From Rickettsiella endosymbiont of Dermanyssus gallinae (GTDB lineage: Bacteria; Pseudomonadota; Gammaproteobacteria; Diplorickettsiales; Diplorickettsiaceae), in contig NZ_CP079094.1 in assembly GCF_019285595.1 (NCBI RefSeq), forward strand, positions 558,001 through 622,000: 64,000 nt of DNA, read 5' to 3'. Shown here in pieces: positions 1 to 64,000 of this stretch; within the stretch, counting starts at the first letter, position 1, and each line of letters opens with the position of its first letter. The notes below the pieces were generated by a model. It searched no databases. It saw only the letters and a list, made by a program, of their open reading frames with translations, and was not told the DNA's origin. A program made the position numbers and the translations under genes.

Positions 1-113
1 GGCTCATATTTATTAGAATGAAAATATTAATTATTAACATACATAAAGGCTATGTCTTATAGTATATGAATTTTATGCGGCAGAATTATCTAGGCTTCAA
101 ATAATAATAAAAA

Positions 114-953
114 ATGGTAAATACTATGTTAAAATCCCCGGATCAAAAAAAACCAAGTTATAGAATAGCACATTGTGGACATTTCCCTCATTATAAAGTA
201 GATAATTTATCTTTAGATAATATAAATATCGTATATTTAGTTAGTGTTGGTAAAGAAAAATTTGAGAATGAATGGGTAAAAAGGTTTATAAATTTTGTTG
301 AAGACATAAAGCCGCAAAAAACCTTTATCGTTGTTGCTGATAGCTTACAAAGATTTAATCTCGAAGTTGATGAAAATTTATCTGAAGAACAAGCTATGCA
401 AGAAGCTAACCTTCGTGGTGAAGCCTGGATAGAAAAATACAAACCACATTTTTCAATATTAGGACAGTCTTATGAATTTATTCGTTGGGAAGATTTAAAA
501 AGTAATAAAGATTATATTCTATTTTATAATAGTGTCATTGATCTAGTTTCATCAGATGATTATTTTAAAGAATCACTTTTAAAGTCATCTGAAGAATATA
601 TTAATCGTCCTTCTCGTTCTGAAAAAGATAAAATTTTAGCATTAGAAAAATCAAGTGAATTTTTAAAAGAGGAATGTGCCGTACTACGGATTTTATCTAA
701 AGTTAAAAATACAAAAGTTATTCTATATCCAGGAAAAGCAACTGACGTTCTTCATTATGCAATCCAAAAGATAAATGTTTGGGATAGAGCGGATTATCCA
801 ATGCATTGGATAGAATTAAAACCGACTAAAAATAAAAAAATAAATTCGAAAGTAGAAATAAAAAATACTTTTTTCAATCCTGCTCCCTCATCAGTTTCTT
901 ATAAAGATGAAGAGGGATTATTTGAAAAATCATTACCAACGCATGCTCTTTAA
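114..953 (+). CDS. Cyclodipeptide synthase (CDPS), paralog 1
   Basis: Probable tRNA-dependent cyclodipeptide synthase, which joins two aminoacyl-tRNAs into a cyclic dipeptide. The 279-residue protein shows the family landmarks in order: a candidate nucleophile Ser44 in the strand YLVSVGKEKF, the QRFNLE segment after VVADSL, RWEDL near residue 125, FLKEECAVL at 183-191 and YPGKATD at 205-211. The Tyr-Pro pair at 205-206 points to the XYP subfamily rather than NYH. The position that is normally the catalytic Tyr (Y178 in AlbC) aligns with Phe183, while the catalytic Glu (E182) aligns with Glu187. It lies 28 bp upstream of a PAS histidine kinase on the same strand, so the two are probably cotranscribed. 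A second CDPS lies at 37471. No tailoring oxidase gene is nearby. The start is the first ATG; no clear ribosome site decides between it and the ATG at 126. Confidence 0.82.
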   Translation: MVNTMLKSPDQKKPSYRIAHCGHFPHYKVDNLSLDNINIVYLVSVGKEKFENEWVKRFINFVEDIKPQKTFIVVADSLQRFNLEVDENLSEEQAMQEANLRGEAWIEKYKPHFSILGQSYEFIRWEDLKSNKDYILFYNSVIDLVSSDDYFKESLLKSSEEYINRPSRSEKDKILALEKSSEFLKEECAVLRILSKVKNTKVILYPGKATDVLHYAIQKINVWDRADYPMHWIELKPTKNKKINSKVEIKNTFFNPAPSSVSYKDEEGLFEKSLPTHAL

Positions 954-981
954 AGTAAATATCAATTAGAAAAGGATTATT

Positions 982-2056
982 ATGAAGAATATAGATAGAA
1001 CTAGTACCTATGAATATTTTATAAATATTTTAGAAAAAGCGCCTGGTCATTTTTATTGGAAGAATAAAGAAGGAATTTACCAAGGTTCTAATGATGCCCA
1101 AGCTATTTTTTTAGGTTATAAGTCTGCTAGAGACCTCATTGGTAAAACAGATTTTGATTTGCCTTGGAAAGAACAAGCATCACTTTTAAGGAAAATTGAT
1201 AACCAGGTAATGGAGACAAGAGAGGAATATTCTGTTGAGGAAACAGTTTTTAACTCGAAAGGTGAAAGTTTTATATTTTTTTCTCGTAAAATGCCACTTT
1301 ATGATCCTCAAACTAAAAAGGTAATAGGGGTAATTGGAACATCATTAGACATTACTAAACAAAAACAAGCAGAACAAGCAAAAAGTGCATTTGTCATGAA
1401 TATGGCACATGATATCCGAACACCTTTCTCTGCAATTGTAGGCCTTGCTCAATGCCAAGCAATGTATGGATTAAAAACACCAGAAGAAGTAAAAGATAAT
1501 GGAAAGATGATTTATCAATCAGGTAATCAATTATTAGAAATATTAGATTCTGTCATCATTGCGCTTGAAAAAAATGACATTAATGATATTAAAAGGGATA
1601 AGATAGATTTATACGAATTTGCTCAGGAAATGGAAGAACTTATAAAACCTAGCATCTCTATAAATAATTTAGGTTTTGAACTAAACGCAGATAAAAATAT
1701 AGGAAAAATTGTTACTGATCAAATCCGATTGAAACAAATTTTGGCTAATCTTCTATCTAATTCAGTTAAATTTACTCCTAAAGGTAAGATTATTTTATCG
1801 CTTTGAGCGAACTGTAGATAAGTTAAAAATAGAAGTATCTGATACAGGTATAGGAATTGATAAAAGCGATCACGATCGAATATTTGAAAAATACGAAAAA
1901 ATTAAGCCTTCTTACAAGAGTTCAACTTTCACTGGATGTGGGATGGGGTTATATCTTGTCAAACAACTTCTAGAAGATTTGAAAGGCACCATAACACTAG
2001 AAAGTGAATTAGATAAAGGATCGACCTTTCAAATAGAAATACCTTTGTTTATATGA
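982..2056 (+). pseudogene. PAS sensor histidine kinase, frameshifted
   Basis: Soluble PAS-containing histidine kinase split by one extra base. The first part (982-1806) has a PAS domain at about residues 15-125 (HFYWKNKEGIYQGSN, GKTDFDLPW), then HisKA with the H-box MAHDIRTPFS (His143) and the N-box of the ATPase domain (ILANLLSNSVKFTP). It stops at TGA 1804-1806. The frame resumes at once and encodes the G-boxes (VSDTGIGID, GMGLYLVKQL) up to 2056. The paralogous sequence at 39276-39300 reads ttatcctttgag where this copy reads ttatcgctttgag, which locates the inserted base at about 1799. There are no membrane segments. A ribosome site (aaagga) precedes 982. The mutation is either a real inactivation or a sequencing error. 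The kinase follows a CDPS, as does its paralog in the island at 37471-39546. Confidence 0.85.
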
Positions 2057-2595
2057 TCAACCCCAATAAAAAATTCCCATTAGAAAGCATGCAAAGGCTA
2101 TGCTTTCTAAAAACAATTATTACTAACCCTAATATTATAGTGGGTGATTATACCTATTATGATGATCCCGACGATGTTAATAATTTTAATAAGAATGTCC
2201 TATACCATTTTGATTTTATAGGCGACAAACTGATTATTGGGAAATTTTGTCAAATAGCATCTGGTGTGCGTTTTATAATGAATGGCGCGAATCATTCCAT
2301 GGGTGGATTTTCTACTTTCCCATTCCTTATTTTTGGTGATGAATGGGGTAAAACCTATGAATATCCACCGTCCAAAGGGGACACCGTAATAGGCAATGAT
2401 GTTTGGATTGGTAATGCAGTCACAATTATGCCCGGCACTAAGATAGGTGATGGGGCTATATTGGCATCTAACGCCGTTATTACAAAAGATGTAGAGCCTT
2501 ATAGTATTGTAGGCGGCAATCCGGCAAAACTTATTCGTAAGAGATTTGATGATAAAACTACTGATACTCTATTAAAATTAAAATGGTGGGATTAG
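2053..2595 (+). CDS. Vat/CatB-type xenobiotic acetyltransferase, C-terminally truncated
   Basis: Hexapeptide-repeat O-acetyltransferase of the xenobiotic (streptogramin/chloramphenicol) family, which acetylates hydroxyl groups with acetyl-CoA. Visible are the left-handed beta-helix hexapeptides (IGKFCQIASGV, VIGNDVWIGNAVTIMPG, IGDGAILASNAVITKDV), the family His in GANHSMGG (His81) and the typical ending PYSIVGGNPAKLIRKRF...LKWWD. Reading stops at TAG 2593-2595, but the same frame then continues PIEKIYKYSNDVS to a stop at 2665-2667. Relatives have a Trp after WWD, so a TGG to TAG change is likely and about 24 further C-terminal residues are lost. The catalytic core is complete, so activity may survive. 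Its ATG overlaps the kinase stop (ATGA), suggesting translational coupling. The true substrate is unknown. Confidence 0.75.
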   Translation: MINPNKKFPLESMQRLCFLKTIITNPNIIVGDYTYYDDPDDVNNFNKNVLYHFDFIGDKLIIGKFCQIASGVRFIMNGANHSMGGFSTFPFLIFGDEWGKTYEYPPSKGDTVIGNDVWIGNAVTIMPGTKIGDGAILASNAVITKDVEPYSIVGGNPAKLIRKRFDDKTTDTLLKLKWWD

Positions 2596-2881
2596 CCGAT
2601 AGAAAAGATTTATAAATATTCAAACGATGTTTCAATAGGAAATATGAATATATTAAAAGAGATATAGCTATTTAGTAAGTCTAGATAGAGTCTGTCTTTT
2701 TTTAAACTTATGTAGAGTAATTTAAACTAAGGCAGAGAGCTGGTTACTGCGTAGCGGGGATCGGCTTTTTTGTTTTTACACACGATATAAATTTTTTCTT
2801 ACTTTGCTCTTGATTTTTATAAGAAAACCACCATTTTTAGTAGTGAAGGTAATTTCAACTCAACCAGAAAGGAGGTTTATT

Positions 2882-3337
2882 ATGACTAATTTAGCACGTT
2901 ATGAATATAAAGTACCTTCTGTTTTTGATTATATTAATCGATTTATGGATTGGCCATCTTCTGAGACTGCCTATTCGCCTAATGATGCTTCATTTGTTGA
3001 AACGGGTGGCTGGGCCCCCTCGGTGGATATTAAAAGCGAATCCGATCGCTTTCTGATAACAGCAGATATCCCAGGTGTGGATTGCAAAGATATTGAAATT
3101 AACATGGAAAATGGTGTTCTCAGTATCAAAGGTGAACGTAGCCTCTTTAATAAAGAGGAGAGAAAAGGATATACGCGAGTAGAACGATCGCAGGGAAAGT
3201 TTTACCGGCGCTTTACCTTACCCGATACAGCCGATTCCGATAAAATATCGGCTAGAAGTAAAAATGGAGTGCTAGAAATAGAAATTCCTAAAAAAGAGAA
3301 GTCATTACTTAGGAAAATAACCATAAAAGAAGAGTAG
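2882..3337 (+). CDS. Hsp20 small heat-shock protein
   Basis: ATP-independent holdase chaperone of the alpha-crystallin/Hsp20 family, cytoplasmic, 151 residues. The alpha-crystallin domain starts at WAPSVDIKSESDRFLITADIPGV and runs through IEINMENGVLSIKGER and FYRRFTLPDT to the conserved NGVLEIEIPK near the C-terminus. The start at 2882 is chosen because a very strong ribosome site (aaaggagg) lies just upstream; an in-frame start at 2804 has none. The gene stands alone between the truncated acetyltransferase and the prophage terminase and is followed by an inverted repeat that could terminate it. Whether it belongs to the mobile cargo or the chromosome cannot be told from the window. Confidence 0.92.
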   Translation: MTNLARYEYKVPSVFDYINRFMDWPSSETAYSPNDASFVETGGWAPSVDIKSESDRFLITADIPGVDCKDIEINMENGVLSIKGERSLFNKEERKGYTRVERSQGKFYRRFTLPDTADSDKISARSKNGVLEIEIPKKEKSLLRKITIKEE

Positions 3338-3366
3338 CTAAATTCTGTTACAGTTAATGACCGCAC

Positions 3367-3405
3367 TAGACCCTCATTGTTTGCGATGCAATCGATGAGG
3401 GTTTA
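3367..3405. terminator. Bidirectional inverted-repeat terminator
   Basis: Inverted repeat with arms accctcat (3370-3377) and atgagggt (3395-3402), lying between the convergent hsp20 and terL genes. The flanks are A/T rich, but the T tract is short, so terminator strength is uncertain. Confidence 0.55.
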
Positions 3406-3423
3406 GCATGGTTTATTGTTTGG

Positions 3424-4884
3424 CTAAGTATAATAAACAACTTCATACCCCACATCCCGAACCATCTGATGCTCAATAGCTAAGGTCATGGTTTGAAAAG
3501 CATCGACGGCATGAGATGTCCAATCATGTAGAGGTGAATCTTTGTAGATATTGTTTTTCTCATCAAAGACCTTGGAATAGTTGGATAGGCAATCAATGAG
3601 CCTTTCCGTATTTTCCTTATTGAACTTGGTTCTATAAAGTATTCGTCGCATCAAATTAATGGCATCAATCTTACGCTGAGGCTTGGGTACGCAATAAGCG
3701 GCCTCCCCTAGTTCTTGTAGAATGTCTTGAGTGCTTTTGGCAGTAGCCTTATCTCGGCTTTTACCATCATGCGGTAAAAAATGGCTGTGTAAACGAAGAT
3801 GGTGTCGAGTGCAAAGGCGATGCGCTTCATTGACATAATATTGAATCGGATGATTATTGGCTTCAATAAAGTGGATAATGACCGGATTATTTAAATGATC
3901 GAATTGTGCTAAAACCACAGCAGTTGAATCATTAACTCCTAAATCATAGAAGGCATAGACTGGAACATTGGGTAAAATGAGCTCAGGAATAATTTTCTTA
4001 GTTTCGTCCAAATTTTGAACTTCTTTAGAAAAATATAATCTTTCATGTTGTACGGTAATGACGGAGTAATATTCTTGTTGAATCAGAAATTCAGGCATAC
4101 CGGCTTTTCGGTCTTCGTCGATGAGCTCATCGGTAACGTATCTATTGCCATTTTCGTCTTTGAGGCTTTCAACGCTATCAATGCGCCATACCCAAGCCGG
4201 GTTCGTTTTGATGGATTGTAGATAACGATAGGCATGATTCATGCCGTTAAAGGTAGTTTGTAAAATAAACCAACCGTTATTTTGCCGAAAGACAGGCATT
4301 AAAATATGCAGCACTCTAGGATCGGAGAAGGCATATTCGGAGAAGACGGCGCCTAGGACGTTTACCCCTCTTAACTTATCTGGGTCGATATCTGACCCTA
4401 GTACTCGAATCACAGAGCCGTTAATGAGCTGTATGGTCATATCTTGGTTATTGATATGCTTGATACACCGCTTAGGGATCATATCCAGGAAGCGAAGACT
4501 TTTTCCTTCATTATCATCATTTAATAATACGGCACCTTCCCAAAGCACTAATCTGGCTCGTACATTGGTGGGATAAATCATCAAATATAAGCCGGCTTGA
4601 GTGAGCGCCCCTTGAATCAGTAGGTTCCACGATTCAATCTCTTTACCAGAACGTCGAGGCCTGACTAAGAAGAAACGTTTGTAGTGCTCAATAAATAATT
4701 TGTGCTGTATCTCTAATTGATAAGGCCTTAGCTGTAAACAGGGTAAAGAAATGCTCTCTGTTTTGCCAAATTTTAAAATAAGGTTATTTTTATCATCCCG
4801 TTCCCATGTAAATTGTCCATACGACCGTTTTTGTAAATGGACTTTTAAGTGATTAATTTCTTTTTTAAAAGTAGCGAGTTGCAT
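3424..4884 (-). CDS. terL: Phage terminase large subunit
   Basis: Probable ATPase/nuclease motor that packages phage DNA into the prohead. The 486-residue protein has an atypical Walker A (VRPRRSGKE) after LRPYQLEIQHKLF, a Walker B-like strand (VLGAVFSEYAF), and a C-terminal RNase H-like nuclease part beginning with VYAFYDLGVNDSTAVVLAQ (acidic residue in DLG) and ending near LHDWTSHAVDAFQTM. Length and order fit podovirus terminases. It is the last gene of the minus-strand virion operon, 2 bp after the tail-fibre gene. No lysis gene follows it. A small-subunit candidate lies at the other end of the operon (21925). Confidence 0.85.
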   Translation of the reverse strand: MQLATFKKEINHLKVHLQKRSYGQFTWERDDKNNLILKFGKTESISLPCLQLRPYQLEIQHKLFIEHYKRFFLVRPRRSGKEIESWNLLIQGALTQAGLYLMIYPTNVRARLVLWEGAVLLNDDNEGKSLRFLDMIPKRCIKHINNQDMTIQLINGSVIRVLGSDIDPDKLRGVNVLGAVFSEYAFSDPRVLHILMPVFRQNNGWFILQTTFNGMNHAYRYLQSIKTNPAWVWRIDSVESLKDENGNRYVTDELIDEDRKAGMPEFLIQQEYYSVITVQHERLYFSKEVQNLDETKKIIPELILPNVPVYAFYDLGVNDSTAVVLAQFDHLNNPVIIHFIEANNHPIQYYVNEAHRLCTRHHLRLHSHFLPHDGKSRDKATAKSTQDILQELGEAAYCVPKPQRKIDAINLMRRILYRTKFNKENTERLIDCLSNYSKVFDEKNNIYKDSPLHDWTSHAVDAFQTMTLAIEHQMVRDVGYEVVYYT

Positions 4885-4886
4885 TT

Positions 4887-7110
4887 CTAATATTTTATAA
4901 CAAAATTAGCTGCAAAATTTGGAGGGCGTGATTCTGTTCCTCCTCTATCGCCTGTATTTGGATAGTTTTTAACGGGATTATCTCCACCTGAATAAGCATT
5001 TGAAGCACCACTAAAAGCTTGGAATAAATATTGACCATTAACAGCGGAAGGAGTTGGATGACTATGAATTAAGATTTCATCAAACTGGAATGATCCAATA
5101 CCATTTCCAATCAACCCTTGGCCATAATTAAAATAACGGTCATCTACTTTGACGCTGCCATCTTGATTCCAACCGCGAATAAATGCATCTTGTAAATCAG
5201 GCACAGCAAAACAAAATTGATTGATTGCTATTTTAATTTTTTGAGCCACTTCCGGCATCGTATCCGTTTCGATGAAATCGACTGGAATATTAGTACCTGA
5301 AATAGGAGGCGGTTCACCTTGATCATTTATTCTAGCAAAGACATTAAAGTTTTCGGCGTTCGTTGAAAACGTCCAGTAATCGCCGGGTTTAATCGTGCTT
5401 GCATCGGTACACGTTATACGTGTTAATTGATGTCCGCCTAGAAATTCAGCGAGATAAATAGCGACATCTCTAGCGGTATGTGTCGATAAAAGTGGTAGCA
5501 AGATTGCAGTTAAGTTGGATGGGACAGGATTGGTGCCTTGGCCATTTACAGTGAACCACACTCCGAAGGTATTGGTTGTATTTGAAAATTGAAACCATTT
5601 ACCGGCTAAATTATTAGCAGCAGTACAATTGATGTAGAAAAGAGGTTTTACTCCTGCAACATTTCTTAGTTGAACGATATTAAACCCACTGGTTTTTACA
5701 TCGGGTGCTGAAACAGAAGCGGCTATTTTTCCTTGTACATAAACACGATTAGGGTAATCAGAACTTAGGAAGGCATTGACCGCATAATTATTGCCTGAAA
5801 ATGGCGTTTCTATGCTAAATCCTGATGTTCCTGCTGTACTTGCCCTTGCTGCACCGGATTGATTTGTGGTTAAAATGAGTTGGTTGTTGGCATTAAGGTT
5901 GGCAGTAACAAAGCTAGTACTCGTACCAAATCGATAATACCCTGTTTCTTCATTCCAAAGTTTTTTTGCTAGACGTAGGTAAGGAATATTATCGGCCGAA
6001 GAACCTGATCGTAAATAACGTGTGCCGACACAGAGTAATTCACCCATCTGAGCTTCAGGATAAACAGCAGCAAATATCTTTCCCACATCACCATCATAAA
6101 TAAATAAGCTGCCTTTACCATAATAAACCGGTAAGCCTTCACTTAAACCATCGGGTTCTGGTATTGGTAAAAAATCATGTAGATACTTAATATAGGTCTG
6201 TAATTGATTTAAAAAGGCTTGCAAGGTCAAACCTTGTTTTTGAATATTATCGTAATAACCAATTAAGCCCGTTCCATCTCCTCCATTCGGTAATTGACTA
6301 GCCAATTCCGAACGTAAGGTACTGACATTGGTATTTTCAATTTGGGCTGCGATAATTTGTCCGTTTCGACTGAGCCAGACTTGATTGTCTTTGGTGGTTA
6401 AGATGGGTAATTTATTAGATAAATTAGAAGGTAGATAACTATTAATCACATACTGCAAGCTATCGGTATCTAATTGGGTTTGAAACTGCTGCATAATCAG
6501 CAAAACACGTTCAAAGGCGGCATCTAAGGTATGGCCATTAAAGGTTTGTGCATTGCCAAACTCTGTATCGATACTGACCTGCGATGAGACAGGAAAGCAT
6601 TGTGAAAGCAATGCGAAGTCGAAGAGCCCGCGATAGGCGTGCGTTGACGGGCGAAGCAGGAAACGCATCACGCCGTAAAGTCATTTGTGGGAGGCACGGG
6701 CATGAACTCCGAAGGAGTGAGTGCGTGCCGGACGCAGGACGTATCGCGGCCTAATTTCAGTCGCGTCATGCGAACGAATTTCGGGGACACGATGGCCGAA
6801 ATTCTTCGGGAGCATAGCGACTCACTTGCATGCTACGTACTAAAGTAACAATACTACCGTTGCTAGGTATTTTATCTTGAACAAAGGTAATGGTACCACC
6901 CGTCATGGTTCCCGTATCTTGAACAGTATAATCCTGATTTAAGATACAAAGATCTTTATCCGGATTAGCCGCATCAGTTGGCTGTGTCACATAAACAGCG
7001 ATATCTTCTTCGATCAAGATTAAATAGGTGTAGTTGAAGACAGCCGTTGTACCATCTGCAATATATTGATTAATCGTTTTCTGCTGCGGTAAATAGCTTG
7101 TAATATTCAT
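4887..7110 (-). pseudogene. Phage tail fibre protein, interrupted by the 247-bp element
   Basis: Receptor-binding tail fibre of a podovirus. The N-terminal 94 residues (6829-7110) match the T7 gp17-type tail-attachment domain (ITSYLPQQKTINQYIADGTTAVFNYTY ends with SIVTLVRSM). The rest (4887-6581, 564 residues) carries the shaft and a collar-like C-terminus with HSHPTPSAVNGQYLFQAF. The 247-bp element at 6582-6828 lies between the codons for Met94 and the following Gln, in the opposite orientation. Removing exactly 247 bp joins RSM to QVSIDTEFGN in one frame and gives a 658-residue protein. As sequenced, translation runs into element sequence and stops, so the fibre is not made unless the element is lost. 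A methionine inside the element could start the downstream part, but its first residues are element-derived. Confidence 0.85.
6582..6828 (+). mobile_element. 247-bp structured repeat element, copy 1 (in tail fibre gene)
   Basis: Begins CGATGAGACAGG and ends GCGACTCACTTG, 247 bp, same sequence as five other copies in the window. It sits antisense in the tail fibre gene with no target duplication (left flank gacctg, right flank catgct). It encodes no credible protein; see the copy at 59780 for its internal helices. Confidence 0.93.
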
Positions 7111-7114
7111 TGAC

Positions 7115-9511
7115 TTATTGTCCGTAATACATTTTTTGACCTGGTGCTAAATAAGATTTATCACCGAGAATCTGATTGAGATAAGGGCCGATAATCGGCA
7201 TCGTATCGATAGGGAGGATATTTTTAGCAATATTTTTTATTTCTTTCCCTGCTTTCTTTGGATTAGCTGTCACTACAGCCCCTCCTAATGAAACGGTATC
7301 TAGCAATAGTTTTACGCTAGGCGGTGTAAACATTTTTACCAAATCGCCTGATCCTCTATAATCAGGGTCAACGGTTTGCATGAAAACCCCAAAATTTGGG
7401 TTAACTAAATCCAATAAATAACTCATTTTTTGAGGGACGTTCATTTTGGAAAACAATGGCATGCTTTTGCCATGCGATAAGTTATTGAATAGATTTGACA
7501 TGTAACTTAAGGGTAGCGTTGCGGCAAACATGGCTAATGCCCACCGTAAACGCATTTGGGTATTCATAGCATCTTGAAATCCTTGCCATATCACTTTATC
7601 CGCATAGGTTAAAGCGAACCCTTTAAACTGCATTACCATCCGGAATGCTTCACCCCAGCCTGTACCTGGCCGTGTACCATAATACATAAAGGCTTTCATA
7701 AAGTTATCAGGGGCTAATACCGCATTATCAGAAGCAACCGAAAATATCGAATAAACCTTGCGATACAAATCATTACGCATTTCATAGCGAGGTTTTGTAT
7801 CGCCATACAATGCTTTTAACTCGTCATCCGTAACAGCTTCTACATTGGCCGTCGTAAATAGTCCTTGTTGGTTCTTAGTTCGAAGTAAATTCCATTCTTT
7901 TTCACCTAAATCATATTTTTGTAATTGCCAGCGAGTGGCGTTATTTAAGTTTTTCCAAGATTGATCGCGTTGGTTATATAATCCTTTAGAGATAATGTGC
8001 ATTAAGGAATGACGATTCCCTTTATCAAAAGCCTCCAGCAAATTGGCTCTAAAAAATCCGGTAGTCACTTTCTGAATGAGTTCAGTTCCGTTAGTTAAGT
8101 CAGCAAATCGAGCGATATAACCGAGATGACTATCTGCAAGAAGCTTAAATTGTTTCGCAATAAATTTTCGTTCTTCATCCGCAAACGTATCAAAGGTATG
8201 ACTTATCGTCGAAGCAAAACTTTGGAAATACTGATTTCCCCAGCGCTGTGCAAACGAAGCGATATAGACAGAATCGGGTAAGCTCTGTAATACGATAGTC
8301 GATAGCCTCGCTGTTGCGGTTAAAGCGCGGACATTAGAACCAAATGCAGCGATGGTGGGGCTTACTGCACCCTTATTTTGTTGCATGACTTCTGCATATA
8401 TCTTGTCAGTATTATCATTCCAATATTGATTTTTAGGTGATTTATTCATCTGGATCTTTTTCAGATCAAGATAAACAGATGCCGGGTTATCACCCATTAG
8501 TTCAGAAGTTCCAATACGATTCCCAGAACTATTGAGATCACCATTGATGGCTTTAAATAAATTCCCTTGACCATATTCTCGGCTATAATTCAAAAAAGAT
8601 TCATGATCCTTCCAGTAAAAGAATAGATGCGCTTTTCTTTTAACGGCTTCTCTATCATTGATAATCGTTGAACGCGTGAATATTTCGCTTTTACCTGTCG
8701 TGATATTGTCATAAATAGCCTGTAATCGTTTATTCACTTCGGATTCAATGATATTACCTTCCGTATCAATAGCTTTACTTCCAGCAAAGGTTTTCTCTAA
8801 ATTGATATGCGTTTTTATGAATGAAACCCATCGTTTTTCTGCATTTTGAATGGCCTTAGAACGCATTTCCGCAGATAAGTTATCGAGACTTAACCGCTTT
8901 GCCATACTTCGCCCACCTTGCATCACTAATCGTTGATCATGGACGGCTCGGATAAACCGATCGGTATTCACTTCACGCAGACGTAAGGCATTGGAAATAA
9001 TTAATTCAGGATTACGCACATCGATATAATTTTCTATTTTCTTGGCGAGCTGTTTGGCTAAATCAGGTGCGGCTTTACCATCTAAGGCACGGGCAATGGA
9101 AATATCATTATCCTTATTCTGTAGATAACTTAATTCCTCATCTGACATCCCTTGGTATAGCGATTTGAACAAGCGCTGTTTGGCGGCTTTCTGATAGGCC
9201 TCAACATTCATAGATAAGTTCGTATAGCGTTGCACTAGTAATGAACGCAGATCAATCTTTTTAGTTTTTAAAGTGGTTGCTAAGGCATCAAATTTACGAA
9301 TATTGTTTTGAGTGACTAAGGCGTCTTCAAAGAAAGACTGCAAATGCTCTTTATTGACCTCATCAATAGCTTGGCTAATGGCTTTCTGACTGCGTAAATT
9401 ATCGTAATTTTTGGCTTTGGCTAATACCTCATTGACGTAAGTGTGTAAATCATCGGTATTAAAATGAGCCAATTGTTTAAGCGCTGTATCAAAACAGTGT
9501 TGATTCTTCAT
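7115..9511 (-). CDS. Large internal virion / DNA ejection protein
   Basis: 798-residue, mostly alpha-helical protein in the position where podoviruses encode internal core or DNA-ejection proteins, between the tail-fibre gene and two other long helical proteins. A hydrophobic stretch (WALAMFAATLPLSYMSNLF) lies near residue 665, and the C-terminal part is rich in Gly/Pro (DLVNPNFGVFMQTVDP). Such proteins are stored in the capsid and ejected into the cell envelope with the genome. The start codon of this gene overlaps the end of the upstream gene, which is typical of tight phage operons. I see no lysozyme motif. The assignment rests on gene order, length and composition rather than on a clear motif. 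Confidence 0.6.
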   Translation of the reverse strand: MKNQHCFDTALKQLAHFNTDDLHTYVNEVLAKAKNYDNLRSQKAISQAIDEVNKEHLQSFFEDALVTQNNIRKFDALATTLKTKKIDLRSLLVQRYTNLSMNVEAYQKAAKQRLFKSLYQGMSDEELSYLQNKDNDISIARALDGKAAPDLAKQLAKKIENYIDVRNPELIISNALRLREVNTDRFIRAVHDQRLVMQGGRSMAKRLSLDNLSAEMRSKAIQNAEKRWVSFIKTHINLEKTFAGSKAIDTEGNIIESEVNKRLQAIYDNITTGKSEIFTRSTIINDREAVKRKAHLFFYWKDHESFLNYSREYGQGNLFKAINGDLNSSGNRIGTSELMGDNPASVYLDLKKIQMNKSPKNQYWNDNTDKIYAEVMQQNKGAVSPTIAAFGSNVRALTATARLSTIVLQSLPDSVYIASFAQRWGNQYFQSFASTISHTFDTFADEERKFIAKQFKLLADSHLGYIARFADLTNGTELIQKVTTGFFRANLLEAFDKGNRHSLMHIISKGLYNQRDQSWKNLNNATRWQLQKYDLGEKEWNLLRTKNQQGLFTTANVEAVTDDELKALYGDTKPRYEMRNDLYRKVYSIFSVASDNAVLAPDNFMKAFMYYGTRPGTGWGEAFRMVMQFKGFALTYADKVIWQGFQDAMNTQMRLRWALAMFAATLPLSYMSNLFNNLSHGKSMPLFSKMNVPQKMSYLLDLVNPNFGVFMQTVDPDYRGSGDLVKMFTPPSVKLLLDTVSLGGAVVTANPKKAGKEIKNIAKNILPIDTMPIIGPYLNQILGDKSYLAPGQKMYYGQ

Positions 9512-10890
9512 AAGCTACCTTGTAAACACTGCATCAGATCACTAAATACTTGCGACTTACTTTTAAATTCTTGATATTTTTTGATTGTAGGCTGTATTTC
9601 TTTTGCTAGTTCACTGTCATCTAAATGCTTTGAAGAGAGTTCGATAGGCGTTGACTCCTCTTTAACACCGGCTTTTATATTATCCTCGTACTGTTTTAAA
9701 CGATCTTTAGCTTCGAAAGCTTGTTTTTCAGACAATTTTGCATCAGGCATCTTATTTTCAATGCGCTGCTTTAAGTAATCTTTGACAGCGTTACTATCAG
9801 CTAAATATTCAGAACCAGCATCAATATGGTGAATAACATTGGATAAAAATGGTTTCCAATCCCCTTCGCCTTTATTTTCTAATTCTGTAAGAATGCCTTT
9901 TAGACCATCACTTAACGCAGGATTTTGTTTGAGTCGATCTAAAGCATTTTTTTGTATGAAATCAGAGAGTACATTAGGGTTATCGATACCTTCTCGGGCT
10001 AATAACTCTTCCGGTATAACCGACTGTAAGGCTTTAATATCATTCGGTGTTAATAGTGATACATTCACTTTATTATCGATAGGGTTAACGGCGATATCAG
10101 GATGATTTTTTTGCAGTAGTTCAGCTGCACGTTGTTCGAGTTCTGGGTTATCTGGATTTTTTAGATATTCCTGAAACCAAGCTTTTTCTTCCGGTGTAAC
10201 CATTTTATTTTTTTCTGCTTGACTGAGTGTTTCTTCTGTTATATCGCTTGTTTCTGCACGGTTAAAGAACTTAGAACGAATCAAATTACCGACAAAAGGA
10301 ACAACACCTAAGGCTAATCCAATACCACCGGCAATAGCAGTCGTTTTAATAAAATGTGAAATGTCCACTTTATTATCTGGTGTTATTGATTCAGCTAGAT
10401 TTTGAGGAATCAATGGCGCAGTACCAATACCAGAAACGGTTAACGCCTTTTCTCCCAGTGACCCCACTGTTTCAGTCGATAATTTTGTGATGGTCTTACT
10501 AGCAAGATTGCTTAAGAATTCAGGTGCTAAAGCCGAAACACCTTTAACAGCGCCTTTAGCTAACAGTCCACCTGTACCACCTAAGGCGATATTAATTGGG
10601 TTTAAAGCAAAGCCCAGTAATGAGGCAATCCCATTTCCTATCTGTTGTGTTAACGTTGCACCGGGTGTTTCTGTAACATGTTGTACGGCATCATAAACGT
10701 CATTCAAGGTTGAAAAGTGTGGGTGCAATCCAGCTAGCGGTGCTATTTTCTCCAGGGCTATTTCAGGTTCAATCAATTGTTTTAGAAAGCTACCACTGAT
10801 TGAGGCACCAGAAGAAGGTTGAGAAAACGCTTCTTGTTGTTGGTATTGTTCCCTAAAATCAGGTTTAACGATCGCATTACTGAGTAACAT
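9508..10890 (-). CDS. Probable phage internal virion protein (460 aa)
   Basis: 460-residue protein inside the presumptive ejection-protein cluster. Residues about 85-130 are Gly/Ala-rich and hydrophobic (IASLLGFALNPINIALGGTG) and a second such region follows near 180-200 (AGGIGLALGVVPFVGNLI), resembling membrane-interacting segments of phage ejection proteins. The C-terminal half is highly charged and helical (KQAFEAKDRLKQYEDN). It overlaps the following gene by 4 bp and abuts the previous gene at 10891, so the three are surely cotranscribed. No known catalytic motif is visible; function is inferred from position. Confidence 0.5.
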   Translation of the reverse strand: MLLSNAIVKPDFREQYQQQEAFSQPSSGASISGSFLKQLIEPEIALEKIAPLAGLHPHFSTLNDVYDAVQHVTETPGATLTQQIGNGIASLLGFALNPINIALGGTGGLLAKGAVKGVSALAPEFLSNLASKTITKLSTETVGSLGEKALTVSGIGTAPLIPQNLAESITPDNKVDISHFIKTTAIAGGIGLALGVVPFVGNLIRSKFFNRAETSDITEETLSQAEKNKMVTPEEKAWFQEYLKNPDNPELEQRAAELLQKNHPDIAVNPIDNKVNVSLLTPNDIKALQSVIPEELLAREGIDNPNVLSDFIQKNALDRLKQNPALSDGLKGILTELENKGEGDWKPFLSNVIHHIDAGSEYLADSNAVKDYLKQRIENKMPDAKLSEKQAFEAKDRLKQYEDNIKAGVKEESTPIELSSKHLDDSELAKEIQPTIKKYQEFKSKSQVFSDLMQCLQGSL

Positions 10891-12924
10891 TTATTTCTTC
10901 CTATGCGCATAAGTTAATAAGCTATCCGTATAGGGCTGCGAATAAACCACGGTACCTGCTTGGTCAACCGCAATAATTAAACCATCGGGCGTATTGGTCA
11001 CCGTTAAAGGATTACGATCACTTTCAAAATAGCTTTTAAGTCCGTCAATCCAGGTATGCTCCTTACTGCTTATCCCTAAGGCTTCATACGCTTCCTCTTT
11101 CACATGCTGGGCTAAGTGGGCTGCTTCACTATCGGTAATCCCCAGTGCTTTAGTATTAAAGAGATAACCGTCGCCTTTGGAAATTTGATAGGCTTTAGAG
11201 AAGTTGTCATTAAACGTTTGCATATAGTCATTGACGTTTTTTAATCCGAGATCATTGTGAATTAATCCCTGGTATTTCACATAGTTGGTGGCCATATCGA
11301 CAATGTTTAAGGTGCGCGAAGGATCACCCGATTGGCTTAGATAATTAAAGATATCGCTGTTATCTGTACTAGGGTTATCCCTAACAGCGTTAAAGACGCT
11401 ACTAAAAAAACCAGAGCTACTGTTTAACTGTGAAACCACTAGATTCTTTAAGGATTTATCATTTACTTCGGAATCAGTTTTATTAATAATGCCAATTTTT
11501 GAAAAATCTTGACCGGTTTGATTAGCAGAAATCAATTGCCGTAAAAAAGCCGGATCAGTATTGCCCTGTAATAAACCTGCGGTATAGGCCACTTCCTGTT
11601 GCAAAGGCTTCTGTAAGCTTGCAGCAAGATAAACCTTATTATTTGGATCGTGATGGTCTAATACTTGTAATAATCCATCAGGGTCAGCACCTTGTATAAA
11701 AGAAGATTGTGCTTGCAGTTTTAAATCATTGGGAATGGGCTGAATAAAGTGATTATCGATGTGCATGGCATGGCCAAGTTGCACCGATCGCGAAATATAA
11801 TCGTTATACGCGGTACGAGGATCAATGCTATTCGCATTTTGCGCGTAATCTTTTAAGATAGCTTGGCCTTGCGGTGTCTGTTGAATGACTTGGGCATATT
11901 CTCCAGAGGTAAAACCATTCACCAGATGCTGCAAGCCCGATCGTTCACCTTTCTCCGCTTGAGTCAGTAATCCATTTTTAGTATTTAATTCATCTAAACG
12001 CTGTTTAAGTAATTGCCAATTCTCACCGTTATTAAATAAGCCTTGTGCTTTTTGTACCCCTTGGCCAAATAAGACCACTTCATTTAAGTGATCGGGTGTT
12101 AGCTTCATCCAGGCGAGTGGATTAATCGCATTGCCTTTCACTAAATCAGATTTAACACCTTGCATCGTCAAATCATTGTCATAGTGATTTTGTAGATGTA
12201 AGGTGTCTTGAGAGATAGGCGTATTAGATTTATCGACGTTCTGTGCGAACGGTGAGGCTAATACTGTCTGTAAATCCGCTGATCGTGCTTCAGGGTTTTG
12301 TTGCAATTGATGCAATGCCTGTAAGCTATCCATTGTATGCGATAGTGTTTGAAACAGTACACTACCTTGCTTTGGCGTAATGATTCTACCGACCATCGCC
12401 TTTTCTACCGTTTGATGCGCTACATCTAACTTTTTCTGGAATAATTTCTCATCATTGACCGAGGTATAAAGGTCTTTTAAGACATTCGGCCATTCGGTGT
12501 AAAATTGGCCGGTTAATTTCAGCTGGTTGGTTTGATAGTTCGTTAACTGCGCTTGTGCATTAACTTGTTGAAATCCGGATTGCAGTAAATAATCTAATTG
12601 GCCTTTGGTTTTATTATTAACCGGTGTGGTATTTTTAATATTATCGAGTTGTTGCTGTGTATCTTGAGCAATTTGACTGGCTAATTGCGGTTGGGTTTTA
12701 AGTTTAAGCAACGCATCGGATTTAATTTGGCTGGCACTACTAGTGGCTTGTAATAAGAGTGCACTACTTTTTTCTTGTTCCATTCCTTGGGCGGTTTGCA
12801 TTAAGCCTTGTGAAACATTGCCTAATGCTTGGCCTATCGCATCAAAGCCTTTGGCAGTGCTGGCCACCGGCGTATCACGAATAATCGGAATAGCATCACG
12901 GTATTGTGCTAAGGGTTCAGCCAT
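10891..12924 (-). CDS. Probable phage internal virion protein (677 aa)
   Basis: 677-residue, Gln-rich helical protein (MAEPLAQYRDAIPIIRDTPVAST at the N-terminus), preceded by the small internal virion protein gene, which it overlaps by 8 bp. Size, helical composition and position between tail tubular genes and the large ejection protein fit the second internal core protein of T7-like and related podoviruses. No transmembrane segment is evident and no enzymatic motif was found. Confidence 0.5.
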   Translation of the reverse strand: MAEPLAQYRDAIPIIRDTPVASTAKGFDAIGQALGNVSQGLMQTAQGMEQEKSSALLLQATSSASQIKSDALLKLKTQPQLASQIAQDTQQQLDNIKNTTPVNNKTKGQLDYLLQSGFQQVNAQAQLTNYQTNQLKLTGQFYTEWPNVLKDLYTSVNDEKLFQKKLDVAHQTVEKAMVGRIITPKQGSVLFQTLSHTMDSLQALHQLQQNPEARSADLQTVLASPFAQNVDKSNTPISQDTLHLQNHYDNDLTMQGVKSDLVKGNAINPLAWMKLTPDHLNEVVLFGQGVQKAQGLFNNGENWQLLKQRLDELNTKNGLLTQAEKGERSGLQHLVNGFTSGEYAQVIQQTPQGQAILKDYAQNANSIDPRTAYNDYISRSVQLGHAMHIDNHFIQPIPNDLKLQAQSSFIQGADPDGLLQVLDHHDPNNKVYLAASLQKPLQQEVAYTAGLLQGNTDPAFLRQLISANQTGQDFSKIGIINKTDSEVNDKSLKNLVVSQLNSSSGFFSSVFNAVRDNPSTDNSDIFNYLSQSGDPSRTLNIVDMATNYVKYQGLIHNDLGLKNVNDYMQTFNDNFSKAYQISKGDGYLFNTKALGITDSEAAHLAQHVKEEAYEALGISSKEHTWIDGLKSYFESDRNPLTVTNTPDGLIIAVDQAGTVVYSQPYTDSLLTYAHRKK

Positions 12925-13357
12925 TGGTTTTAGGCCTCATCCCTCTCAGTTGTCCAAAGGTCATTAAGGTATTAGCCCCATCACCAAATAACTGGCCATA
13001 TAAACTATATTTTACATTCCGTTTTTCGATATCTACATTGGCATCGGAAATACTCTTTTGTGTATCGAGATTAGCTTGTTGTCTGGCGGCTATATTTTCA
13101 GTATTGCGTTGAATAGCATTGAAACTCGGCGATGAAAAAGCTACTCCGCGCGTTGTCATTTGGGCGGTTTGATGTTGTATGACCGTATCTAAGCTATCTA
13201 AATTGCTTAAGGTTTTTTGTTGATACTGCAATTCATTTTGTTTAGCTTGTAAATCTAATTGATTTTCTTGTGCTTTAGCGGCTTGTACTTCCATCACACC
13301 TTTCCCTACTTCCATTGCGGCAGCAGTCGCTAAAATCAGTAACCCGGCTTGTGGCAT
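12917..13357 (-). CDS. Small internal virion protein (gp14-like)
   Basis: 146 residues with an Ala-rich hydrophobic N-terminus (GLLILATAAAMEVGKGVMEV) followed by a long Gln-rich coiled-coil-like helix (AKAQENQLDLQAKQNELQYQ). This is the usual look of T7 gp14 and P22 gp7-type ejection proteins, which form an early channel across the outer membrane. It follows the tail tubular B gene by 7 bp and overlaps the next gene. Assignment rests on composition, length and gene order. Confidence 0.6.
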   Translation of the reverse strand: MPQAGLLILATAAAMEVGKGVMEVQAAKAQENQLDLQAKQNELQYQQKTLSNLDSLDTVIQHQTAQMTTRGVAFSSPSFNAIQRNTENIAARQQANLDTQKSISDANVDIEKRNVKYSLYGQLFGDGANTLMTFGQLRGMRPKTNG

Positions 13358-13364
13358 AAGTCTC

Positions 13365-15338
13365 CTAAATCATAGTGGCCGTCACTTGATAGGCGATGGC
13401 GGTAATGTTCAAATCAAAGGGTGCATTCTGTTTGATTACAAAGGTTTTATCGCGATTCCAACCTAAAATAGGTACTGTAATAGCGGTTCCTGAACGTGTG
13501 GTTAAATTCTTTCCTTGTTGAATATCAGTAAATACTTGGTAATTGACTAATTGATCGTTGATGTAAAAATTTAATGATTGGAAATATTCGACATAAATCT
13601 TAGTGGTTTGCTTCATCAAATCAGCATGAGAAGAACCTGCATAAAAATACATCGGCCTTATTTCAACCGGGTAAAGTAAACCCACAAAACAAGCACCGCT
13701 ATTTTTTTCAAGGTTGTTTACTTGAATTTTCCCTTCTTTAACCGGATAAATGCCGTAATCTTGGTTATTAAAAATAACTTGGACACTAATGTCTTCAAAA
13801 CGATTGAGTCCTTCAATCAGACCACTCTCCGGTAATTGTTTAATCTCATAGCCGTCTATTTTTACGTTTTCATCCATCTTTTCTAAGACGGTTTGTTGGC
13901 TATTTCCATAGATTTTTAGCAAATAGATCGTATTATTGATAGATACAATATCTTGTATCTGAACCTGTTCTTGTACCGAAATGGGTGTTAAAGCCGCAAG
14001 ATTAATTTCATGGGCAAATTGAAAAACCGTAATACTATGATCTGGATTTAAAAAATAAATAAAATTATCTTGAGATGTATCTGTTCCACGTAATAAGACA
14101 GCTTTGGTTGGGTTTTTTACTAAATGGCTAGAGGCCTGTGAGATATTACTGGCTAAATAACTCTGGCCAATCCCTTGAAATCGAAAATTGATGATCGCAT
14201 TTCCAGTTTTGTTTAAATAATAACTATCGTTCAAATAACTTAAAGGTTTTAGCTTCTCAGAAACACCATACGCGGACTGTTGACGTATAGAGAATGTACT
14301 TGGAGTTAATCCCACATTCTGTTCTTGTGGGGCTACGAACTCATAATTAGCGGTATAAACTTCTAATTGTTTACCACTATTCATCCATACAATACCGCCT
14401 GAATCACTTTGACCTAAGGTATAAATGATGGCATCGGTATCTTGTCCCGTGCCCACATCAAAGTTAACCGGCGCATTAATTCTAGAACCAAACAGTGTAT
14501 TGGATAAGGTAGCGGTATTAGCAAACCATAAACGGTTCTGGTAATACAGTACTCGCGAGGGATAGCCAAGCACCGCAGAAAAAGCCGGTTTGCGTATGGA
14601 AAAGCGTGTGCCGGTGGTATCACCGGTTTTAAATGGGACGATCTCATTGGCGGTGAATACGGTATTCCCTGAAGCAATTCTCACAGCGGTAATAATGCCA
14701 TAACCGATAGGGCTAAATTCACTGGTGCCTGCGCCAATTAATTCACCACCGATCCAGCTTGAATCAAAGATAACACCGTACACCGTTGCAGTGATGACCT
14801 GATTTGTTGTTGAAAGTGCAATCTTTGCTTTCGAATAATCCACATCCCCAAAGTCATAGGCAGGTAATGGATAAAGGTTTAATACTTCATAGGTAAAGAC
14901 AGTGTTCGCGTAATCTTTAATCGTAATACGTGCCGGTGGGTATTTACCGTGTACTAAAATCAGCGAATCATTATCGAGGGTGTAATCAATACCATCTAAA
15001 TCGGCAGAAAGATAAGGTGTCGTTAGCGTTTGGTAATAACTTAAACTCTCATCATTGTTTATTTTATAAACATCAAATTGTTTATCCAAGCTGAGGAGAA
15101 TATAAAAGTGATTATTCTTATCTTGAAAGCCATACAGTTTTGAATTGGGGTCGTGGTTATGAGTTTGAAGTAAAAATTTTGTGCCTTTTCTTTTCTTCGC
15201 TAACCCGGTGGTACCAACCTCTACATTTAAAAGAGACTGAGCAGCCGTTAAATAATCTTTAAAGTCAGTACGATGATAATGTATCGCATCAATTTCACCG
15301 CTACTGAACATCGCTTGACGAATCAGTTCAGTCGCCAT
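13365..15338 (-). CDS. Tail tubular protein B / nozzle (gp12-like)
   Basis: 657-residue beta-rich protein with the characteristic N-terminus of podovirus tail tubular protein B (FSSGEIDAIHYHRTDFKDYLTAAQSLLNVEV, followed by GLAKKRKGTKFLL). It would form the distal nozzle of the short tail. The gene lies directly after tail tubular protein A (1 bp gap) and before the internal virion proteins, matching T7-like gene order. Length is somewhat below the approximately 790 residues of T7 gp12 but within the range of related phages. Confidence 0.8.
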   Translation of the reverse strand: MATELIRQAMFSSGEIDAIHYHRTDFKDYLTAAQSLLNVEVGTTGLAKKRKGTKFLLQTHNHDPNSKLYGFQDKNNHFYILLSLDKQFDVYKINNDESLSYYQTLTTPYLSADLDGIDYTLDNDSLILVHGKYPPARITIKDYANTVFTYEVLNLYPLPAYDFGDVDYSKAKIALSTTNQVITATVYGVIFDSSWIGGELIGAGTSEFSPIGYGIITAVRIASGNTVFTANEIVPFKTGDTTGTRFSIRKPAFSAVLGYPSRVLYYQNRLWFANTATLSNTLFGSRINAPVNFDVGTGQDTDAIIYTLGQSDSGGIVWMNSGKQLEVYTANYEFVAPQEQNVGLTPSTFSIRQQSAYGVSEKLKPLSYLNDSYYLNKTGNAIINFRFQGIGQSYLASNISQASSHLVKNPTKAVLLRGTDTSQDNFIYFLNPDHSITVFQFAHEINLAALTPISVQEQVQIQDIVSINNTIYLLKIYGNSQQTVLEKMDENVKIDGYEIKQLPESGLIEGLNRFEDISVQVIFNNQDYGIYPVKEGKIQVNNLEKNSGACFVGLLYPVEIRPMYFYAGSSHADLMKQTTKIYVEYFQSLNFYINDQLVNYQVFTDIQQGKNLTTRSGTAITVPILGWNRDKTFVIKQNAPFDLNITAIAYQVTATMI

Positions 15339-15339
15339 G

Positions 15340-15927
15340 TTACACCCACATCACACGGTCAAAGTTGTTATACGGTGCAGTTTTAATATCCCGTTCCATG
15401 TTATTGAGTAATAGCGCATTCGTTTTTTCTTGTAAGAATTTGGTATTTAATAAATTAGAGAGTTGAATATTTTGTGTCAGTGGAATGGCGGCATCAGCGG
15501 CTGCATACAATGCTAAAGTCCGCGCAAAAATCGGCGGCATGATGCTGTAATCTATTGTATTTACCACGTAGTAATACATAAAAGGGTTGCTATTAGCCAG
15601 AATAAGACGATCCACTATCGCAAAATCCAACATAAAATTTAAATTAAAACGATACGTAGCCAATTTGATAAAACGTCCATAATCAAAGGGTAATTGATAG
15701 GTATAACGATAATCCGGTGAAAAATTTTGCGTAATCGGCGTATTATCTTCACGGTATTTAATGGCAAAACGCCAGGTTTCACTCAGTAGTAATATCGGTA
15801 AAAGATAGTCTAGCTTTTCGGAAATAAACTTTGACCGTTCACTTTCATTTTCATTGGCAACCGGTGAGGCACCTATTGCCAATAAAACCTGATTAATGAC
15901 GGTCAACTTCGAAAATAACAGCGCCAT
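15340..15927 (-). CDS. Tail tubular protein A / head-tail adaptor (gp11-like)
   Basis: 195 residues, the usual length for T7 gp11-type adaptors. Typical segments are TVINQVLLAIGASPV at the N-terminus, then LPILLLSETWRFAIK and YQLPFDYGRFIKLA. The protein would form the ring that joins portal to nozzle. It sits directly upstream of the gp12-like gene on the same strand. Confidence 0.8.
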   Translation of the reverse strand: MALLFSKLTVINQVLLAIGASPVANENESERSKFISEKLDYLLPILLLSETWRFAIKYREDNTPITQNFSPDYRYTYQLPFDYGRFIKLATYRFNLNFMLDFAIVDRLILANSNPFMYYYVVNTIDYSIMPPIFARTLALYAAADAAIPLTQNIQLSNLLNTKFLQEKTNALLLNNMERDIKTAPYNNFDRVMWV

Positions 15928-15943
15928 TTTTTTTATTCATTGC

Positions 15944-16267
15944 TTAAGAAGAAGGTTCAGGCGGTGGTGTTGTCGGTGGCGCTAAAGCGGTTAAGAAGTT
16001 TAAACTCGCTTTCGGTGGTTTCGTTTTATCCGTTTCTTTATTAATAACAGCATATACGCCGGTACCATCTTTTTCAGAAGAAACCAACACTACATCATTG
16101 ACTTTAACGATGCCATCTTCGTAAAAATCATTCATGTAGCTATCTTTGGTTAAAGCCGCTTTATCATCCTCAGTCGAAGCAGAAAAGACGTTTAAAGCTG
16201 TACCCGGAAAGCCACCGGCTAAGGGCGTAAAGGTTTTAAAATTTGAGGTTTTAACAGGGCTGGCCAT
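15944..16267 (-). CDS. Small phage structural protein, unknown
   Basis: 107 residues between the capsid gene (8 bp away) and the tail adaptor gene. The N-terminus is TSNFKTFTPLAGGFPGTALNV, the middle is acidic, and it ends in a Pro-rich tail (APPTTPPPEPSS). Position beside the major capsid gene would suit a head decoration or stabilisation protein, but I do not recognise the family. Confidence 0.5.
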   Translation of the reverse strand: MASPVKTSNFKTFTPLAGGFPGTALNVFSASTEDDKAALTKDSYMNDFYEDGIVKVNDVVLVSSEKDGTGVYAVINKETDKTKPPKASLNFLTALAPPTTPPPEPSS

Positions 16268-16275
16268 CTTAACTC

Positions 16276-17172
16276 CTAAGGATTTGGGGCAAATTTTTGG
16301 TTAGCGGTAATTAAGGCAATGCCACGAGGTTGAATGATCTTGGCACCACTGGTTAAGCAGGTGAGCAATTCCCAACGGTCTTGATGCGGTAACCAAGTAA
16401 TACTCGTTGTAATATCTCGGTTATAGCCTTGGATGATGGCATCGCGATGCACGACCGGGACAGTATATTTAAATACACCAGTTTCATCAGCTACACGAGG
16501 AATACTATTAATCCCATTTTCACCTAAGAAGCGAAAATCGATGTCTAAATACACTTTAACTTTGTTGTTCGTTAAAGGTTTTACATCGTTATAGAAAAAA
16601 TTAGTGACTTGTTTATCATTATACAAAGAAGGTTTTAATAATGCTGGTGCCCAGGTAGATACTTCAAGATCATGCACATCCATCCCTTGGCTTTCTAAAT
16701 AAGCAATTGCTAACGCATATTTTTCTTCGTTTAAGCCTGTATTAACACCCACATTTAAGGGGACGGTATAAATATCACCGTTGATAAATGCGGGGTCACT
16801 GAAAATGGCATTAATCTTAATGTAATCAGTTAAACGTGCAGCAGCTAAACCATGTAACCTAGCGTGGTCACGAATCTTATCAAAGTTGTACAAAGTCTTT
16901 TCACCACCACCGATCACTGTCTTAAGATGGTAATCATTGGTAGGCACTTGTACATTGGTTTCATTAACCGGTGTAACAAATATATCCGTCGGTGCGAAAT
17001 TGGTTTGATTCATTTCTACCAGATCAGAAACAGGCACATTCAGCGCAGTACCATGTAATCCATGGCGTTCTTCAATGGTATCTTGGAGTTTTAAACGGTT
17101 TTGATATTGCAGCGTGACTTCGGTATCAAATAATTGACACGCCGCTTCTAAATTAACATCTGGCATACGCAA
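16276..17172 (-). CDS. Major capsid protein
   Basis: 298-residue protein placed downstream of portal and scaffold, where the major head protein is expected. It contains segments common in podovirus capsid proteins: an N-terminal helical arm (LEAACQLFDTEVTLQYQNRLKLQ), a central alpha/beta part (DYIKINAIFSDPAFINGDIYTVPL) and a C-terminal beta domain with hydrophobic strands ending GIALITANQKF. Two start codons are possible, at 17172 and 17166. It is separated from the scaffold gene by an extra reading frame (17324-18118) that breaks the usual scaffold-capsid adjacency. Assignment is by position and overall features. Confidence 0.7.
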   Translation of the reverse strand: MRMPDVNLEAACQLFDTEVTLQYQNRLKLQDTIEERHGLHGTALNVPVSDLVEMNQTNFAPTDIFVTPVNETNVQVPTNDYHLKTVIGGGEKTLYNFDKIRDHARLHGLAAARLTDYIKINAIFSDPAFINGDIYTVPLNVGVNTGLNEEKYALAIAYLESQGMDVHDLEVSTWAPALLKPSLYNDKQVTNFFYNDVKPLTNNKVKVYLDIDFRFLGENGINSIPRVADETGVFKYTVPVVHRDAIIQGYNRDITTSITWLPHQDRWELLTCLTSGAKIIQPRGIALITANQKFAPNP

Positions 17173-17323
17173 CCCAATAAATAAAAATTAATTAATTTCC
17201 ATCCATCAGGTTGCCTAAAATAACATTAGGGCTGATATGGCACACGATCGACTAAAAAGGTTACGAAAAGGCTTTTTAGTTGATAATTTCAGTTTATTTC
17301 GTATGCCAAAATATTCAAGTACC

Positions 17324-18118
17324 TTATATAGCCATCATTTCTTTAATCAGTAAATCTGGGGGTAGATTAATAAATTCATTGTCTACTGATTTACCATCTT
17401 TTGATATAAAGAAAATAGGCTTACTTTTTATTGTTGAGTTTGATTTTAGAGATGTAACTACATTTTCCATAATTGAATTAAAAAAATCTATAATTTTCTC
17501 TAAAATACTTCTGGTATCCAAGATATCTTTAATTACATCTTTACATTCAATGTGAGAGGATACCACACCATATTTTGCTATCCATCCATTTCTGATTGGA
17601 ATAGCATTGATTTTATACACTGCGCTACCTTGAACAAGAAAGTCTCCATTCGGATCCTCTATCAATCCCTCAATTCTATTAAAATCATATAATTTATGAC
17701 AAGAAAAACTAACTTCAATATATAATTCACCATTCTTTAAGCTTATATCTACATTTTTTTCGGGGTTACATAAAATATAGCGATCACTGCTATTTAGCAT
17801 ATTTATGTGTGGGTAAAGGAAATTTTGATGAAGAAAAATTCGTAAAAACTTTTCAAGAGTCTCCTTTTTATTGATACTAGAACAATCCTCAAAAAGTTTT
17901 GCAAACATCAAATTAGAGGCTTCTGATAAATGATAATCTTCGATATTTATAATTGAACTTAATGGTACACCATTAATGCTGAGTTCTTCCTGCATCCTAT
18001 TAAAGTCTTTGTAAAAATTTTCTTCCTTATATAAGGAAGTTAATTTTTCTTTAGTTACCTGTTGGTCGCTATCGATAATGAACTTGCCTAACGCCCTATG
18101 ATTTTGGAAAAAAGCCAT
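17324..18118 (-). CDS. Hypothetical protein inserted between scaffold and capsid genes (moron-like)
   Basis: 264-residue protein I do not recognise. It separates two genes that are nearly always neighbours in podoviruses, is more AT-rich than the flanking virion genes, and has its own 150-bp AT-rich downstream gap, all of which fit a moron acquired by the prophage. The sequence is alpha/beta with many Ile, Lys and Asn residues; there is no signal peptide or transmembrane helix. The second half (KSKPIFFISKDGKSVDNEFI) shows no motif that I can name. It could be host-directed, for example an effector or lysogenic conversion factor. Confidence 0.6.
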   Translation of the reverse strand: MAFFQNHRALGKFIIDSDQQVTKEKLTSLYKEENFYKDFNRMQEELSINGVPLSSIINIEDYHLSEASNLMFAKLFEDCSSINKKETLEKFLRIFLHQNFLYPHINMLNSSDRYILCNPEKNVDISLKNGELYIEVSFSCHKLYDFNRIEGLIEDPNGDFLVQGSAVYKINAIPIRNGWIAKYGVVSSHIECKDVIKDILDTRSILEKIIDFFNSIMENVVTSLKSNSTIKSKPIFFISKDGKSVDNEFINLPPDLLIKEMMAI

Positions 18119-18174
18119 ACTTTTAAACCCACTTTTATTATTTTCATTAAAATTATTTTAACATATAAAGAGCT

Positions 18175-19087
18175 TTATTTTTTAAATCTTGCTTCAGCAA
18201 CTTCATTAGCAAGACTAATATAGCGGTTCCTATTTTTCTCGGTAGGATTTTTTTGATATTCCTTTGCGATATTGAGTAACTCTGTTCGGCCTTCATAAGG
18301 GTCGGACAGATTGGCACGTTGGTTACTTAAGCCTGGGACTTGGCTATTTAATACTTGATCACGGTGTTTCATGGCATCTGACATGGCGTTTTCGTCTCCT
18401 AAAATCGTATTTAACAAGTGAGTCGCTATGCTCCCGAAGAATTTCGGCCATCGTGCCCCCGAAATTCGTTCGCATGACGCGACTGAAATTAGGCCGCGAT
18501 ACGTCCTGCGTCCGGCACGCACTCACTCCTTCGGAGTTCATGCCCGTGCCTCCCACAAATGACTTTACGGCGTGATGCGTTTCCTGCTTCGCCCGTCAAC
18601 GCACGCCTATCGCGGGCTCTTCGACTTCGCATTGCTTTCACAATGCTTTCCTGTCTCATCGAACGGTGTTATGCAAAGCAGCGGGATATATTTTCGTTAC
18701 ATAATCCTCAACCACTTTCAATTGACTACCGAGCTGCTTTTTACGTTCTTCTAATTGATTTTGGTACTGCAGTTGCTGTTCCTGCATGGATAACAGCGTT
18801 TTATTAAATTGTTCCTGATTTAATCCAGCTGATTTAGCTAATTGCTGTATATCATACAATACAGGTTCAGCTAATGAAACCTCGGGCAAACTATAATTTT
18901 CAGGCACTTCATAGCTTTTAAGCTTTTCTTGCAAAATCTTATTTTCATTAAAGACTTTCGCACTGTTTTTATAGGCTTTTTCTAGTTCTTCGACACTTTT
19001 GTACTTGCCCGCATAGAGTTTAGGTGGTTCAGTGACTACAGTTTCTTCAGTAACTGGATTTACTTCCTCATTATTCGTTGTTTCCAT
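18175..19087 (-). pseudogene. Phage scaffolding protein, interrupted by the 247-bp element
   Basis: Acidic N-terminus (METTNNEEVNPVTEETVVTEPP), a GKYKSVEELEKAYKNS motif typical of scaffolds of T7-like phages, then coiled coil (LSMQEQQLQYQNQLEERKK). The first 142 codons lie at 18662-19087, then the element (18415-18661, same strand), then 79 codons at 18175-18414 ending in KK. Exact removal of 247 bp joins HNTV to LNTILGDENAMSDAM without a frame change and gives 221 residues. With the element present the reading frame stops one codon into it. The gene lies between the portal-side genes and the capsid, as expected. Its N-terminus overlaps the upstream gene by 17 bp. Confidence 0.82.
18415..18661 (-). 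mobile_element. 247-bp structured repeat element, copy 2 (in scaffold gene)
   Basis: Same element on the minus strand, in sense with the scaffold gene. It differs from the common sequence by one substitution I can see (A to G at element position 206, inside a hairpin loop). Flanks in element orientation are accgtt and ttaaat, with no target duplication. Confidence 0.93.
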
Positions 19088-19331
19088 CGTCTTCCTCCAG
19101 TAATTGATGAATATAGGTCATGGTATTTTGAATATCACGCCAGACAGAACGTCTACCATCCGTCCAAGCAAAGCCTGGATTAGTAGGTGCTGGTGATTCT
19201 TCCATTGCAGTACGCAGTAATTGATTTTTCAAAAATTCAGAGCCTTGTTTTTTTGAAAACAATAGAAACAAGTCGTACTGTTCTTTACTAATTTTCTTTT
19301 TACTCAGTAATGTATCGAGTTTATTTAACAT
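19071..19331 (-). CDS. Small phage head-region protein
   Basis: 86 residues between portal and scaffold genes; its end overlaps the start of the scaffold gene by 17 bp and its start overlaps the portal stop by 1 bp. Lys-rich helical N-terminus (LLSKKKISKEQYDLFLLFSKKQ) and a central FAWTDGRRSVWRDIQNTM segment. Translational coupling suggests a head assembly role; the family is not recognised. Confidence 0.55.
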   Translation of the reverse strand: MLNKLDTLLSKKKISKEQYDLFLLFSKKQGSEFLKNQLLRTAMEESPAPTNPGFAWTDGRRSVWRDIQNTMTYIHQLLEEDDGNNE

Positions 19332-20908
19332 TAAACCTGTACCTGAGAGGGAGAAGGAATAGAAATTGGGCTGGCTCTAGTAGCTGGCGTTGGTAATTGA
19401 GGCGTAGGCGTTTGGGATTGCTGAATCTGCTGTGCCATGTGTTGTAAGAAACTAGCAAATTCTTCTTTAGATTTCATAAGCTTGGATGGTAGATTTAGTT
19501 TATCGGCTAAGAACGGTAAGACTTCTTCCATCTTGGTTGCTGTTAATACGGCACCTTCTCCACCAAACTGTTGGAGTATTTGTGCCATCATTGTGAAGTG
19601 GCTTAAATCGTCCTGTTTCTGTAAATCATAAAGCGGACTTTGGAAGTCAAAGCGTAATAAATGTGGATTAATACCACTAACACCTCTATCTTGAGACAGT
19701 AAACGCCGTTTGGCTAAAATCTTGGCGCTGATGGTAAAAATCTGTTTAGGCAATTCGTTAATAAGTCTTGAAATATCGGTTGCGCTGGTTCTTTGTGCTC
19801 TATTTTCTCGAATAGAGACTTCAGTCGCTGATTTAACCGGTGTATTCACTTCACCAATGGGATCGACTTGAAAGCCATCGCGAATAATCTGTCGTAAATC
19901 TCTGATATGCTCAAGTACTTCAGGATATTCAGGTAACTGTAATGCTTCTAAAGGATTTCTTCCTTGCGGATTACGTGCAATTAACGCGCCAGCCCATTGC
20001 CGTACCATGTGTGGGTTAAAGTATTTATCTGCATCGTAAAATAACGGAGGATTAGCCTTATACGCTAAGTTTTTACGACTGTATTCGATGATACGATTAA
20101 GATCACGTATGGTGGGTAATAAATCAATGCCGATGCCTCGTCCTTCACATTCACCGGGTCTAACCCGATCTCGGTAAATAATAATCTGGTTATATTCGCG
20201 CTCTGTTTCCCATAATGGCGTTAATGGATCATCTTCTAATATGGCATAGAGATAAAATTTATTTTCTTTTAGCTTGATTTGGCCATAAATAACCGTAAAT
20301 AATTCATTGGGTTGTTCTAGTAATCGTCGTTTATTTTTATATTTCGGAAAGTCTTCCGCTATTTTTCTGCCACTCATGCGGCATTGGTACCAGCAGGTGT
20401 TTAACACATCATCGGTACTGTATTCTATGGTTAATGCAATGGCGGGGATAGAACGAAAATATAAAGGCGTCACATCATCAATGGATTCAACCCATAAGGC
20501 AGCTGTTCCACCGACTAAATCCAAATTACTGCAAGCAACCATGCGGGATAGATTTGATTGGTTTAAATAAAAGAATAATCGTTCGTTTATTTCGTCAATA
20601 ACAGGTTGTAAATCTGAAATGTTGTCTTGTTTAGTGAAATGCAGATCAAGGCTTAATTTGCCCCAGGTACGATCTTGAGGGAGTAACAGACCGTGTAGGT
20701 CATTCGCACGCTGATAGGCGCTTAGAAGCGCCGTATTATCCCACATCATTAATCCGGTGGGTTTACCTTCATCGCGATAATTGAATTTTATATTGAATGC
20801 ATCTCGATCGGGGATAACATAAGTATATAAATCTTTATATAACGCTAACCATCTATCCTTATAGCGTTTACTTTCCTCATAACGAGCATACAGTTGAGCA
20901 AAGTTCAT
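19331..20908 (-). CDS. Portal (head-tail connector) protein, gp8-like
   Basis: 525-residue portal protein of podovirus type, forming the dodecameric channel for DNA. Landmarks are the N-terminal RYEESKRYKDRWLALYKDLYTYVIPDRDAFN, LLLPQDRTWGKLSLDLHF, LDLVGGTAALWVESIDDVTPLYF, GRGIGIDLLPTIRDLNRIIEYSRK and VKSATEVSIRENRAQR, all in the order seen in T7 gp8-like portals, and a Gln/Pro/Thr-rich tail. The start overlaps the preceding gene by 4 bp. Confidence 0.85.
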   Translation of the reverse strand: MNFAQLYARYEESKRYKDRWLALYKDLYTYVIPDRDAFNIKFNYRDEGKPTGLMMWDNTALLSAYQRANDLHGLLLPQDRTWGKLSLDLHFTKQDNISDLQPVIDEINERLFFYLNQSNLSRMVACSNLDLVGGTAALWVESIDDVTPLYFRSIPAIALTIEYSTDDVLNTCWYQCRMSGRKIAEDFPKYKNKRRLLEQPNELFTVIYGQIKLKENKFYLYAILEDDPLTPLWETEREYNQIIIYRDRVRPGECEGRGIGIDLLPTIRDLNRIIEYSRKNLAYKANPPLFYDADKYFNPHMVRQWAGALIARNPQGRNPLEALQLPEYPEVLEHIRDLRQIIRDGFQVDPIGEVNTPVKSATEVSIRENRAQRTSATDISRLINELPKQIFTISAKILAKRRLLSQDRGVSGINPHLLRFDFQSPLYDLQKQDDLSHFTMMAQILQQFGGEGAVLTATKMEEVLPFLADKLNLPSKLMKSKEEFASFLQHMAQQIQQSQTPTPQLPTPATRASPISIPSPSQVQV

Positions 20909-21093
20909 TGGATAATCTGTGCCGGTGGAGTAGGGTTATCAGGATTACTAAACTGTTGCGCATCTTGGCCTTTGATTATAGCCATACGTTGTTGTGCAAT
21001 GGCTTGACGTTTTTGTTCTAATTCTTGTTTTTGAAGTTGAATTTGCTCGTCCATTAATCGATTAGCACTATCATCTCCGCCACCACCACTCAT
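20905..21093 (-). CDS. Small Gln-rich phage protein
   Basis: 62 residues; after a short Gly/Asp start (MSGGGGDDSANRLMDEQI) comes an uninterrupted Gln/Glu-rich helix (QLQKQELEQKRQAIAQQR). Both ends overlap neighbours by 4 bp, indicating a genuine coupled gene. Function unknown. Confidence 0.55.
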   Translation of the reverse strand: MSGGGGDDSANRLMDEQIQLQKQELEQKRQAIAQQRMAIIKGQDAQQFSNPDNPTPPAQIIQ

Positions 21094-21503
21094 GCACGCC
21101 TCCAGTGAGCTAATAACTCATAATTGGATTTATCTTTATATTTCAAGAGTTTTCGATATAAATGCCTAGGGTTAAATGTCCAACCGATATCAATCCCACT
21201 AAAATAACGACACACCTCGTTACAGGTGTACCATTTGATAGGAAATTCCTTAACTTTTTTAGGTTCCTTAATAAAGGTAACGATAAAAGCCGTTAGCATC
21301 GGTAGTTTTTTAATACTCTCTAGATTTCTATTCACATCTTTAGATTTCAAAATACGATAAATAAAACCTGCGGGCGCAATCTCAAACAAAATACAGTGGT
21401 CACCTTGGTAACAGAGCAAAGCACTATGAACGAGCTCCTGACTAAAACTAAAAAGGTTATATTTTCCTATCCCACGGTTATAAAACAGGAAAACCGAAAT
21501 CAC
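21090..21503 (-). CDS. Phage protein of unknown function (137 aa)
   Basis: 137-residue protein in the packaging/portal-proximal part of the operon, with 4-bp overlaps at both ends. It contains several Cys and His (LVHSALLCYQGDHCILFEI, WYTCNEVCRYFSGI) and a basic C-terminus (RHLYRKLLKYKDKSNYELLAHWRRA). The pattern recalls small papain-like folds of some podoviruses, but the evidence is not enough to name it. Confidence 0.55.
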   Translation of the reverse strand: MISVFLFYNRGIGKYNLFSFSQELVHSALLCYQGDHCILFEIAPAGFIYRILKSKDVNRNLESIKKLPMLTAFIVTFIKEPKKVKEFPIKWYTCNEVCRYFSGIDIGWTFNPRHLYRKLLKYKDKSNYELLAHWRRA

Positions 21504-21932
21504 TTATGCTTTCTTAGTTTCTTTAAAGTTTCTGCTAATCGAGCTCGTTTTGCTAACAAAGCATCCTTAGAATGCGTTGCTTTTTCTAGTTTTTTTTCAG
21601 GAATTTTTTCACCTTTTTTCATATGGAGTGCTTTACGTAAAGCACCTTCATGCGATGAGACAGGAAAGCATTGTGAAAGCAATGCGAAGTCGAAGAGCCC
21701 GCGATAGGCGTGCGTTGACGGGCGAAGCAGGAAACGCATCACGCCGTAAAGTCATTTGTGGGAGGCACGGGCATGAACTCCGAAGGAGTGAGTGCGTGCC
21801 GGACGCAGGACGTATCGCGGCCTAATTTCAGTCGCGTCATGCGAACGAATTTCGGGGACACGATGGCCGAAATTCTTCGGGAGCATAGCGACTCACTTGT
21901 TTAATTGCTTTTTGAATCCATTTTTTAGCCAT
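21500..21932 (-). pseudogene. Small basic phage protein, interrupted by the 247-bp element
   Basis: A 61-residue Lys-rich protein is recovered when the element at 21653-21899 is removed: 11 codons at 21900-21932 (MAKKWIQKAIK) join 50 codons at 21500-21652 (HEGALRKALHMKKGEKIPEK onward) in one frame. The junction reads QKAIKHEGALRKAL, a pattern familiar from small podovirus proteins encoded next to terminase genes. In the sequenced form only the 11-residue stub precedes element sequence. The start overlaps the end of the terS-like gene by 8 bp. Confidence 0.75.
21653..21899 (+). mobile_element. 247-bp structured repeat element, copy 3 (in small phage gene)
   Basis: Same 247-bp sequence in antisense to the host gene, which codes on the minus strand. 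Flanks are ttcatg and tttaat, with no target duplication. Confidence 0.93.
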
Positions 21933-22311
21933 CGTTTAATACCTTCTTAATTTCATCGAGTTCTTGCCGCAATAGGACTAATTCATGTGCGCCTACGGCA
22001 AATTCAGTGGGAAAACGTCGTTCTAAGATCCAAGCACGTGATTGCCAGCTTTTTACGCCAGCTTTAATATCATCCAATAACCCAATAATCGCTTCGCACT
22101 CACACTTTTTTAAAGTGCTAGAAAATTCAGCTAATGCAGTTTTTTTACCTTCTTTTAAATGTTCAAGGCCGGTATTAATCCAATCAGATAAGGTAGCGCG
22201 ATTAATTCCATTCGATTCAGCAGCTAGTGAGTAAGGGACTAGATTTGAAACGGCAGCAATAATATTTTTTGCGCGCTCAGGATTAAACTTGGTAGGCCGT
22301 CCTACTTTCAT
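21925..22311 (-). CDS. Terminase small subunit-like HTH protein
   Basis: 128-residue protein with the layout of small terminase/DNA-recognition proteins: GRPTKFNPERAKNIIAAVSN, then a helix-turn-helix (YSLAAESNGINRATLSDWINTG), an Ala/Glu-rich oligomerisation helix and the C-terminal segment SWQSRAWILERRFPTEFAVG, very common in phage small terminases. Expected role is binding of the pac/cos site and delivery of DNA to TerL (3424). Its ATG overlaps the stop of the upstream 55-residue gene. Confidence 0.72.
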   Translation of the reverse strand: MKVGRPTKFNPERAKNIIAAVSNLVPYSLAAESNGINRATLSDWINTGLEHLKEGKKTALAEFSSTLKKCECEAIIGLLDDIKAGVKSWQSRAWILERRFPTEFAVGAHELVLLRQELDEIKKVLNDG

Positions 22312-22475
22312 CCCCGATTATGATCCACAAAAATAGGTTCAGCGTTGCCCAAATAACGTTTATTAACCAGCGCATAGGCATTTGCTGCATGGGATTTGGC
22401 TAGCTTGACATAAAGAGATTCCGAGTCCGAAGACTCGGAGGGAGATACAGTTGTTTTAGGAGCTTTATTATTCAT
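22308..22475 (-). CDS. Short phage ORF, first gene of the late operon
   Basis: 55-codon reading frame (MNNKAPKTTVSPSESSDSES start, EPIFVDHNRG end) whose TGA overlaps the ATG of the terS-like gene. A hairpin formed by ccgagtc and gactcgg lies inside it. Position and coupling suggest it is the first gene of the minus-strand virion operon. No function recognised. Confidence 0.5.
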   Translation of the reverse strand: MNNKAPKTTVSPSESSDSESLYVKLAKSHAANAYALVNKRYLGNAEPIFVDHNRG

Positions 22476-22610
22476 TGCAACAGGAAATAATAATTATGCA
22501 ACTCTGACTATAGAATAAAAACCCCATTAAAACAGCTACCTTATACGGTACGTTTCTTTTTATCCTTTAAAAAATACAATGATATTCCCTCTCTTTTTTA
22601 GGATTTTCTT

Positions 22611-22994
22611 ATGGCCCGTGGTGTAAATAAAGTTATTTTAATTGGAAATTTAGGTAAAGATCCTGAAATACGGGCTACACCTAACGGTATATCTGTTGCT
22701 AGCTTAAGCTTAGCGACGAGCGAAGCCTGGAAAGATAAACAAACCGGTGAAAAACAAGAGAAAACAGAATGGCATCGTGTCATATTATTTCAACGCTTAG
22801 CTGAAATTGCTCGTGATTATTTAAAGAAGGGTATTAAAGTCTATATCGAAGGGAAATTACAAACTAAAAAATGGCAAGATAAAAACGGCCAAGATCGTTT
22901 TACTACCGAAATTGTCGCTAACGAACTACAAATGCTAGATAGCTCTACAAATAAATCCTCTGATAGCGACTTTGATAGTAGTATTCCCTTTTAA
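22611..22994 (+). CDS. ssb: Single-stranded DNA-binding protein
   Basis: 127-residue SSB with one OB fold: [20 protein letters not shown], then [39 protein letters not shown] and [20 protein letters not shown], ending in the acidic tail [10 protein letters not shown] that recruits partner proteins. It is the only plus-strand gene among phage genes here and probably has its own promoter in the 130-bp gap shared with the late operon. Shorter than chromosomal SSB (about 170 residues), consistent with a phage copy. Its TAA shares the sequence TTAA with the stop of the convergent nuclease gene. Confidence 0.92.
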
Positions 22995-23335
22995 AATAAA
23001 TCGAAGTAATCTTGCAAAATATCGTAAGTCTCTTCGATGCTATAAGAAACAGCAGTGGCATAACCCACTTCTGCCATTAATTTTGACCAGTGTTTTTGCT
23101 CTGGGCTTAAATGGCCCCTTTCACTTTTTAATTCGATCCATAAGCCATGGTAAGTAGGATTAGGGTAAGCAAGAAATAGATCAGAAACACCCGCTTTAAC
23201 TCCCATCTTTTTAAGCTTTATTGCTTCTTGAGGTCGACGATAACCGCCATTGGGAATATGTATGAGATATTCATCTAAAATCGGCTGTGTCTTCGCCCAC
23301 ATCATCAAACCAATGTGGTGCTGCGTCTCGGTCAT
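22991..23335 (-). CDS. VRR-NUC domain nuclease
   Basis: 114-residue small phage nuclease of the VRR-NUC family (PD-(D/E)XK fold), expected to cut branched or phage DNA intermediates. Motifs: [20 protein letters not shown], then [10 protein letters not shown] (catalytic Asp), [18 protein letters not shown] (Glu-x-Lys) and [14 protein letters not shown]. The start at 23335 ([13 protein letters not shown]) fits the family; an in-frame start at 23413 would add 26 residues in an area already coding for a zinc-ribbon protein in another frame. Confidence 0.85.
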
Positions 23336-23477
23336 AAAGAATACTCTCGTAGGTGGTATAACGGGTTTTGCACTTATGGCAATGGTGTCGGCGAAGATAT
23401 AAACGTCCGCCAAATTGGGGGCGTGAGTTGGTTACCGATGTTTTGGGATAATTACAGTTAGGGTTAATACAACGCAT
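23271..23477 (-). CDS. NrdR-like zinc ribbon phage protein
   Basis: 68 residues resembling the zinc ribbon of NrdR: MRCINPNCNYPKTSVTNSRP followed by RRHHCHKCKTRYTTYE, with Cys pairs that would bind zinc. NrdR proper has a further ATP-cone domain that is absent. It may be a small phage DNA- or RNA-binding regulator. Its 3' end overlaps the start of the nuclease gene by 65 bp in another frame. Confidence 0.6.
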   Translation of the reverse strand: MRCINPNCNYPKTSVTNSRPQFGGRLYLRRHHCHKCKTRYTTYESILYDRDAAPHWFDDVGEDTADFR

Positions 23478-23513
23478 CTATTTCTCCGGTATCACTGTGA
23501 ATTTATAATGTTT

Positions 23514-23711
23514 TCATTCTTCTCGGATAGATTTGTTAGCTTTTAGAAAATGATAGAGACGCTTTTGTTTTTCTGTTTCTAGTTTGGAATAAATTTTCTG
23601 TTTCTTTTTCTCATATTTTTTCTTTGTCCTATTTTCCCTGAATTGTGCTAGGGAAGGTATTACTCTCTGTAGTAGGTTCTTAAGCATTAGTTGACTCCTT
23701 GTTTCTTTCAC
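23514..23711 (-). CDS. Short Lys-rich phage protein
   Basis: 65 residues, very basic and helical (FRENRTKKKYEKKKQKIYSK). Its first codons overlap the end of the next upstream gene by 32 bp. No family recognised; plausible because it fills the operon without gaps. Confidence 0.45.
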   Translation of the reverse strand: MKETRSQLMLKNLLQRVIPSLAQFRENRTKKKYEKKKQKIYSKLETEKQKRLYHFLKANKSIREE

Positions 23712-24129
23712 AATAGGGGCAATGAGGGACTTCGTAGGGACTTTCTTTCCCTAGCAGAATATGTTTTTGGCAGGCCTTACAGAAAACAGTCTTGTTATAG
23801 CTGATAGAAACAACACGTGCTTGCCGTAGGGCGGTAACTTGATAGCTGGAGATAGCGACGTCTAAGCTAATCTGATTAATCGCGTAATCAAACATCTCCT
23901 CGATTTCTTCATTCGTCCAATTATCATGACGACCTACGTTTTCAATTAGCTTTTTGAGTTGCTGTTGCTCTTTTCGTATGAGAACAAGTAATGAGTCTTT
24001 ATATTTGACTAACCAGCACTGAACTTTTTCTGTAAGGTGCTCTGTTGGGAATAGTTTAATTTTTGACCCTTCCAAACTGACTTTGATCCCGCGTTGGCGA
24101 AGTTGGTTAAGAAAATTGTTATTACTCAT
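23680..24129 (-). CDS. Phage protein with C-terminal zinc-binding motif
   Basis: 149 residues. The N-terminal half resembles small helicase-associated proteins (FLNQLRQRGIKVSLEGSKIKLFP, typical of TubC-like docking or DnaB-linked N-terminal domains) and the C-terminus has four Cys as CKACQKHILLG...HCPYCERN, a zinc ribbon. It follows the helicase gene with an 8-bp overlap and may cooperate with it in replication. Specific role unknown. Confidence 0.55.
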   Translation of the reverse strand: MSNNNFLNQLRQRGIKVSLEGSKIKLFPTEHLTEKVQCWLVKYKDSLLVLIRKEQQQLKKLIENVGRHDNWTNEEIEEMFDYAINQISLDVAISSYQVTALRQARVVSISYNKTVFCKACQKHILLGKESPYEVPHCPYCERNKESTNA

Positions 24130-25990
24130 CTTTCTTCTCCATCAGATCGCTGACATCAATAATGAAAATGTCTTCTTCCTTTGTCTTTTCAGAGTTGGTC
24201 AAATTTTGTCGAAGGTAACCATCGTCCTTCTCGAAGGAGACCATATAATTTGTTTGGCACTCTTCGGGATTTTTGGTCTCCTTCAGCAAATTTTGACCAA
24301 TTTCTTTGTTTTTAGCTTCTAAATTGTTTAAATTTTGTCGAAGGAGGCCAAGCTCTTCAGCGGGAGATACTATTTCTTCATATTCCATGGTCTCCTTCAT
24401 CAAACTTTGACCAACTTCCTTATTATTTTCTTTAAAATTGTTCAAATCTTGTCGAAGGAGGCCAAATTCTCCGAAGGAGGCCAAAGTTTTTTGATGGTAC
24501 TCTTCGGTAGCTTTAGTTTCCTTCGGTAAAGACCACATCCAACCCCCATTCATTCCTGATTTCTGAGTGATAATTTTTAGCGCAGTCTTTGCTCGTAGAG
24601 TGGTTCGCCAGGATAAGCCGTAATCATTTGCTTCTTTTTTTAGTTTACTAACTGGTTTAGAAAAATGTGCTAGTTGATCAGACAAAAAGTCCATGGCTTC
24701 TTTTAATAGGGTATGTTCTTCAGGATCACTGGGTGAAGACATGACCTCATGAGCTTTGATATCAACAGGTTCTGTTTCCCAAACGATACGAGAAGTGCTG
24801 ATACCACTGTCTAAAACACATGATTCTATTGAATAAGCTAAACCTGTTTTGTCATTGCCTATATTATTTTTCATAGGCAATAACATACGACGGTTATCAT
24901 TGTTGGGGTCTTGAGCTATTAAGAAAGCAGCACGGGCAGCCGCTACGAAGGCTAAGCTGCCACTAACACGCATGAGTGGGTCTTGATTCGAGGTCTTATT
25001 TAAATGTGAAATAGCTAAAACAGCAAGATTATGTTTAGCCGCAAGTTCACTCAAAGGAGTGAGCAAAGCTCTGATTTCAGCATTCTTGTAACTATCTGTT
25101 TCTCCTAAATAAGCGGTAATGGGGTCAATAATGAGTAATGCTACGTCTTTTATTTCTTCTAAAAGTTTATCAAGATTGGCAATATCTGTTTTAAGACTGA
25201 ATGATTTTTGTAATAGCTTTCCATGTTTGTTTTTTATTTGAACACATTTTAGAAAATGCGCCTTAGTTAAATCAGCGCCAGCCGCACTTAGTCGTGGTGC
25301 TAATGTGTCACTTGGGTCATCTTCTGCTGAAAGAAAAATAACATTCCCTGATTGACAAAGGATTTTATCAACAGGCCAAATATCTCCGGTGGTTACAATA
25401 GCCGCTAAACTTGCGCTTATTTGCGACTTACCTAAGCCGGGATTACCAGCAATAATAGTGACTTTACCTCGAGCAATACGTCCAGGCCAAAGCCAGGTAA
25501 TGGATTGCTGTTCAACATCAGAAAAACGTTGATACAAAATACCATGTTCTCGTGTAACCTTTTCTGGTTCTAAATGGCTTAACTCGATTTGTGCTTGTTG
25601 AATGAGTTTTTTTACATCGCCTTCATTTGCCTGTTTATCAAGATAATCCAACATCTCTTTAAACTTTCGACGTTGAGAATGACTTTTAACAATAGCTGCA
25701 TGGGAGGCAATATTGGAAATACTATAGGGTTGATTTAGTAACTCTAAAACATAGATTTCGCCGTTAATTTCTTTGAGTTCGGGAATAATTTTAACTTCAT
25801 TGCCGAGACTTAACGCATCAACACATTCACCTTGTTCTAATTTTTGGGAAATCAAATCGAAGAGAACTTGATGCTCTCTTCGATAAAAGTCTTTAAAGGT
25901 TAATTGTTCTTGTATGATTGGCCAAGTGGTATTATCGCGTAATAGCCCACCTAGCACCGCTTGTTCAGCTTCAGGAGAATAATAGTTCAT
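24122..25990 (-). CDS. DnaB-N / RepA-like replicative helicase
   Basis: 622-residue ATPase. Residues 1-100 form a DnaB-type N-terminal domain (YYSPEAEQAVLGGLLRDNTTW). A RecA-like AAA_25 core follows, with Walker A GNPGLGKS, Walker B VALLIIDPITAYLG and an ISHLNK motif, like RepA-type hexameric helicases. The last 150 residues contain three degenerate tandem units with LRQ(D/N)LNN and KE(V/I)GQ(S/N)L(M/L)KET. Expected role is unwinding at the phage origin. It starts 1 bp into the end of the next gene upstream (25990). Confidence 0.82.
   Translation of the reverse strand: MNYYSPEAEQAVLGGLLRDNTTWPIIQEQLTFKDFYRREHQVLFDLISQKLEQGECVDALSLGNEVKIIPELKEINGEIYVLELLNQPYSISNIASHAAIVKSHSQRRKFKEMLDYLDKQANEGDVKKLIQQAQIELSHLEPEKVTREHGILYQRFSDVEQQSITWLWPGRIARGKVTIIAGNPGLGKSQISASLAAIVTTGDIWPVDKILCQSGNVIFLSAEDDPSDTLAPRLSAAGADLTKAHFLKCVQIKNKHGKLLQKSFSLKTDIANLDKLLEEIKDVALLIIDPITAYLGETDSYKNAEIRALLTPLSELAAKHNLAVLAISHLNKTSNQDPLMRVSGSLAFVAAARAAFLIAQDPNNDNRRMLLPMKNNIGNDKTGLAYSIESCVLDSGISTSRIVWETEPVDIKAHEVMSSPSDPEEHTLLKEAMDFLSDQLAHFSKPVSKLKKEANDYGLSWRTTLRAKTALKIITQKSGMNGGWMWSLPKETKATEEYHQKTLASFGEFGLLRQDLNNFKENNKEVGQSLMKETMEYEEIVSPAEELGLLRQNLNNLEAKNKEIGQNLLKETKNPEECQTNYMVSFEKDDGYLRQNLTNSEKTKEEDIFIIDVSDLMEKKDE
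24195..24510. repeat. Tandem coding repeats in helicase C-terminus
   Basis: The motif aaattttgtcgaagg (or aaatcttgtcgaagg) recurs three times on the plus strand at roughly 105-130 bp intervals, accompanied by gaccaa and ttccttc-type segments. On the minus strand these encode LRQNLTN, LRQNLNN and LRQDLNN in the helicase tail. They could be a protein repeat or embedded replication-protein binding sites. Confidence 0.6.
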
Positions 25991-26463
25991 TATTTTCTCC
26001 TCGTAATAACTTGTTTTTTAATTAATTGAGATAACTCTTGTCCAAGATATTTACGAAATGAATTTGATAGATGGTCTATACCAAGTAAGCGGATCACTAA
26101 ATCAGGGTAAAAAGAACATCCCCACGGTACGTGATAAAAAAGTTTTTCTATATGTTTCCCTTGATTAGGATTTCGTATAGGAAAATAGGTTAGATAATTG
26201 GGTAAATAAATCCATCTTCTTAAAGCATCGCTAGCAACAAATGCATTTTTTTGAAGGGCATATAAATCAAAAATAGCCTCATCTTGATCATATTCTAAAT
26301 CACGAACGATGTAGTCAAGGGGATAATAGAAGCATCCTAGCCGATTACTGAAAGGACTTGTATATAAGTAAGCCAAAAATACTTTTTTGTCATTAGTTAG
26401 ACCCAATGTATCATCCCAAAAATTAAAGGGTAATTTTGATTGTGGATAACGTATAAATTGCAT
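25990..26463 (-). CDS. Phage replication-region protein of unknown function
   Basis: 157 residues starting MQFIRYPQSKLPFNFWDDTLG and containing YLYTSPFSNRLGCFYYPLDYIVRDL, a pattern seen in phage replication initiation/organisation proteins (DnaT- or gpO-like winged-helix N-termini). The basic tail ends KKQVITRRK. It lies between a ParB-like HTH gene and the helicase, which supports a replication role, but I cannot name the family. Confidence 0.5.
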   Translation of the reverse strand: MQFIRYPQSKLPFNFWDDTLGLTNDKKVFLAYLYTSPFSNRLGCFYYPLDYIVRDLEYDQDEAIFDLYALQKNAFVASDALRRWIYLPNYLTYFPIRNPNQGKHIEKLFYHVPWGCSFYPDLVIRLLGIDHLSNSFRKYLGQELSQLIKKQVITRRK

Positions 26464-26465
26464 AA

Positions 26466-26762
26466 CTATCTCCCAATAACAGTTAATAAAAGTGAACGAC
26501 AGGTAAAAAGAGGGTTTTCTAAAAATCTGATTTTTCGGTAAGCCGCATGAGGGGTAATTTCTTCGCGCCGAACTTTCTCAATGAGTTCTTCATCGTTATA
26601 AGCAATAATCCGTTTGAGCATTCGATAGGAGAAAGCACTCCCTAGACCAAAAAGTTGAGCAACAAAATCTCGGGTTTTGCCTCCTGGAGGAAGTGCTATA
26701 TGTGGATAATTATCCACCTTAGCGTCTTTTTTGAACAGATTTTCTCGTCGATCCCCGCTCAA
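26466..26762 (-). CDS. ParB-like HTH phage replication protein
   Basis: 98 residues. The segment TRDFVAQLFGLGSAFSYRML plus EELIEKVRREEITPHAAYR matches the helix-turn-helix part of ParB-like and phage replication regulators (VA..LG.S..Y..R, then ..V..G.I....A). It lacks a full ParB nuclease domain. It lies directly downstream of the repressor gene in the early operon and 2 bp from the next gene. Confidence 0.5.
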   Translation of the reverse strand: MSGDRRENLFKKDAKVDNYPHIALPPGGKTRDFVAQLFGLGSAFSYRMLKRIIAYNDEELIEKVRREEITPHAAYRKIRFLENPLFTCRSLLLTVIGR

Positions 26763-26774
26763 ATTTTCAACTCT

Positions 26775-27305
26775 TTATGCAAGTTTTGTTCTTGTGATTA
26801 AATCAAACTCGCCAGCAAGATATGTCCTGATGGCTTTCCCAGAGTCTTGGTTAACTAACTTTTGTAAATGAAATTTGTAACCATCAATTACTTTTTTATT
26901 TTCATTTAAATGATAGAAATAGGTTTCTTCTCCAGAAATTAAATGATTAAATTCGTCAATGATGATTGGGGGTTTTTCTTTGAATTTTTTAAATCGAATA
27001 TCTTTGTTGATGACTATTTTTCGTAAATCTATTTTTCCATATGTAATAGGAATGTTTGAAAATAGTGAACTCTTAGAAAGTATAAATTTGTTTCTCTTGC
27101 TGTCTGAAATTAAATTAATAGGGTTAATATCTAAGTTTATTTTTTCTTTTAAATAATCTGCAATTAATATTGCTTTCTCATAACTAAGTTCTCTATAACC
27201 ATTTCTTATTTGACTAATATGTGGTTGTGTAATTCCTAACAAACTCGCTGCAAATCTTTCGGTGCCACAGGTTTTAAGAAAAAGTTCAAAAGTATTGTTA
27301 TCCAT
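26775..27305 (-). CDS. Prophage CI/Cro-type repressor
   Basis: 176-residue regulator. The N-terminus is a Cro/CI helix-turn-helix (FLKTCGTERFAASLLGITQPHISQIRNGYRE), close to the YdaS form that regulates prophage early genes. The C-terminal half is not a LexA-type peptidase (no Ser-Lys dyad pattern that I can see), so induction by self-cleavage is not indicated. It faces a 160-bp region full of inverted and direct repeats and is divergent from xis-int, the classical layout of a lysogeny switch. Confidence 0.75.
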   Translation of the reverse strand: MDNNTFELFLKTCGTERFAASLLGITQPHISQIRNGYRELSYEKAILIADYLKEKINLDINPINLISDSKRNKFILSKSSLFSNIPITYGKIDLRKIVINKDIRFKKFKEKPPIIIDEFNHLISGEETYFYHLNENKKVIDGYKFHLQKLVNQDSGKAIRTYLAGEFDLITRTKLA

Positions 27306-27332
27306 CTAAACAATGCTCCTTATCTTTCTAAT

Positions 27333-27401
27333 AGGTAAAACCAGCTTACCTAAGATATTCATAACAATTGTTATGAATATTTCGCGTAAGATCTTCATAA
27401 A
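27333..27401. promoter_or_regulatory. Operator region of the lysogeny switch
   Basis: A perfect 26-bp palindrome occupies 27355-27380 (half-site atattcataacaa). It is flanked by an aggtaa/ttacct inverted repeat (27333-27338, 27346-27351). The half-site taagatattcataa (27351-27364) recurs as taagatcttcataa (27388-27401), a direct repeat with one mismatch. The region separates the divergent repressor and xis-int genes, so it is the likely repressor binding site. Confidence 0.7.
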
Positions 27402-27464
27402 TTAATAAAAAAATTAAGAACATTTATGTAGTAAAAATGCTTACTAAGTAACTAGGAGAAGAGT

Positions 27465-27797
27465 ATGCAGCCACGACTCATTCGCTTACGTGATGCACCG
27501 ACTTATTTAGGGATGGATCGCCATCGATTTAATGAAGAGGTTAGACCTTACTTAACAGTGGTTCCTATCGGAGAAATAGGAATTGCTTTTGACAGACTTG
27601 ATTTAGATGCGTGGGTAGACGATTATAAGCAATGTAAGGGTCGCCCTCCATTAAAGAGGAGATCATTATGGGAAAAAAGAAAATGCCAGGACTCGTTAAA
27701 CGCGGGAACATTTGGCACATTAACAAAAAAGTCAACGGACGTCGCATTTCAGAAAGCACTGGATCAGGTTCTCTCGAAGAAGCCGAACGGTATTTAG
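27465..27797 (+). CDS. Excisionase-like DNA-binding protein
   Basis: 110 residues directly upstream of, and overlapping by 130 bp, the prophage integrase. The N-terminal half looks like a short MerR/AlpA-type winged HTH used by excisionases (LIRLRDAPTYLGMDRHRFNEEVRPYL, then LDAWVDDYK). A ribosome site (aggaga) precedes the ATG. The C-terminal part overlaps integrase coding sequence and may not be conserved. Likely role: direct excision and perhaps control of int. Confidence 0.65.
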   Translation: MQPRLIRLRDAPTYLGMDRHRFNEEVRPYLTVVPIGEIGIAFDRLDLDAWVDDYKQCKGRPPLKRRSLWEKRKCQDSLNAGTFGTLTKKSTDVAFQKALDQVLSKKPNGI

Positions 27798-28735
27798 TTC
27801 GTCGTCTTGAACAGATTCGACAAGCCAGTGTTTATGGAGTAAGACCAAAGCGGACTTTTAGGGAAGCAGCAACTAAGTATTTATTAGAAAACCAACATAA
27901 AGCAAGTTTACATATTGATGCAGCTAATATTAGGTTTCTTGATAAATTTATAGGTAACTTACCTTTAGATAGAATTCATATGGGGAGTTTACAGACTTAT
28001 GTGGATTCACGTCGAAAAGACGGTGTGAAGACAAGAACTATTAATCATGGATTGCAAGTTGTGCGACGTATTTTAAATTTAGCAACAGAATGGTTAGACG
28101 AATACGGTTTAACATGGCTAGCGGTTGCCCCGAAAATTCGGTTATTTCCTGAATTAGATAAGCAACCACCTTACCCGTTAGATCAAGAAGAGCAAACCCG
28201 CTTATTCAATGAGTTACCTATACATTTGAGGCAAATGGCATTATTTGCTGTTAATACAGGTTGTCGTGACCAAGAGATATGTAATTTACAATGGCAGTGG
28301 GAAGTTCAATTCAATGGGAGTTCAGTTTTTATTATTCCTGGAGAGTTTGTGAAGAATCGTCAAGATCGCTTAGTTGTTTTAAATGACATTGCACGTTCTG
28401 TCATTAATCAAGTTCGAGGTATGCACCCTAAGTATGTTTTTACTTATTTAGGAAAGCCTACTACCCGGATGCTTAATTCAGCTTGGTTAAAGGCACGTGC
28501 GCGTGTTGGATTACCTAAAGTACGTGTTCACGATCTTAAACATACATTTGGTCGACGATTACGCGCAGCAGGGGTAAGCTTTGAAGATCGTCAAGATTTA
28601 TTGGGACACAGAAGTAGTCGCATCACAACGCACTATTCGAAAGTAGAGTTAGATAATTTAATTCAAGCAGCGAATAAGATATGCAGACTGGGGAAAGGTA
28701 TACCCATGCTAACGGTACTCAAAAGAGCGGCCTAG
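27668..28735 (+). CDS. int: Prophage tyrosine integrase
   Basis: 355-residue tyrosine recombinase. It shows a basic N-terminus, a SAM-like core-binding domain (ATKYLLENQHKASLHIDAAN), and a catalytic domain with Arg in AVNTGCRDQEICNL, His-x-x-His in HDLKHTFGRRLRAAG, His in LLGHRSSRITTHYS and Tyr in the same motif (THYS). The HxxR box reads HDLKHTF, so its second basic position is His. It lies 75 bp from the tRNA-Phe 3'-end repeat at 28810, which is its likely attachment site. A strong site (gaggaga) precedes the start at 27668. Confidence 0.9.
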   Translation: MGKKKMPGLVKRGNIWHINKKVNGRRISESTGSGSLEEAERYLVRRLEQIRQASVYGVRPKRTFREAATKYLLENQHKASLHIDAANIRFLDKFIGNLPLDRIHMGSLQTYVDSRRKDGVKTRTINHGLQVVRRILNLATEWLDEYGLTWLAVAPKIRLFPELDKQPPYPLDQEEQTRLFNELPIHLRQMALFAVNTGCRDQEICNLQWQWEVQFNGSSVFIIPGEFVKNRQDRLVVLNDIARSVINQVRGMHPKYVFTYLGKPTTRMLNSAWLKARARVGLPKVRVHDLKHTFGRRLRAAGVSFEDRQDLLGHRSSRITTHYSKVELDNLIQAANKICRLGKGIPMLTVLKRAA

Positions 28736-28743
28736 TGTTAAGC

Positions 28744-28763
28744 GTCGCGCAAAAGTCGCGCAA
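28744..28763. repeat. Candidate integrase arm sites (GTCGCGCAA x2)
   Basis: Two direct copies of gtcgcgcaa (28744-28752 and 28755-28763) lie between the prophage integrase gene and the attachment core. Short direct repeats in this position are typical of arm-type integrase binding sites. Function is inferred. Confidence 0.45.
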
Positions 28764-28809
28764 TGTATTTTTTGTAACGGATTAGGTTTTATTTAAGTGT
28801 TTGATTTTA

Positions 28810-28869
28810 CTTAGATTATCTGGTGGCCGAAGGTGGAATCGAACCACCGACACAAAGATTTTCAGTCTT
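28810..28869. repeat. Attachment site: 60-bp copy of the tRNA-Phe 3' end
   Basis: 60 bp identical to 40327-40386, comprising the 3' 49 bases of tRNA-Phe (with CCA) and 11 flanking bases. It lies between two integrase genes and marks the junction of the prophage and the satellite-like island. The copy lacks the 5' part of the tRNA, so it is not a gene. Confidence 0.92.
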
Positions 28870-28996
28870 AATTTTTACATTTTTATCTATTTTTAATTTC
28901 TTTTGGTTTCTTCTAATTTTACCTTAAATTTACTTGTATATAGGAGTTTAAGGTATATAATAACTTCTAATCTTTTTTAGTCTTTTTTACTTCTGG

Positions 28997-29020
28997 CTAC
29001 GACATAGTTACGACACATGA
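28997..29020. repeat. Island end repeat (TACGACA-type), left
   Basis: Two tacgaca motifs (tacgacatag, tacgacacatg) that recur in direct orientation at 40271-40294 near the other end of the island, with the same spacing between motifs. The repeat overlaps the island integrase start. Likely arm or excisionase binding sites; inference from position. Confidence 0.5.
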
Positions 29021-30234
29021 AGCTAACAAAAATTGTAGTAGATAAACTTCAGTTGCCTACGTCAGGAAATCAAAAGCGTTATTATGACTCGGTCATGACA
29101 GGTTTTGGTGTAAGGGTAACTGCTAAAGGTGCTAAAGCTTTTTTTGTAGAAAAGATGATAAAAGGAAAACAAAAGCGCTTAACAATAGGGCGTTATCCTG
29201 CGTTAACGGTAGAACAAGCTCGGAAAGAGGCACAAAAGCTATTAGGTAAAATTGCTACAGGTGTTGATCCTATTGCAGAAAGCAAAGCGTCTAAACAACG
29301 TTCTTTCACCCTCCAAGAAGTTTTCAATGACTATATTAATGCTCGAAAATCTCTTAAGCCTTCAACAATATTGGATTATCAGCGTGCTTTTAATCAAGTA
29401 ATACCTGATTGGTTAAATAAATCTTTTTTAAGTATTACAAAGGAAATGGTTTTTTTGCGTCATGAGGCGCATGGAAAAGAACGAAGCGAGTCAAGGGCAA
29501 ATGACGCTATGCGTGTTTTAAGGGCTTTATTTAATTTTGCTATGAACGAATATGAAGATGATAAGGGAAAGCCATTGATATTTGAAAACCCTGTAAAGCG
29601 CTTATCTCATAAGCGTGCTTGGTATCGCATTGAACGCCGACAAAGTGTGATTAAACGGCATGAATTAGCACAATGGTACCAAGGACTGCAAAAACTCACT
29701 CATCGTTATGATGCTAAGCAAGCCGAAATGATGAAAGATTATTTTTTATTTGTATTGTTTACAGGCTTGCGTCGTGAAGAAGCAGCTACAGTGCGGTGGG
29801 AAAATGTTGATTTTAAAGATTTTACATTAACAGTTACTAAAACTAAGAATGGGCAAGTACATACGCTACCGTTATCAACTTTTCTTTATGAGTTATTGCT
29901 ACGCCGTAAAAACGAGACTATAAGCGATTTTGTTTTTCCCGCTACTAACGGTAAAAAAGGGCATTTAACCGAGCCTCGTAAAGCGATGTTAAAAGTAGCA
30001 AAGGAATCAGGGATTGAATTTACTGTACACGATTTGCGCCGCACATTTATCACCTTGGCGGAATCATTAGATATTCCTGTTTACGTTCTAAAGCGCTTGC
30101 TAAATCATGCTCTTGTAACAGACGTGACAGCAGGTTACGTTGTGATTAATATTGAACGCTTACGAAAGCCTATGCAGCTTGTTACTGATGCCTTGGTTAA
30201 GTTGATGGGAATAGAAGGCAACAGCGCTGTTTAG
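29017..30234 (+). CDS. int: P4-type tyrosine integrase of the island
   Basis: 405 residues. An N-terminal DUF4102-type arm-binding domain (YYDSVMTGFGVRVTAKGAKAFF, RLTIGRYPALTVEQAR), a core-binding domain, and a catalytic domain with Arg in FTGLRREEAATVRW, HDLRRTF, LLNHA and the nucleophile Tyr in TAGYV. It is closest to P4-family integrases, which use tRNA 3' ends. The gene begins 148 bp from the tRNA-Phe 3'-end repeat and belongs to the 28810-40386 island, distinct from the prophage enzyme just upstream. Confidence 0.92.
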   Translation: MKLTKIVVDKLQLPTSGNQKRYYDSVMTGFGVRVTAKGAKAFFVEKMIKGKQKRLTIGRYPALTVEQARKEAQKLLGKIATGVDPIAESKASKQRSFTLQEVFNDYINARKSLKPSTILDYQRAFNQVIPDWLNKSFLSITKEMVFLRHEAHGKERSESRANDAMRVLRALFNFAMNEYEDDKGKPLIFENPVKRLSHKRAWYRIERRQSVIKRHELAQWYQGLQKLTHRYDAKQAEMMKDYFLFVLFTGLRREEAATVRWENVDFKDFTLTVTKTKNGQVHTLPLSTFLYELLLRRKNETISDFVFPATNGKKGHLTEPRKAMLKVAKESGIEFTVHDLRRTFITLAESLDIPVYVLKRLLNHALVTDVTAGYVVINIERLRKPMQLVTDALVKLMGIEGNSAV

Positions 30235-30289
30235 AAAAATATTAAATGGAAAAAATATAGATTACTTAATATAGCAAGGAAGTTATGAA

Positions 30290-31489
30290 ATGGAGAAAGC
30301 TTTAGAGCAATTTAATCATTGGGTTAAAAACTCGAGTTTTAAAAGCGTATATGAGACTCTTGAATCAAAAAAATTTCCTATCACATTGGCAGTTCAGGTT
30401 AAGTCTGATCTTTTATATTTACCTATAAATATACTAAGAGAACTTTTAGAAAAAGAGTCTATTGAGGTGAAAATAGCCTATCAAGATATTAATTGCACGA
30501 AACCTATTGAATTAAAAGAGCTACTAATAGTTACTCAAAAAGACTTAAATATAACAAAGGTGGCTTACGCAAGGCTATTTGCGCACTATTTAATCTATTC
30601 TTATATAGCTGCCACACAGGAAAAAAATTACATTGATGAATGGACGTTAAAAATATTTTTTTCGAGGGAAAGCTGCACGGCTGAAGAAGCGGCTTATATT
30701 TTTATAGGGGTAAAGGGGTTAGCTAATCCAACTCTTGTAATCGATGAAAATGTTTGTGCTAAATGTATAGATGAATTTTCTAAATTTGAGGAAATAGTAG
30801 TTAATATTATTAGTAGTGGCCATTATGATGAAATGGATTTAACATCATTAATTGATGAAACATTAGAATTAGGACTAAATATGGTTGAAAAAATAATGTT
30901 ATATCATATGTCAACCCTCATCATACTTTTTAAAAGTTGGTCCGTTAAACACCCCCTTTATATGGCTGATAAATTTTGTGAAATGGGTGTTAACTATAAA
31001 AATTTTTCAGTACATGAACAATTGATCATAAAAGTCCTTAATGATAGAAAAGATGTTGCTCCTAACACCTTTAAAGAGAAATTTCCCTATTTGTACGAAT
31101 TTTTAGAAAAAAATAAAGAGCCGCAAGAGGCAATTATTAACCCTCTAAAACAGCATTTTAGTAAATTTGGAGAAAAGGGGGGTAGGCAACTTAAAGAAAA
31201 AAAAGAATTAAGGCTATTGGCGCAATACGAGATAAAAAAAGGCCACACATGGACGACATTTAAAGCGATGTTAGAAAAAAAACACACTCAAGAGATTGAT
31301 GCATACGATGGAATCGAAGGTGTTTGCTATTCAATTTACCTTATAAATAATGGTAAAGAGATTATTATGTATTACAGTACAGATACTCAAGAAAAAGAAC
31401 AGGAAATTTCTATTTATACTTTGAAACGCTACTTTAGTGAAGAAAATAGAAAAATAAAAGAAAGTTCCGAGCTAGTTTCTCCAGTGTAA
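30290..31489 (+). CDS. Island protein of unknown function (399 aa)
   Basis: 399 residues, AT-rich and Ile/Lys-rich, no family recognised. It contains CAKCIDEFSKF near residue 160 (two close Cys) and a helical central region (LIDETLELGLNMVEKIMLYHM). Position between the integrase and the AlpA-like regulator is where satellites and integrative islands often carry cargo such as defence genes, but no nuclease, kinase or toxin motif is visible. A 200-bp gap with tactgcgc-type repeats follows. Confidence 0.55.
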   Translation: MEKALEQFNHWVKNSSFKSVYETLESKKFPITLAVQVKSDLLYLPINILRELLEKESIEVKIAYQDINCTKPIELKELLIVTQKDLNITKVAYARLFAHYLIYSYIAATQEKNYIDEWTLKIFFSRESCTAEEAAYIFIGVKGLANPTLVIDENVCAKCIDEFSKFEEIVVNIISSGHYDEMDLTSLIDETLELGLNMVEKIMLYHMSTLIILFKSWSVKHPLYMADKFCEMGVNYKNFSVHEQLIIKVLNDRKDVAPNTFKEKFPYLYEFLEKNKEPQEAIINPLKQHFSKFGEKGGRQLKEKKELRLLAQYEIKKGHTWTTFKAMLEKKHTQEIDAYDGIEGVCYSIYLINNGKEIIMYYSTDTQEKEQEISIYTLKRYFSEENRKIKESSELVSPV

Positions 31490-31697
31490 GATGCTCTATC
31501 TAATAAAACTTAGAGTAGATAAAGACCTTTTAACTACTCTTTCCCTGCTCTTGCGTAGATAAGGCTTAAAATTTACTACTCCTGCGCAGTTTAATATCTT
31601 TTTTACTGCGCTTTCGCAATAAGCGGCTTACTGCGCACACCCCCAAAGCATAATTAAACCTCATATTAATTATTTTTAATTGTGAGGTTATATACAC

Positions 31698-31916
31698 ATG
31701 CAGGTTAATAAACTGTATCTCAATGAAAGTGAAGCAAGTTACCGCTATGGCTATAGTCGTCAGTGGTTCCAGCGCGAACGTTGGAAAGGCACAGGTCCTA
31801 AGTTTCTCAAAATTAGCGGCAAAGTACTTTACCCCCTAGAAGACACCGATAAATGGTTTTCCACTTCTGGCTTAAAACAAAGTACCAGCGAAACAACAGG
31901 AGGTAAAAATGCTTAA
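31698..31916 (+). CDS. AlpA-like DNA-binding regulator
   Basis: 72 residues with a short MerR/AlpA-type helix-turn-helix (YLNESEASYRYGYSRQWFQR, then KISGKVLYPLEDTDKWF). AlpA family proteins regulate integrase expression and excision in P4-like elements. It is the first gene of the island replication operon and overlaps the next gene by 8 bp. Confidence 0.7.
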   Translation: MQVNKLYLNESEASYRYGYSRQWFQRERWKGTGPKFLKISGKVLYPLEDTDKWFSTSGLKQSTSETTGGKNA

Positions 31917-32172
31917 GACTGAAAGAAAATATTTAAAACCGCAAACACTCTTTTTGCGAGATAGATTAATAGAGCGTCCTTATAACACCTGGGAACTTCG
32001 TACGAAGTTTAATATTTACAGTCCAGCGGCTCGCATTACAGAGTTAATAAAAAGTGGGTATGTTATTTATAAAAGTTTGATAGTTGTTAAGGACGTTAAT
32101 GGTGGCGTACACCGAATAAGACAATATGCCTTAGTTTCTCAATTTGATAGGGAGGATAACTATGATGTCTAA
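31909..32172 (+). CDS. Winged-helix protein of the island operon
   Basis: 87 residues resembling small winged-helix regulators of phages and satellites: RDRLIERPYNTWELRTKFNI then AARITELIKSGYVIYKS. Overlaps both neighbours by a few bases, which marks an operon. Exact role unknown. Confidence 0.6.
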   Translation: MLKTERKYLKPQTLFLRDRLIERPYNTWELRTKFNIYSPAARITELIKSGYVIYKSLIVVKDVNGGVHRIRQYALVSQFDREDNYDV

Positions 32173-32560
32173 AAATAGCAAAGGACTGGGTATTGGCCGT
32201 ACTCAGCCCTTTAAAAATAAACACATACAATCGCATAATAAGTTAAATGGGCAAACAACGCTAGTTAAAAATAAAAGTACTACGACAAAACGTCAGTTTG
32301 ACCGAAACATGCTCCCTAACCCTCGTGTTTATTATGCGGGGGTGTTAAAGAAATTTCATCCTCGAAAAGAACAAGCGACCGCACTGTGTCCATTTCACAA
32401 AGAGTCAAATCCTTCTTTCTCTGTCAATCTAAGGCAGGGAAAGTTCTTTTGTTTCAGTTGTGGGGCAAGAGGCGGAAATGTTCTCGATTTTCACATGCGT
32501 TTGCGCGGAATTGAGTTTATTGACGCTGTCACTGAATTGGGAGCATGGAAGTATGAATAA
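32162..32560 (+). CDS. CHC2 zinc-finger primase-like protein
   Basis: 132 residues with a CHC2-type zinc finger of DnaG primases: CPFHKESNPSFSV (Cys-x2-His) and KFFCFSCGARGGNVLDFHMR (Cys-x2-Cys). Chosen start 32162 follows a ggagg site; an upstream TTG is less likely. It would recognise template for primer synthesis and works with the TOPRIM/DUF927 protein whose ATG overlaps its stop. The split of zinc finger and TOPRIM into two genes is common in P4-like elements. Confidence 0.8.
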   Translation: MMSKNSKGLGIGRTQPFKNKHIQSHNKLNGQTTLVKNKSTTTKRQFDRNMLPNPRVYYAGVLKKFHPRKEQATALCPFHKESNPSFSVNLRQGKFFCFSCGARGGNVLDFHMRLRGIEFIDAVTELGAWKYE

Positions 32561-34898
32561 CTTACTGACACAGGAAATTATCCAAGGCTTAATTAATAAG
32601 TTTGCAAAAAATGAACTAAAGGACGCATTGAAAGATTATAAACATACAGGTACACATGTTTATTATAATAAAGATGAAACAGTTGCATTGTTAAAGATCC
32701 GTCTAAAGGACATTACCACTGGCAAAAAATGGATAAGGCCTTTTCACTATGATAGTGAACACGGAAAGTATATCATAGGAGAGCCTAAGTTAGATCACGG
32801 TAAGCCGTTATATCGCTTACCTGAGCTAATTAAGCGCACCGATGAGACTATTTGGTTCTGTGAAGGAGAAAGTTGTGTAGAAGCGATGGAAAGCTACGGA
32901 TTATTAGCAACAACATCTGGTTCAGCCAATTCAGACAATACGACTGATTTCTCACCTTTAGCCAATCGTAAAGTAAATTTTTTCTGTGACTATGATGAGG
33001 CAGGCATTAAGTATCGAGAAAATGTCACGGCTAAGTTACAGGCATTAGGCTGTACGGTTCGTTGGGTCGATGTTGAACAATTACATCTTCCGAAAGGTGG
33101 TGATTTTATTGACTGGATGGAAGCAAAGGGTAACATTACAAAAGAAGACATTCTGCAATTACCTTTAATTGATGCACCGAATTTAGAAGATGCGCCCATC
33201 CCTTTTTGTCCATTTGAGGTCAGAGATGACGGGGTTTTTTATTGTAAAGAAGAAGAGAAATTGCCTATCTGGCTTTGTCCGAAATTAGAGATAACCGCAT
33301 TAAGCCGTGACCCAAATAATGAGAACTGGGGGCGTGTGTTAAAATTTAATGATGCAGATGGACATTCGCATCGCTGGGTTATGCCGGACACTTTTTTGGG
33401 AAATGGAGAGCAGGCAACAAGCGAGCTATTTCGCCAAGGACTGACGCTTCATCCTGGCTTAAAGCAAAAAAGACATCTTTTAGAGTATCTTGCTACCTCC
33501 CCCGTGGAAACTAAAGTACGTTGTATAGACCATACCGGTTGGTATAAGCAATCGTTTCTATTGCCAGACAAGGTTTATTATCCTTCTTCTGAAAATGAAG
33601 AGGCTTTGATTTACCATAGCGATTACACACTACATAACTATAGTAAATTGGGCACATTAGATGAATGGACTTACAATGTTTCTAAATATTGTGCCGGTAA
33701 TTCACGATTGATGTTTGCAGTGGCACTGGCGTTTGCAGGACCACTCGTGGGTTTATTAGGGCTAGAAAGCGGCGGTTTTCATCTTGTAGGAGAAAGCAGC
33801 ATAGGAAAAAGTACCGCCTTAGCTGTGGCCGCTTCGGTTTATGGCGGTAAAAACTACGTTCGTACCTTGCGCACCACCGATAATGGTTTGGAAGGATTAG
33901 CCGCACAACATAATCATGCCTTACTTATTTTGGATGAATTATCGCAGCTTAATTCACGTATTGCAGGTGACGTGTTTTATATGTTGGCAAATGGTCAAGG
34001 CAAAGCGCGTGCATTTAGAACCGGACAAGCCAAAAACATAGCGACTTGGTGTTTACTTTTTTTAACGAGCGGTGAACTGTCATTACGGGCTCACTTAGAA
34101 TCAGCAGGACAAACCATCAAAGCAGGTCAGGAAATTCGCTCAATTAATATTTCAGCTGATGCCGGCAAAGGTTATGGGATATTTGAAGATTTACATGGTC
34201 ATAAAGACGGTGCAAGTTTATCAAATTATCTTAAGGAGCAATGTCAACGTTCTTATGGCAGTGCTATTGATGCTTTCTTAACCTATTTAGTGAAGGCAGA
34301 TAAAGAAAAGATTCTAAAGGAACGAAATGAGATAGCGCAGGAATTTCTAACGCGCATTAAAGGTGATAATGCACACGGACAAGTTAAACGTGTGGTAGAA
34401 CGATTTGCCTTGGTAGCGGCGGCCGGCGAATTGGCGATAGAATGGGACATTGTAGACTCGGAAAAAGAAGATTCTATCGAAGCCACGTTTACCTGTTTTG
34501 AATCGTGGATGAACGATCATCGTGAAGGCGGTATGAGTTCGTCTGAAGAGGAAAAAATACTAGAACACGTCCGGCATTATTTTGAGACGCAATCATCACG
34601 TTTTGATTCGTTCTTAGTCAAATCATTCTTCAAGGGCAACCGAGCTGGCTTTGTGGATGAGTCGCACCATAAGCCAATGTCAGGCGACTATTACGTTTTT
34701 GTAAAAACCTTTAAGCAAGAGTTGTGTAAGGGTTTTGAGCCAAAAATTGTAGAGCAATTGTTATTAAAGAAAGGGTTGCTGAAACCTAATGCGGCTGGAA
34801 AAATAGGCGAGCCCATTTGGGTGCCATCCTGTGAAAAATCGATGCGTCTCTACCATTTTCCGTCTTTAATATTAGGAGAAAAAACAAGAGCTCATTAA
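32553..34898 (+). CDS. TOPRIM primase / DUF927 helicase of the island
   Basis: 781-residue replication protein. N-terminal part: TOPRIM (ETIWFCEGESCVEAMESYG with the catalytic Glu, VNFFCDYDEAG with the acidic DxD-type motif). C-terminal part: DUF927 helicase with Walker A HLVGESSIGKSTALAVAA, Walker B-like LLILDELSQL and EIRSINISADAG. It resembles the alpha protein of P4 in role (primase plus helicase), though the helicase type differs. It starts at an ATG 8 bp before the stop of the CHC2 gene, so the two are coupled, and is followed by the iteron-rich presumptive origin. Confidence 0.85.
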   Translation: MNNLLTQEIIQGLINKFAKNELKDALKDYKHTGTHVYYNKDETVALLKIRLKDITTGKKWIRPFHYDSEHGKYIIGEPKLDHGKPLYRLPELIKRTDETIWFCEGESCVEAMESYGLLATTSGSANSDNTTDFSPLANRKVNFFCDYDEAGIKYRENVTAKLQALGCTVRWVDVEQLHLPKGGDFIDWMEAKGNITKEDILQLPLIDAPNLEDAPIPFCPFEVRDDGVFYCKEEEKLPIWLCPKLEITALSRDPNNENWGRVLKFNDADGHSHRWVMPDTFLGNGEQATSELFRQGLTLHPGLKQKRHLLEYLATSPVETKVRCIDHTGWYKQSFLLPDKVYYPSSENEEALIYHSDYTLHNYSKLGTLDEWTYNVSKYCAGNSRLMFAVALAFAGPLVGLLGLESGGFHLVGESSIGKSTALAVAASVYGGKNYVRTLRTTDNGLEGLAAQHNHALLILDELSQLNSRIAGDVFYMLANGQGKARAFRTGQAKNIATWCLLFLTSGELSLRAHLESAGQTIKAGQEIRSINISADAGKGYGIFEDLHGHKDGASLSNYLKEQCQRSYGSAIDAFLTYLVKADKEKILKERNEIAQEFLTRIKGDNAHGQVKRVVERFALVAAAGELAIEWDIVDSEKEDSIEATFTCFESWMNDHREGGMSSSEEEKILEHVRHYFETQSSRFDSFLVKSFFKGNRAGFVDESHHKPMSGDYYVFVKTFKQELCKGFEPKIVEQLLLKKGLLKPNAAGKIGEPIWVPSCEKSMRLYHFPSLILGEKTRAH

Positions 34899-34904
34899 AA
34901 AACG

Positions 34905-35132
34905 CTGTAAGGTTTGTAATGTCGTAAGGAATTTTATAAGCATTTGATTTTATTATGTTTTTTTTTAAAAATATCCTTACAAATCTCATTGCAAGGCTTG
35001 TAAGGATTGTAAGGAAGTTCAAAAATCCTTACAACCTTACAAACCCTATCTTATCTTTTGTAAGGGAAAATATTTCTTAAGTTATTGATTTTAAATGGTT
35101 TTTTAATTTCCTTACAGCCTTACAAACCTTAC
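34905..35132. repeat. Iteron cluster, candidate replication origin of the island
   Basis: Eleven copies of GTAAGG or its complement within 230 bp: GTAAGG at 34907, 34924, 35000, 35009 and 35060; CCTTAC at 34975, 35027, 35035, 35110, 35118 and 35127. Most extend to TTGTAAGG/CCTTACAA. They surround long A/T tracts in the gap after the primase-helicase gene. Dense iterons beside a replication protein are the hallmark of a P4-like or plasmid origin. Confidence 0.72.
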
Positions 35133-35177
35133 AACATTTTTTTGCCAAACCTGAAAAATAGAGGAAATAAACAGAAA

Positions 35178-35606
35178 ATGAAATATCAACCAGGCCAAAG
35201 CGGCAATCCCAAAGGTAAGCCGAAAGGCGCATTAAATAAAAAGACGCGATGGTTACAATTACTTGAGTCTCATGCGGATAAGCTGGTAGAGCAAGCGATT
35301 GAACTAGCACAATCAGGTGATGCTAATACCTTACGTTTTTGCTTGGAACGACTAATTCCTAAAGCCAAAGATAGACCCGTTAACCTAATGCTACCTAAGG
35401 AGCTGGCTAGGCCAGGCGCTTTACTGGAAGCAGGTAACGCTATTTTAAGGGATGTGGCTAAACAGGAAATAACCCCCGATCAGGCTAAATCACTAATGAG
35501 TGTTTTGACAGCCTATCGAGATACTAGCTTAATGGAAAAACTGATCCAGGAAATTAACGAGCTCAAAGCAACGTTAAAAAGTCAGGAAAAAGAAAAGGTA
35601 TTTTAG
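35178..35606 (+). CDS. DUF5681 family protein
   Basis: 142 residues beginning MKYQPGQSGNPKGKPKGALNKK, the signature of the DUF5681 family, short proteins found in phages and mobile elements, often near terminase genes. A helical middle (ESHADKLVEQAIELAQSGDA) and the segment ALRFCLERL-like TLRFCLERLIPKAKDRP follow. The start is chosen at the family N-terminus; an upstream in-frame start lies inside the iteron area. A possible role is DNA recognition in packaging or replication, not proven. Confidence 0.75.
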   Translation: MKYQPGQSGNPKGKPKGALNKKTRWLQLLESHADKLVEQAIELAQSGDANTLRFCLERLIPKAKDRPVNLMLPKELARPGALLEAGNAILRDVAKQEITPDQAKSLMSVLTAYRDTSLMEKLIQEINELKATLKSQEKEKVF

Positions 35607-35637
35607 TATAAAATTAATTCCCAAGGAGATGTTTCAA

Positions 35638-36159
35638 ATGCTTTATTCTTTTGAAGATAGAGTGCCGAAGTTCATTGGCGATAATCATTTTATCGCTGCC
35701 AGCGCCGATATTATTGGCTCCGTCATTATCCATAATAACGTTATTATCCTTTCAAATGCCGTTGTACGTGGGGATAATGATGTTATCGAAATTGGTGAAA
35801 ATACGAATATTCAGGACGGAGTTATTATTCATACCGATCCTGGGTTTTCAACAAAAATAGGGAAAAACGTGACGATGGGACATAACGCTGTGTTCCATGG
35901 ACGAAGCGTTGGCGACAACTCTGTGATTGGTATAGGGGCTGCTGTATTAGCCAATGCGGTCATTGGGAAAAATTGTATGATTGGAGCGAAAGCACTGGTG
36001 CTTGAAAATCAAGAAATTCCTGATGGATCACTCGTCATTGGCACAGGAAGAATAAAGTCAAAACTAACTGAAAATCAAATAGAAAATTTAAAAAAATATT
36101 CCCTGCATTATTTTGAAAAAATATCTCGATATAATAAGGGACTTAAAGTATATCAATAA
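35638..36159 (+). CDS. Gamma-carbonic-anhydrase-like hexapeptide protein
   Basis: Left-handed beta-helix protein, 173 residues, of the YrdA/CaiE type. Metal-ligand histidines are in GVIIHTDPGF, MGHNAVFHG (three His in the pattern of gamma-carbonic anhydrases). The start at 35638 has a well spaced aaggag; 35629 would be too close. The enzyme may hydrate CO2 or serve as an unknown hexapeptide enzyme. It is unusual cargo for a satellite-like island and stands before signalling genes. Confidence 0.8.
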   Translation: MLYSFEDRVPKFIGDNHFIAASADIIGSVIIHNNVIILSNAVVRGDNDVIEIGENTNIQDGVIIHTDPGFSTKIGKNVTMGHNAVFHGRSVGDNSVIGIGAAVLANAVIGKNCMIGAKALVLENQEIPDGSLVIGTGRIKSKLTENQIENLKKYSLHYFEKISRYNKGLKVYQ

Positions 36160-36191
36160 TAAAAGAATTTTTAAATTCTAGAGAAATAAAA

Positions 36192-36893
36192 ATGAAATCA
36201 ATTAATAAAATTTTGAATAAATTTTTGAAAAATAATAACTACTATGTGCTTAAAGACCTTAATTCTAAGTACATTGGGTGTAGTGAATCGGTAGCTGAGG
36301 AGGCAGGACTTGATTCCCCTAAAAATATTAATGGAAAAACAGATTACGAAATGATATGGAAAGATTCTGCAGAGTCTTTCATTCAAGCAGATAGCGATCT
36401 TATTTTAAACAAAAAAATACAAATCAATAGCCTAGAAATGATACAAGGCTCATCGGGCATGCACAAAGTGTTGGTTAGTAAAACAGGATTACGCAAAGAC
36501 AATGGTGATTTAGTAGCGATAATATCAACAAATATTATTATTGACGATATCGACATGGATATTCGAAAAAAAATGGGTAAGTTGAGTGAGGATGAGCAGA
36601 AATTTTATTTGGGTTCTTTTTGGGGAGAGAAATATATTACCAAACGTGAAGTACAAGTACTTAAATGCATTCTCCATGGGTTTTCATCCATAAAAATGGC
36701 ATCTATATTAGGTCTCTCTAGGAAAAGAATAGATTGTATCATAAAACAATTGAAGCAGAAATTACAGTGTAGGTCACAACTCGAAATAGTAAGTCGAGCT
36801 ATAAAAGAAGGATGGATTTATTTATTGGAAGAAAACATTGGAATAAATAACATCATCGATAAAAACAAAAAACGCTCTCGGGATAGGGAATAA
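36192..36893 (+). CDS. PAS-LuxR transcriptional regulator
   Basis: 233 residues. An N-terminal PAS domain (KDLNSKYIGCSESVAEEAG, NGKTDYEMIW) is similar in style to the PAS of the kinase at 982. The C-terminal LuxR helix-turn-helix is TKREVQVLKCILHGFSSIKM followed by LGLSRKRIDCIIKQLKQKL. No response-regulator domain. The PAS may bind a small molecule, and the regulator lies in the same direction just before the response regulator and CDPS genes. Confidence 0.8.
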   Translation: MKSINKILNKFLKNNNYYVLKDLNSKYIGCSESVAEEAGLDSPKNINGKTDYEMIWKDSAESFIQADSDLILNKKIQINSLEMIQGSSGMHKVLVSKTGLRKDNGDLVAIISTNIIIDDIDMDIRKKMGKLSEDEQKFYLGSFWGEKYITKREVQVLKCILHGFSSIKMASILGLSRKRIDCIIKQLKQKLQCRSQLEIVSRAIKEGWIYLLEENIGINNIIDKNKKRSRDRE

Positions 36894-37046
36894 TACGCTG
36901 TCAATTTTTAATTTTCACAAACTATCGGATATATCTGATCTTTTCTAAAAACCACAGTAAAAGTCCTATAGGGAAATTCCTATATTTTATTGTGCCGTTT
37001 TTTCTCTATAATTTACCGCTTTAAAGCTCTTAAAGGGATATAAAAA

Positions 37047-37484
37047 GTGGAACAACAAAAAGAGATAAGAGATAAAAAAATAGTAAAGGAAATCTTATTG
37101 GTGGAAGATTGTGCTATTCAAGTAAAGGCACTTTGTCGTTTTTTATATCTTTTAGAATATCAGGTTGAAATAGCAAGAGACGCTAAAACAGCAATTCAAT
37201 TTATACAAAATAAACCTTATACGCTAATTGTAACAGATTTAGGGTTGCCGGATGATTCAGGTGAATTGGTCATTGAAGAAACCAGAAAATCTGAATTTAA
37301 TCAGTTAACGCCTTTAATAGTTTGCACTGGACATGCCGACTCAAAAAAAGAAGAAAAATGCAAAGAGTTAGGTACTCAGCAGGTTTTAATAAAACCTATT
37401 TATATAGAGATGCTCAAAAAGGCGATTGAAAAATGTCTTATGAAGAAAGGACTTGATTTGAGTGTAGGCTATGAAGCGGTATAG
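37047..37484 (+). CDS. CheY-like response regulator
   Basis: 145-residue single receiver domain. Acidic pair Glu20-Asp21, phospho-acceptor Asp64 in VTDLGLPDD, Thr in VCTGHAD, and Lys116 in LIKPIY. No output domain, so it acts as a phosphorelay or protein-binding switch. A GTG start follows a gggat site. Its last 14 bases overlap the possible start of the CDPS gene. Likely partner kinase is the one whose 3' half remains at 38932. Confidence 0.88.
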   Translation: MEQQKEIRDKKIVKEILLVEDCAIQVKALCRFLYLLEYQVEIARDAKTAIQFIQNKPYTLIVTDLGLPDDSGELVIEETRKSEFNQLTPLIVCTGHADSKKEEKCKELGTQQVLIKPIYIEMLKKAIEKCLMKKGLDLSVGYEAV

Positions 37485-38409
37485 GTTTTATTACATTTTA
37501 ATGTATATTAGAATGGCATCTTTTTCTATAAATTATAAGAATAATATGCCAATAAAAGCAAATTTTAAAAGCAGTTTTAACCATCCCAGTAAAAATTCAG
37601 TTTGTGTGTTAACTGTCATAAGCATGAACAGCGAAAAACAGTCGGAGGATAATTTCAAGGCATTTCTTTTAGCTCTTAATGAGCAATATGAGTTTGGACG
37701 GGTTCATAAATTGATTATTGTTGTTTCTGGTGGATTACATCGACATTATATTGGTCTAGATAAAAAATTGGCTGGTGAGCAGGTAGTTAAGCTAGCAAAT
37801 GACATGGATGAGGCCTGGATAGCTTCTAATCAAGAGATTCTTAATTGTCTCAAGTTTGATTATCAGATTATCACTTGGGATAAGTTACTAGAGGATAAAG
37901 AAGAATTTCAAGTATTTTTTGTACAAGTTAAGAATGATTATCTTTCTAAGGATAAAGCTTTTAGAAGTAAGGTCCTCCAACATAGTGGAGGATATTATGC
38001 TGAAAAACTATACGCAAAGTTAAGGCAAAAAATGCCTGATATAACGTTAGATGCTTGTCGAGAAGCGGCGATTAATTATGTGTTAGACGAGTGTGCAGTG
38101 CTAGTTAGCCTGAATCGTTTAGCAGATTATTTGGTTTATCCTGGGAAAATGAACCCGTGTGCTTCTCATATATATAAAAATTACTTTTCAGATAGAGAAG
38201 AGTTTTTAAGATACATTGAGTATAGTTTGACTATGCCAAAACAGGTGAAGAAAGAAACGGCATCAAACGATTCTGCTGTCGATGTTTATGGCCCAAGATT
38301 TTTTTGTAATTCTAAACAGTTAGATAAGAAAATTTTGTGTTCTACGAAAACCTTGTTAAAAGAGTTAAATAATTATGATAAGGTCATGTTTTCTATTATA
38401 CAAATATAA
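37471..38409 (+). CDS. Cyclodipeptide synthase (CDPS), paralog 2
   Basis: Second CDPS, divergent from the one at 114. With the longest start, the candidate nucleophile is Ser51 (VLTVISMNSEK), the catalytic pair is Tyr203 and Glu207 in INYVLDECAVL, and Tyr223-Pro224 (LVYPGKM) again indicates the XYP subfamily. HKLIIVVSGGLHRHYIG and DEAWIASNQEIL match segments of paralog 1 (KTFIVVADSLQRF, GEAWIEKY). Starts at 37501, 37513 or 37546 are also possible; the last fits the conserved part best. It follows a response regulator and precedes a damaged kinase gene, the same CDPS-kinase order as at 114-2056. Substrates cannot be read from the sequence. Confidence 0.75.
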   Translation: MKRYRFYYILMYIRMASFSINYKNNMPIKANFKSSFNHPSKNSVCVLTVISMNSEKQSEDNFKAFLLALNEQYEFGRVHKLIIVVSGGLHRHYIGLDKKLAGEQVVKLANDMDEAWIASNQEILNCLKFDYQIITWDKLLEDKEEFQVFFVQVKNDYLSKDKAFRSKVLQHSGGYYAEKLYAKLRQKMPDITLDACREAAINYVLDECAVLVSLNRLADYLVYPGKMNPCASHIYKNYFSDREEFLRYIEYSLTMPKQVKKETASNDSAVDVYGPRFFCNSKQLDKKILCSTKTLLKELNNYDKVMFSIIQI

Positions 38410-38921
38410 GCGACCACAACAATACTCGAAGCGAAGAACTCACCCTCCCCGGCCCGGCTCTGGCCCGCCGCTTGATGTGTCTCCCCACGCTTTCCCCCCC
38501 AACCTCCTCCCTTTTTTTTCGGGACCCCCTGTTTTTCCCCTCTCCCTGTTTCTTGCCCCTGGCCCGGGTCCCTCCTTGGTTGGGTTCGTGCTGCTCTTCA
38601 CGCCGCTCCCGTCGCCCGCTGGCCTCTCTTTTTGCTGCCGCTCTCGGGCCTCTTTGGCTCCCCTCCGCCTTTGCGGCGTCCCGGCGTTGTCCCCCGCGGC
38701 CCCCCCCGCGCCCTCGTCGTCGCCGCGCCTCTCCCGGTCTTCTCTCTTCTTTGCCCCGCTCCCCCCCCTCTTCGGCCCCGACTGCCGGGCTTCTTGACCT
38801 CTTTTGGGGCCTCCGTTCCCTTCCTGCCGCCCCCCCGCGCCCCCGGGCCCCCCCCGTGCTCCGTCTGCCACACACCACAACGGACAACTAAACACAACGA
38901 GAAGCACATACACGCACGCCT
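38410..38921. other. Anomalous GC-rich, pyrimidine-rich stretch
   Basis: About 510 bp unlike anything else in the window: runs of C and T on the plus strand, very high GC, long open frames in several frames on both strands but no recognisable protein. It begins directly after the CDPS stop and ends where similarity to the kinase at 982 resumes (ttctgca, then gtaggcctt). It replaces a segment of similar size (about 475 bp in paralog 1) encoding the PAS domain and H-box. It could be foreign DNA or an assembly/consensus artefact. Confidence 0.8.
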
Positions 38922-39546
38922 GTTTCTGCAGGTAGGCCTTGCCAATGCAAGCAAGTATGGATTAAAAACACCCGAAGAAGTAAGAGATAATGGGACGATG
39001 ATTTATCAATCAGGTAATCAATTACTAGAAATATTAGATTCAGTCATCATTGCGCTTGAAAAGAATAACATCGATGATATCAAAAAAGATAAGATAGCTT
39101 TATACGAATTTGCTCAAGAAATGGAAGAGCTTATAAAACCTAGTATATCTATAAATGGTTTAGAATTTGAACTACAAGTAGATAAAAATATAGGAGAAAT
39201 TGTTAGTGACAACATCCGATTGAAACAAATTTTGGCCAATCTCCTATCTAATGCGGTTAAGTTTACCCCTAAGGGTAAGGTTATTTTATCCTTTGAGCGG
39301 ACTACAGGTAAGTTAAAGATAGAAGTATCTGATACGGGTATAGGGATTGATAAAAGCAATCACGATCGAATATTTGAACAATATGAGAAGATTAAGCCTT
39401 CTTACAAAAGCTCAGAATTTACAGGGGTTGGTATGGGTTTATATCTAGTAAAGCAACTCGTAGAAAAGTTAAATGGAAAAATCAGCCTAACGAGTAGTCT
39501 AGGCAACGGCTCAACCTTCCAAGTAGAAGTACCTTTAAGAGGATGA
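38922..39546 (+). pseudogene. Histidine kinase, 3' half only
   Basis: Closely similar to residues 150 to the end of the kinase at 982 (YGLKTPEEV, GNQLLEILDSVIIALEKN, ILANLLSNAVKFTPKG, VSDTGIGID, GMGLYLVKQL) and without the frameshift of that copy. It lacks a start, PAS domain and the H-box with the phosphorylatable His, because the GC-rich stretch replaces them. If that stretch is an artefact, the intact gene would encode a full CDPS-linked PAS kinase. It ends in a clean stop at 39546. Confidence 0.82.
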
Positions 39547-39766
39547 GTGTGTGCTAAACGCGAGAGACGGTTATGGCCTGGAAGTATAAATTCTGACTAT
39601 GCTGTTTATATAGGCCAATCAGTCTTGATTATTTGCCCTCTAAATAGTTATGCAATTTAATTAATTGGTTAATTTACGTATTAAATATTTGTTTAATGAA
39701 TGGATATTTAATGGTGTATAATTGTACATCTTCTATACAGTTAACAGTCAACAATGGACTATTGAG
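39547..39766. other. Intergenic region, 3' part of island
   Basis: 220 bp of AT-rich sequence between the kinase remnant and the terS-like gene. It contains repeated attaattggttaat-like A/T motifs but no gene, and no clear terminator. Confidence 0.4.
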
Positions 39767-40234
39767 ATGGCTAACGAAACCCGTTTACCCAATGGACTTA
39801 CCCAGCGTCAGTTTGCCTTCTATAACCGATTAATCGAGCAAATGAATGAGACAGGCAGGATGGACGCTAAGCAAGCGGCTGTATCAGCAGGATATTGCTC
39901 AACAAGTGCTTCACGAATTGCTACTCGTCTTTTGAGAAAGCCAGAAGGTCAATCTTACCTAAAATCTCTACAAGTAAAATCTGCTCATTCTGCTGCCACT
40001 ACGATGGATTGGATAATGGAAAAGCTGGTATGTACAGTTAGGGCGGGCATTTCTGACGATGGTTCAATTAATTACAACGCGTTATCCTGTTCTATTCGAG
40101 CTATATCTGAAATCAATAAAATTAAAGGGTACTATGCACCCGATAAGAAAGTGAAGCTCAATATGACCATGGATGATAATATTCAAGAAGCTAGAGTAAG
40201 AGAACTAATTATAAAATACACTAGAGAATATTGA
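39767..40234 (+). CDS. Terminase small subunit-like protein of the island
   Basis: 155 residues. The N-terminus NGLTQRQFAFYNRLIEQMNE and the following MDAKQAAVSAGYCSTSASRIATRLL form the tandem helix-turn-helix typical of Terminase_2 small subunits (here called from pattern); the middle (AATTMDWIMEKL) is the oligomerisation helix. Satellites such as SaPIs use their own TerS to redirect helper packaging. It is the last gene before the tRNA-Phe attachment repeat. The start is the ATG at 39767 preceded by a gag site. Confidence 0.65.
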   Translation: MANETRLPNGLTQRQFAFYNRLIEQMNETGRMDAKQAAVSAGYCSTSASRIATRLLRKPEGQSYLKSLQVKSAHSAATTMDWIMEKLVCTVRAGISDDGSINYNALSCSIRAISEINKIKGYYAPDKKVKLNMTMDDNIQEARVRELIIKYTREY

Positions 40235-40270
40235 TTGTTCAGTATCACTTTATCTAAAAGTTGGCGCTGA

Positions 40271-40294
40271 TTACGACACTCATACGACACGTGA
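40271..40294. repeat. Island end repeat (TACGACA-type), right
   Basis: Counterpart of 28997-29020: tacgacactca followed by tacgacacgtg, same motif spacing, direct orientation, 33 bp inside the right attachment repeat. Likely integrase arm or excisionase sites. Confidence 0.5.
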
Positions 40295-40326
40295 TTTTTA
40301 ATATTTCCTTATAAGTTAGTTAAACC

Positions 40327-40386
40327 CTTAGATTATCTGGTGGCCGAAGGTGGAATCGAACCACCGACACAAAGATTTTCAGTCTT
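40327..40386. repeat. Attachment site overlapping tRNA-Phe
   Basis: 60 bp identical in direct orientation to 28810-28869. It covers the 3' part of the intact tRNA-Phe gene and 11 bp beyond, and defines the right end of the 11.5-kb island. Confidence 0.92.
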
Positions 40387-40413
40387 CTGCTCTACCGACT
40401 GAGCTATTCGGCC
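40338..40413 (-). tRNA. tRNA-Phe (GAA)
   Basis: 76-nt minus-strand tRNA with encoded CCA. Acceptor stem GGCCGAA/TTCGGCC, D-arm GCTCAGTCGGTAGAGC, anticodon arm with GAA (ACTGAAAATCT), T-arm GGTGGTTCGATTCCACC. It serves as integration target; its 3' end is duplicated at 28821-28869. Confidence 0.96.
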
Positions 40414-40657
40414 CGTATAGGGGAGGTAGATTGTAATCAATCTCTCTAACTTTAGCAATTAGCTTGTTTTTATTGCCTTTTTTCATAGACTTAATCGCCA
40501 ATTGAGACGCCTAGCTATCGCTTAATGGGGATCCCCCTACGTAGTGTTTAGATCAACTATTTGTCCTGCCCTTCCCTCGGTTATTAGTTTAATAGTCCCT
40601 TAACCTTAGCATGATATAAATTAAGCCAATAACATCCAAGAATAATAATATCAAAAA

Positions 40658-42940
40658 ATGCTAAAGCTATTTGCTTTTATAAGTGGAAAGGAGACTCTAC
40701 AACAAAGAAAAGAAGCCTATAAAGAAGTATTTCTTAACAACCTAGCGCAATTTAAGTTCGATATTACTCAACCCTTATTAGATATGAGTGAATATCAGGA
40801 CGCCGTACAAAGCTATTTTTCAGCACGGCTTGTGAGCTTAGAAGAAGGACTCGAGCATCATTCGCTAGTTCGGAGGTTTAAAGATCAATATGCTGAGAAA
40901 ATTATTGGTTTAACACAAAGGCTAACTACCTTAAGCGAACTAGCCGAGAAACAACAGATAGGCTCTGAAGCGGCGCTAGTAGGTTATCAGAAAAAACTGA
41001 ATGTTGGTTTGTTAGATATAAAAAAAATTGCTGAGGAGTTTTTTCAGCAAGTCAATAAAGATATTACCGAGCTGCTGGGTCTTCTCAGCACCGTTGCGTT
41101 TAAACAGAGTGATCCACTTCTTCATATAACGGATCAGATTAGAGACGCTATACGCAGAGATTTGACGAATATACAAAGTGAAGCGTGGGCGCTAGCGCCT
41201 GATGAGCATCTATTTAAAACACTAAGCGTGCTTGTAGACTCTGAAGCATTGTCTCAAGTCACTAGAGAGCAATTGCTGGGATTATTTGAAAAGTTAAACT
41301 CATCTAAAAATGCCAAATTGATGATTTTTAGTTTAAATGCCGCCTTTAATACGGTTCCTAGCCGACTTAGCGAAATAGGGTGCGAGAATGCATCTATAAC
41401 CGCGCGTATACAGGGTTTGGGAAGGTTTTTAGACGAAAAATCAGTGGGGCCACTTGAGCATTATTTAATGACTGCTCAAGATTATTTTAGTTTGTTGCTG
41501 AGGTTGGATAGGGATGATCCAGGCCTAGTCAATTACATAGAAGCGCATTCAACAGAAAAACCGTTATTCGAGCGTCTTTTAGAAAAATTTAAAAAGAACG
41601 AACTAGTCTCTTTGAGAATATTAAAACAGGCTTTCAGGACGGTGTTAGATAGCGAGGTAAAAAACCTTGAAGAAACTAATCGTGAATTAGGGGATTCGAG
41701 CGAGCCGCTAAATAACCTCATTGATGAGTATAATGGCAGGTTACGGGCACTCGAGTTAACGTTTGAAGTGAGCATAAATGACTATCATAAATTAAGCTCT
41801 TTTTACGAGGTGTCAAACTATTACTGCACTGTTTTAGAAATGATTAAGCTGCATTCTGTAGAAGTAAGAAAAAAAGCAGCGGAATATAGATTGGTAGCGC
41901 TGATTCTCGAAAAATCGCGTTGCGTAGATAAAGCGGAAATTGATATTTTCTTTAAGGAAATAAAAGATCCGGATTGCCGAAAAAAATTGGTAAAAAGTAT
42001 TACTGAGAAGGCTTTTCATCTTTTAGGAAAGGTACCGTCAAGTAAATTTGGTGTTTATATAGAGAATCTCTTGCAATTCGCTGAGGCAGAAGAAGTCCCG
42101 CTAGCATCCTCTGAATCACCAGACTACCTGTTTTTACTTAAGAAAGAATTGAGAGATTCTCTCAGAGGGAGGCACCTAGCGTATTTTATTAAACAACAGT
42201 CTGAAAAAATAGGCGAATATTTGCATAACAAGCGTGGCGGGCGTGATTGTGGTCCATTTAGCTTATTAAACAGATATCTAAATTATTGTGACCTTAGTCA
42301 GCTTGAGGCGCTTGCTAAAAATAAACCGAACTTGGAAGATACGATTAAGCGAGTGATATCGACTAAACAGCTGTTGGATTTTCAAAGTAAATATCATGCG
42401 GGTTTATTGTGGGAAATTTGTGAATGGTTTCATAGCGTTGACACCTATCAACGGCCTTTACCTTTTTTTACCACCCCTCAGGATAGAGATTGTTTTTTTA
42501 GTACCATGGATGCCATTAGTTTTCTTAGGAACGCAATCGAGAACATCAATGGTGAAAAAAGCAATTATAAAGCAAGCTTCTTCGTCTTAAATAGTGATGT
42601 GAAGGTTAAAAAACGAGAAGCGCTTGAGCGATTAAAAGAGCAACTGAAAACATTACCTAATCTAATTGATAATCAAGTGCTGGATGAGAAAATTAAAAAT
42701 TGGGAAACTGAGTTTGGGGCGGTTATCGATAAACAGCGATACCGATTTTATTTGATACTAGGTGTGATGATTTACCAGGCGCTTAAGTATTATATCTTAG
42801 GCCAAACGACGGTAACAGAGTCTCGTCATTGCGTTGAACGTTTAAAACAATATCTTTATCAGGCGAGTGCGGCTATGCAAGCCAATGCTCAGGAGGGGCC
42901 GGCCAATACATCCGCTTTGAGGATAGGATTGAGCCCATAA
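40658..42940 (+). CDS. Large helical protein upstream of icmTS (effector candidate)
   Basis: 760 residues, almost entirely alpha-helical and charged, with no catalytic motif, signal peptide or transmembrane helix that I recognise. Coiled-coil-like stretches occur, for example VLDSEVKNLEETNRELGD near residue 345. The C-terminus is short and has acidic and small residues (QEGPANTSALRIGLSP). It lies 140 bp upstream of the Dot/Icm genes icmT-icmS and has a size and composition common among Legionella/Coxiella effectors. This is only circumstantial. It starts with a poor ribosome site. Confidence 0.6.
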   Translation: MLKLFAFISGKETLQQRKEAYKEVFLNNLAQFKFDITQPLLDMSEYQDAVQSYFSARLVSLEEGLEHHSLVRRFKDQYAEKIIGLTQRLTTLSELAEKQQIGSEAALVGYQKKLNVGLLDIKKIAEEFFQQVNKDITELLGLLSTVAFKQSDPLLHITDQIRDAIRRDLTNIQSEAWALAPDEHLFKTLSVLVDSEALSQVTREQLLGLFEKLNSSKNAKLMIFSLNAAFNTVPSRLSEIGCENASITARIQGLGRFLDEKSVGPLEHYLMTAQDYFSLLLRLDRDDPGLVNYIEAHSTEKPLFERLLEKFKKNELVSLRILKQAFRTVLDSEVKNLEETNRELGDSSEPLNNLIDEYNGRLRALELTFEVSINDYHKLSSFYEVSNYYCTVLEMIKLHSVEVRKKAAEYRLVALILEKSRCVDKAEIDIFFKEIKDPDCRKKLVKSITEKAFHLLGKVPSSKFGVYIENLLQFAEAEEVPLASSESPDYLFLLKKELRDSLRGRHLAYFIKQQSEKIGEYLHNKRGGRDCGPFSLLNRYLNYCDLSQLEALAKNKPNLEDTIKRVISTKQLLDFQSKYHAGLLWEICEWFHSVDTYQRPLPFFTTPQDRDCFFSTMDAISFLRNAIENINGEKSNYKASFFVLNSDVKVKKREALERLKEQLKTLPNLIDNQVLDEKIKNWETEFGAVIDKQRYRFYLILGVMIYQALKYYILGQTTVTESRHCVERLKQYLYQASAAMQANAQEGPANTSALRIGLSP

Positions 42941-43079
42941 AAAGAGGAATAGATGATATAACCTGTGGTTAAGAGGCTACTGTTTATTTTCTTAACTTTA
43001 AATTCCAGAGTACATGCTGTATTATTTCGGCCATTAGTCTGGACATGATTAAAAAATTAACAATCGGAAACTATAAAGA

Positions 43080-43340
43080 ATGGCCCGGGTCCCTACAGAA
43101 GCACATTGGCGTGATTCCGCACGTACCCCTCGATTTTTTTTGATCGATGCGCGAGCGGCGTTTCCTTTGCTGTTGTTTTTGCTACATATACGCGTTTGGA
43201 GCTTTGTATTGGCACTCGTTGCGATGGCGTTTTTTGGGTTATTGGGACGTTATGGTTTTTCTGTAACGGTGTTTTTACGGTGGCTACGAACGGTTTTTGC
43301 GGGCCCACGCAAGATCGCCATTCCTTGGTGGAAGGAATAG
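43080..43340 (+). CDS. icmT: Dot/Icm secretion protein IcmT
   Basis: 86-residue inner-membrane component of the Dot/Icm type IVB secretion system. It shows the conserved N-terminus AHWRDSARTPRFFLIDARAAFP, two hydrophobic segments (LLLFLLHIRVWSFVLALVAM and the following FFGLLGRYGF) and the tail FAGPRKIAIPWWK, all typical of IcmT. The length matches the family. IcmT precedes IcmS, as in Legionella and Coxiella. Its presence implies an intracellular lifestyle with host effector delivery. Confidence 0.93.
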   Translation: MARVPTEAHWRDSARTPRFFLIDARAAFPLLLFLLHIRVWSFVLALVAMAFFGLLGRYGFSVTVFLRWLRTVFAGPRKIAIPWWKE

Positions 43341-43350
43341 GGGACCTATC

Positions 43351-43689
43351 ATGGAATTAAAAAAAAGCTTGCATGCGATTGCAAAAACCTTGAAAGCGAC
43401 TTTTACGCTGAATGGGCGGGTCATTACCTATGAAGAGGTTTTCTCTGAAGTGGGCTTATTGCCAGCTATTGCGCGTAGGGCCGATCAACTCTGCTCTTTA
43501 TGCTTGGGTTATGGGATCGGTGTTAGTTTCCATGAAGTGGAGCGATCTTTGTTAGGGGTCAAGGCCAGCTTTGACGAAGTGACACCTAATATTCTACGTT
43601 ACCTTTGTATTACGGATGTTATCTGTGAATTGATTCAAAGCGGTGGTTCTACGACACAAACCCCGCTGGATGAATTGATGTACGATTAG
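43351..43689 (+). CDS. icmS: Dot/Icm effector chaperone IcmS
   Basis: 112-residue acidic chaperone adaptor that with IcmW presents effectors to the Dot/Icm coupling complex. Conserved stretches: ITYEEVFSEVGLLPAIARRA, QLCSLCLGYGIGVSFHEVE, VTPNILRYLCITDVICELIQ and the C-terminal TPLDELMYD. The start is the ATG at 43351 with aggggacc upstream; a longer in-frame start inside icmT lacks support. Gene order icmT-icmS is conserved; the following genes of other Legionellales icm clusters are not seen here. Confidence 0.95.
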   Translation: MELKKSLHAIAKTLKATFTLNGRVITYEEVFSEVGLLPAIARRADQLCSLCLGYGIGVSFHEVERSLLGVKASFDEVTPNILRYLCITDVICELIQSGGSTTQTPLDELMYD

Positions 43690-43760
43690 GTTCAAAACAG
43701 CGATGTAACCAGACATCGATTAATAAAAAAATAATTTTTGTATTCTTTTACGAGGTTCGG

Positions 43761-46700
43761 ATGTTGTTTTCCCCAGAGTCAGAGAACAAAACTCCTTTAC
43801 GGGCAGCGATTGCGAAGGCTTATTATGCCGACGAGACAGACGTTGTCCATCAATTAATTGAAGCGGCGGCGCTACCCAATGATGCCACCTTAAACATAGC
43901 GAGGGTTGCGCGTGGTTTAGTGGAACAAATTCGCTCGAAACGCCTATCTAAGGGCGGTTTGGATGCTTTTCTGTATGAATATGATTTATCGAGCCAGGAA
44001 GGTATCGCCTTAATGTGTTTGGCCGAAGCGCTGTTACGTATTCCGGATAGCACCACGATCGATGCACTCTTAGAAGATAAAATCAGTAACGCGGATTGGG
44101 CTTCTCATCTTGGTCAAAGTTCTTCTTTTTTTGTCAATGCCAGCTCCTGGGGGCTTTTGCTAACCGGTAAATTACTCAAGTCCGATGAACAAGGTGGTTT
44201 AAATGGTTTATTGCGTCGTTTTATGGGACGCACCAGTGCACCTATTATTCGTAAGGCGGTTAAACAGGCCATGCAGTTACTGGGTAAGCAGTTTGTTATG
44301 GGCCAGACAATCGCTGAAGCGCTTAAACGTGCTAAAGATCAGGAAGCAAAAGGCTATCGTTTTTCTTATGATATGTTGGGCGAAGCGGCACGTACCGAAA
44401 GAGATGCAGAGCGCTATTTCCTAGCCTATCAAAACGCCATTGATGCGATTGGCAAAGTCGCATTAGGAAAATCCTTGAATGATGCACCGGGTATTTCTAT
44501 TAAATTGTCGGCGTTGCATCCTCGTTATGAACTCGCCAAAGAAAGTACCGTGGTACCTTTTCTTATCGAACGTCTCAAACGTTTAGCGATACAAGCCAAA
44601 GAAAATAATATTAGTTTAACCGTGGATGCTGAAGAGGCCGATCGTTTAGATATTTCTTTAGATATTATCGGTGCTGTGTTTTGTGATCCAGCATTAGCAG
44701 GTTGGGAAGGATTTGGTCTGGCTGTTCAATCTTATCAAAAACGTGCTCCTTTTGTGCTGGATTGGTTAATTGATTTAAGCCAAAAACAAGGCAAGCGTTG
44801 GATGGTACGATTGATTAAAGGCGCGTATTGGGACACAGAAATTAAAATTGCACAAATTAGGGGTTTAAAAGCTTATCCGGTCTTTACGCGTAAGAGTTCG
44901 ACGGATGTTTCTTTTGTTGCGTGTGCTAAAAAATTATTAGCGCATAGCAAAGAGATATACCCTCAATTTGCTACACATAATGCTTATACCTTGGCAACGG
45001 TGTTGCAGTTGGCTGGAAAAAATCGCGATTTTGAGTTTCAGTGTTTGCATGGCATGGGTTACACCTTATATGACCATATTGTAGGGCTTGAACATCTTAA
45101 TATTCCTTGTCGCGTTTATGCGCCGGTAGGCGGTCATGAAGACTTACTTGCTTATTTAGTCAGACGTTTATTAGAAAATGGTGCGAATACTTCGTTTGTT
45201 AATCGTATTGTTGATCCCTCTGTGCCTATTGAAGAGATGTTGATTGATCCGGTTAATAAAGTGAAACAAGTGAAATCAATTCCACATCCAAAGATTCCTT
45301 TACCGGTTAATATTTATGGTGAAGGGCGTAAAAACGCGCTGGGAATTGATTTTTCTGATACTGAATCGTGGCAGGTATTGTCACAACAAATAGAAGAAGC
45401 GTCTAAAAAACATGAAGTGGCAGGGCCTGTTATTGACGGGCAATTAGAAGAAGGCGAAAAGAAACGCTCGATGGTCAATCCGGCACAAACCCAACAGATC
45501 ATCGGTGAAGTGAGCTTAGCCAATTTAGCGCAACTCGAAAAAGCCCTGAATAGCGCTGATAAGATATCGCATCATTGGGCAAATACACCGGTAGAAGAAA
45601 GGGCGGCTTGTCTTGAGCGTGCAGCGGATCTTTTTGAGAAAAGAACCGCCGAATTTATGGCATTAGCGGTTCGTGAAGGTGGAAAGGCGTTACCGGATGC
45701 GATTGCCGAAGTACGTGAAGCGATTGATTTCTGTCGTTATTATGCCATGCGTGCGCGTTTGGATTTGGTACCGCAATTGTTACCGGGCCCTACCGGCGAA
45801 GAAAACTGGTTGAGTTTTCAAGGGCGTGGCGTGATTGCTTGTATTAGTCCTTGGAATTTCCCGCTGGCCATTTTTATTGGCCAAATAACAGCGGCGTTAG
45901 TCGCCGGTAATGCAGTGATTGCAAAACCAGCGGGTCAAACGCCGCTGATTGCCGCCGCCGCGATTCGTTTATTGCACGAAGCGGGCATTCCAGGTCAAGT
46001 ATTACATTTAATACCGGCTAGTGGTGCGGTCGTAGGGCCAAAATTAACCCTAGACCCGCGTATTAAAGGTATCGTATTTACCGGTTCAACAGAAACTGCA
46101 CGTGAAATTAATCAAGGTTTGGCAAGCCGTACTGGCGGTATCTTACCGTTTATTGCCGAAACCGGCGGTCAAAATGCCATGATTGTTGATTCTTCCGCAT
46201 TGATTGAACAAGTAGTAGCGGATGCTTTAAATTCAGCTTTCGGTAGTGCAGGGCAACGTTGTTCGGCCTTGCGTGTCTTATTCGTACAAAATGAAATAGC
46301 CGATAAATTAATTGAAATGCTTTGTGGTGCAATGGCTGAACTACAGTTAGGTAATCCAGCAAAATTGTTTACTGATGTAGGGCCTGTTATTGATCAAGCC
46401 TCTAAGAAAACTTTACAAGAACATTTTGAGCGCATGAAAGCAGAAGCGACATTGCTTTATCAAGTTGCTATGCCAGATGGTGTTGATGAAACTAACTTTT
46501 TCCCACCGGCGTTATTTCAATTGGATAATTTAGAGCAGTTAAAGCGAGAAGTATTCGGTCCTATCTTGCATGTGATTCGTTATGCGGCAAAAGATCGTGA
46601 TGCGGTGATAGCCTCTATCAACCAGACCGGTTATGGCTTAACACTGGGAATACAAAGTCGTATTCAAAATACAGTTAATACGATTACACGCAATGTGCAT

Positions 46701-46898
46701 GTGGGTAATCAATACGTCAATCGGACAATGATAGGTGCAGTTGTGGGGGTACAACCTTTTGGTGGCGAAGGTCTATCTGGAACAGGACCAAAAGCAGGCG
46801 GTCCTTATTATCTTCCTCGATTATGTGTGGAGCGTTCATTGTCTATTAATACCACTGCAGCAGGAGGTAACGCCTCACTGTTGTGCTTAGAGGAGTAA
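43761..46898 (+). CDS. putA: Bifunctional proline dehydrogenase / P5C dehydrogenase
   Basis: 1045-residue PutA. It oxidises proline to glutamate in two steps with FAD then NAD+, feeding the respiratory chain and the TCA cycle. The proline dehydrogenase barrel occupies about residues 150-480 (LGEAARTERDAERY, KLSALHPRYELAK, RLIKGAYWDTEIK, FATHNAYTLA). The aldehyde dehydrogenase domain begins about 570 and has Glu800 (IAETGGQN) and nucleophile Cys834 (SAGQRCSALR). No N-terminal ribbon-helix-helix, so it does not autoregulate as E. coli PutA does. Amino acids are favoured carbon sources in this group, which fits. A KefB-type antiporter follows 3 bp after the stop. Confidence 0.95.
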   Translation: MLFSPESENKTPLRAAIAKAYYADETDVVHQLIEAAALPNDATLNIARVARGLVEQIRSKRLSKGGLDAFLYEYDLSSQEGIALMCLAEALLRIPDSTTIDALLEDKISNADWASHLGQSSSFFVNASSWGLLLTGKLLKSDEQGGLNGLLRRFMGRTSAPIIRKAVKQAMQLLGKQFVMGQTIAEALKRAKDQEAKGYRFSYDMLGEAARTERDAERYFLAYQNAIDAIGKVALGKSLNDAPGISIKLSALHPRYELAKESTVVPFLIERLKRLAIQAKENNISLTVDAEEADRLDISLDIIGAVFCDPALAGWEGFGLAVQSYQKRAPFVLDWLIDLSQKQGKRWMVRLIKGAYWDTEIKIAQIRGLKAYPVFTRKSSTDVSFVACAKKLLAHSKEIYPQFATHNAYTLATVLQLAGKNRDFEFQCLHGMGYTLYDHIVGLEHLNIPCRVYAPVGGHEDLLAYLVRRLLENGANTSFVNRIVDPSVPIEEMLIDPVNKVKQVKSIPHPKIPLPVNIYGEGRKNALGIDFSDTESWQVLSQQIEEASKKHEVAGPVIDGQLEEGEKKRSMVNPAQTQQIIGEVSLANLAQLEKALNSADKISHHWANTPVEERAACLERAADLFEKRTAEFMALAVREGGKALPDAIAEVREAIDFCRYYAMRARLDLVPQLLPGPTGEENWLSFQGRGVIACISPWNFPLAIFIGQITAALVAGNAVIAKPAGQTPLIAAAAIRLLHEAGIPGQVLHLIPASGAVVGPKLTLDPRIKGIVFTGSTETAREINQGLASRTGGILPFIAETGGQNAMIVDSSALIEQVVADALNSAFGSAGQRCSALRVLFVQNEIADKLIEMLCGAMAELQLGNPAKLFTDVGPVIDQASKKTLQEHFERMKAEATLLYQVAMPDGVDETNFFPPALFQLDNLEQLKREVFGPILHVIRYAAKDRDAVIASINQTGYGLTLGIQSRIQNTVNTITRNVHVGNQYVNRTMIGAVVGVQPFGGEGLSGTGPKAGGPYYLPRLCVERSLSINTTAAGGNASLLCLEE

Positions 46899-46901
46899 TG
46901 G

Positions 46902-48074
46902 ATGGATCATAGTTTCGTTTTTTCTACCTTTGTCATTTTTACCGGTGCAGCCGTCTTAGCGACGATTGCACTTTATACCCGTCAATCTTTATTAGTCGCC
47001 TATATATTGCTAGGTGTGATTTTTGGTCCCAGCGGATTAAAGTTAGTACCTAATATAGGCGTTGCGCGTGACATTGGCGATATTGGCATTATATTCCTGT
47101 TGTTTTTAGTGGGTTTAGATCTGACGCCGCAAGAGTTTTTGCATAGTTTGAAAAAAACCGCCTTAGTGACATTGGTGTTTAGTGCTTTATTTACGACGAT
47201 TGGATTTGCCGTCGGTTATCTATTTAGTTTTACCGCGTTAGAAAGTTTGCTGATAGGCGCAAGCTTAATTTTTTCCAGTACCATCATTGGTTTAAAATTA
47301 TTACCGACACTGGCCTTACATAATAAACCCATCGGTGAAACGATCATCAGTGTTTTATTGTTACAAGATTTATTAGCGATTGTGATGTTGTTATTAGTGC
47401 ATGGTGCACACCTCACTGGTTCTAAATGGGCTGATTTAGGATTAACGCTCATTACTTTTCCTTTGTTATTGGGTTTTGCTTTTGTCGTACAACATTATTT
47501 TATTAGCAAACTCTTTATGCGTTTTGACCGCGTTAAAGAATACCTTTTCTTAGTTGCATTGGGTTGGTGTTTAGGTTTAGCAGAATTATCGCGTGCCTTA
47601 GGGCTTTCAGCAGAAATAGGTGCTTTCTTAGCGGGTGTTTCTATTGCCGAAGGACCGATTGCGGTTTTTATTGCCGAGAACTTAAAACCATTGCGTGATT
47701 TTTGTTTGATTATGTTTTTCTTTGCGATTGGCGCGAGCTTCGATCTGCATTATTTGCCACAAGTCATTGTTCCTGCGCTTTTACTCGCCGGTTTAGTATT
47801 ATTGATTAAACCGTGGTTGTTTCAAGTATTACTGCGTTGGTCAGGTGAGAAAAGAAATATTGCGCGCGAAGCGGGTGTACGTTTAGGGCAGGCGAGCGAG
47901 TTTTCTTTATTGATTGCTTATTTAGCGGCAGAGGCTACACCGGCTTTAATTGGTGGGAAAGCCAACTATCTTATTCAAGCGGCCACTATTTTGACGTTTA
48001 TTGGCTCGTCTTATTGGGTGGTTTTACGTTATCCTACACCATTGGCCTTGGATGATAAGTTGCGTGTCGATTAA
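46902..48074 (+). CDS. CPA2-family cation/proton antiporter
   Basis: 390-residue membrane protein of the KefB/YbaL monovalent cation:proton antiporter family, with about 12 hydrophobic segments. Family motifs: YILLGVIFGPSGLKL near the N-terminus, GIIFLLFLVGLDLTP, IFSSTIIGLKLLPTL and the central ALGLSAEIGAFLAGVSIA. It lacks the C-terminal TrkA-N (RCK) domain of full KefB. The start ATG lies 3 bp after putA, suggesting cotranscription. Which ion it moves is not evident. Confidence 0.85.
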   Translation: MDHSFVFSTFVIFTGAAVLATIALYTRQSLLVAYILLGVIFGPSGLKLVPNIGVARDIGDIGIIFLLFLVGLDLTPQEFLHSLKKTALVTLVFSALFTTIGFAVGYLFSFTALESLLIGASLIFSSTIIGLKLLPTLALHNKPIGETIISVLLLQDLLAIVMLLLVHGAHLTGSKWADLGLTLITFPLLLGFAFVVQHYFISKLFMRFDRVKEYLFLVALGWCLGLAELSRALGLSAEIGAFLAGVSIAEGPIAVFIAENLKPLRDFCLIMFFFAIGASFDLHYLPQVIVPALLLAGLVLLIKPWLFQVLLRWSGEKRNIAREAGVRLGQASEFSLLIAYLAAEATPALIGGKANYLIQAATILTFIGSSYWVVLRYPTPLALDDKLRVD

Positions 48075-48166
48075 ACGACAGTACTGAATCGAAGTGCTAT
48101 AGTGTGAATTCTATTTTATTTACTGAATAAAAATTATTCAGGAATAAGCAGGAGCTGGAGAATTTT

Positions 48167-48910
48167 ATGACCTTCATTACGTTATTATTGTGTTTAAGTA
48201 TAGAGCGGTTTTTGCACAAAGGTAATTTGCTTGCTCGCTTTAATTGGTTTGAACAGTATGTGGGTAAAGTACATCAACTGACCCACAACCAGAGTTGGGC
48301 ACAACAGGATTATATTGCTTTAGCGCTGGTGGTGTTGCCTATTGTTATACCGGTTGCACTTCTTTATGGTTTGAGTGCATTTATTGTGCATGGCTTGCTC
48401 GCTTTTCTGATTGGTGCCCTTGTACTTTTTTATTGTTTGGGCCCGATGAATATTTCTGAAACAGAAAAGGTCCATCAACCCCTATTTTGGCAAACGAATG
48501 AAACTTTATTTGCGGTTATTTTTTGGTTTGCTGTATTAGGACCGATTGCGGCGCTCGTTTATCGTTTAGTTGAACGTTCTGCACATATCCATGCCAGTTA
48601 TCCTGCATTAGGCAAGGCAGCTGGTCAGGTACTTGCTGTTCTAGACTGGTTACCTGTTCGCTTATTCGCTATCCTTTTCGCTCTGGCAGGTAACTTTGTG
48701 AACACTTGTCAATTTTGGTTAGATTACTTATTAAGAGATTTATCTTTGAATCGTGAATTGATTGAAAAAAGTGGACGTATTGCCTTAGGTTTAGAAGAAA
48801 ACATTGAATTAAGCGCAGAAAATTACCCTCAGGCCTTAAAATTGATTGACCGGTCTTTAGTTATTTTCTTAGTTATTGTGTTTGCTGTTACCTTAGGCGT
48901 GCTGTTATAA
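48167..48910 (+). CDS. ampE: AmpE-like inner-membrane protein
   Basis: 247-residue protein similar to AmpE (regulatory signalling inner-membrane protein, part of the AmpDE locus) with four hydrophobic segments (LALVVLPIVIPVALLYGLSA and following, LFAVIFWFAVLGPIAALVYRL, LFAILFALAGNFVNTC, LVIFLVIVFAVTLGVLL). The conserved FWFAVLGPIAALVYRL segment is a family hallmark. Slightly shorter than E. coli AmpE (284). The short spacing to aceE is interrupted by a 123-bp repeat. Confidence 0.78.
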   Translation: MTFITLLLCLSIERFLHKGNLLARFNWFEQYVGKVHQLTHNQSWAQQDYIALALVVLPIVIPVALLYGLSAFIVHGLLAFLIGALVLFYCLGPMNISETEKVHQPLFWQTNETLFAVIFWFAVLGPIAALVYRLVERSAHIHASYPALGKAAGQVLAVLDWLPVRLFAILFALAGNFVNTCQFWLDYLLRDLSLNRELIEKSGRIALGLEENIELSAENYPQALKLIDRSLVIFLVIVFAVTLGVLL

Positions 48911-48966
48911 CGGCGCACGCATCTCTACTTTAATGGTAATTAAGGTAGAATATCGAGCAACGCGTT

Positions 48967-49089
48967 ATACTCACAGCAATTGGATTTTTGGCAAGGCGCC
49001 GCGAAAACGAGCCACCGCCGTGTATAGATGATACATGAGGATGGCGAGTTGAGCGGGAACACCGCCAAAAATTCAAGTGCGAAGAGTAT
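48967..49089 (+). repeat. 123-bp inverted-end repeat, copy A (MITE-like)
   Basis: Starts atactcacag and ends gaagagtat, with inverted ends ATACTC/GAGTAT. A diverged copy of the same length lies inverted at 60383-60505. Non-coding. It lies in the ampE-aceE gap, where it may influence aceE expression. Confidence 0.82.
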
Positions 49090-49127
49090 GTATTATAAAA
49101 ATATATTTTTGAGGGCAGCTACTATCC

Positions 49128-51803
49128 ATGACGCAGCGAACTTTACACCTAGATTCTGATCCCATTGAGACCAAAGAGTGGTTAGATGCCCTATTGTCCG
49201 TCTTAAAGGTCGAAGGCGCTGAGCGGGCTGAATTCCTCGTACAACAGCTTATCGATAAAGCACGACAGCAAGGTGTAGCACTACCCGGTGCGTTAACAAC
49301 ACCCTATATCAATACCATTCCCGTGAGTCGCGAAGCGGCTTTTTCCGGCGATAAAAAACTAGAACACCGTATCGCAGCGTTAATTCGTTGGAATGCGGTC
49401 ATGATGGTGTTACGGGCAGGGAAAGTGTCTTCTGAGTTGGGTGGGCATATTGCGACCTATGCGTCGGCTGCCACCTTATATGAAGTAGGGTTTAATCATT
49501 TTTGGCATGCGGCTTCTGAGCAGCATGGTGGTGATTTACTTTATATACAAGGTCATTCCTCACCCGGTATTTATGCCAGAGCCTTTTTAGAAGGTCGATT
49601 AAACGAAACACAGCTGACGCACTTTCGACAAGAAATAGGTGGAAAAGGCATCACCTCTTACCCACATCCGTGGTTAATGCCCGATTTTTGGCAGTTTCCT
49701 ACAGTTTCTATGGGTTTAGGGCCTATGCAGGCTATCTATCAAGCCCGCTTTTTAAAATATCTACAGAATCGTGGTTTGCAGAATACACAGAATAGAAAAA
49801 TATGGATGTTTTGTGGTGATGGTGAAATGGATGAACCTGAATCATTAGGTGCACTTTCGGTTGCAGGACGAGAAAAACTGGATAATCTTATTTTTGTGGT
49901 TAATTGCAACTTACAACGATTAGATGGACCGGTACGTGGTAATGGTAAAATTGTCCAAGAATTAGAAGGTGTATTTCGTGGTGCAGGTTGGAACGTTATT
50001 AAAGTGCTTTGGGGTAGTGCTTGGGATGCACTGTTGGCAAAAGACAAACAAGGTTTGTTACAACAGGTGATGATGGAAACCATTGACGGTGAATATCAAA
50101 ATTTCCGTGCTAAAGATGGTGCCTATATTCGTGAACATTTTTTTGGTAAATGTCCTGAACTAAAGGCGTTGGTTGCTGATATGAGTGATGAAGATCTCTG
50201 GCACTTAAAGCGTGGCGGACATGATATTCAGAAAGTATATAGCGCTTATAAAGCAGCGGTTGAACACACGGGTCAGCCCACAGTTATTTTAGCTAAAACG
50301 ATCAAAGGCTATGGTATGGGAACGGCGGGTGAAGGACAGAACATTACTCACCAGCAAAAGAAGATGACCCACGAACAGTTATTAGCCTTTAGGGATCGAT
50401 TCAAGTTGGCGATGAGTGATGAAGAGGTGGAAAGCTTAAGTTTCCATCATCCTGGAAAAGAAAGTCCCGAGATTAAATATCTACAAGAGAATCGTAAAAA
50501 ATTAGGTGGTTATTTACCCGCGCGACGTTCGCGCTGCGATGAAACGATGACCGCGCCATCGCTGGATCACTTTGCTAATCCATTACAAGGATCGAATGAT
50601 CGTGAAATTTCTACCACCATGGTGTTTGTTGATATCTTACGGCATATTTTAAAAGATAAAACCTTGGGTCCTCGTGTTGTACCCATTGTTCCCGATGAAT
50701 CGCGTACCTTTGGTATGGAAGGTTTATTTCGTCAGATTGGTATTTATTCGCCAGTAGGACAGTTATATAAACCAGTCGATGCCGATCAGCTGATGTATTA
50801 CCGTGAAGATATAAAAGGCCAGTTATTAGAAGAAGGTATTAATGAAGGCGGTGCTTTTTGTTCATGGATGGCAGCAGCGACTTCTTATAGTACGAATAAT
50901 TTAAGTATGATTCCTTTTTATATTTATTATTCGATGTTTGGTTATCAACGGGTTGGTGATTTTGTTTGGGCAGCCGGTGATATGCAAGCGCGCGGATTTA
51001 TTTTAGGTGCAACCGCCGGTAGAACCACTTTAGCGGGCGAAGGTTTACAGCACCAAGATGGACATAATCTTTTATTTTTCTCGGTCGTGCCTAATTGTGT
51101 GGCCTACGATCCTTGTTTTGGTTACGAATTAACCGTCATCATTCAAGATGGTTTACGTCGTATGTTCGAAAAACAGGAAAATGTATTTTATTACCTGACC
51201 TTGATGAACGAAAACTATAAACAGCCTGCCTTACCTAAAGGAAGTGAAGAAGGCATTCTCAAGGGTATGTATTTGTTGTCGGAAAATAAGCAAGCCAATG
51301 AAAAGCATAAGCATGTGCAATTATTAGGATCCGGTACCATTCTCAATGAAGTCATTGCAGCGACTGAATTATTAGAAAAAGATTTTGGTGTGACGGCTGA
51401 TATCTGGAGTGTGACCAGTTTTTCAGAATTACGTAAAGAAGCTTTGGCGGTTGAACGTGATAATTCACTTCATCCTAGTGCTCAAGCAAAACAAAGCTAT
51501 GTCGCAAGCTGCTTATCTGAGCGCAAAGGCCCAGTGATTGCGGCGACTGATTATATTCGTTTAAATGCCGATCAAATTCGTGGTTTTATAAAACAAAATT
51601 ACGTGGTATTGGGTACGGATGGTTATGGTCGCAGTGATACGCGTGAGAAACTGCGTGAATTTTTTGAAGTGAATCGTTTTTATATTGTTATTGCGAGCTT
51701 ACATGCCTTATGTGCAGAGGGCGTGGTGAGTGCTAAGGACATTGAACACGCTATTACAAAGTATGCTATCGATACTAAAAAACCCAATCCTTTTACGGTC
51801 TAG
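49128..51803 (+). CDS. aceE: Pyruvate dehydrogenase E1 component
   Basis: 891-residue homodimeric E1 that decarboxylates pyruvate with thiamine diphosphate and reductively acetylates lipoyl E2. TPP-binding motif GDGEMDEPESLG (from residue about 230) closed by NCNLQRLDG; DNIRGFI-like C-terminal segments ADQIRGFIKQNYVVLGTDG and GRSDTREKLREFFEV. Length agrees with E. coli AceE (887). Start ATG at 49128 follows gagggcag. The operon aceE-aceF-lpdA is complete here, with repeat sequences in the gaps. Confidence 0.97.
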   Translation: MTQRTLHLDSDPIETKEWLDALLSVLKVEGAERAEFLVQQLIDKARQQGVALPGALTTPYINTIPVSREAAFSGDKKLEHRIAALIRWNAVMMVLRAGKVSSELGGHIATYASAATLYEVGFNHFWHAASEQHGGDLLYIQGHSSPGIYARAFLEGRLNETQLTHFRQEIGGKGITSYPHPWLMPDFWQFPTVSMGLGPMQAIYQARFLKYLQNRGLQNTQNRKIWMFCGDGEMDEPESLGALSVAGREKLDNLIFVVNCNLQRLDGPVRGNGKIVQELEGVFRGAGWNVIKVLWGSAWDALLAKDKQGLLQQVMMETIDGEYQNFRAKDGAYIREHFFGKCPELKALVADMSDEDLWHLKRGGHDIQKVYSAYKAAVEHTGQPTVILAKTIKGYGMGTAGEGQNITHQQKKMTHEQLLAFRDRFKLAMSDEEVESLSFHHPGKESPEIKYLQENRKKLGGYLPARRSRCDETMTAPSLDHFANPLQGSNDREISTTMVFVDILRHILKDKTLGPRVVPIVPDESRTFGMEGLFRQIGIYSPVGQLYKPVDADQLMYYREDIKGQLLEEGINEGGAFCSWMAAATSYSTNNLSMIPFYIYYSMFGYQRVGDFVWAAGDMQARGFILGATAGRTTLAGEGLQHQDGHNLLFFSVVPNCVAYDPCFGYELTVIIQDGLRRMFEKQENVFYYLTLMNENYKQPALPKGSEEGILKGMYLLSENKQANEKHKHVQLLGSGTILNEVIAATELLEKDFGVTADIWSVTSFSELRKEALAVERDNSLHPSAQAKQSYVASCLSERKGPVIAATDYIRLNADQIRGFIKQNYVVLGTDGYGRSDTREKLREFFEVNRFYIVIASLHALCAEGVVSAKDIEHAITKYAIDTKKPNPFTV

Positions 51804-51815
51804 AGGAGAATTCGT

Positions 51816-53117
51816 TTGTCTAATTTAAAAGAAGTCCGCGTACCTGATTTAGGTAACGTTTCTGGAGCGGCGATCATTGAAATACCGATTAAGGTGGGTG
51901 AGTCTATTCAAGCCGAACAGGCATTGATTACTTTGGAAAGTGATAAAGCCTCGATGGATATTCCTGCGCCCTTTGCAGGTAAAGTAAAGGAAATAAAAGT
52001 AAAAGTTGGTGATAAAGTTTCTAAAGGTGATTTTATCGTACTGCTAGAAACAGAAGCAGATACCGCGGTAGCAGAAGAAAAACCGGCAGCTAAAAAAGAA
52101 ACCACAGAAACAGCCGCAGCAAACGTTCAGCAAGAAACAGCAAAACCAGCTGAAACTATAACTACAGTGGTAAACACCGAAGATACAGCGGTGTCATCGG
52201 AAGATGATGATCAAGGGGATGTGCATGCAGGGCCGGGTGTCCGCCGCTTAGCGCGAGAATTTGGATTGAATCTCAATCTAATAACGGGTACAGGTCAAAA
52301 AGGCCGTGTTGTAAAAGAAGATCTACAAAATTTTGTGAAATCTCGTTTAAATCAAACGGGTCAAAGCAGTGGTACGGGCGCGGGCTTGCCAAGTGCGCCA
52401 CAAATTGATTTTAGTCAATTTGGTGAAACAGAAAATAAACCGCTATCGCGTATTAAAAAACTAAGCGCACAATATTTACATCGTAATTGGTTGCTGGTTC
52501 CGCATGTCACGCAGTTTAACGAGGCGGACATTACCGAGCTGGAAGCTTTTCGCAAAGCACAAGCTGCGTTTGCTGCAAAACAAAACGTTAAATTAACACC
52601 GCTCGTTTTTATTATGAAAGCGGTAGTCACAGCGCTGAAAGAATTTCCTGCGTTTAATGCGTCTTTATCAGCTGATGGCGAGCAATTAATTCTTAAAAAA
52701 TACTTTCATATTGGTATTGCAGTCGATACGCCCGAAGGTTTAGTAGTGCCTGTTATAAGAGACGTTGATAAAAAAAGTCTTTTAGAATTAGCCAAAGAAT
52801 TAGCCGAGGTGAGTAATAAGGCACGTTTAAAACAATTGAGCAGTGCCGATATGCAAGGTAGTTCGTTTACCATTTCCAGTTTAGGTGGTATTGGTGGTAC
52901 GGCATTTACGCCGATTGTTAATCTGCCGGATGTGGCTATTTTAGGCGTATCCAAAGCGCAGTTTAAACCGCAATATCAAGACGGAGAATTTATTCCTCGT
53001 TTGATGTTGCCTTTGTGTTTATCGTATGACCACCGTGTTATCGATGGTGCAGAAGGTGCACGATTTAGCGTGTTTCTAGCGGATTGTTTATCGGATATCC
53101 GTCGCTGGTTGTTGTAG
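51816..53117 (+). CDS. aceF: Pyruvate dehydrogenase E2 (dihydrolipoamide acetyltransferase)
   Basis: 433 residues, TTG start with gaggag upstream. One lipoyl domain (about 1-75, lipoylated Lys in TLESDKASMDIPAP), an Ala/Glu/Thr-rich linker, a peripheral-subunit binding domain (HAGPGVRRLAREFGLNLNLI) and the catalytic domain with His and Asp in LSYDHRVIDGAEGARF. E. coli AceF has three lipoyl domains; this one has one, as in several relatives. Moves acetyl groups to CoA within the complex. The operon partner aceE is 12 bp upstream. Confidence 0.96.
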   Translation: MSNLKEVRVPDLGNVSGAAIIEIPIKVGESIQAEQALITLESDKASMDIPAPFAGKVKEIKVKVGDKVSKGDFIVLLETEADTAVAEEKPAAKKETTETAAANVQQETAKPAETITTVVNTEDTAVSSEDDDQGDVHAGPGVRRLAREFGLNLNLITGTGQKGRVVKEDLQNFVKSRLNQTGQSSGTGAGLPSAPQIDFSQFGETENKPLSRIKKLSAQYLHRNWLLVPHVTQFNEADITELEAFRKAQAAFAAKQNVKLTPLVFIMKAVVTALKEFPAFNASLSADGEQLILKKYFHIGIAVDTPEGLVVPVIRDVDKKSLLELAKELAEVSNKARLKQLSSADMQGSSFTISSLGGIGGTAFTPIVNLPDVAILGVSKAQFKPQYQDGEFIPRLMLPLCLSYDHRVIDGAEGARFSVFLADCLSDIRRWLL

Positions 53118-53131
53118 AGAATAGAGAGGGT

Positions 53132-53222
53132 CGTCATTGCGAGTGCGAAGCACGCGGCAATCCAGTATCATAATTTGATTTTTCCTGGATGGCCACGCTT
53201 ATTACATTCGCTCGCCATGACG
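53132..53222. repeat. REP-like palindrome, copy 1
   Basis: Begins cgtcattgcgag and ends ctcgccatgacg, inverted ends with an internal gcaatccag/ctggatggcc pair, forming a long hairpin. It lies between aceF and lpdA. Two similar ones are at 55139 and 61781. May attenuate or protect mRNA. Confidence 0.8.
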
Positions 53223-53271
53223 TGAGCAGAGAGAATAATTTTTTATATTTATAAGTTTTATAGAGGAAAAT

Positions 53272-54711
53272 ATGGCTGACTTAGAAACTAAAAAGACTGA
53301 AGTGCTGGTGTTAGGGAGTGGGCCAGGTGGTTATACGGCAGCTTTTCGTGCCGCTGATCTAGGGAAAAAAGTCATATTAGTGGAAAAGGATGCGACTTTG
53401 GGCGGTGTTTGCTTAAACGTGGGTTGTATTCCCTCTAAAGCGTTATTGCACGCCGCTAAAGTAATTGAAGATGCGGCCGCGATGAAAGAGTTTGGTGTAG
53501 AGTTTGGTGATCCAAAAATTGATATCAATAAACTCCGTACTTGGAAAGACAGTGTCGTTAAAAAGCTAACCGGTGGTTTATCTATGTTAGCCAAACAACG
53601 TAAAGTAGAAGTGATCCAAGGCGAAGGAAAATTTACGGCTAAAAATGAATTAACGATAAAAACCGCAACAGGTAATCAGGTCGTTCAATTTGAACAAGCC
53701 ATTATTGCGGCGGGATCACAGCCAGTTCGTTTACCTTTCTTGCCAGATGATCCACGTATTATTGATTCAACCGGTGCGCTAGAACTGAAAGAAACAAAAG
53801 GCGATCTTTTAGTATTAGGTGGCGGTATTATTGGTATGGAAATGGCGACGGTTTATCATGCGCTAGGTGCTTCTATTACTGTAGTGGAAGGTGGCAGTCG
53901 AATTATTGGCGGTGCCGATGAAGATATTGTTAAGCCGCTGGCTAAACGCCTCAGTAAACATTATAAATTTATCCTCAATACACGCGTCACCAAAGTTGAA
54001 GCTAAAAAAGATGGCTTGTGGGTTAGTTTTGAAGGTGAGAATGCACCGGATAAACCACAACGTTATGATCGTATTTTATCCGCGGTAGGGCGTAAACCGA
54101 ATGGAAAATTAATTGGTGCCGAAGTTTTAGGTATTGATATAGACGATCGCGGTTTTATTGCTGTGGATAAACAATTAAGAACAAAGGTCGATCATATTTT
54201 TGCGATTGGCGATATCGTAGGTAATCCTATGTTAGCGCATAAAGCAGTGGCTGAAGCGCGTGTTGCGGCTGAAGTGATTGCCGGTAAAAAACACTTTTTT
54301 GAACCGCGTTGTATTCCTTCGGTTGCATATACCGATCCAGAAATCGCTTGGGTTGGATTGACTGAAATGGAAGCCAAAGAAAAAAGTATTGCTTATGAAA
54401 AAGCCGTGTTTCCTTGGATGGCCAGCGGTCGTTCATTAGGTCAGGGACGTGATGAAGGTTTAACTAAATTATTATTTGATCCTAAAACACAACGTGTATT
54501 AGGCGCTGGCATTGTCGGTCCGAATGCCGGTGAATTAATTAGTGAAATTGCCTTAGCGATTGAAATGGGTTGTGAAGCGGAAGACATTGCATTAACGATA
54601 CATCCGCATCCAACACTGTCTGAAACAGTGATGTTAGCCAGTGAAATATTTGAAGGCAGCATTACTGATCTTTACATGCCTAAAAAGAAAAAGGCAGAAG
54701 TCATACGATGA
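53272..54711 (+). CDS. lpdA: Dihydrolipoamide dehydrogenase, C-terminus altered by the 247-bp element
   Basis: FAD enzyme that reoxidises lipoyl groups of the pyruvate and 2-oxoglutarate complexes. GSGPGGYTAAF FAD site, redox disulfide Cys47/Cys52 (GGVCLNVGCIPSKALL), NAD site GGGIIGMEMA, and the C-terminal His446 with Glu451 in HPHPTLSE. The reading frame runs into the element at 54706 and stops two codons inside it (VIR). Without the element the frame would continue for nine more codons to 54982. The catalytic body is complete, so the enzyme should work. Confidence 0.95.
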   Translation: MADLETKKTEVLVLGSGPGGYTAAFRAADLGKKVILVEKDATLGGVCLNVGCIPSKALLHAAKVIEDAAAMKEFGVEFGDPKIDINKLRTWKDSVVKKLTGGLSMLAKQRKVEVIQGEGKFTAKNELTIKTATGNQVVQFEQAIIAAGSQPVRLPFLPDDPRIIDSTGALELKETKGDLLVLGGGIIGMEMATVYHALGASITVVEGGSRIIGGADEDIVKPLAKRLSKHYKFILNTRVTKVEAKKDGLWVSFEGENAPDKPQRYDRILSAVGRKPNGKLIGAEVLGIDIDDRGFIAVDKQLRTKVDHIFAIGDIVGNPMLAHKAVAEARVAAEVIAGKKHFFEPRCIPSVAYTDPEIAWVGLTEMEAKEKSIAYEKAVFPWMASGRSLGQGRDEGLTKLLFDPKTQRVLGAGIVGPNAGELISEIALAIEMGCEAEDIALTIHPHPTLSETVMLASEIFEGSITDLYMPKKKKAEVIR

Positions 54712-54952
54712 GACAGGAAAGCATTGTGAAAGCAATGCGAAGTCGAAGAGCCCGCGATAGGCGTGCGTTGACGGGCGAAGCAGGAAACGCATCACGCCGT
54801 AAAGTCATTTGTGGGAGGCACGGGCATGAACTCCGAAGGAGTGAGTGCGTGCCGGACGCAGGACGTATCGCGGCCTAATTTCAGTCGCGTCATGCGAACG
54901 AATTTCGGGGACACGATGGCCGAAATTCTTCGGGAGCATAGCGACTCACTTG
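54706..54952 (+). mobile_element. 247-bp structured repeat element, copy 4 (at lpdA 3' end)
   Basis: Same element, same strand as lpdA; supplies the present lpdA stop codon (the tga of cgatgag). Flanks gtcata and aacaga, with no target duplication. Confidence 0.93.
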
Positions 54953-55158
54953 AACAGATTCTTCCTTGGGTTAAAAAATTGAGTCAAACTGAAATAGATT
55001 CTATTGTAGGAGATGATGCTTATCTAACCTTCATACATAAAAAGGGCATAGCATTTACTTCCTCAAATAATAGTGCTTTTTTTCAAGTATGTAGAATAGC
55101 AGATGCGAGTGTTAATCCAAGCTTCCTTGAGAACTCATCGTCATTGCGAGCGCCGTAG
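54953..55158 (+). other. Coding-like remnant downstream of lpdA
   Basis: Open frame with a protein-like composition (QILPWVKKLSQTEIDSIVGD, GIAFTSSNNSAFFQVCRIAD) that is out of frame with lpdA and enters the REP-like repeat before it ends. Its only in-frame start is inside the 247-bp element. It may be the 3' end of a lost gene. Not recognised. Confidence 0.35.
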
Positions 55159-55212
55159 GTGCGAAGCAATCCAGGGGAATAGGTAACTAAATTGCCACGC
55201 CCCGCAATGACG
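55139..55212. repeat. REP-like palindrome, copy 2
   Basis: Begins cgtcattgcgag, ends cccgcaatgacg, with gcgccgtaggtgcgaagcaatccag inside in shortened form. It separates the convergent lpdA and recG genes and could act as a bidirectional terminator. Confidence 0.8.
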
Positions 55213-55223
55213 ATATCGTTAAT

Positions 55224-57344
55224 TTAAACCTTACTGCAATCCTGACTATTCGTTTTTGTCCAACGTTGAATGATAGGCGCGATTAAATCAGGATGTTTTC
55301 TGGTAATCGTGTCGCTAAGTCGCTCTACATGCGGTAGTAAGTAATAATCACGGCTCAGATCCGCAATGCGTAATTGTTGCCAGCCGGTTTGACGCAGCCC
55401 GTAGATTTCACCGGGTCCGCGTAGTTCTAAGTCATGCTGCGCAATCATAAAGCCATCATTCGTTTTTCTCATAATAGATAGACGTTTTTTTGCAATCGGC
55501 GATAAGCGTTCATAAAGTAATACACAAAAACTTTGTTGCTGATTTCTACCGACGCGTCCGCGTAATTGGTGAAGTTGTGCGAGTCCTAAGCGTTCTGCAT
55601 TTTCTATGATCATTAAATTGGCGTTACCCACATCCACGCCGACTTCGATAACCGAAGTAGCAACGAGTACATCAATGTCATGGGCTTTGAATTTATGCAT
55701 GATACTTTCTTTTTCTTCTGACGAAAGACGACCATGTATGAGTGCTAAACGTAAATCAGGTAAGTAGGATTGTAATAGTTTGAGTGTGCTTTTAGCCGCT
55801 TCATAGTGGACTAAATCGGATTCTTCAATCAGCGGACAGACCCAATACGCTTGTTTTTTTTGCAGGCAATTATTTCGAACACGTGCGATGACATCGGTGC
55901 GGTGTTTGGCTGAAAGCACAATAGTTTGTACCGGTAATCGGCCGGGTGGAAGTTCGTCAAGGAAAGAAAGTTCGAGATCGCAGAGTGAAGTCATGGCTAA
56001 AGTACGAGGAATCGGTGTTGCGGTCATAAATAATTGATGCGCCTGCAAGGCGTTAGTTTGTCCTTTTTCTAAAAGTGCTAAGCGTTGTTGTACACCAAAG
56101 CGGTGTTGTTCATCGACAATGATTAAACCAAGTTTTTTAAATTTAACCTGGGCTTGAAAAAGGGCGTGGGTACCAATCACGATTTGTGCTTTCCCCGTTT
56201 CTATCTCGGATAAAATTTTGCGTTTTTCTTTTGCTTTAAGTTTTGCACGCAAACAAACGACATGACAGCCTATAGGCGTTAGCCAACGATGAAAATGTTG
56301 ATAGTGTTGTTCGCTTAAAATTTCAGTAGGCGCCATGATGGCCGCTTGGTAATGATTTTCAATGGCTTGAATGGCTGCAAAGGCGGCCACAACGGTTTTA
56401 CCAGAGCCTACATCGCCTTGTAATAATCGCTGCATGGGATACGGTTTTTCCATGTCAGCGCTGATTTCTTGATTAACGCGTTGTTGAGCTGCGGTGAGTT
56501 GAAAAGGTAAGGCGGTAAGAAAACGCTTGGTTAATTGGTTTTTTGCGAGCAATGACGGCGCTACTTCTTGTTCACGATTTTTTTTGGTGGTTCGAACACT
56601 CAAGAAATGCGCAAGTAGTTCTTCTACAATGAGGCGTTGTTGTGCACGATGCTTTTTTGCGCTTAATGCATCAAGCGATGTATGGGGGGGTGGTTTATGT
56701 AAAAAATGTAAAGCGCTGATGAGATCAGGTAGTTGTAATAGTTTTAAAAGGGCTTTGGGTAAATAATCGCGGAAGTGATGTTGCGCGGTATTTTTATCGG
56801 GCGATGCAGGGTTTAATAACGAGAGTACTTGATGTATCAGTTTATTCCAGGTGCGTTGACTTAAACCCTGTGTACTGGGATACACCGCTGTGAGGTGAGG
56901 AGGTAAGGTAAATTCTTTATGGGGGCTTAAAAATTCATAATCGGGATGAACGATTTCTTGCTCAAAAAACTTCCTCGATGAGGCGCGTACTTCCCCAAAA
57001 CAAAGCAAAATAGCGCCCGTTTTAAATTGCTGGCGCTGCGCTAAGGTTAAATGGAAGAACCGTAGCCCCAAGCTGCCGGTCTCGTCTTGTAGGCGACAAT
57101 AGAGGCTTTGCTGGCGTTTGGAGGCGAATTTGCTCGTTACTTGAATAATAGTGCCTTTGACTAATACCTGTGTTCCGGATTTTAGCTGTTTGATGGGCGT
57201 TATCTGCGTCCTATCTTCGTAACGGTGAGGTAGGTGAAAGAGCAGATCTTGTAAGGTATGAATGCCGCATTTGGCCAAATAAGTGCTTATTTTTGGACCA
57301 ACGCCTACCAGTGTTTGGCATTTTATTTGCGCTAGATTATTCAT
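55224..57344 (-). CDS. recG: ATP-dependent DNA helicase RecG
   Basis: 706 residues. RecG reverses stalled replication forks and processes branched DNA. An N-terminal OB wedge domain (ITPIKQLKSGTQVLVKGTII) is followed by the helicase motor: Walker A LLQGDVGSGKTVVAAF (about residue 308), DEQH box IVDEQHRFGVQQR (about 405), motif III MTATPIPRTLA, and the C-terminal VGRNQQQSFCVL with GPGEIYGLRQTGWQQL. Length near the E. coli protein (693). Divergent from accB over an 86-bp gap. Confidence 0.96.
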   Translation of the reverse strand: MNNLAQIKCQTLVGVGPKISTYLAKCGIHTLQDLLFHLPHRYEDRTQITPIKQLKSGTQVLVKGTIIQVTSKFASKRQQSLYCRLQDETGSLGLRFFHLTLAQRQQFKTGAILLCFGEVRASSRKFFEQEIVHPDYEFLSPHKEFTLPPHLTAVYPSTQGLSQRTWNKLIHQVLSLLNPASPDKNTAQHHFRDYLPKALLKLLQLPDLISALHFLHKPPPHTSLDALSAKKHRAQQRLIVEELLAHFLSVRTTKKNREQEVAPSLLAKNQLTKRFLTALPFQLTAAQQRVNQEISADMEKPYPMQRLLQGDVGSGKTVVAAFAAIQAIENHYQAAIMAPTEILSEQHYQHFHRWLTPIGCHVVCLRAKLKAKEKRKILSEIETGKAQIVIGTHALFQAQVKFKKLGLIIVDEQHRFGVQQRLALLEKGQTNALQAHQLFMTATPIPRTLAMTSLCDLELSFLDELPPGRLPVQTIVLSAKHRTDVIARVRNNCLQKKQAYWVCPLIEESDLVHYEAAKSTLKLLQSYLPDLRLALIHGRLSSEEKESIMHKFKAHDIDVLVATSVIEVGVDVGNANLMIIENAERLGLAQLHQLRGRVGRNQQQSFCVLLYERLSPIAKKRLSIMRKTNDGFMIAQHDLELRGPGEIYGLRQTGWQQLRIADLSRDYYLLPHVERLSDTITRKHPDLIAPIIQRWTKTNSQDCSKV

Positions 57345-57430
57345 AGGGTTTCCCTAAAGACTAGTAAAGTACCATCGGATATGCTCCAATAAGCCGCTAT
57401 TATTAGATTGAAAGAAGAGGCCCATTTTAT

Positions 57431-57859
57431 ATGGATTCGGAAAAAATTAATCAGCTTATTAAACTCCTTAATGAGAATAACTTAAGTGAAATCGAATTTA
57501 CAGAAGGTGAGCAGTCAATACGGATTCAACGCCAATTGACACAAGCCGCCTCCTCGCAACCAGCGGCTATCCTTGCTCCTTCTGCGTTCCCGGCAAAAGA
57601 TGATGCGCAAAAAGTGCCCGAGTCAGGTCATCACGTTCGTTCGCCTATGGTAGGAACGGTTTATTTAGCGCCAAATCCAGCGGCGGCTCCTTTTGTCGCC
57701 ATAGGACAGACTGTTAAAGTAGGCGATGTGCTTTGCATTATTGAAGCCATGAAAATGATGAACCAAATTGAAGCGGATAAAGCGGGTGTCATTAAAAAAA
57801 GATTAGTCGAAAATGGAAATCCGGTTGAATTCAATCAACCTCTATTCATTATCGAATAA
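57431..57859 (+). CDS. accB: Biotin carboxyl carrier protein of acetyl-CoA carboxylase
   Basis: 142-residue BCCP. Biotinylated Lys108 in the canonical [12 protein letters not shown], preceded by a Pro/Ala-rich linker and an N-terminal helical part ([19 protein letters not shown]). Carries CO2 for malonyl-CoA synthesis, the first step of fatty acid synthesis. Forms an operon with accC (45 bp gap). Confidence 0.97.
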
Positions 57860-57904
57860 AAAAGTATATATGCAGGGCAGTATAGTCGCTAATAGGTAAA
57901 AATA

Positions 57905-59245
57905 ATGCTGAATAAAGTTGTTATTGCAAATAGGGGTGAAATTGCTTTACGCATATTACGTGCCTGTAAAGAATTAGGTATACGCACAGTCGCTATTCAT
58001 TCCGAGATCGATACGAATTTGAAGCACGCTAAATTGGCCGATGAAACGGTTTGTGTAGGGCCTGCTTCTGCGGCAGCCAGTTATTTAAATGTACCGGCGA
58101 TTATTGCAGCGGCTGAGATTACCGATGCAACAGGTATTCATCCAGGTTATGGATTCCTATCTGAAAATGCCGATTTTGCAGAGCGTGTGGAACAAAGTGG
58201 TTTTGTTTTTATTGGTCCTACCGCCGAAACGATCCGGACAATGGGTGATAAAGTATCGGCTATTGCCGCGATGCGAAAGGCTAAAATACCTTGTGTGCCC
58301 GGTTCAGAAGGCGAATTAGATAACGATGATAAAAAAAATCTAAAAATTGCGCAAAAGATAGGTTACCCGGTACTTATCAAAGCTGCCGGTGGTGGTGGTG
58401 GACGTGGAATACGGGTGGTACACAGTGAAGCCGCTTTATTAAATGCTATTTCTTTAACACGTGCTGAAGCGGAAGCTAATTTTAAAAATCCCAGTGTTTA
58501 TATGGAAAAATACTTGGTAACCCCCCGACACATTGAAATTCAGGTATTAGGGGATGGTCAAGGTAACGCCATTCATTTAGGCGAACGCGATTGTTCGATG
58601 CAGCGACGACACCAAAAAGTCATTGAAGAAGCGCCTGCACCGGGCGTGACTGAAAAACAACGCAATCAAATCGGTGAATTATGTGTGAAAGCCTGCCGTG
58701 AGATGAAATATCGTGGTGCAGGTACTTTTGAATTTCTGTATGAAAATGGAAATTTTTATTTCATTGAAATGAATACACGTATTCAAGTTGAACATCCTAT
58801 TACCGAGGAAATCACGGGTATTGATTTAGTGCGTGAGCAACTACGTATCGCATCCGGTGAGTCATTGGATTATAAACAAAAAGAGATCACGTTCCGCGGT
58901 CATGCGATCGAATGTCGTATCAATGCCGAGGATCCCCGAACATTTTTACCTTCACCAGGGACGATTACACTGTACCATCCACCCGGCGGACCTGGGATCC
59001 GTGTTGATACCGCGATTTATACGGGATATCGTGTCCCCCCGAATTATGATTCGCTGATTGGTAAACTGATTGCGTATGGTGAAACACGAGAAATAGCCTT
59101 AGCGCGCTTACGTAATGCTTTAGATGAAATTGTTATTGAAGGGATTAAAACCAATATTCCTATGCACCAAGAGTTAGTGCGCGATCCTCACTTTATTCAA
59201 GGTGGTACCAATATTCATTATCTTGAAAAGCGTTTAACGCAGTAA
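57905..59245 (+). CDS. accC: Biotin carboxylase subunit of acetyl-CoA carboxylase
   Basis: 446-residue ATP-grasp enzyme that carboxylates biotin on AccB. Motifs: [50 protein letters not shown] (ATP-binding glycine loop), [19 protein letters not shown] and [20 protein letters not shown]. Length matches E. coli AccC (449). The prmA gene begins 4 bp after its stop, as in many gammaproteobacteria. Confidence 0.97.
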
Positions 59246-59249
59246 TGTT

Positions 59250-60399
59250 ATGGCTTGGTTAGAACTTACTATTCAAACAAAAGAAAGCGATACTGAATCA
59301 GTCAGTGATTTTTTAGAGCAAGCCAACGCGGTTTCAATTACCTGGAAAGCCGCCGATGAACAAGCGTTGTTTGAACCTGATTTAAACACCTCGCCTTTGT
59401 GGCAACGTGTAGAGGTGAATGCATTATTTTCAGAAGACACGTCTATCTCCGACTTAATGGATGCATTGCAACGTGAATTTGATGACAAAACAATTTTAAA
59501 ATCCAGTGTTAAAGTCGTTCTCGATAAATGTTGGGAACGTGTTTGGCTAGATGATTTTAAAGCCATGCGTTTTGGACAACGTTTATGGGTTTGCCCAACC
59601 ACGATGGAAGCGCCTGATCCCTCGGGTGTTATCGTTCGATTAGATCCCGGTTTAGCCTTTGGTACCGGCACACATCCCAGTACCGCATTGTGTTTAGAAT
59701 GGTTAGATGCCCATATGCAAAGCGGGCAAACGCTGATTGATTATGGATGCGGTTCCGGCATTTTAGCGATTGCGGCATTCGATGAGACAGGAAAGCATTG
59801 TGAAAGCAATGCGAAGTCGAAGAGCCCGCGATAGGCGTGCGTTGACGGGCGAAGCAGGAAACGCATCACGCCGTAAAGTCATTTGTGGGAGGCACGGGCA
59901 TGAACTCCGAAGTAGTGAGTGCGTGCCGGACGCAGGACGTATCGCGGCCTAATTTCAGTCGCGTCATGCGAACGAATTTCGGGGACACGATGGCCGAAAT
60001 TCTTCGGGAGCATAGCGACTCACTTGAAAATGCGGTGCAAAAAAAGTGTTTGCGGTTGATCATGATGAGCAAGCCATTGAAGCGACGCAAGCTAACGCGT
60101 TACAGAATGCTATTCCACCGGAGCAAATAAGCTGTTTATTTCCACAGCAATTGACGCAGGATATTAAAGCGGATGTACTGATGGCGGATATTCTTGCAAA
60201 ACCCTTGATGGATTTAGCGAAGGTGTTTAAACAGCACCTGAAAAAAGACGGACTCTGTGTTTTGGCGGGCATCTTAAGTGAGCAAGTAGAAAGTATTCAG
60301 CAGCATTACGTTGAGCAAGGTTTTAGCTGTGTTGATATTCAACATAAGCATGAATGGGCAAGGATAGTCTTTTCTCTTCCAAATACTCTTCGCACTTGA
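59250..60399 (+). pseudogene. prmA: Ribosomal protein L11 methyltransferase, interrupted by the 247-bp element
   Basis: PrmA trimethylates ribosomal protein L11 using SAM. The 5' part (59250-59779) carries the N-terminal domain and the SAM site start (DPGLAFGTGTHPSTALCLEWL, LIDYGCGSGILAIAA); the 3' part (60027-60399) holds FAVDHDEQAIEATQANALQN and MADILAKPLMDL (usual N-I-L-A motif). The element lies after two bases of the Leu codon in AIAALKCGA. Removing 247 bp restores AALKCGAKKV and a 300-residue protein, against 293 in E. coli. Because the family has a conserved Leu there, the site and length of the insertion are well determined. Without excision the product ends after AAF. PrmA is dispensable in E. 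coli. Confidence 0.93.
59780..60026 (+). mobile_element. 247-bp structured repeat element, copy 5 (in prmA)
   Basis: Reference copy for structure, in element positions: hairpin 16-21/28-33; stem 55-64/81-93 with a bulge; 112-117/143-148 enclosing 125-129/133-137; 179-183/236-240 and 187-190/231-234 enclosing a 9-bp stem 195-203/215-223; ends 1-7 pair with 240-247 leaving one bulge. This copy has G134 to T, which breaks one pair. It lies in sense with prmA; flanks gcatt and aaaatg. Confidence 0.94.
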
Positions 60400-60505
60400 A
60401 TTTTTGGCTATGTTGCCGCTAGCCTCGCAATCCTCATGTATGTTGTATACACTGCGGTTGCTCGTTTTCACGGCGCCTTGCCAAAAATCCCATTACTGTG
60501 AGTAT
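60383..60505 (-). repeat. 123-bp inverted-end repeat, copy B (MITE-like)
   Basis: Diverged inverted copy of 48967-49089 of the same 123-bp length, ends atactc and gagtat. It overlaps the last codons of prmA (through CTTCGCACTTGA) and precedes hemA by 17 bp. Confidence 0.82.
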
Positions 60506-60522
60506 ATAATTTTTAAACTTTT

Positions 60523-61773
60523 ATGAATCTCGTTGCTTGTGGCATTAATCATGAAACGGCGCCTTTATCGCTGCGCGAGCAGCTTAGTTTTTCCTCGGAC
60601 TATCTAGCCAGTTCTTTACAGGAACTTTTAAAAGAGACGCAGGCTGAAGAAGTCATGATTCTTTCAACCTGTAATCGTACCGAGTTTTATTGTATTAATG
60701 GCCAAGCGCAGCATACGTTGGATTGGTTATGTCGTACTAAGCATGCATCTAAAACGAGTTTGCAGAATCATTGGTACGTTTATCGCGAAGAAAATGCAGT
60801 ACGTCATATTCTGCGTGTCGCCAGCGGTTTAGATTCGATTATTTTAGGTGAACCACAAATTACCGGGCAGCTTAAAACGGCTTTTTCTTTTGCCCATTCA
60901 TTGGGTATGGCCGGCAATCAATTTAAACGTTTATTTCAGTATATCTTTAACGTGAGCAAACAAGTGCGCCATCAAACGGCTATTAGCGCGCATCCTGTTT
61001 CATTAGCTTTTTCTTTAGTGACATCCGCAAAATGTATTTTTGCAAATTTAGCCGATTCACGAGTGTTACTCATTGGCGCCGGAGAAACGATTTCTTTAGT
61101 GGCTAAACATCTGCTTTCGCAAGGCATTCAACATTTTTTGATTGCGAATCGTACGGCTAAGCATGCCAAGCGATTAGCGGTAATGGTAGGTGGTCAAACC
61201 ATCGCTTTAAATGAAATTCCGCGCTATTTACCGGATGTTGACTTGGTTGTGACGGCAACCACTAGTCCATTACCTATCGTAGGCAAAGGCATGCTGGAAA
61301 GTGCCTTAAAAAAACGGCGTCGCCGTCCTTTATTTATGGCAGATTTAGGTATGCCGCGTGATATTGAAGCGGAAGTTAATCAACTAGAGGATGTTTATTT
61401 ATATACCTTGAATGATTTGCAAAAAATGATTCAAAAAAATCAATCGCATCGTAAAGTAGAAGCGATAAAAGCCGAAGCGTTGATTGAAAATAAACTTCAA
61501 GAATATCTTGAATTATTACGCCTAAAAGAAGCAACGCCGATCATTCGTGCTTACCGGCAGCAAGCCGAACAGTGGCGTGACCAAGAATTAAAAAAGGCCT
61601 TTTCCTTATTAGAAAAAGGCCTTTCTACCGAAGAAGTAATGCAACGTTTAGCTCATGGGTTAACCAATAAATTATTGCATGTGCCGAGCGTTGCGTTACG
61701 TCAGGCGGCTACCTTAAATCAAAAAGAATTATTAGCAGCGGTTTTGCAATTATTTGATTTAAATCAAGTTTAG
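60523..61773 (+). CDS. hemA: Glutamyl-tRNA reductase
   Basis: 416-residue enzyme that reduces glutamyl-tRNA to glutamate-1-semialdehyde, the first committed step of haem synthesis by the C5 route. CGINHETAPLSLREQLSF at the N-terminus, catalytic Cys50 in MILSTCNRTEFYC, GEPQITGQLK, NADPH site VLLIGAGETISLVAKHLL and the C-terminal dimerisation helix. Matches the usual length (about 418). The 123-bp repeat lies in its upstream region. Confidence 0.96.
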   Translation: MNLVACGINHETAPLSLREQLSFSSDYLASSLQELLKETQAEEVMILSTCNRTEFYCINGQAQHTLDWLCRTKHASKTSLQNHWYVYREENAVRHILRVASGLDSIILGEPQITGQLKTAFSFAHSLGMAGNQFKRLFQYIFNVSKQVRHQTAISAHPVSLAFSLVTSAKCIFANLADSRVLLIGAGETISLVAKHLLSQGIQHFLIANRTAKHAKRLAVMVGGQTIALNEIPRYLPDVDLVVTATTSPLPIVGKGMLESALKKRRRRPLFMADLGMPRDIEAEVNQLEDVYLYTLNDLQKMIQKNQSHRKVEAIKAEALIENKLQEYLELLRLKEATPIIRAYRQQAEQWRDQELKKAFSLLEKGLSTEEVMQRLAHGLTNKLLHVPSVALRQAATLNQKELLAAVLQLFDLNQV

Positions 61774-61780
61774 CCATAAC

Positions 61781-61872
61781 CGTCATTGCGAGTGCCGTAG
61801 GTACGAAGCAATCCAATGGATGTAGAAAATATTAGTCTAGATTGCCACGCGCCTCCGGCGCTCGCAATGACG
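61781..61872. repeat. REP-like palindrome, copy 3
   Basis: Begins cgtcattgcgagtgcc, ends gctcgcaatgacg; inverted halves include gcaatcca and tagattgcc. It lies between the convergent hemA and the minus-strand gene at 61887, 8 bp after the hemA stop, and may terminate both. Confidence 0.8.
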
Positions 61873-61886
61873 ATGAGTTTTCCTCA

Positions 61887-62527
61887 TTATCTAGGAGAAA
61901 TCTTAGCTGTACTACTTTTAGCTTCTAAATCTTCTTGTTCGGCGTCGCTATGATTAACCGGCATATAGGTTTCTAGAGATTCTCTTCTTGAGATAGCATA
62001 ATGTTCAGTCGTCAATAATCCACCGTGTTCTAACAATTCATCGCCCCAGGAAGTTTTTATGCGAATCTCGCTAGGCGTTGGGCTATTCGAGTTGTCGTGT
62101 TCTCCTAGAATAGAAATGACTTCATCATTAATTTCTATGGCTTTTATAGTGATTTTTTATAGAACTTGTGTTTAAAATTTTTTGATAACTGATCGAGATG
62201 GCCATAGTTTTTTTTGAAGGTGGTGATTGGCATGGCATATTCATTATAAATAGGCTTATTTTCGTTATCCTGTAAAGGATTGCCTTTTGAATCACGTAGT
62301 TCTGTCATATTTCTTACGATAACCATATCCTTTGATGAAATACATTCTGTTTCGGCTTTACAGCCAAGTAAATTGTTTGCATCATAGATATAGGTTGTTA
62401 GTGTTGTGCCTATTTCATTGGCAGAGACGTGTCTTGCGAGTACGGGGGTTTTTTTTCTATATTCGCGCGCTTTTTTTTGGAAGAGAAGTTTGATTTTTTC
62501 AATACTAAAATAATCGCTTATTATCAT
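61887..62527 (-). pseudogene. Hypothetical protein with poly-A frameshift
   Basis: The first 127 codons (62144-62527, MIISDYFSIEKIKLLFQKK start) end at a TAA just after a run of six A (KHKFYKKSL). One more A would continue the frame through ITIKAIEINDEVISILGEHD to a stop at 61887, adding about 86 protein-like residues. The total would be about 213. The homopolymer makes a sequencing error, true mutation or programmed slippage all possible. Family not recognised; no signal peptide or membrane segment. Confidence 0.6.
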
Positions 62528-62795
62528 AAATCACCCTTAATATTGTAATATCAGGGCGCATTGTACGAAAATAAAGGTGTTATATGCAAAAGCGAATAGG
62601 TGATAATTTCTTTGTTACATTAACAACTTGTTAAGTCACTGTTTAGGTCCAGTCCAAATAAAAAACAGCTATTTTTCTTGTCGCTATATTGGCAGAGCAA
62701 TAGCCGAAAAAAATTGTTATTGAATTTTTATAGCTATTTTTTTATCTGTTACAGTTTCTAGCTCGTTATCGCGGCAAGTGCGAGAAGAGGCCGTA
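62528..62795. other. Non-coding gap with duplicated gene fragment
   Basis: 268-bp AT-rich gap. At about 62646-62706 it contains a decayed copy of sequence at about 63550-63625 (gtccaa...aaaaaacagctatttttc and gtcgctatattggcag, against the 3' end of the lipoprotein gene), with a 12-bp deletion. No open gene. This points to an earlier duplication of the end of the lipoprotein gene. Confidence 0.5.
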
Positions 62796-63498
62796 TTAAA
62801 GAAGGCTAGCCCTTTCTTTCGATGAGACAGGAAAGCATTGTGAAAGCAATGCGAAGTCGAAGAGCCCGCGATAGGCGTGCGTTGACGGGCGAAGCAGGAA
62901 ACGCATCACGCCGTAAAGTCATTTGTGGGAGGCACGGGCATGAACTCCGAAGGAGTGAGTGCGTGCCGGACGCAGGACGTATCGCGGCCTAATTTCAGTC
63001 GCGTCATGCGAACGAATTTCGGGGACACGATGGCCGAAATTCTTCGGGAGCATAGCGACTCACTTGTGTTTTCTTATTGCGAGCAATGACCGTTTGAATG
63101 CTTGGCATCATCTGGTTAACCACGGAACCAATGACGGTGTGTGCAAAATCCATACCTATTTTTTCTGCCGCCTTACGTCCATCTGAAGACCAATAAGCCG
63201 ATTGATTATCGGGACGGCATCCTCCTTCTATGGGGGAAAATAGCTTTTTTAATTGTTGATATAAGATGGAAATTTTTTTCTCAATTTCGGGTGTCCAATT
63301 TATTTTATTATTTTCAGAAGGAAAATACGGCCTGTTTTTTAATTCTTTTTTTAATTCTATTAATAGGTTCAAAAACCCTTTAGCAATACGATGCTCATAT
63401 CCCGCTTGAAGTTGTATTTTTTCGTGATCGACCTTGTTTCGTATCTGTCCCGCGAATTTCTGGGTCAGTAATATTTCCTTATTGATGACATTGCCCAT
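62796..63498 (-). pseudogene. Hypothetical protein, C-terminus altered by the 247-bp element
   Basis: 144 codons (63067-63498, MGNVINKEILLTQKFAGQIR start) followed by the element at 62820-63066 and then seven codons (KERASLL) to a TAA at 62796. Removal of the element gives a 151-residue protein ending KKTKERASLL. With the element, about 20 element-coded residues follow NKKT before a stop, so only the tail changes. The start at 63498 is chosen over a TTG at 63528. No known domain; a Trp-rich, charged helical sequence. Confidence 0.7.
62820..63066 (+). mobile_element. 247-bp structured repeat element, copy 6 (near gene end)
   Basis: Identical in length and ends to the others, antisense to the host gene. 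Flanks tttcttt and tgtttt, with no target duplication. Confidence 0.93.
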
Positions 63499-63549
63499 TT
63501 TTTTACTTAGTAAAACTGATCGTAGCAATTATATACTTTGGTTACAGTA

Positions 63550-64000
63550 CTATTCTGTCCAATTCAAACAAAAAACGGCTATTTTTCTTAATATTTTGCT
63601 TGTCGCCATATTGGCAGCAATCGCTGCACCGTGTGGATTATCCATCGGGGCGGGTTGTACCACCATAAAATCTTTTGTTGCAACAATGCGGTTGGTATGT
63701 GCATTAATTAATTGAACACGCATGGCAATGCGGAATTGACTAGGGTTGCTTCTAAATTCTTGCTGAAAACTTAATAGCTGTGTATTCAGAATCCAATCAT
63801 AGTAAGTGGTGGCCGGTGTATTAATAATAGCCTGAAAATAACCGGTATTTTGTAATGATTTTATTAATAACGGATGCAGCATATGCGGTGGCGTATCGAT
63901 CCAACGGTTTTGAGTAAAGTATTGGATCTGATAGCAGTCAGGACTATAGATCATGCGTGGATTACTGTAGAGCGCATTGGCGCGCGGTTGCGTGACTAAT
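63550..64000 (-). CDS. ABC transporter auxiliary lipoprotein (PqiC-like), partial
   Basis: The reading frame is open beyond the window edge, so the 5' end with the presumed lipobox is missing. The visible part resembles the ABC_trans_aux family (partner lipoproteins of Mla/Pqi-type transporters): QPRANALYSNPRMIYSPDCYQ, QIQYFTQNRWIDTPPHMLHP, LIKSLQNTGYFQAI, and WILNTQLLSFQQEF in the usual order. The family acts in the periplasm with an MlaD-type protein, whose gene would be expected just outside the window. The last residues (AVFCLNWTE) end the gene at 63550. Confidence 0.7.
   Translation of the reverse strand, partial: LVTQPRANALYSNPRMIYSPDCYQIQYFTQNRWIDTPPHMLHPLLIKSLQNTGYFQAIINTPATTYYDWILNTQLLSFQQEFRSNPSQFRIAMRVQLINAHTNRIVATKDFMVVQPAPMDNPHGAAIAANMATSKILRKIAVFCLNWTE

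Follow-up and report, generated by a model that had tools for sequence, protein, structure and literature searches.

How does a 247-bp sequence without a gene of its own come to be scattered over a bacterial chromosome, and what decides where it inserts? The question is raised by a stretch of 64,000 nucleotides (hereafter the window) that spans positions 558001-622000 of the 1,888,715-bp chromosome of the Rickettsiella endosymbiont of Dermanyssus gallinae and contains six copies of such a sequence. Rickettsiella DGE, the symbiont of the poultry red mite, has a circular chromosome that was assembled, according to the passages of its genome report covered here, from long and short reads at 3,712x (PMC8446615), which argues against the repeats being an artefact of assembly.

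A first-pass annotation of the window had described six copies of exactly 247 bp, richer in GC than their surroundings, beginning with CGATGAG and ending with CACTTG. Each of these points is confirmed: four of the copies share one sequence and the other two each depart from it by a single base (Table 1), the GC content is 56.3% for the element and 39.1% for the window, and the first 28 bases of the element find six matches in the window where shuffled sequence leads one to expect 0. Over the whole chromosome, allowing at most 3 mismatches, the first 28 bases mark 140 5' ends (74 on the plus and 66 on the minus strand) and the last 28 bases mark 139 3' ends. When all 140 copies were compared with 1.2 kb of flank on each side, 138 proved to be full-length, running from CGATGA to CACTTG, and 76 of them are identical; the mean pairwise difference among copies is 0.87 bases, or 0.35%. 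The copy at 656231 has lost 2 bases and acquired a few substitutions. The copy at 919325 stops after 37 bases, and no 3' end follows in the 1.4 kb examined. The earlier description of a recently active, non-autonomous element is supported by the 138 full copies and the 76 identical ones among them. So many near-identical full copies amount to a recent burst in a host-restricted bacterium, and the mover was therefore probably active not long ago.

The limits of the element had been derived from five interrupted genes, in each of which the deletion of exactly 247 bp was said to restore a single reading frame. Such restoration cannot fix a boundary, because a deletion of 244 or 250 bases would restore the frame just as well as one of 247, all three lengths having the same remainder when divided by three. 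Moreover, a long frame open on both sides surrounds three of the six window copies (6582, 18415 and 59780); the copy at 54706 sits right where a gene ends, and those at 21653 and 62820 have no such long frame. The boundaries themselves hold, as judged from empty sites in G015, a genome of the same genus in which no copy of the element was found. Within 380 kb of this genome, both flanks could be placed on one strand at a plausible distance for 22 of the 140 copies, and 11 of these 22 have a clean empty site. At six of them the alignment reaches the junction from both sides with nothing between; at 656231 the spacing is 2, equal to that copy's own 2-base deletion; and at 962577, 1319284, 1174373 and 1199530 there are mismatches beside the junction, with the spacing unchanged. 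We set aside 612706, 620820 and 919325 (an extra segment in G015 or a truncated copy), 866775, 966515, 1035188, 1078566, 1205587 and 1292408 (aligning away from the junction, with a spacing that differs by 1-34 bases), 1722929 (equal spacing, alignment only 52 bases away) and 1588905 (inside another repeat). At the 11 clean sites insertion took place between adjacent bases, with no base duplicated, lost or added, and a permutation test found no similarity between left and right flanks above the permuted level. The absence of a target duplication, which the first-pass annotation had claimed, is thus borne out at orthologous loci.

Both ends of the element obey a rule that is absent from that annotation and is new here: the target and the element's own 3' end each read CNNN. 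All 140 copies in the chromosome have C as the fourth base to the left of the insertion (position -4), the 138 full copies and the two others alike; given 17% C, the chance of this is about 10^-106. Elsewhere in the left flank, 92 of the full copies have T at -5, and a single one has C at -2. At 10 of the 11 clean empty sites the C at -4 is already present in G015. It also recurs at 43 of 44 junctions in relatives. This set was obtained from 48 rows by removing five chance matches of the loose pattern (none with C) and one duplicate locus (L025, the same as L007); at L013 the C falls at -4 once a start called one base too early is corrected, after which the pattern set reads 42 of 42, and a profile search for loci missed by the pattern added L235 (C) and L230 (T). 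The sole exception, L230, is a diverged copy, 75% identical, with T at -4. Starts of single-copy elements in the relatives were placed by homology. At the other end, the last four bases are CTCG in G008, CTGA in G012, CTGG in G109 and CTTA in G341, next to CTTG in the present chromosome, and since all of them start with C, both presumed cut sites read CNNN. The three bases that follow the C on the left are in most cases already present in the empty site, and the corresponding three on the right are fixed in the element.

Table 1. Copies of the 247-bp element in the window and features of copy 1 (positions in the window; element positions count from the first base of the element).
Feature	Window position	Strand	Element position	Remarks
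Copy 1	6582..6828	+		Inserted in antisense into an open frame
Copy 2	18415..18661	-		Substituted once, at position 206; inserted in sense into an open frame that has no Pfam family
Copy 3	21653..21899	+		Without a long open frame on both sides
Copy 4	54706..54952	+		3' end of a dihydrolipoamide-dehydrogenase-like gene
Copy 5	59780..60026	+		Substituted once, at position 134; interrupts a prmA-like gene in sense; G015 has the exact empty site
Copy 6	62820..63066	+		Outside any long frame open on both sides
Target tetranucleotide CNNN	6578..6581	+		Here CCTG, immediately left of copy 1
GGA	6592..6594	+	11-13	Just 5' of the left-end hairpin; invariant in 16 of 16 aligned sequences
Left-end hairpin	6597..6614	+	16-33	GCATTG...CAATGC
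Conserved multi-branched core	6626..6751	+	45-170	126 bases; closed by GCCCGCGATA / TATCGCGGCC
Right-end imperfect hairpin	6759..6822	+	178-241	Stops six bases before the 3' end
Last four element bases CTTG	6825..6828	+		Right-end counterpart of the CNNN target

Between its two ends the element has a conserved fold. A consensus computed from 13 sequences of eight genomes of the family, the present element included, contains 53 pairs, 12 of which have changed on both sides; shuffles give a mean of 6.2 such pairs, and when the partners are slid by 1-3 columns 1-4 remain. The first-pass annotation had proposed several stem-loops closed by pairing of the two ends; this terminal pairing lies outside the conserved fold. 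Across element positions 45-100, 56 of 56 bases are shared with G001, 48 of 56 with G109, which belongs to another family, 35 of 56 with G341 and 26 of 56 with G327. The left-end hairpin is absent from the consensus fold; by eye, most relatives have other bases there that still pair. The GGA beside this hairpin could act as a guide that pairs with the TC of the target, in the manner of the IS608 guide. Guide-like words also occur elsewhere in the element (AGGAA at 77, AAGGA at 131), and the match is not unique.

Is one of the two strands preferred when the element inserts? In the parts of the chromosome examined, the sign of the GC skew switches near 950 kb and again at the contig ends, which divides the chromosome into two replichores. 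For 95 of 138 copies the lagging-strand template carries the top strand of the element, where the availability of C leads one to expect a fraction of 0.46 (p = 7e-8). This orientation is seen in 60 of the 76 identical copies and in 35 of the 62 non-consensus copies, the latter showing no clear bias (p = 0.006 for the difference); the weaker bias of the variant copies could mean that they have been rearranged after inserting or that the element has changed its habit. Copies in open frames number 59 of 138 (control points: 1003 of 2000), 30 of them sense and 29 antisense, and because the two are so evenly balanced the bias was not created by the orientation of genes. For the same reason, splicing or translational bypass at the gene insertions is rejected.

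The copies are clumped, with 44 gaps shorter than 2 kb where 19 are expected (the largest of 2000 simulations gave 33), and neighbours within 10 kb share variants 9 times compared with 3.1 in shuffles, 11 of 5000 of which reach 9. In one such place (L110, 1631106-1634970 of this chromosome, genome G000) three copies lie within 1.5 kb, and one piece of a secretin-like gene (with an STN domain) is bordered by at least two of them, so that this gene is likely inactive. Among the 30 targets interrupted in sense, 11 have a Pfam family and the other 19 have none (29 were searched by their larger side only, at E ≤ 1e-6, and prmA separately). The 11 comprise an integrase, a restriction methylase, an FAD-dependent oxidoreductase, PhyH, a transposase, two ankyrin proteins, a SurA/PpiD-type isomerase, a histidine kinase, a secretin and PrmA; we take these 11 of the 30 to be accessory, and an essential gene may be among the other 19. 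In the dihydrolipoamide-dehydrogenase-like gene, the present stop codon (54709-54711) is supplied by copy 4, within its first bases (54706-54711).

How far does the element reach beyond this chromosome? Within the order it is borne by 9 of 16 genomes, all of one family. In an even draw of 369 Gammaproteobacteria genomes, with two candidates scored per genome, 10 match, 8 of them outside the family; of these, G106, G109, G327, G139, G341 and G342 were accepted as distant bearers on alignment and profile. G095 and G031 were judged chance matches. Plasmid and phage collections yielded no match to the element, nor did IMG/VR with two stricter patterns. A loose 16-mer found 12 stretches in IMG/VR, with a best profile E of 0.067, which we take as chance. 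Rfam gave no match at the gathering score and, at E ≤ 5, only a chance-level miRNA match, and no description of the element appears in the titles and abstract beginnings of the literature covered (a scope outside which most subscription papers fall) or in the passages of the Rickettsiella genome papers. The statement of the first-pass annotation that the element belongs to no named family agrees with both results.

Other repeats occur in the same window. A second one of about 124 bp, partly palindromic, stands at 48966-49089 and 60383-60506; it has dozens of matches on both strands of G015, which carries it widely though without the 247-bp element. An identical 60-bp direct repeat is found at 28810-28869 and 40327-40386, at a tRNA-Phe gene (40338-40413), and its two copies are possibly the attachment sites of an integrated island of 11.5 kb. 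Finally, a block of about 0.6 kb is present in two diverged copies, 78-89% identical, at 1464-2046 and 38955-39536.

What kind of reaction could produce such insertions? At either end the presumed cut falls 3' of CNNN, and both cuts are on one strand; the right-hand bases are fixed in the element, and the left-hand bases are already present in the empty site. Together these features point to single-strand cut-and-paste. Junctions of this kind are unlike the products of overlap recombinases, of staggered-cut DDE transposases or of target-primed reverse transcription. We therefore hold it to be probable, with some reserve, that the 247-bp sequence is a gene-less mobile element that transposes as single-stranded DNA by means of a putative enzyme acting in trans. 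This enzyme, whose gene would lie elsewhere, would cleave one and the same strand at either end of the element, each time 3' of CNNN; a single-stranded circle, joined at CTTG|CGATGAG, would be released and would then be reinserted 3' of a new CNNN, preferably in the lagging-strand template. The 126-base core might serve as a structured cofactor, either as single-stranded DNA or as a read-through RNA, that recruits the enzyme. From the anatomy we infer a single-stranded intermediate, HUH-type chemistry, a guide role for GGA and an enzyme supplied in trans.

Transposition by single-strand cut-and-paste has been described for IS608 and ISDra2, which, in the passages of the review covered here, target the lagging strand, carry subterminal hairpins and have one tetranucleotide beside the left end and another as the last four bases of the right end (PMC6006769). 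Like these members of IS200/IS605, the element makes no duplication, echoes its left-flank motif in its last four bases, has subterminal hairpins at both ends and favours the lagging template (a bias that is unclear in the 62 variant copies). It differs from them in its large conserved folded core, in its 140 copies, among which no autonomous one was found, in having a single fixed target base, C at -4, and in that a Y1_Tnp search detected no match in the 16 genomes of the order (E ≤ 0.001; control positive in 5 of 14; 13 of the 16 genomes at least 90% complete). The IS200/IS605-like route proposed in the first-pass annotation is consistent with CNNN at both ends, the lagging bias and the end hairpins; membership in the family itself fails because the 16 genomes yielded no Y1 transposase. 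A search for Y2_Tnp likewise had no match in these 16 genomes, and no control genome matched either. All of the behaviour would also be explained by an ordinary miniature element of IS200/IS605 that has recently lost its Y1 transposase or has it on a replicon missing from the assembly, and Y1 genes are indeed present in three of the six distant bearers. However, none was found in G106, G341 and G342, and an element lies near 1 of 13 Y1 loci (L203), where a gene-less copy, complete by eye, stands about 0.65 kb from the Y1 match and does not enclose it; the plasmid and phage collections also speak against such a replicon. All in all, we regard an ordinary miniature element as unlikely. Several observations weigh against our own single-strand reading as well: no Y1 transposase was found in the order, known Y1 targets are whole tetra- or pentanucleotides where a single base is fixed here, L230 has T at -4, the guide match is not unique and the non-consensus copies show no clear bias. 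To our knowledge, moreover, Y1 elements need only end hairpins and guides, and the conserved core has no place among these.

Could the element instead travel as RNA, being transcribed and then either reverse-spliced into DNA, as a group II intron would be, or copied by target-primed reverse transcription? The conserved folded core with its compensatory changes would suit such a route, and G-T pairs outnumber A-C pairs on the top strand by 48 to 10 (in a structure chosen with G-U allowed), an excess that fits folding of the top strand; in single-sequence folding the bottom strand does better, with a z-score of -3.8 versus -2.6. Group II introns likewise insert without duplication and can favour the lagging template. 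Against this, RVT_1 was detected in none of the nine element-bearing genomes of the order and in 1 of its 16 genomes, the element-free G015 (L155, 195260-195823), which runs counter to the RNA-based route put forward in the first-pass annotation. Furthermore, the 140 5' ends and 139 3' ends, at no more than 3 mismatches, leave no 5'-truncated series, the target has one fixed base and not a long exon-binding match, a search of copy 1 with its flanks yielded no sigma-70-like promoter, and Rfam returned no intron match. We consider this route decidedly unlikely.

Group II introns share their folded RNA-like core and lack of duplication with the bridge-RNA elements of IS110 and with HEARO/IscB RNA, and the element resembles all three in these respects; it is unlike them in having no Rfam match, no reverse transcriptase in the nine bearers of the order and no dinucleotide shared by the junctions. 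An insertion of the IS110/IS1111 type, in which the element would be a stripped, RNA-only copy placed by a bridge RNA, accounts for the absence of duplication and for the core. IS110 chemistry, however, leaves the same core dinucleotide at both ends and its targets match over about ten bases, whereas here the left bases vary, the right bases are fixed, no dinucleotide is common to both junctions and one target base is constant. The published IS counts for this genome, as given in the passages covered (8 IS256, 4 IS481, 4 ISNCY and 3 IS5; PMC8446615), name no IS110 and no IS200/IS605. The IS110-like route, which the first-pass annotation had also offered, finds no support at the junctions or in these counts, and we find it very improbable. 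Site-specific integration by a tyrosine recombinase, Tn916-like or integron-like, deserves hardly any credence: integrase genes do lie near and even under copies (Pfam; by eye), but coupling bases from donor sites would vary at either end, and here the three left bases are mostly those of the empty site and the three right bases are fixed.

The only 3' end without a matching 5' end (L154, G000:478554-478581) was considered as part of an autonomous element and rejected, as it does not lie in a long version of the element; it is located about 40 bases beyond an open reading frame read by eye as a transposase of the IS256 family.

Gene-less repeats of other kinds also invite comparison. REP/REPIN sequences with their RAYT (TnpA-REP) are similar in that they bear hairpins, are multicopy and rely on a mobiliser in trans; RAYT carries a Y1 domain, and the Y1-domain search of the 16 genomes of the order found no RAYT gene. 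REPs measure 21-65 nt, have a GTAG/GTGG foot, lie largely between genes and occur near a Y1 gene, according to the passages covered (PMC6006769). The element, at 247 bp, has other ends, no Y1 gene was found for it in the order, and 59 of its 138 full copies sit in open frames. ERIC, NEMIS and other proteobacterial MITEs are likewise short, structured and gene-less. Those of the ERIC/NEMIS type are near-palindromes, often with a TA duplication, and the element differs in being no simple palindrome and in making no duplication.

In conclusion, the 247-bp element described here likely represents a new family of non-autonomous elements that probably transpose as single strands. A more tentative proposal, to which we give less than even weight, is that it stands for a new class of mobile element. 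In this view a conserved folded nucleic acid would spread through Gammaproteobacteria by cuts on one strand, each 3' of CNNN, made by an enzyme that belongs to none of the known Y1, Y2 and reverse-transcriptase families, and the folded core would be an indispensable component of the moving machinery. A search for the mover can start directly from the one-base target rule, from the empty sites and from the conserved core. If this mover is not a Y1 enzyme, a further system of single-strand transposition awaits description; if it is, the element illustrates how a genome can be overrun by a passenger without a gene of its own even though no gene for such an enzyme was found there.
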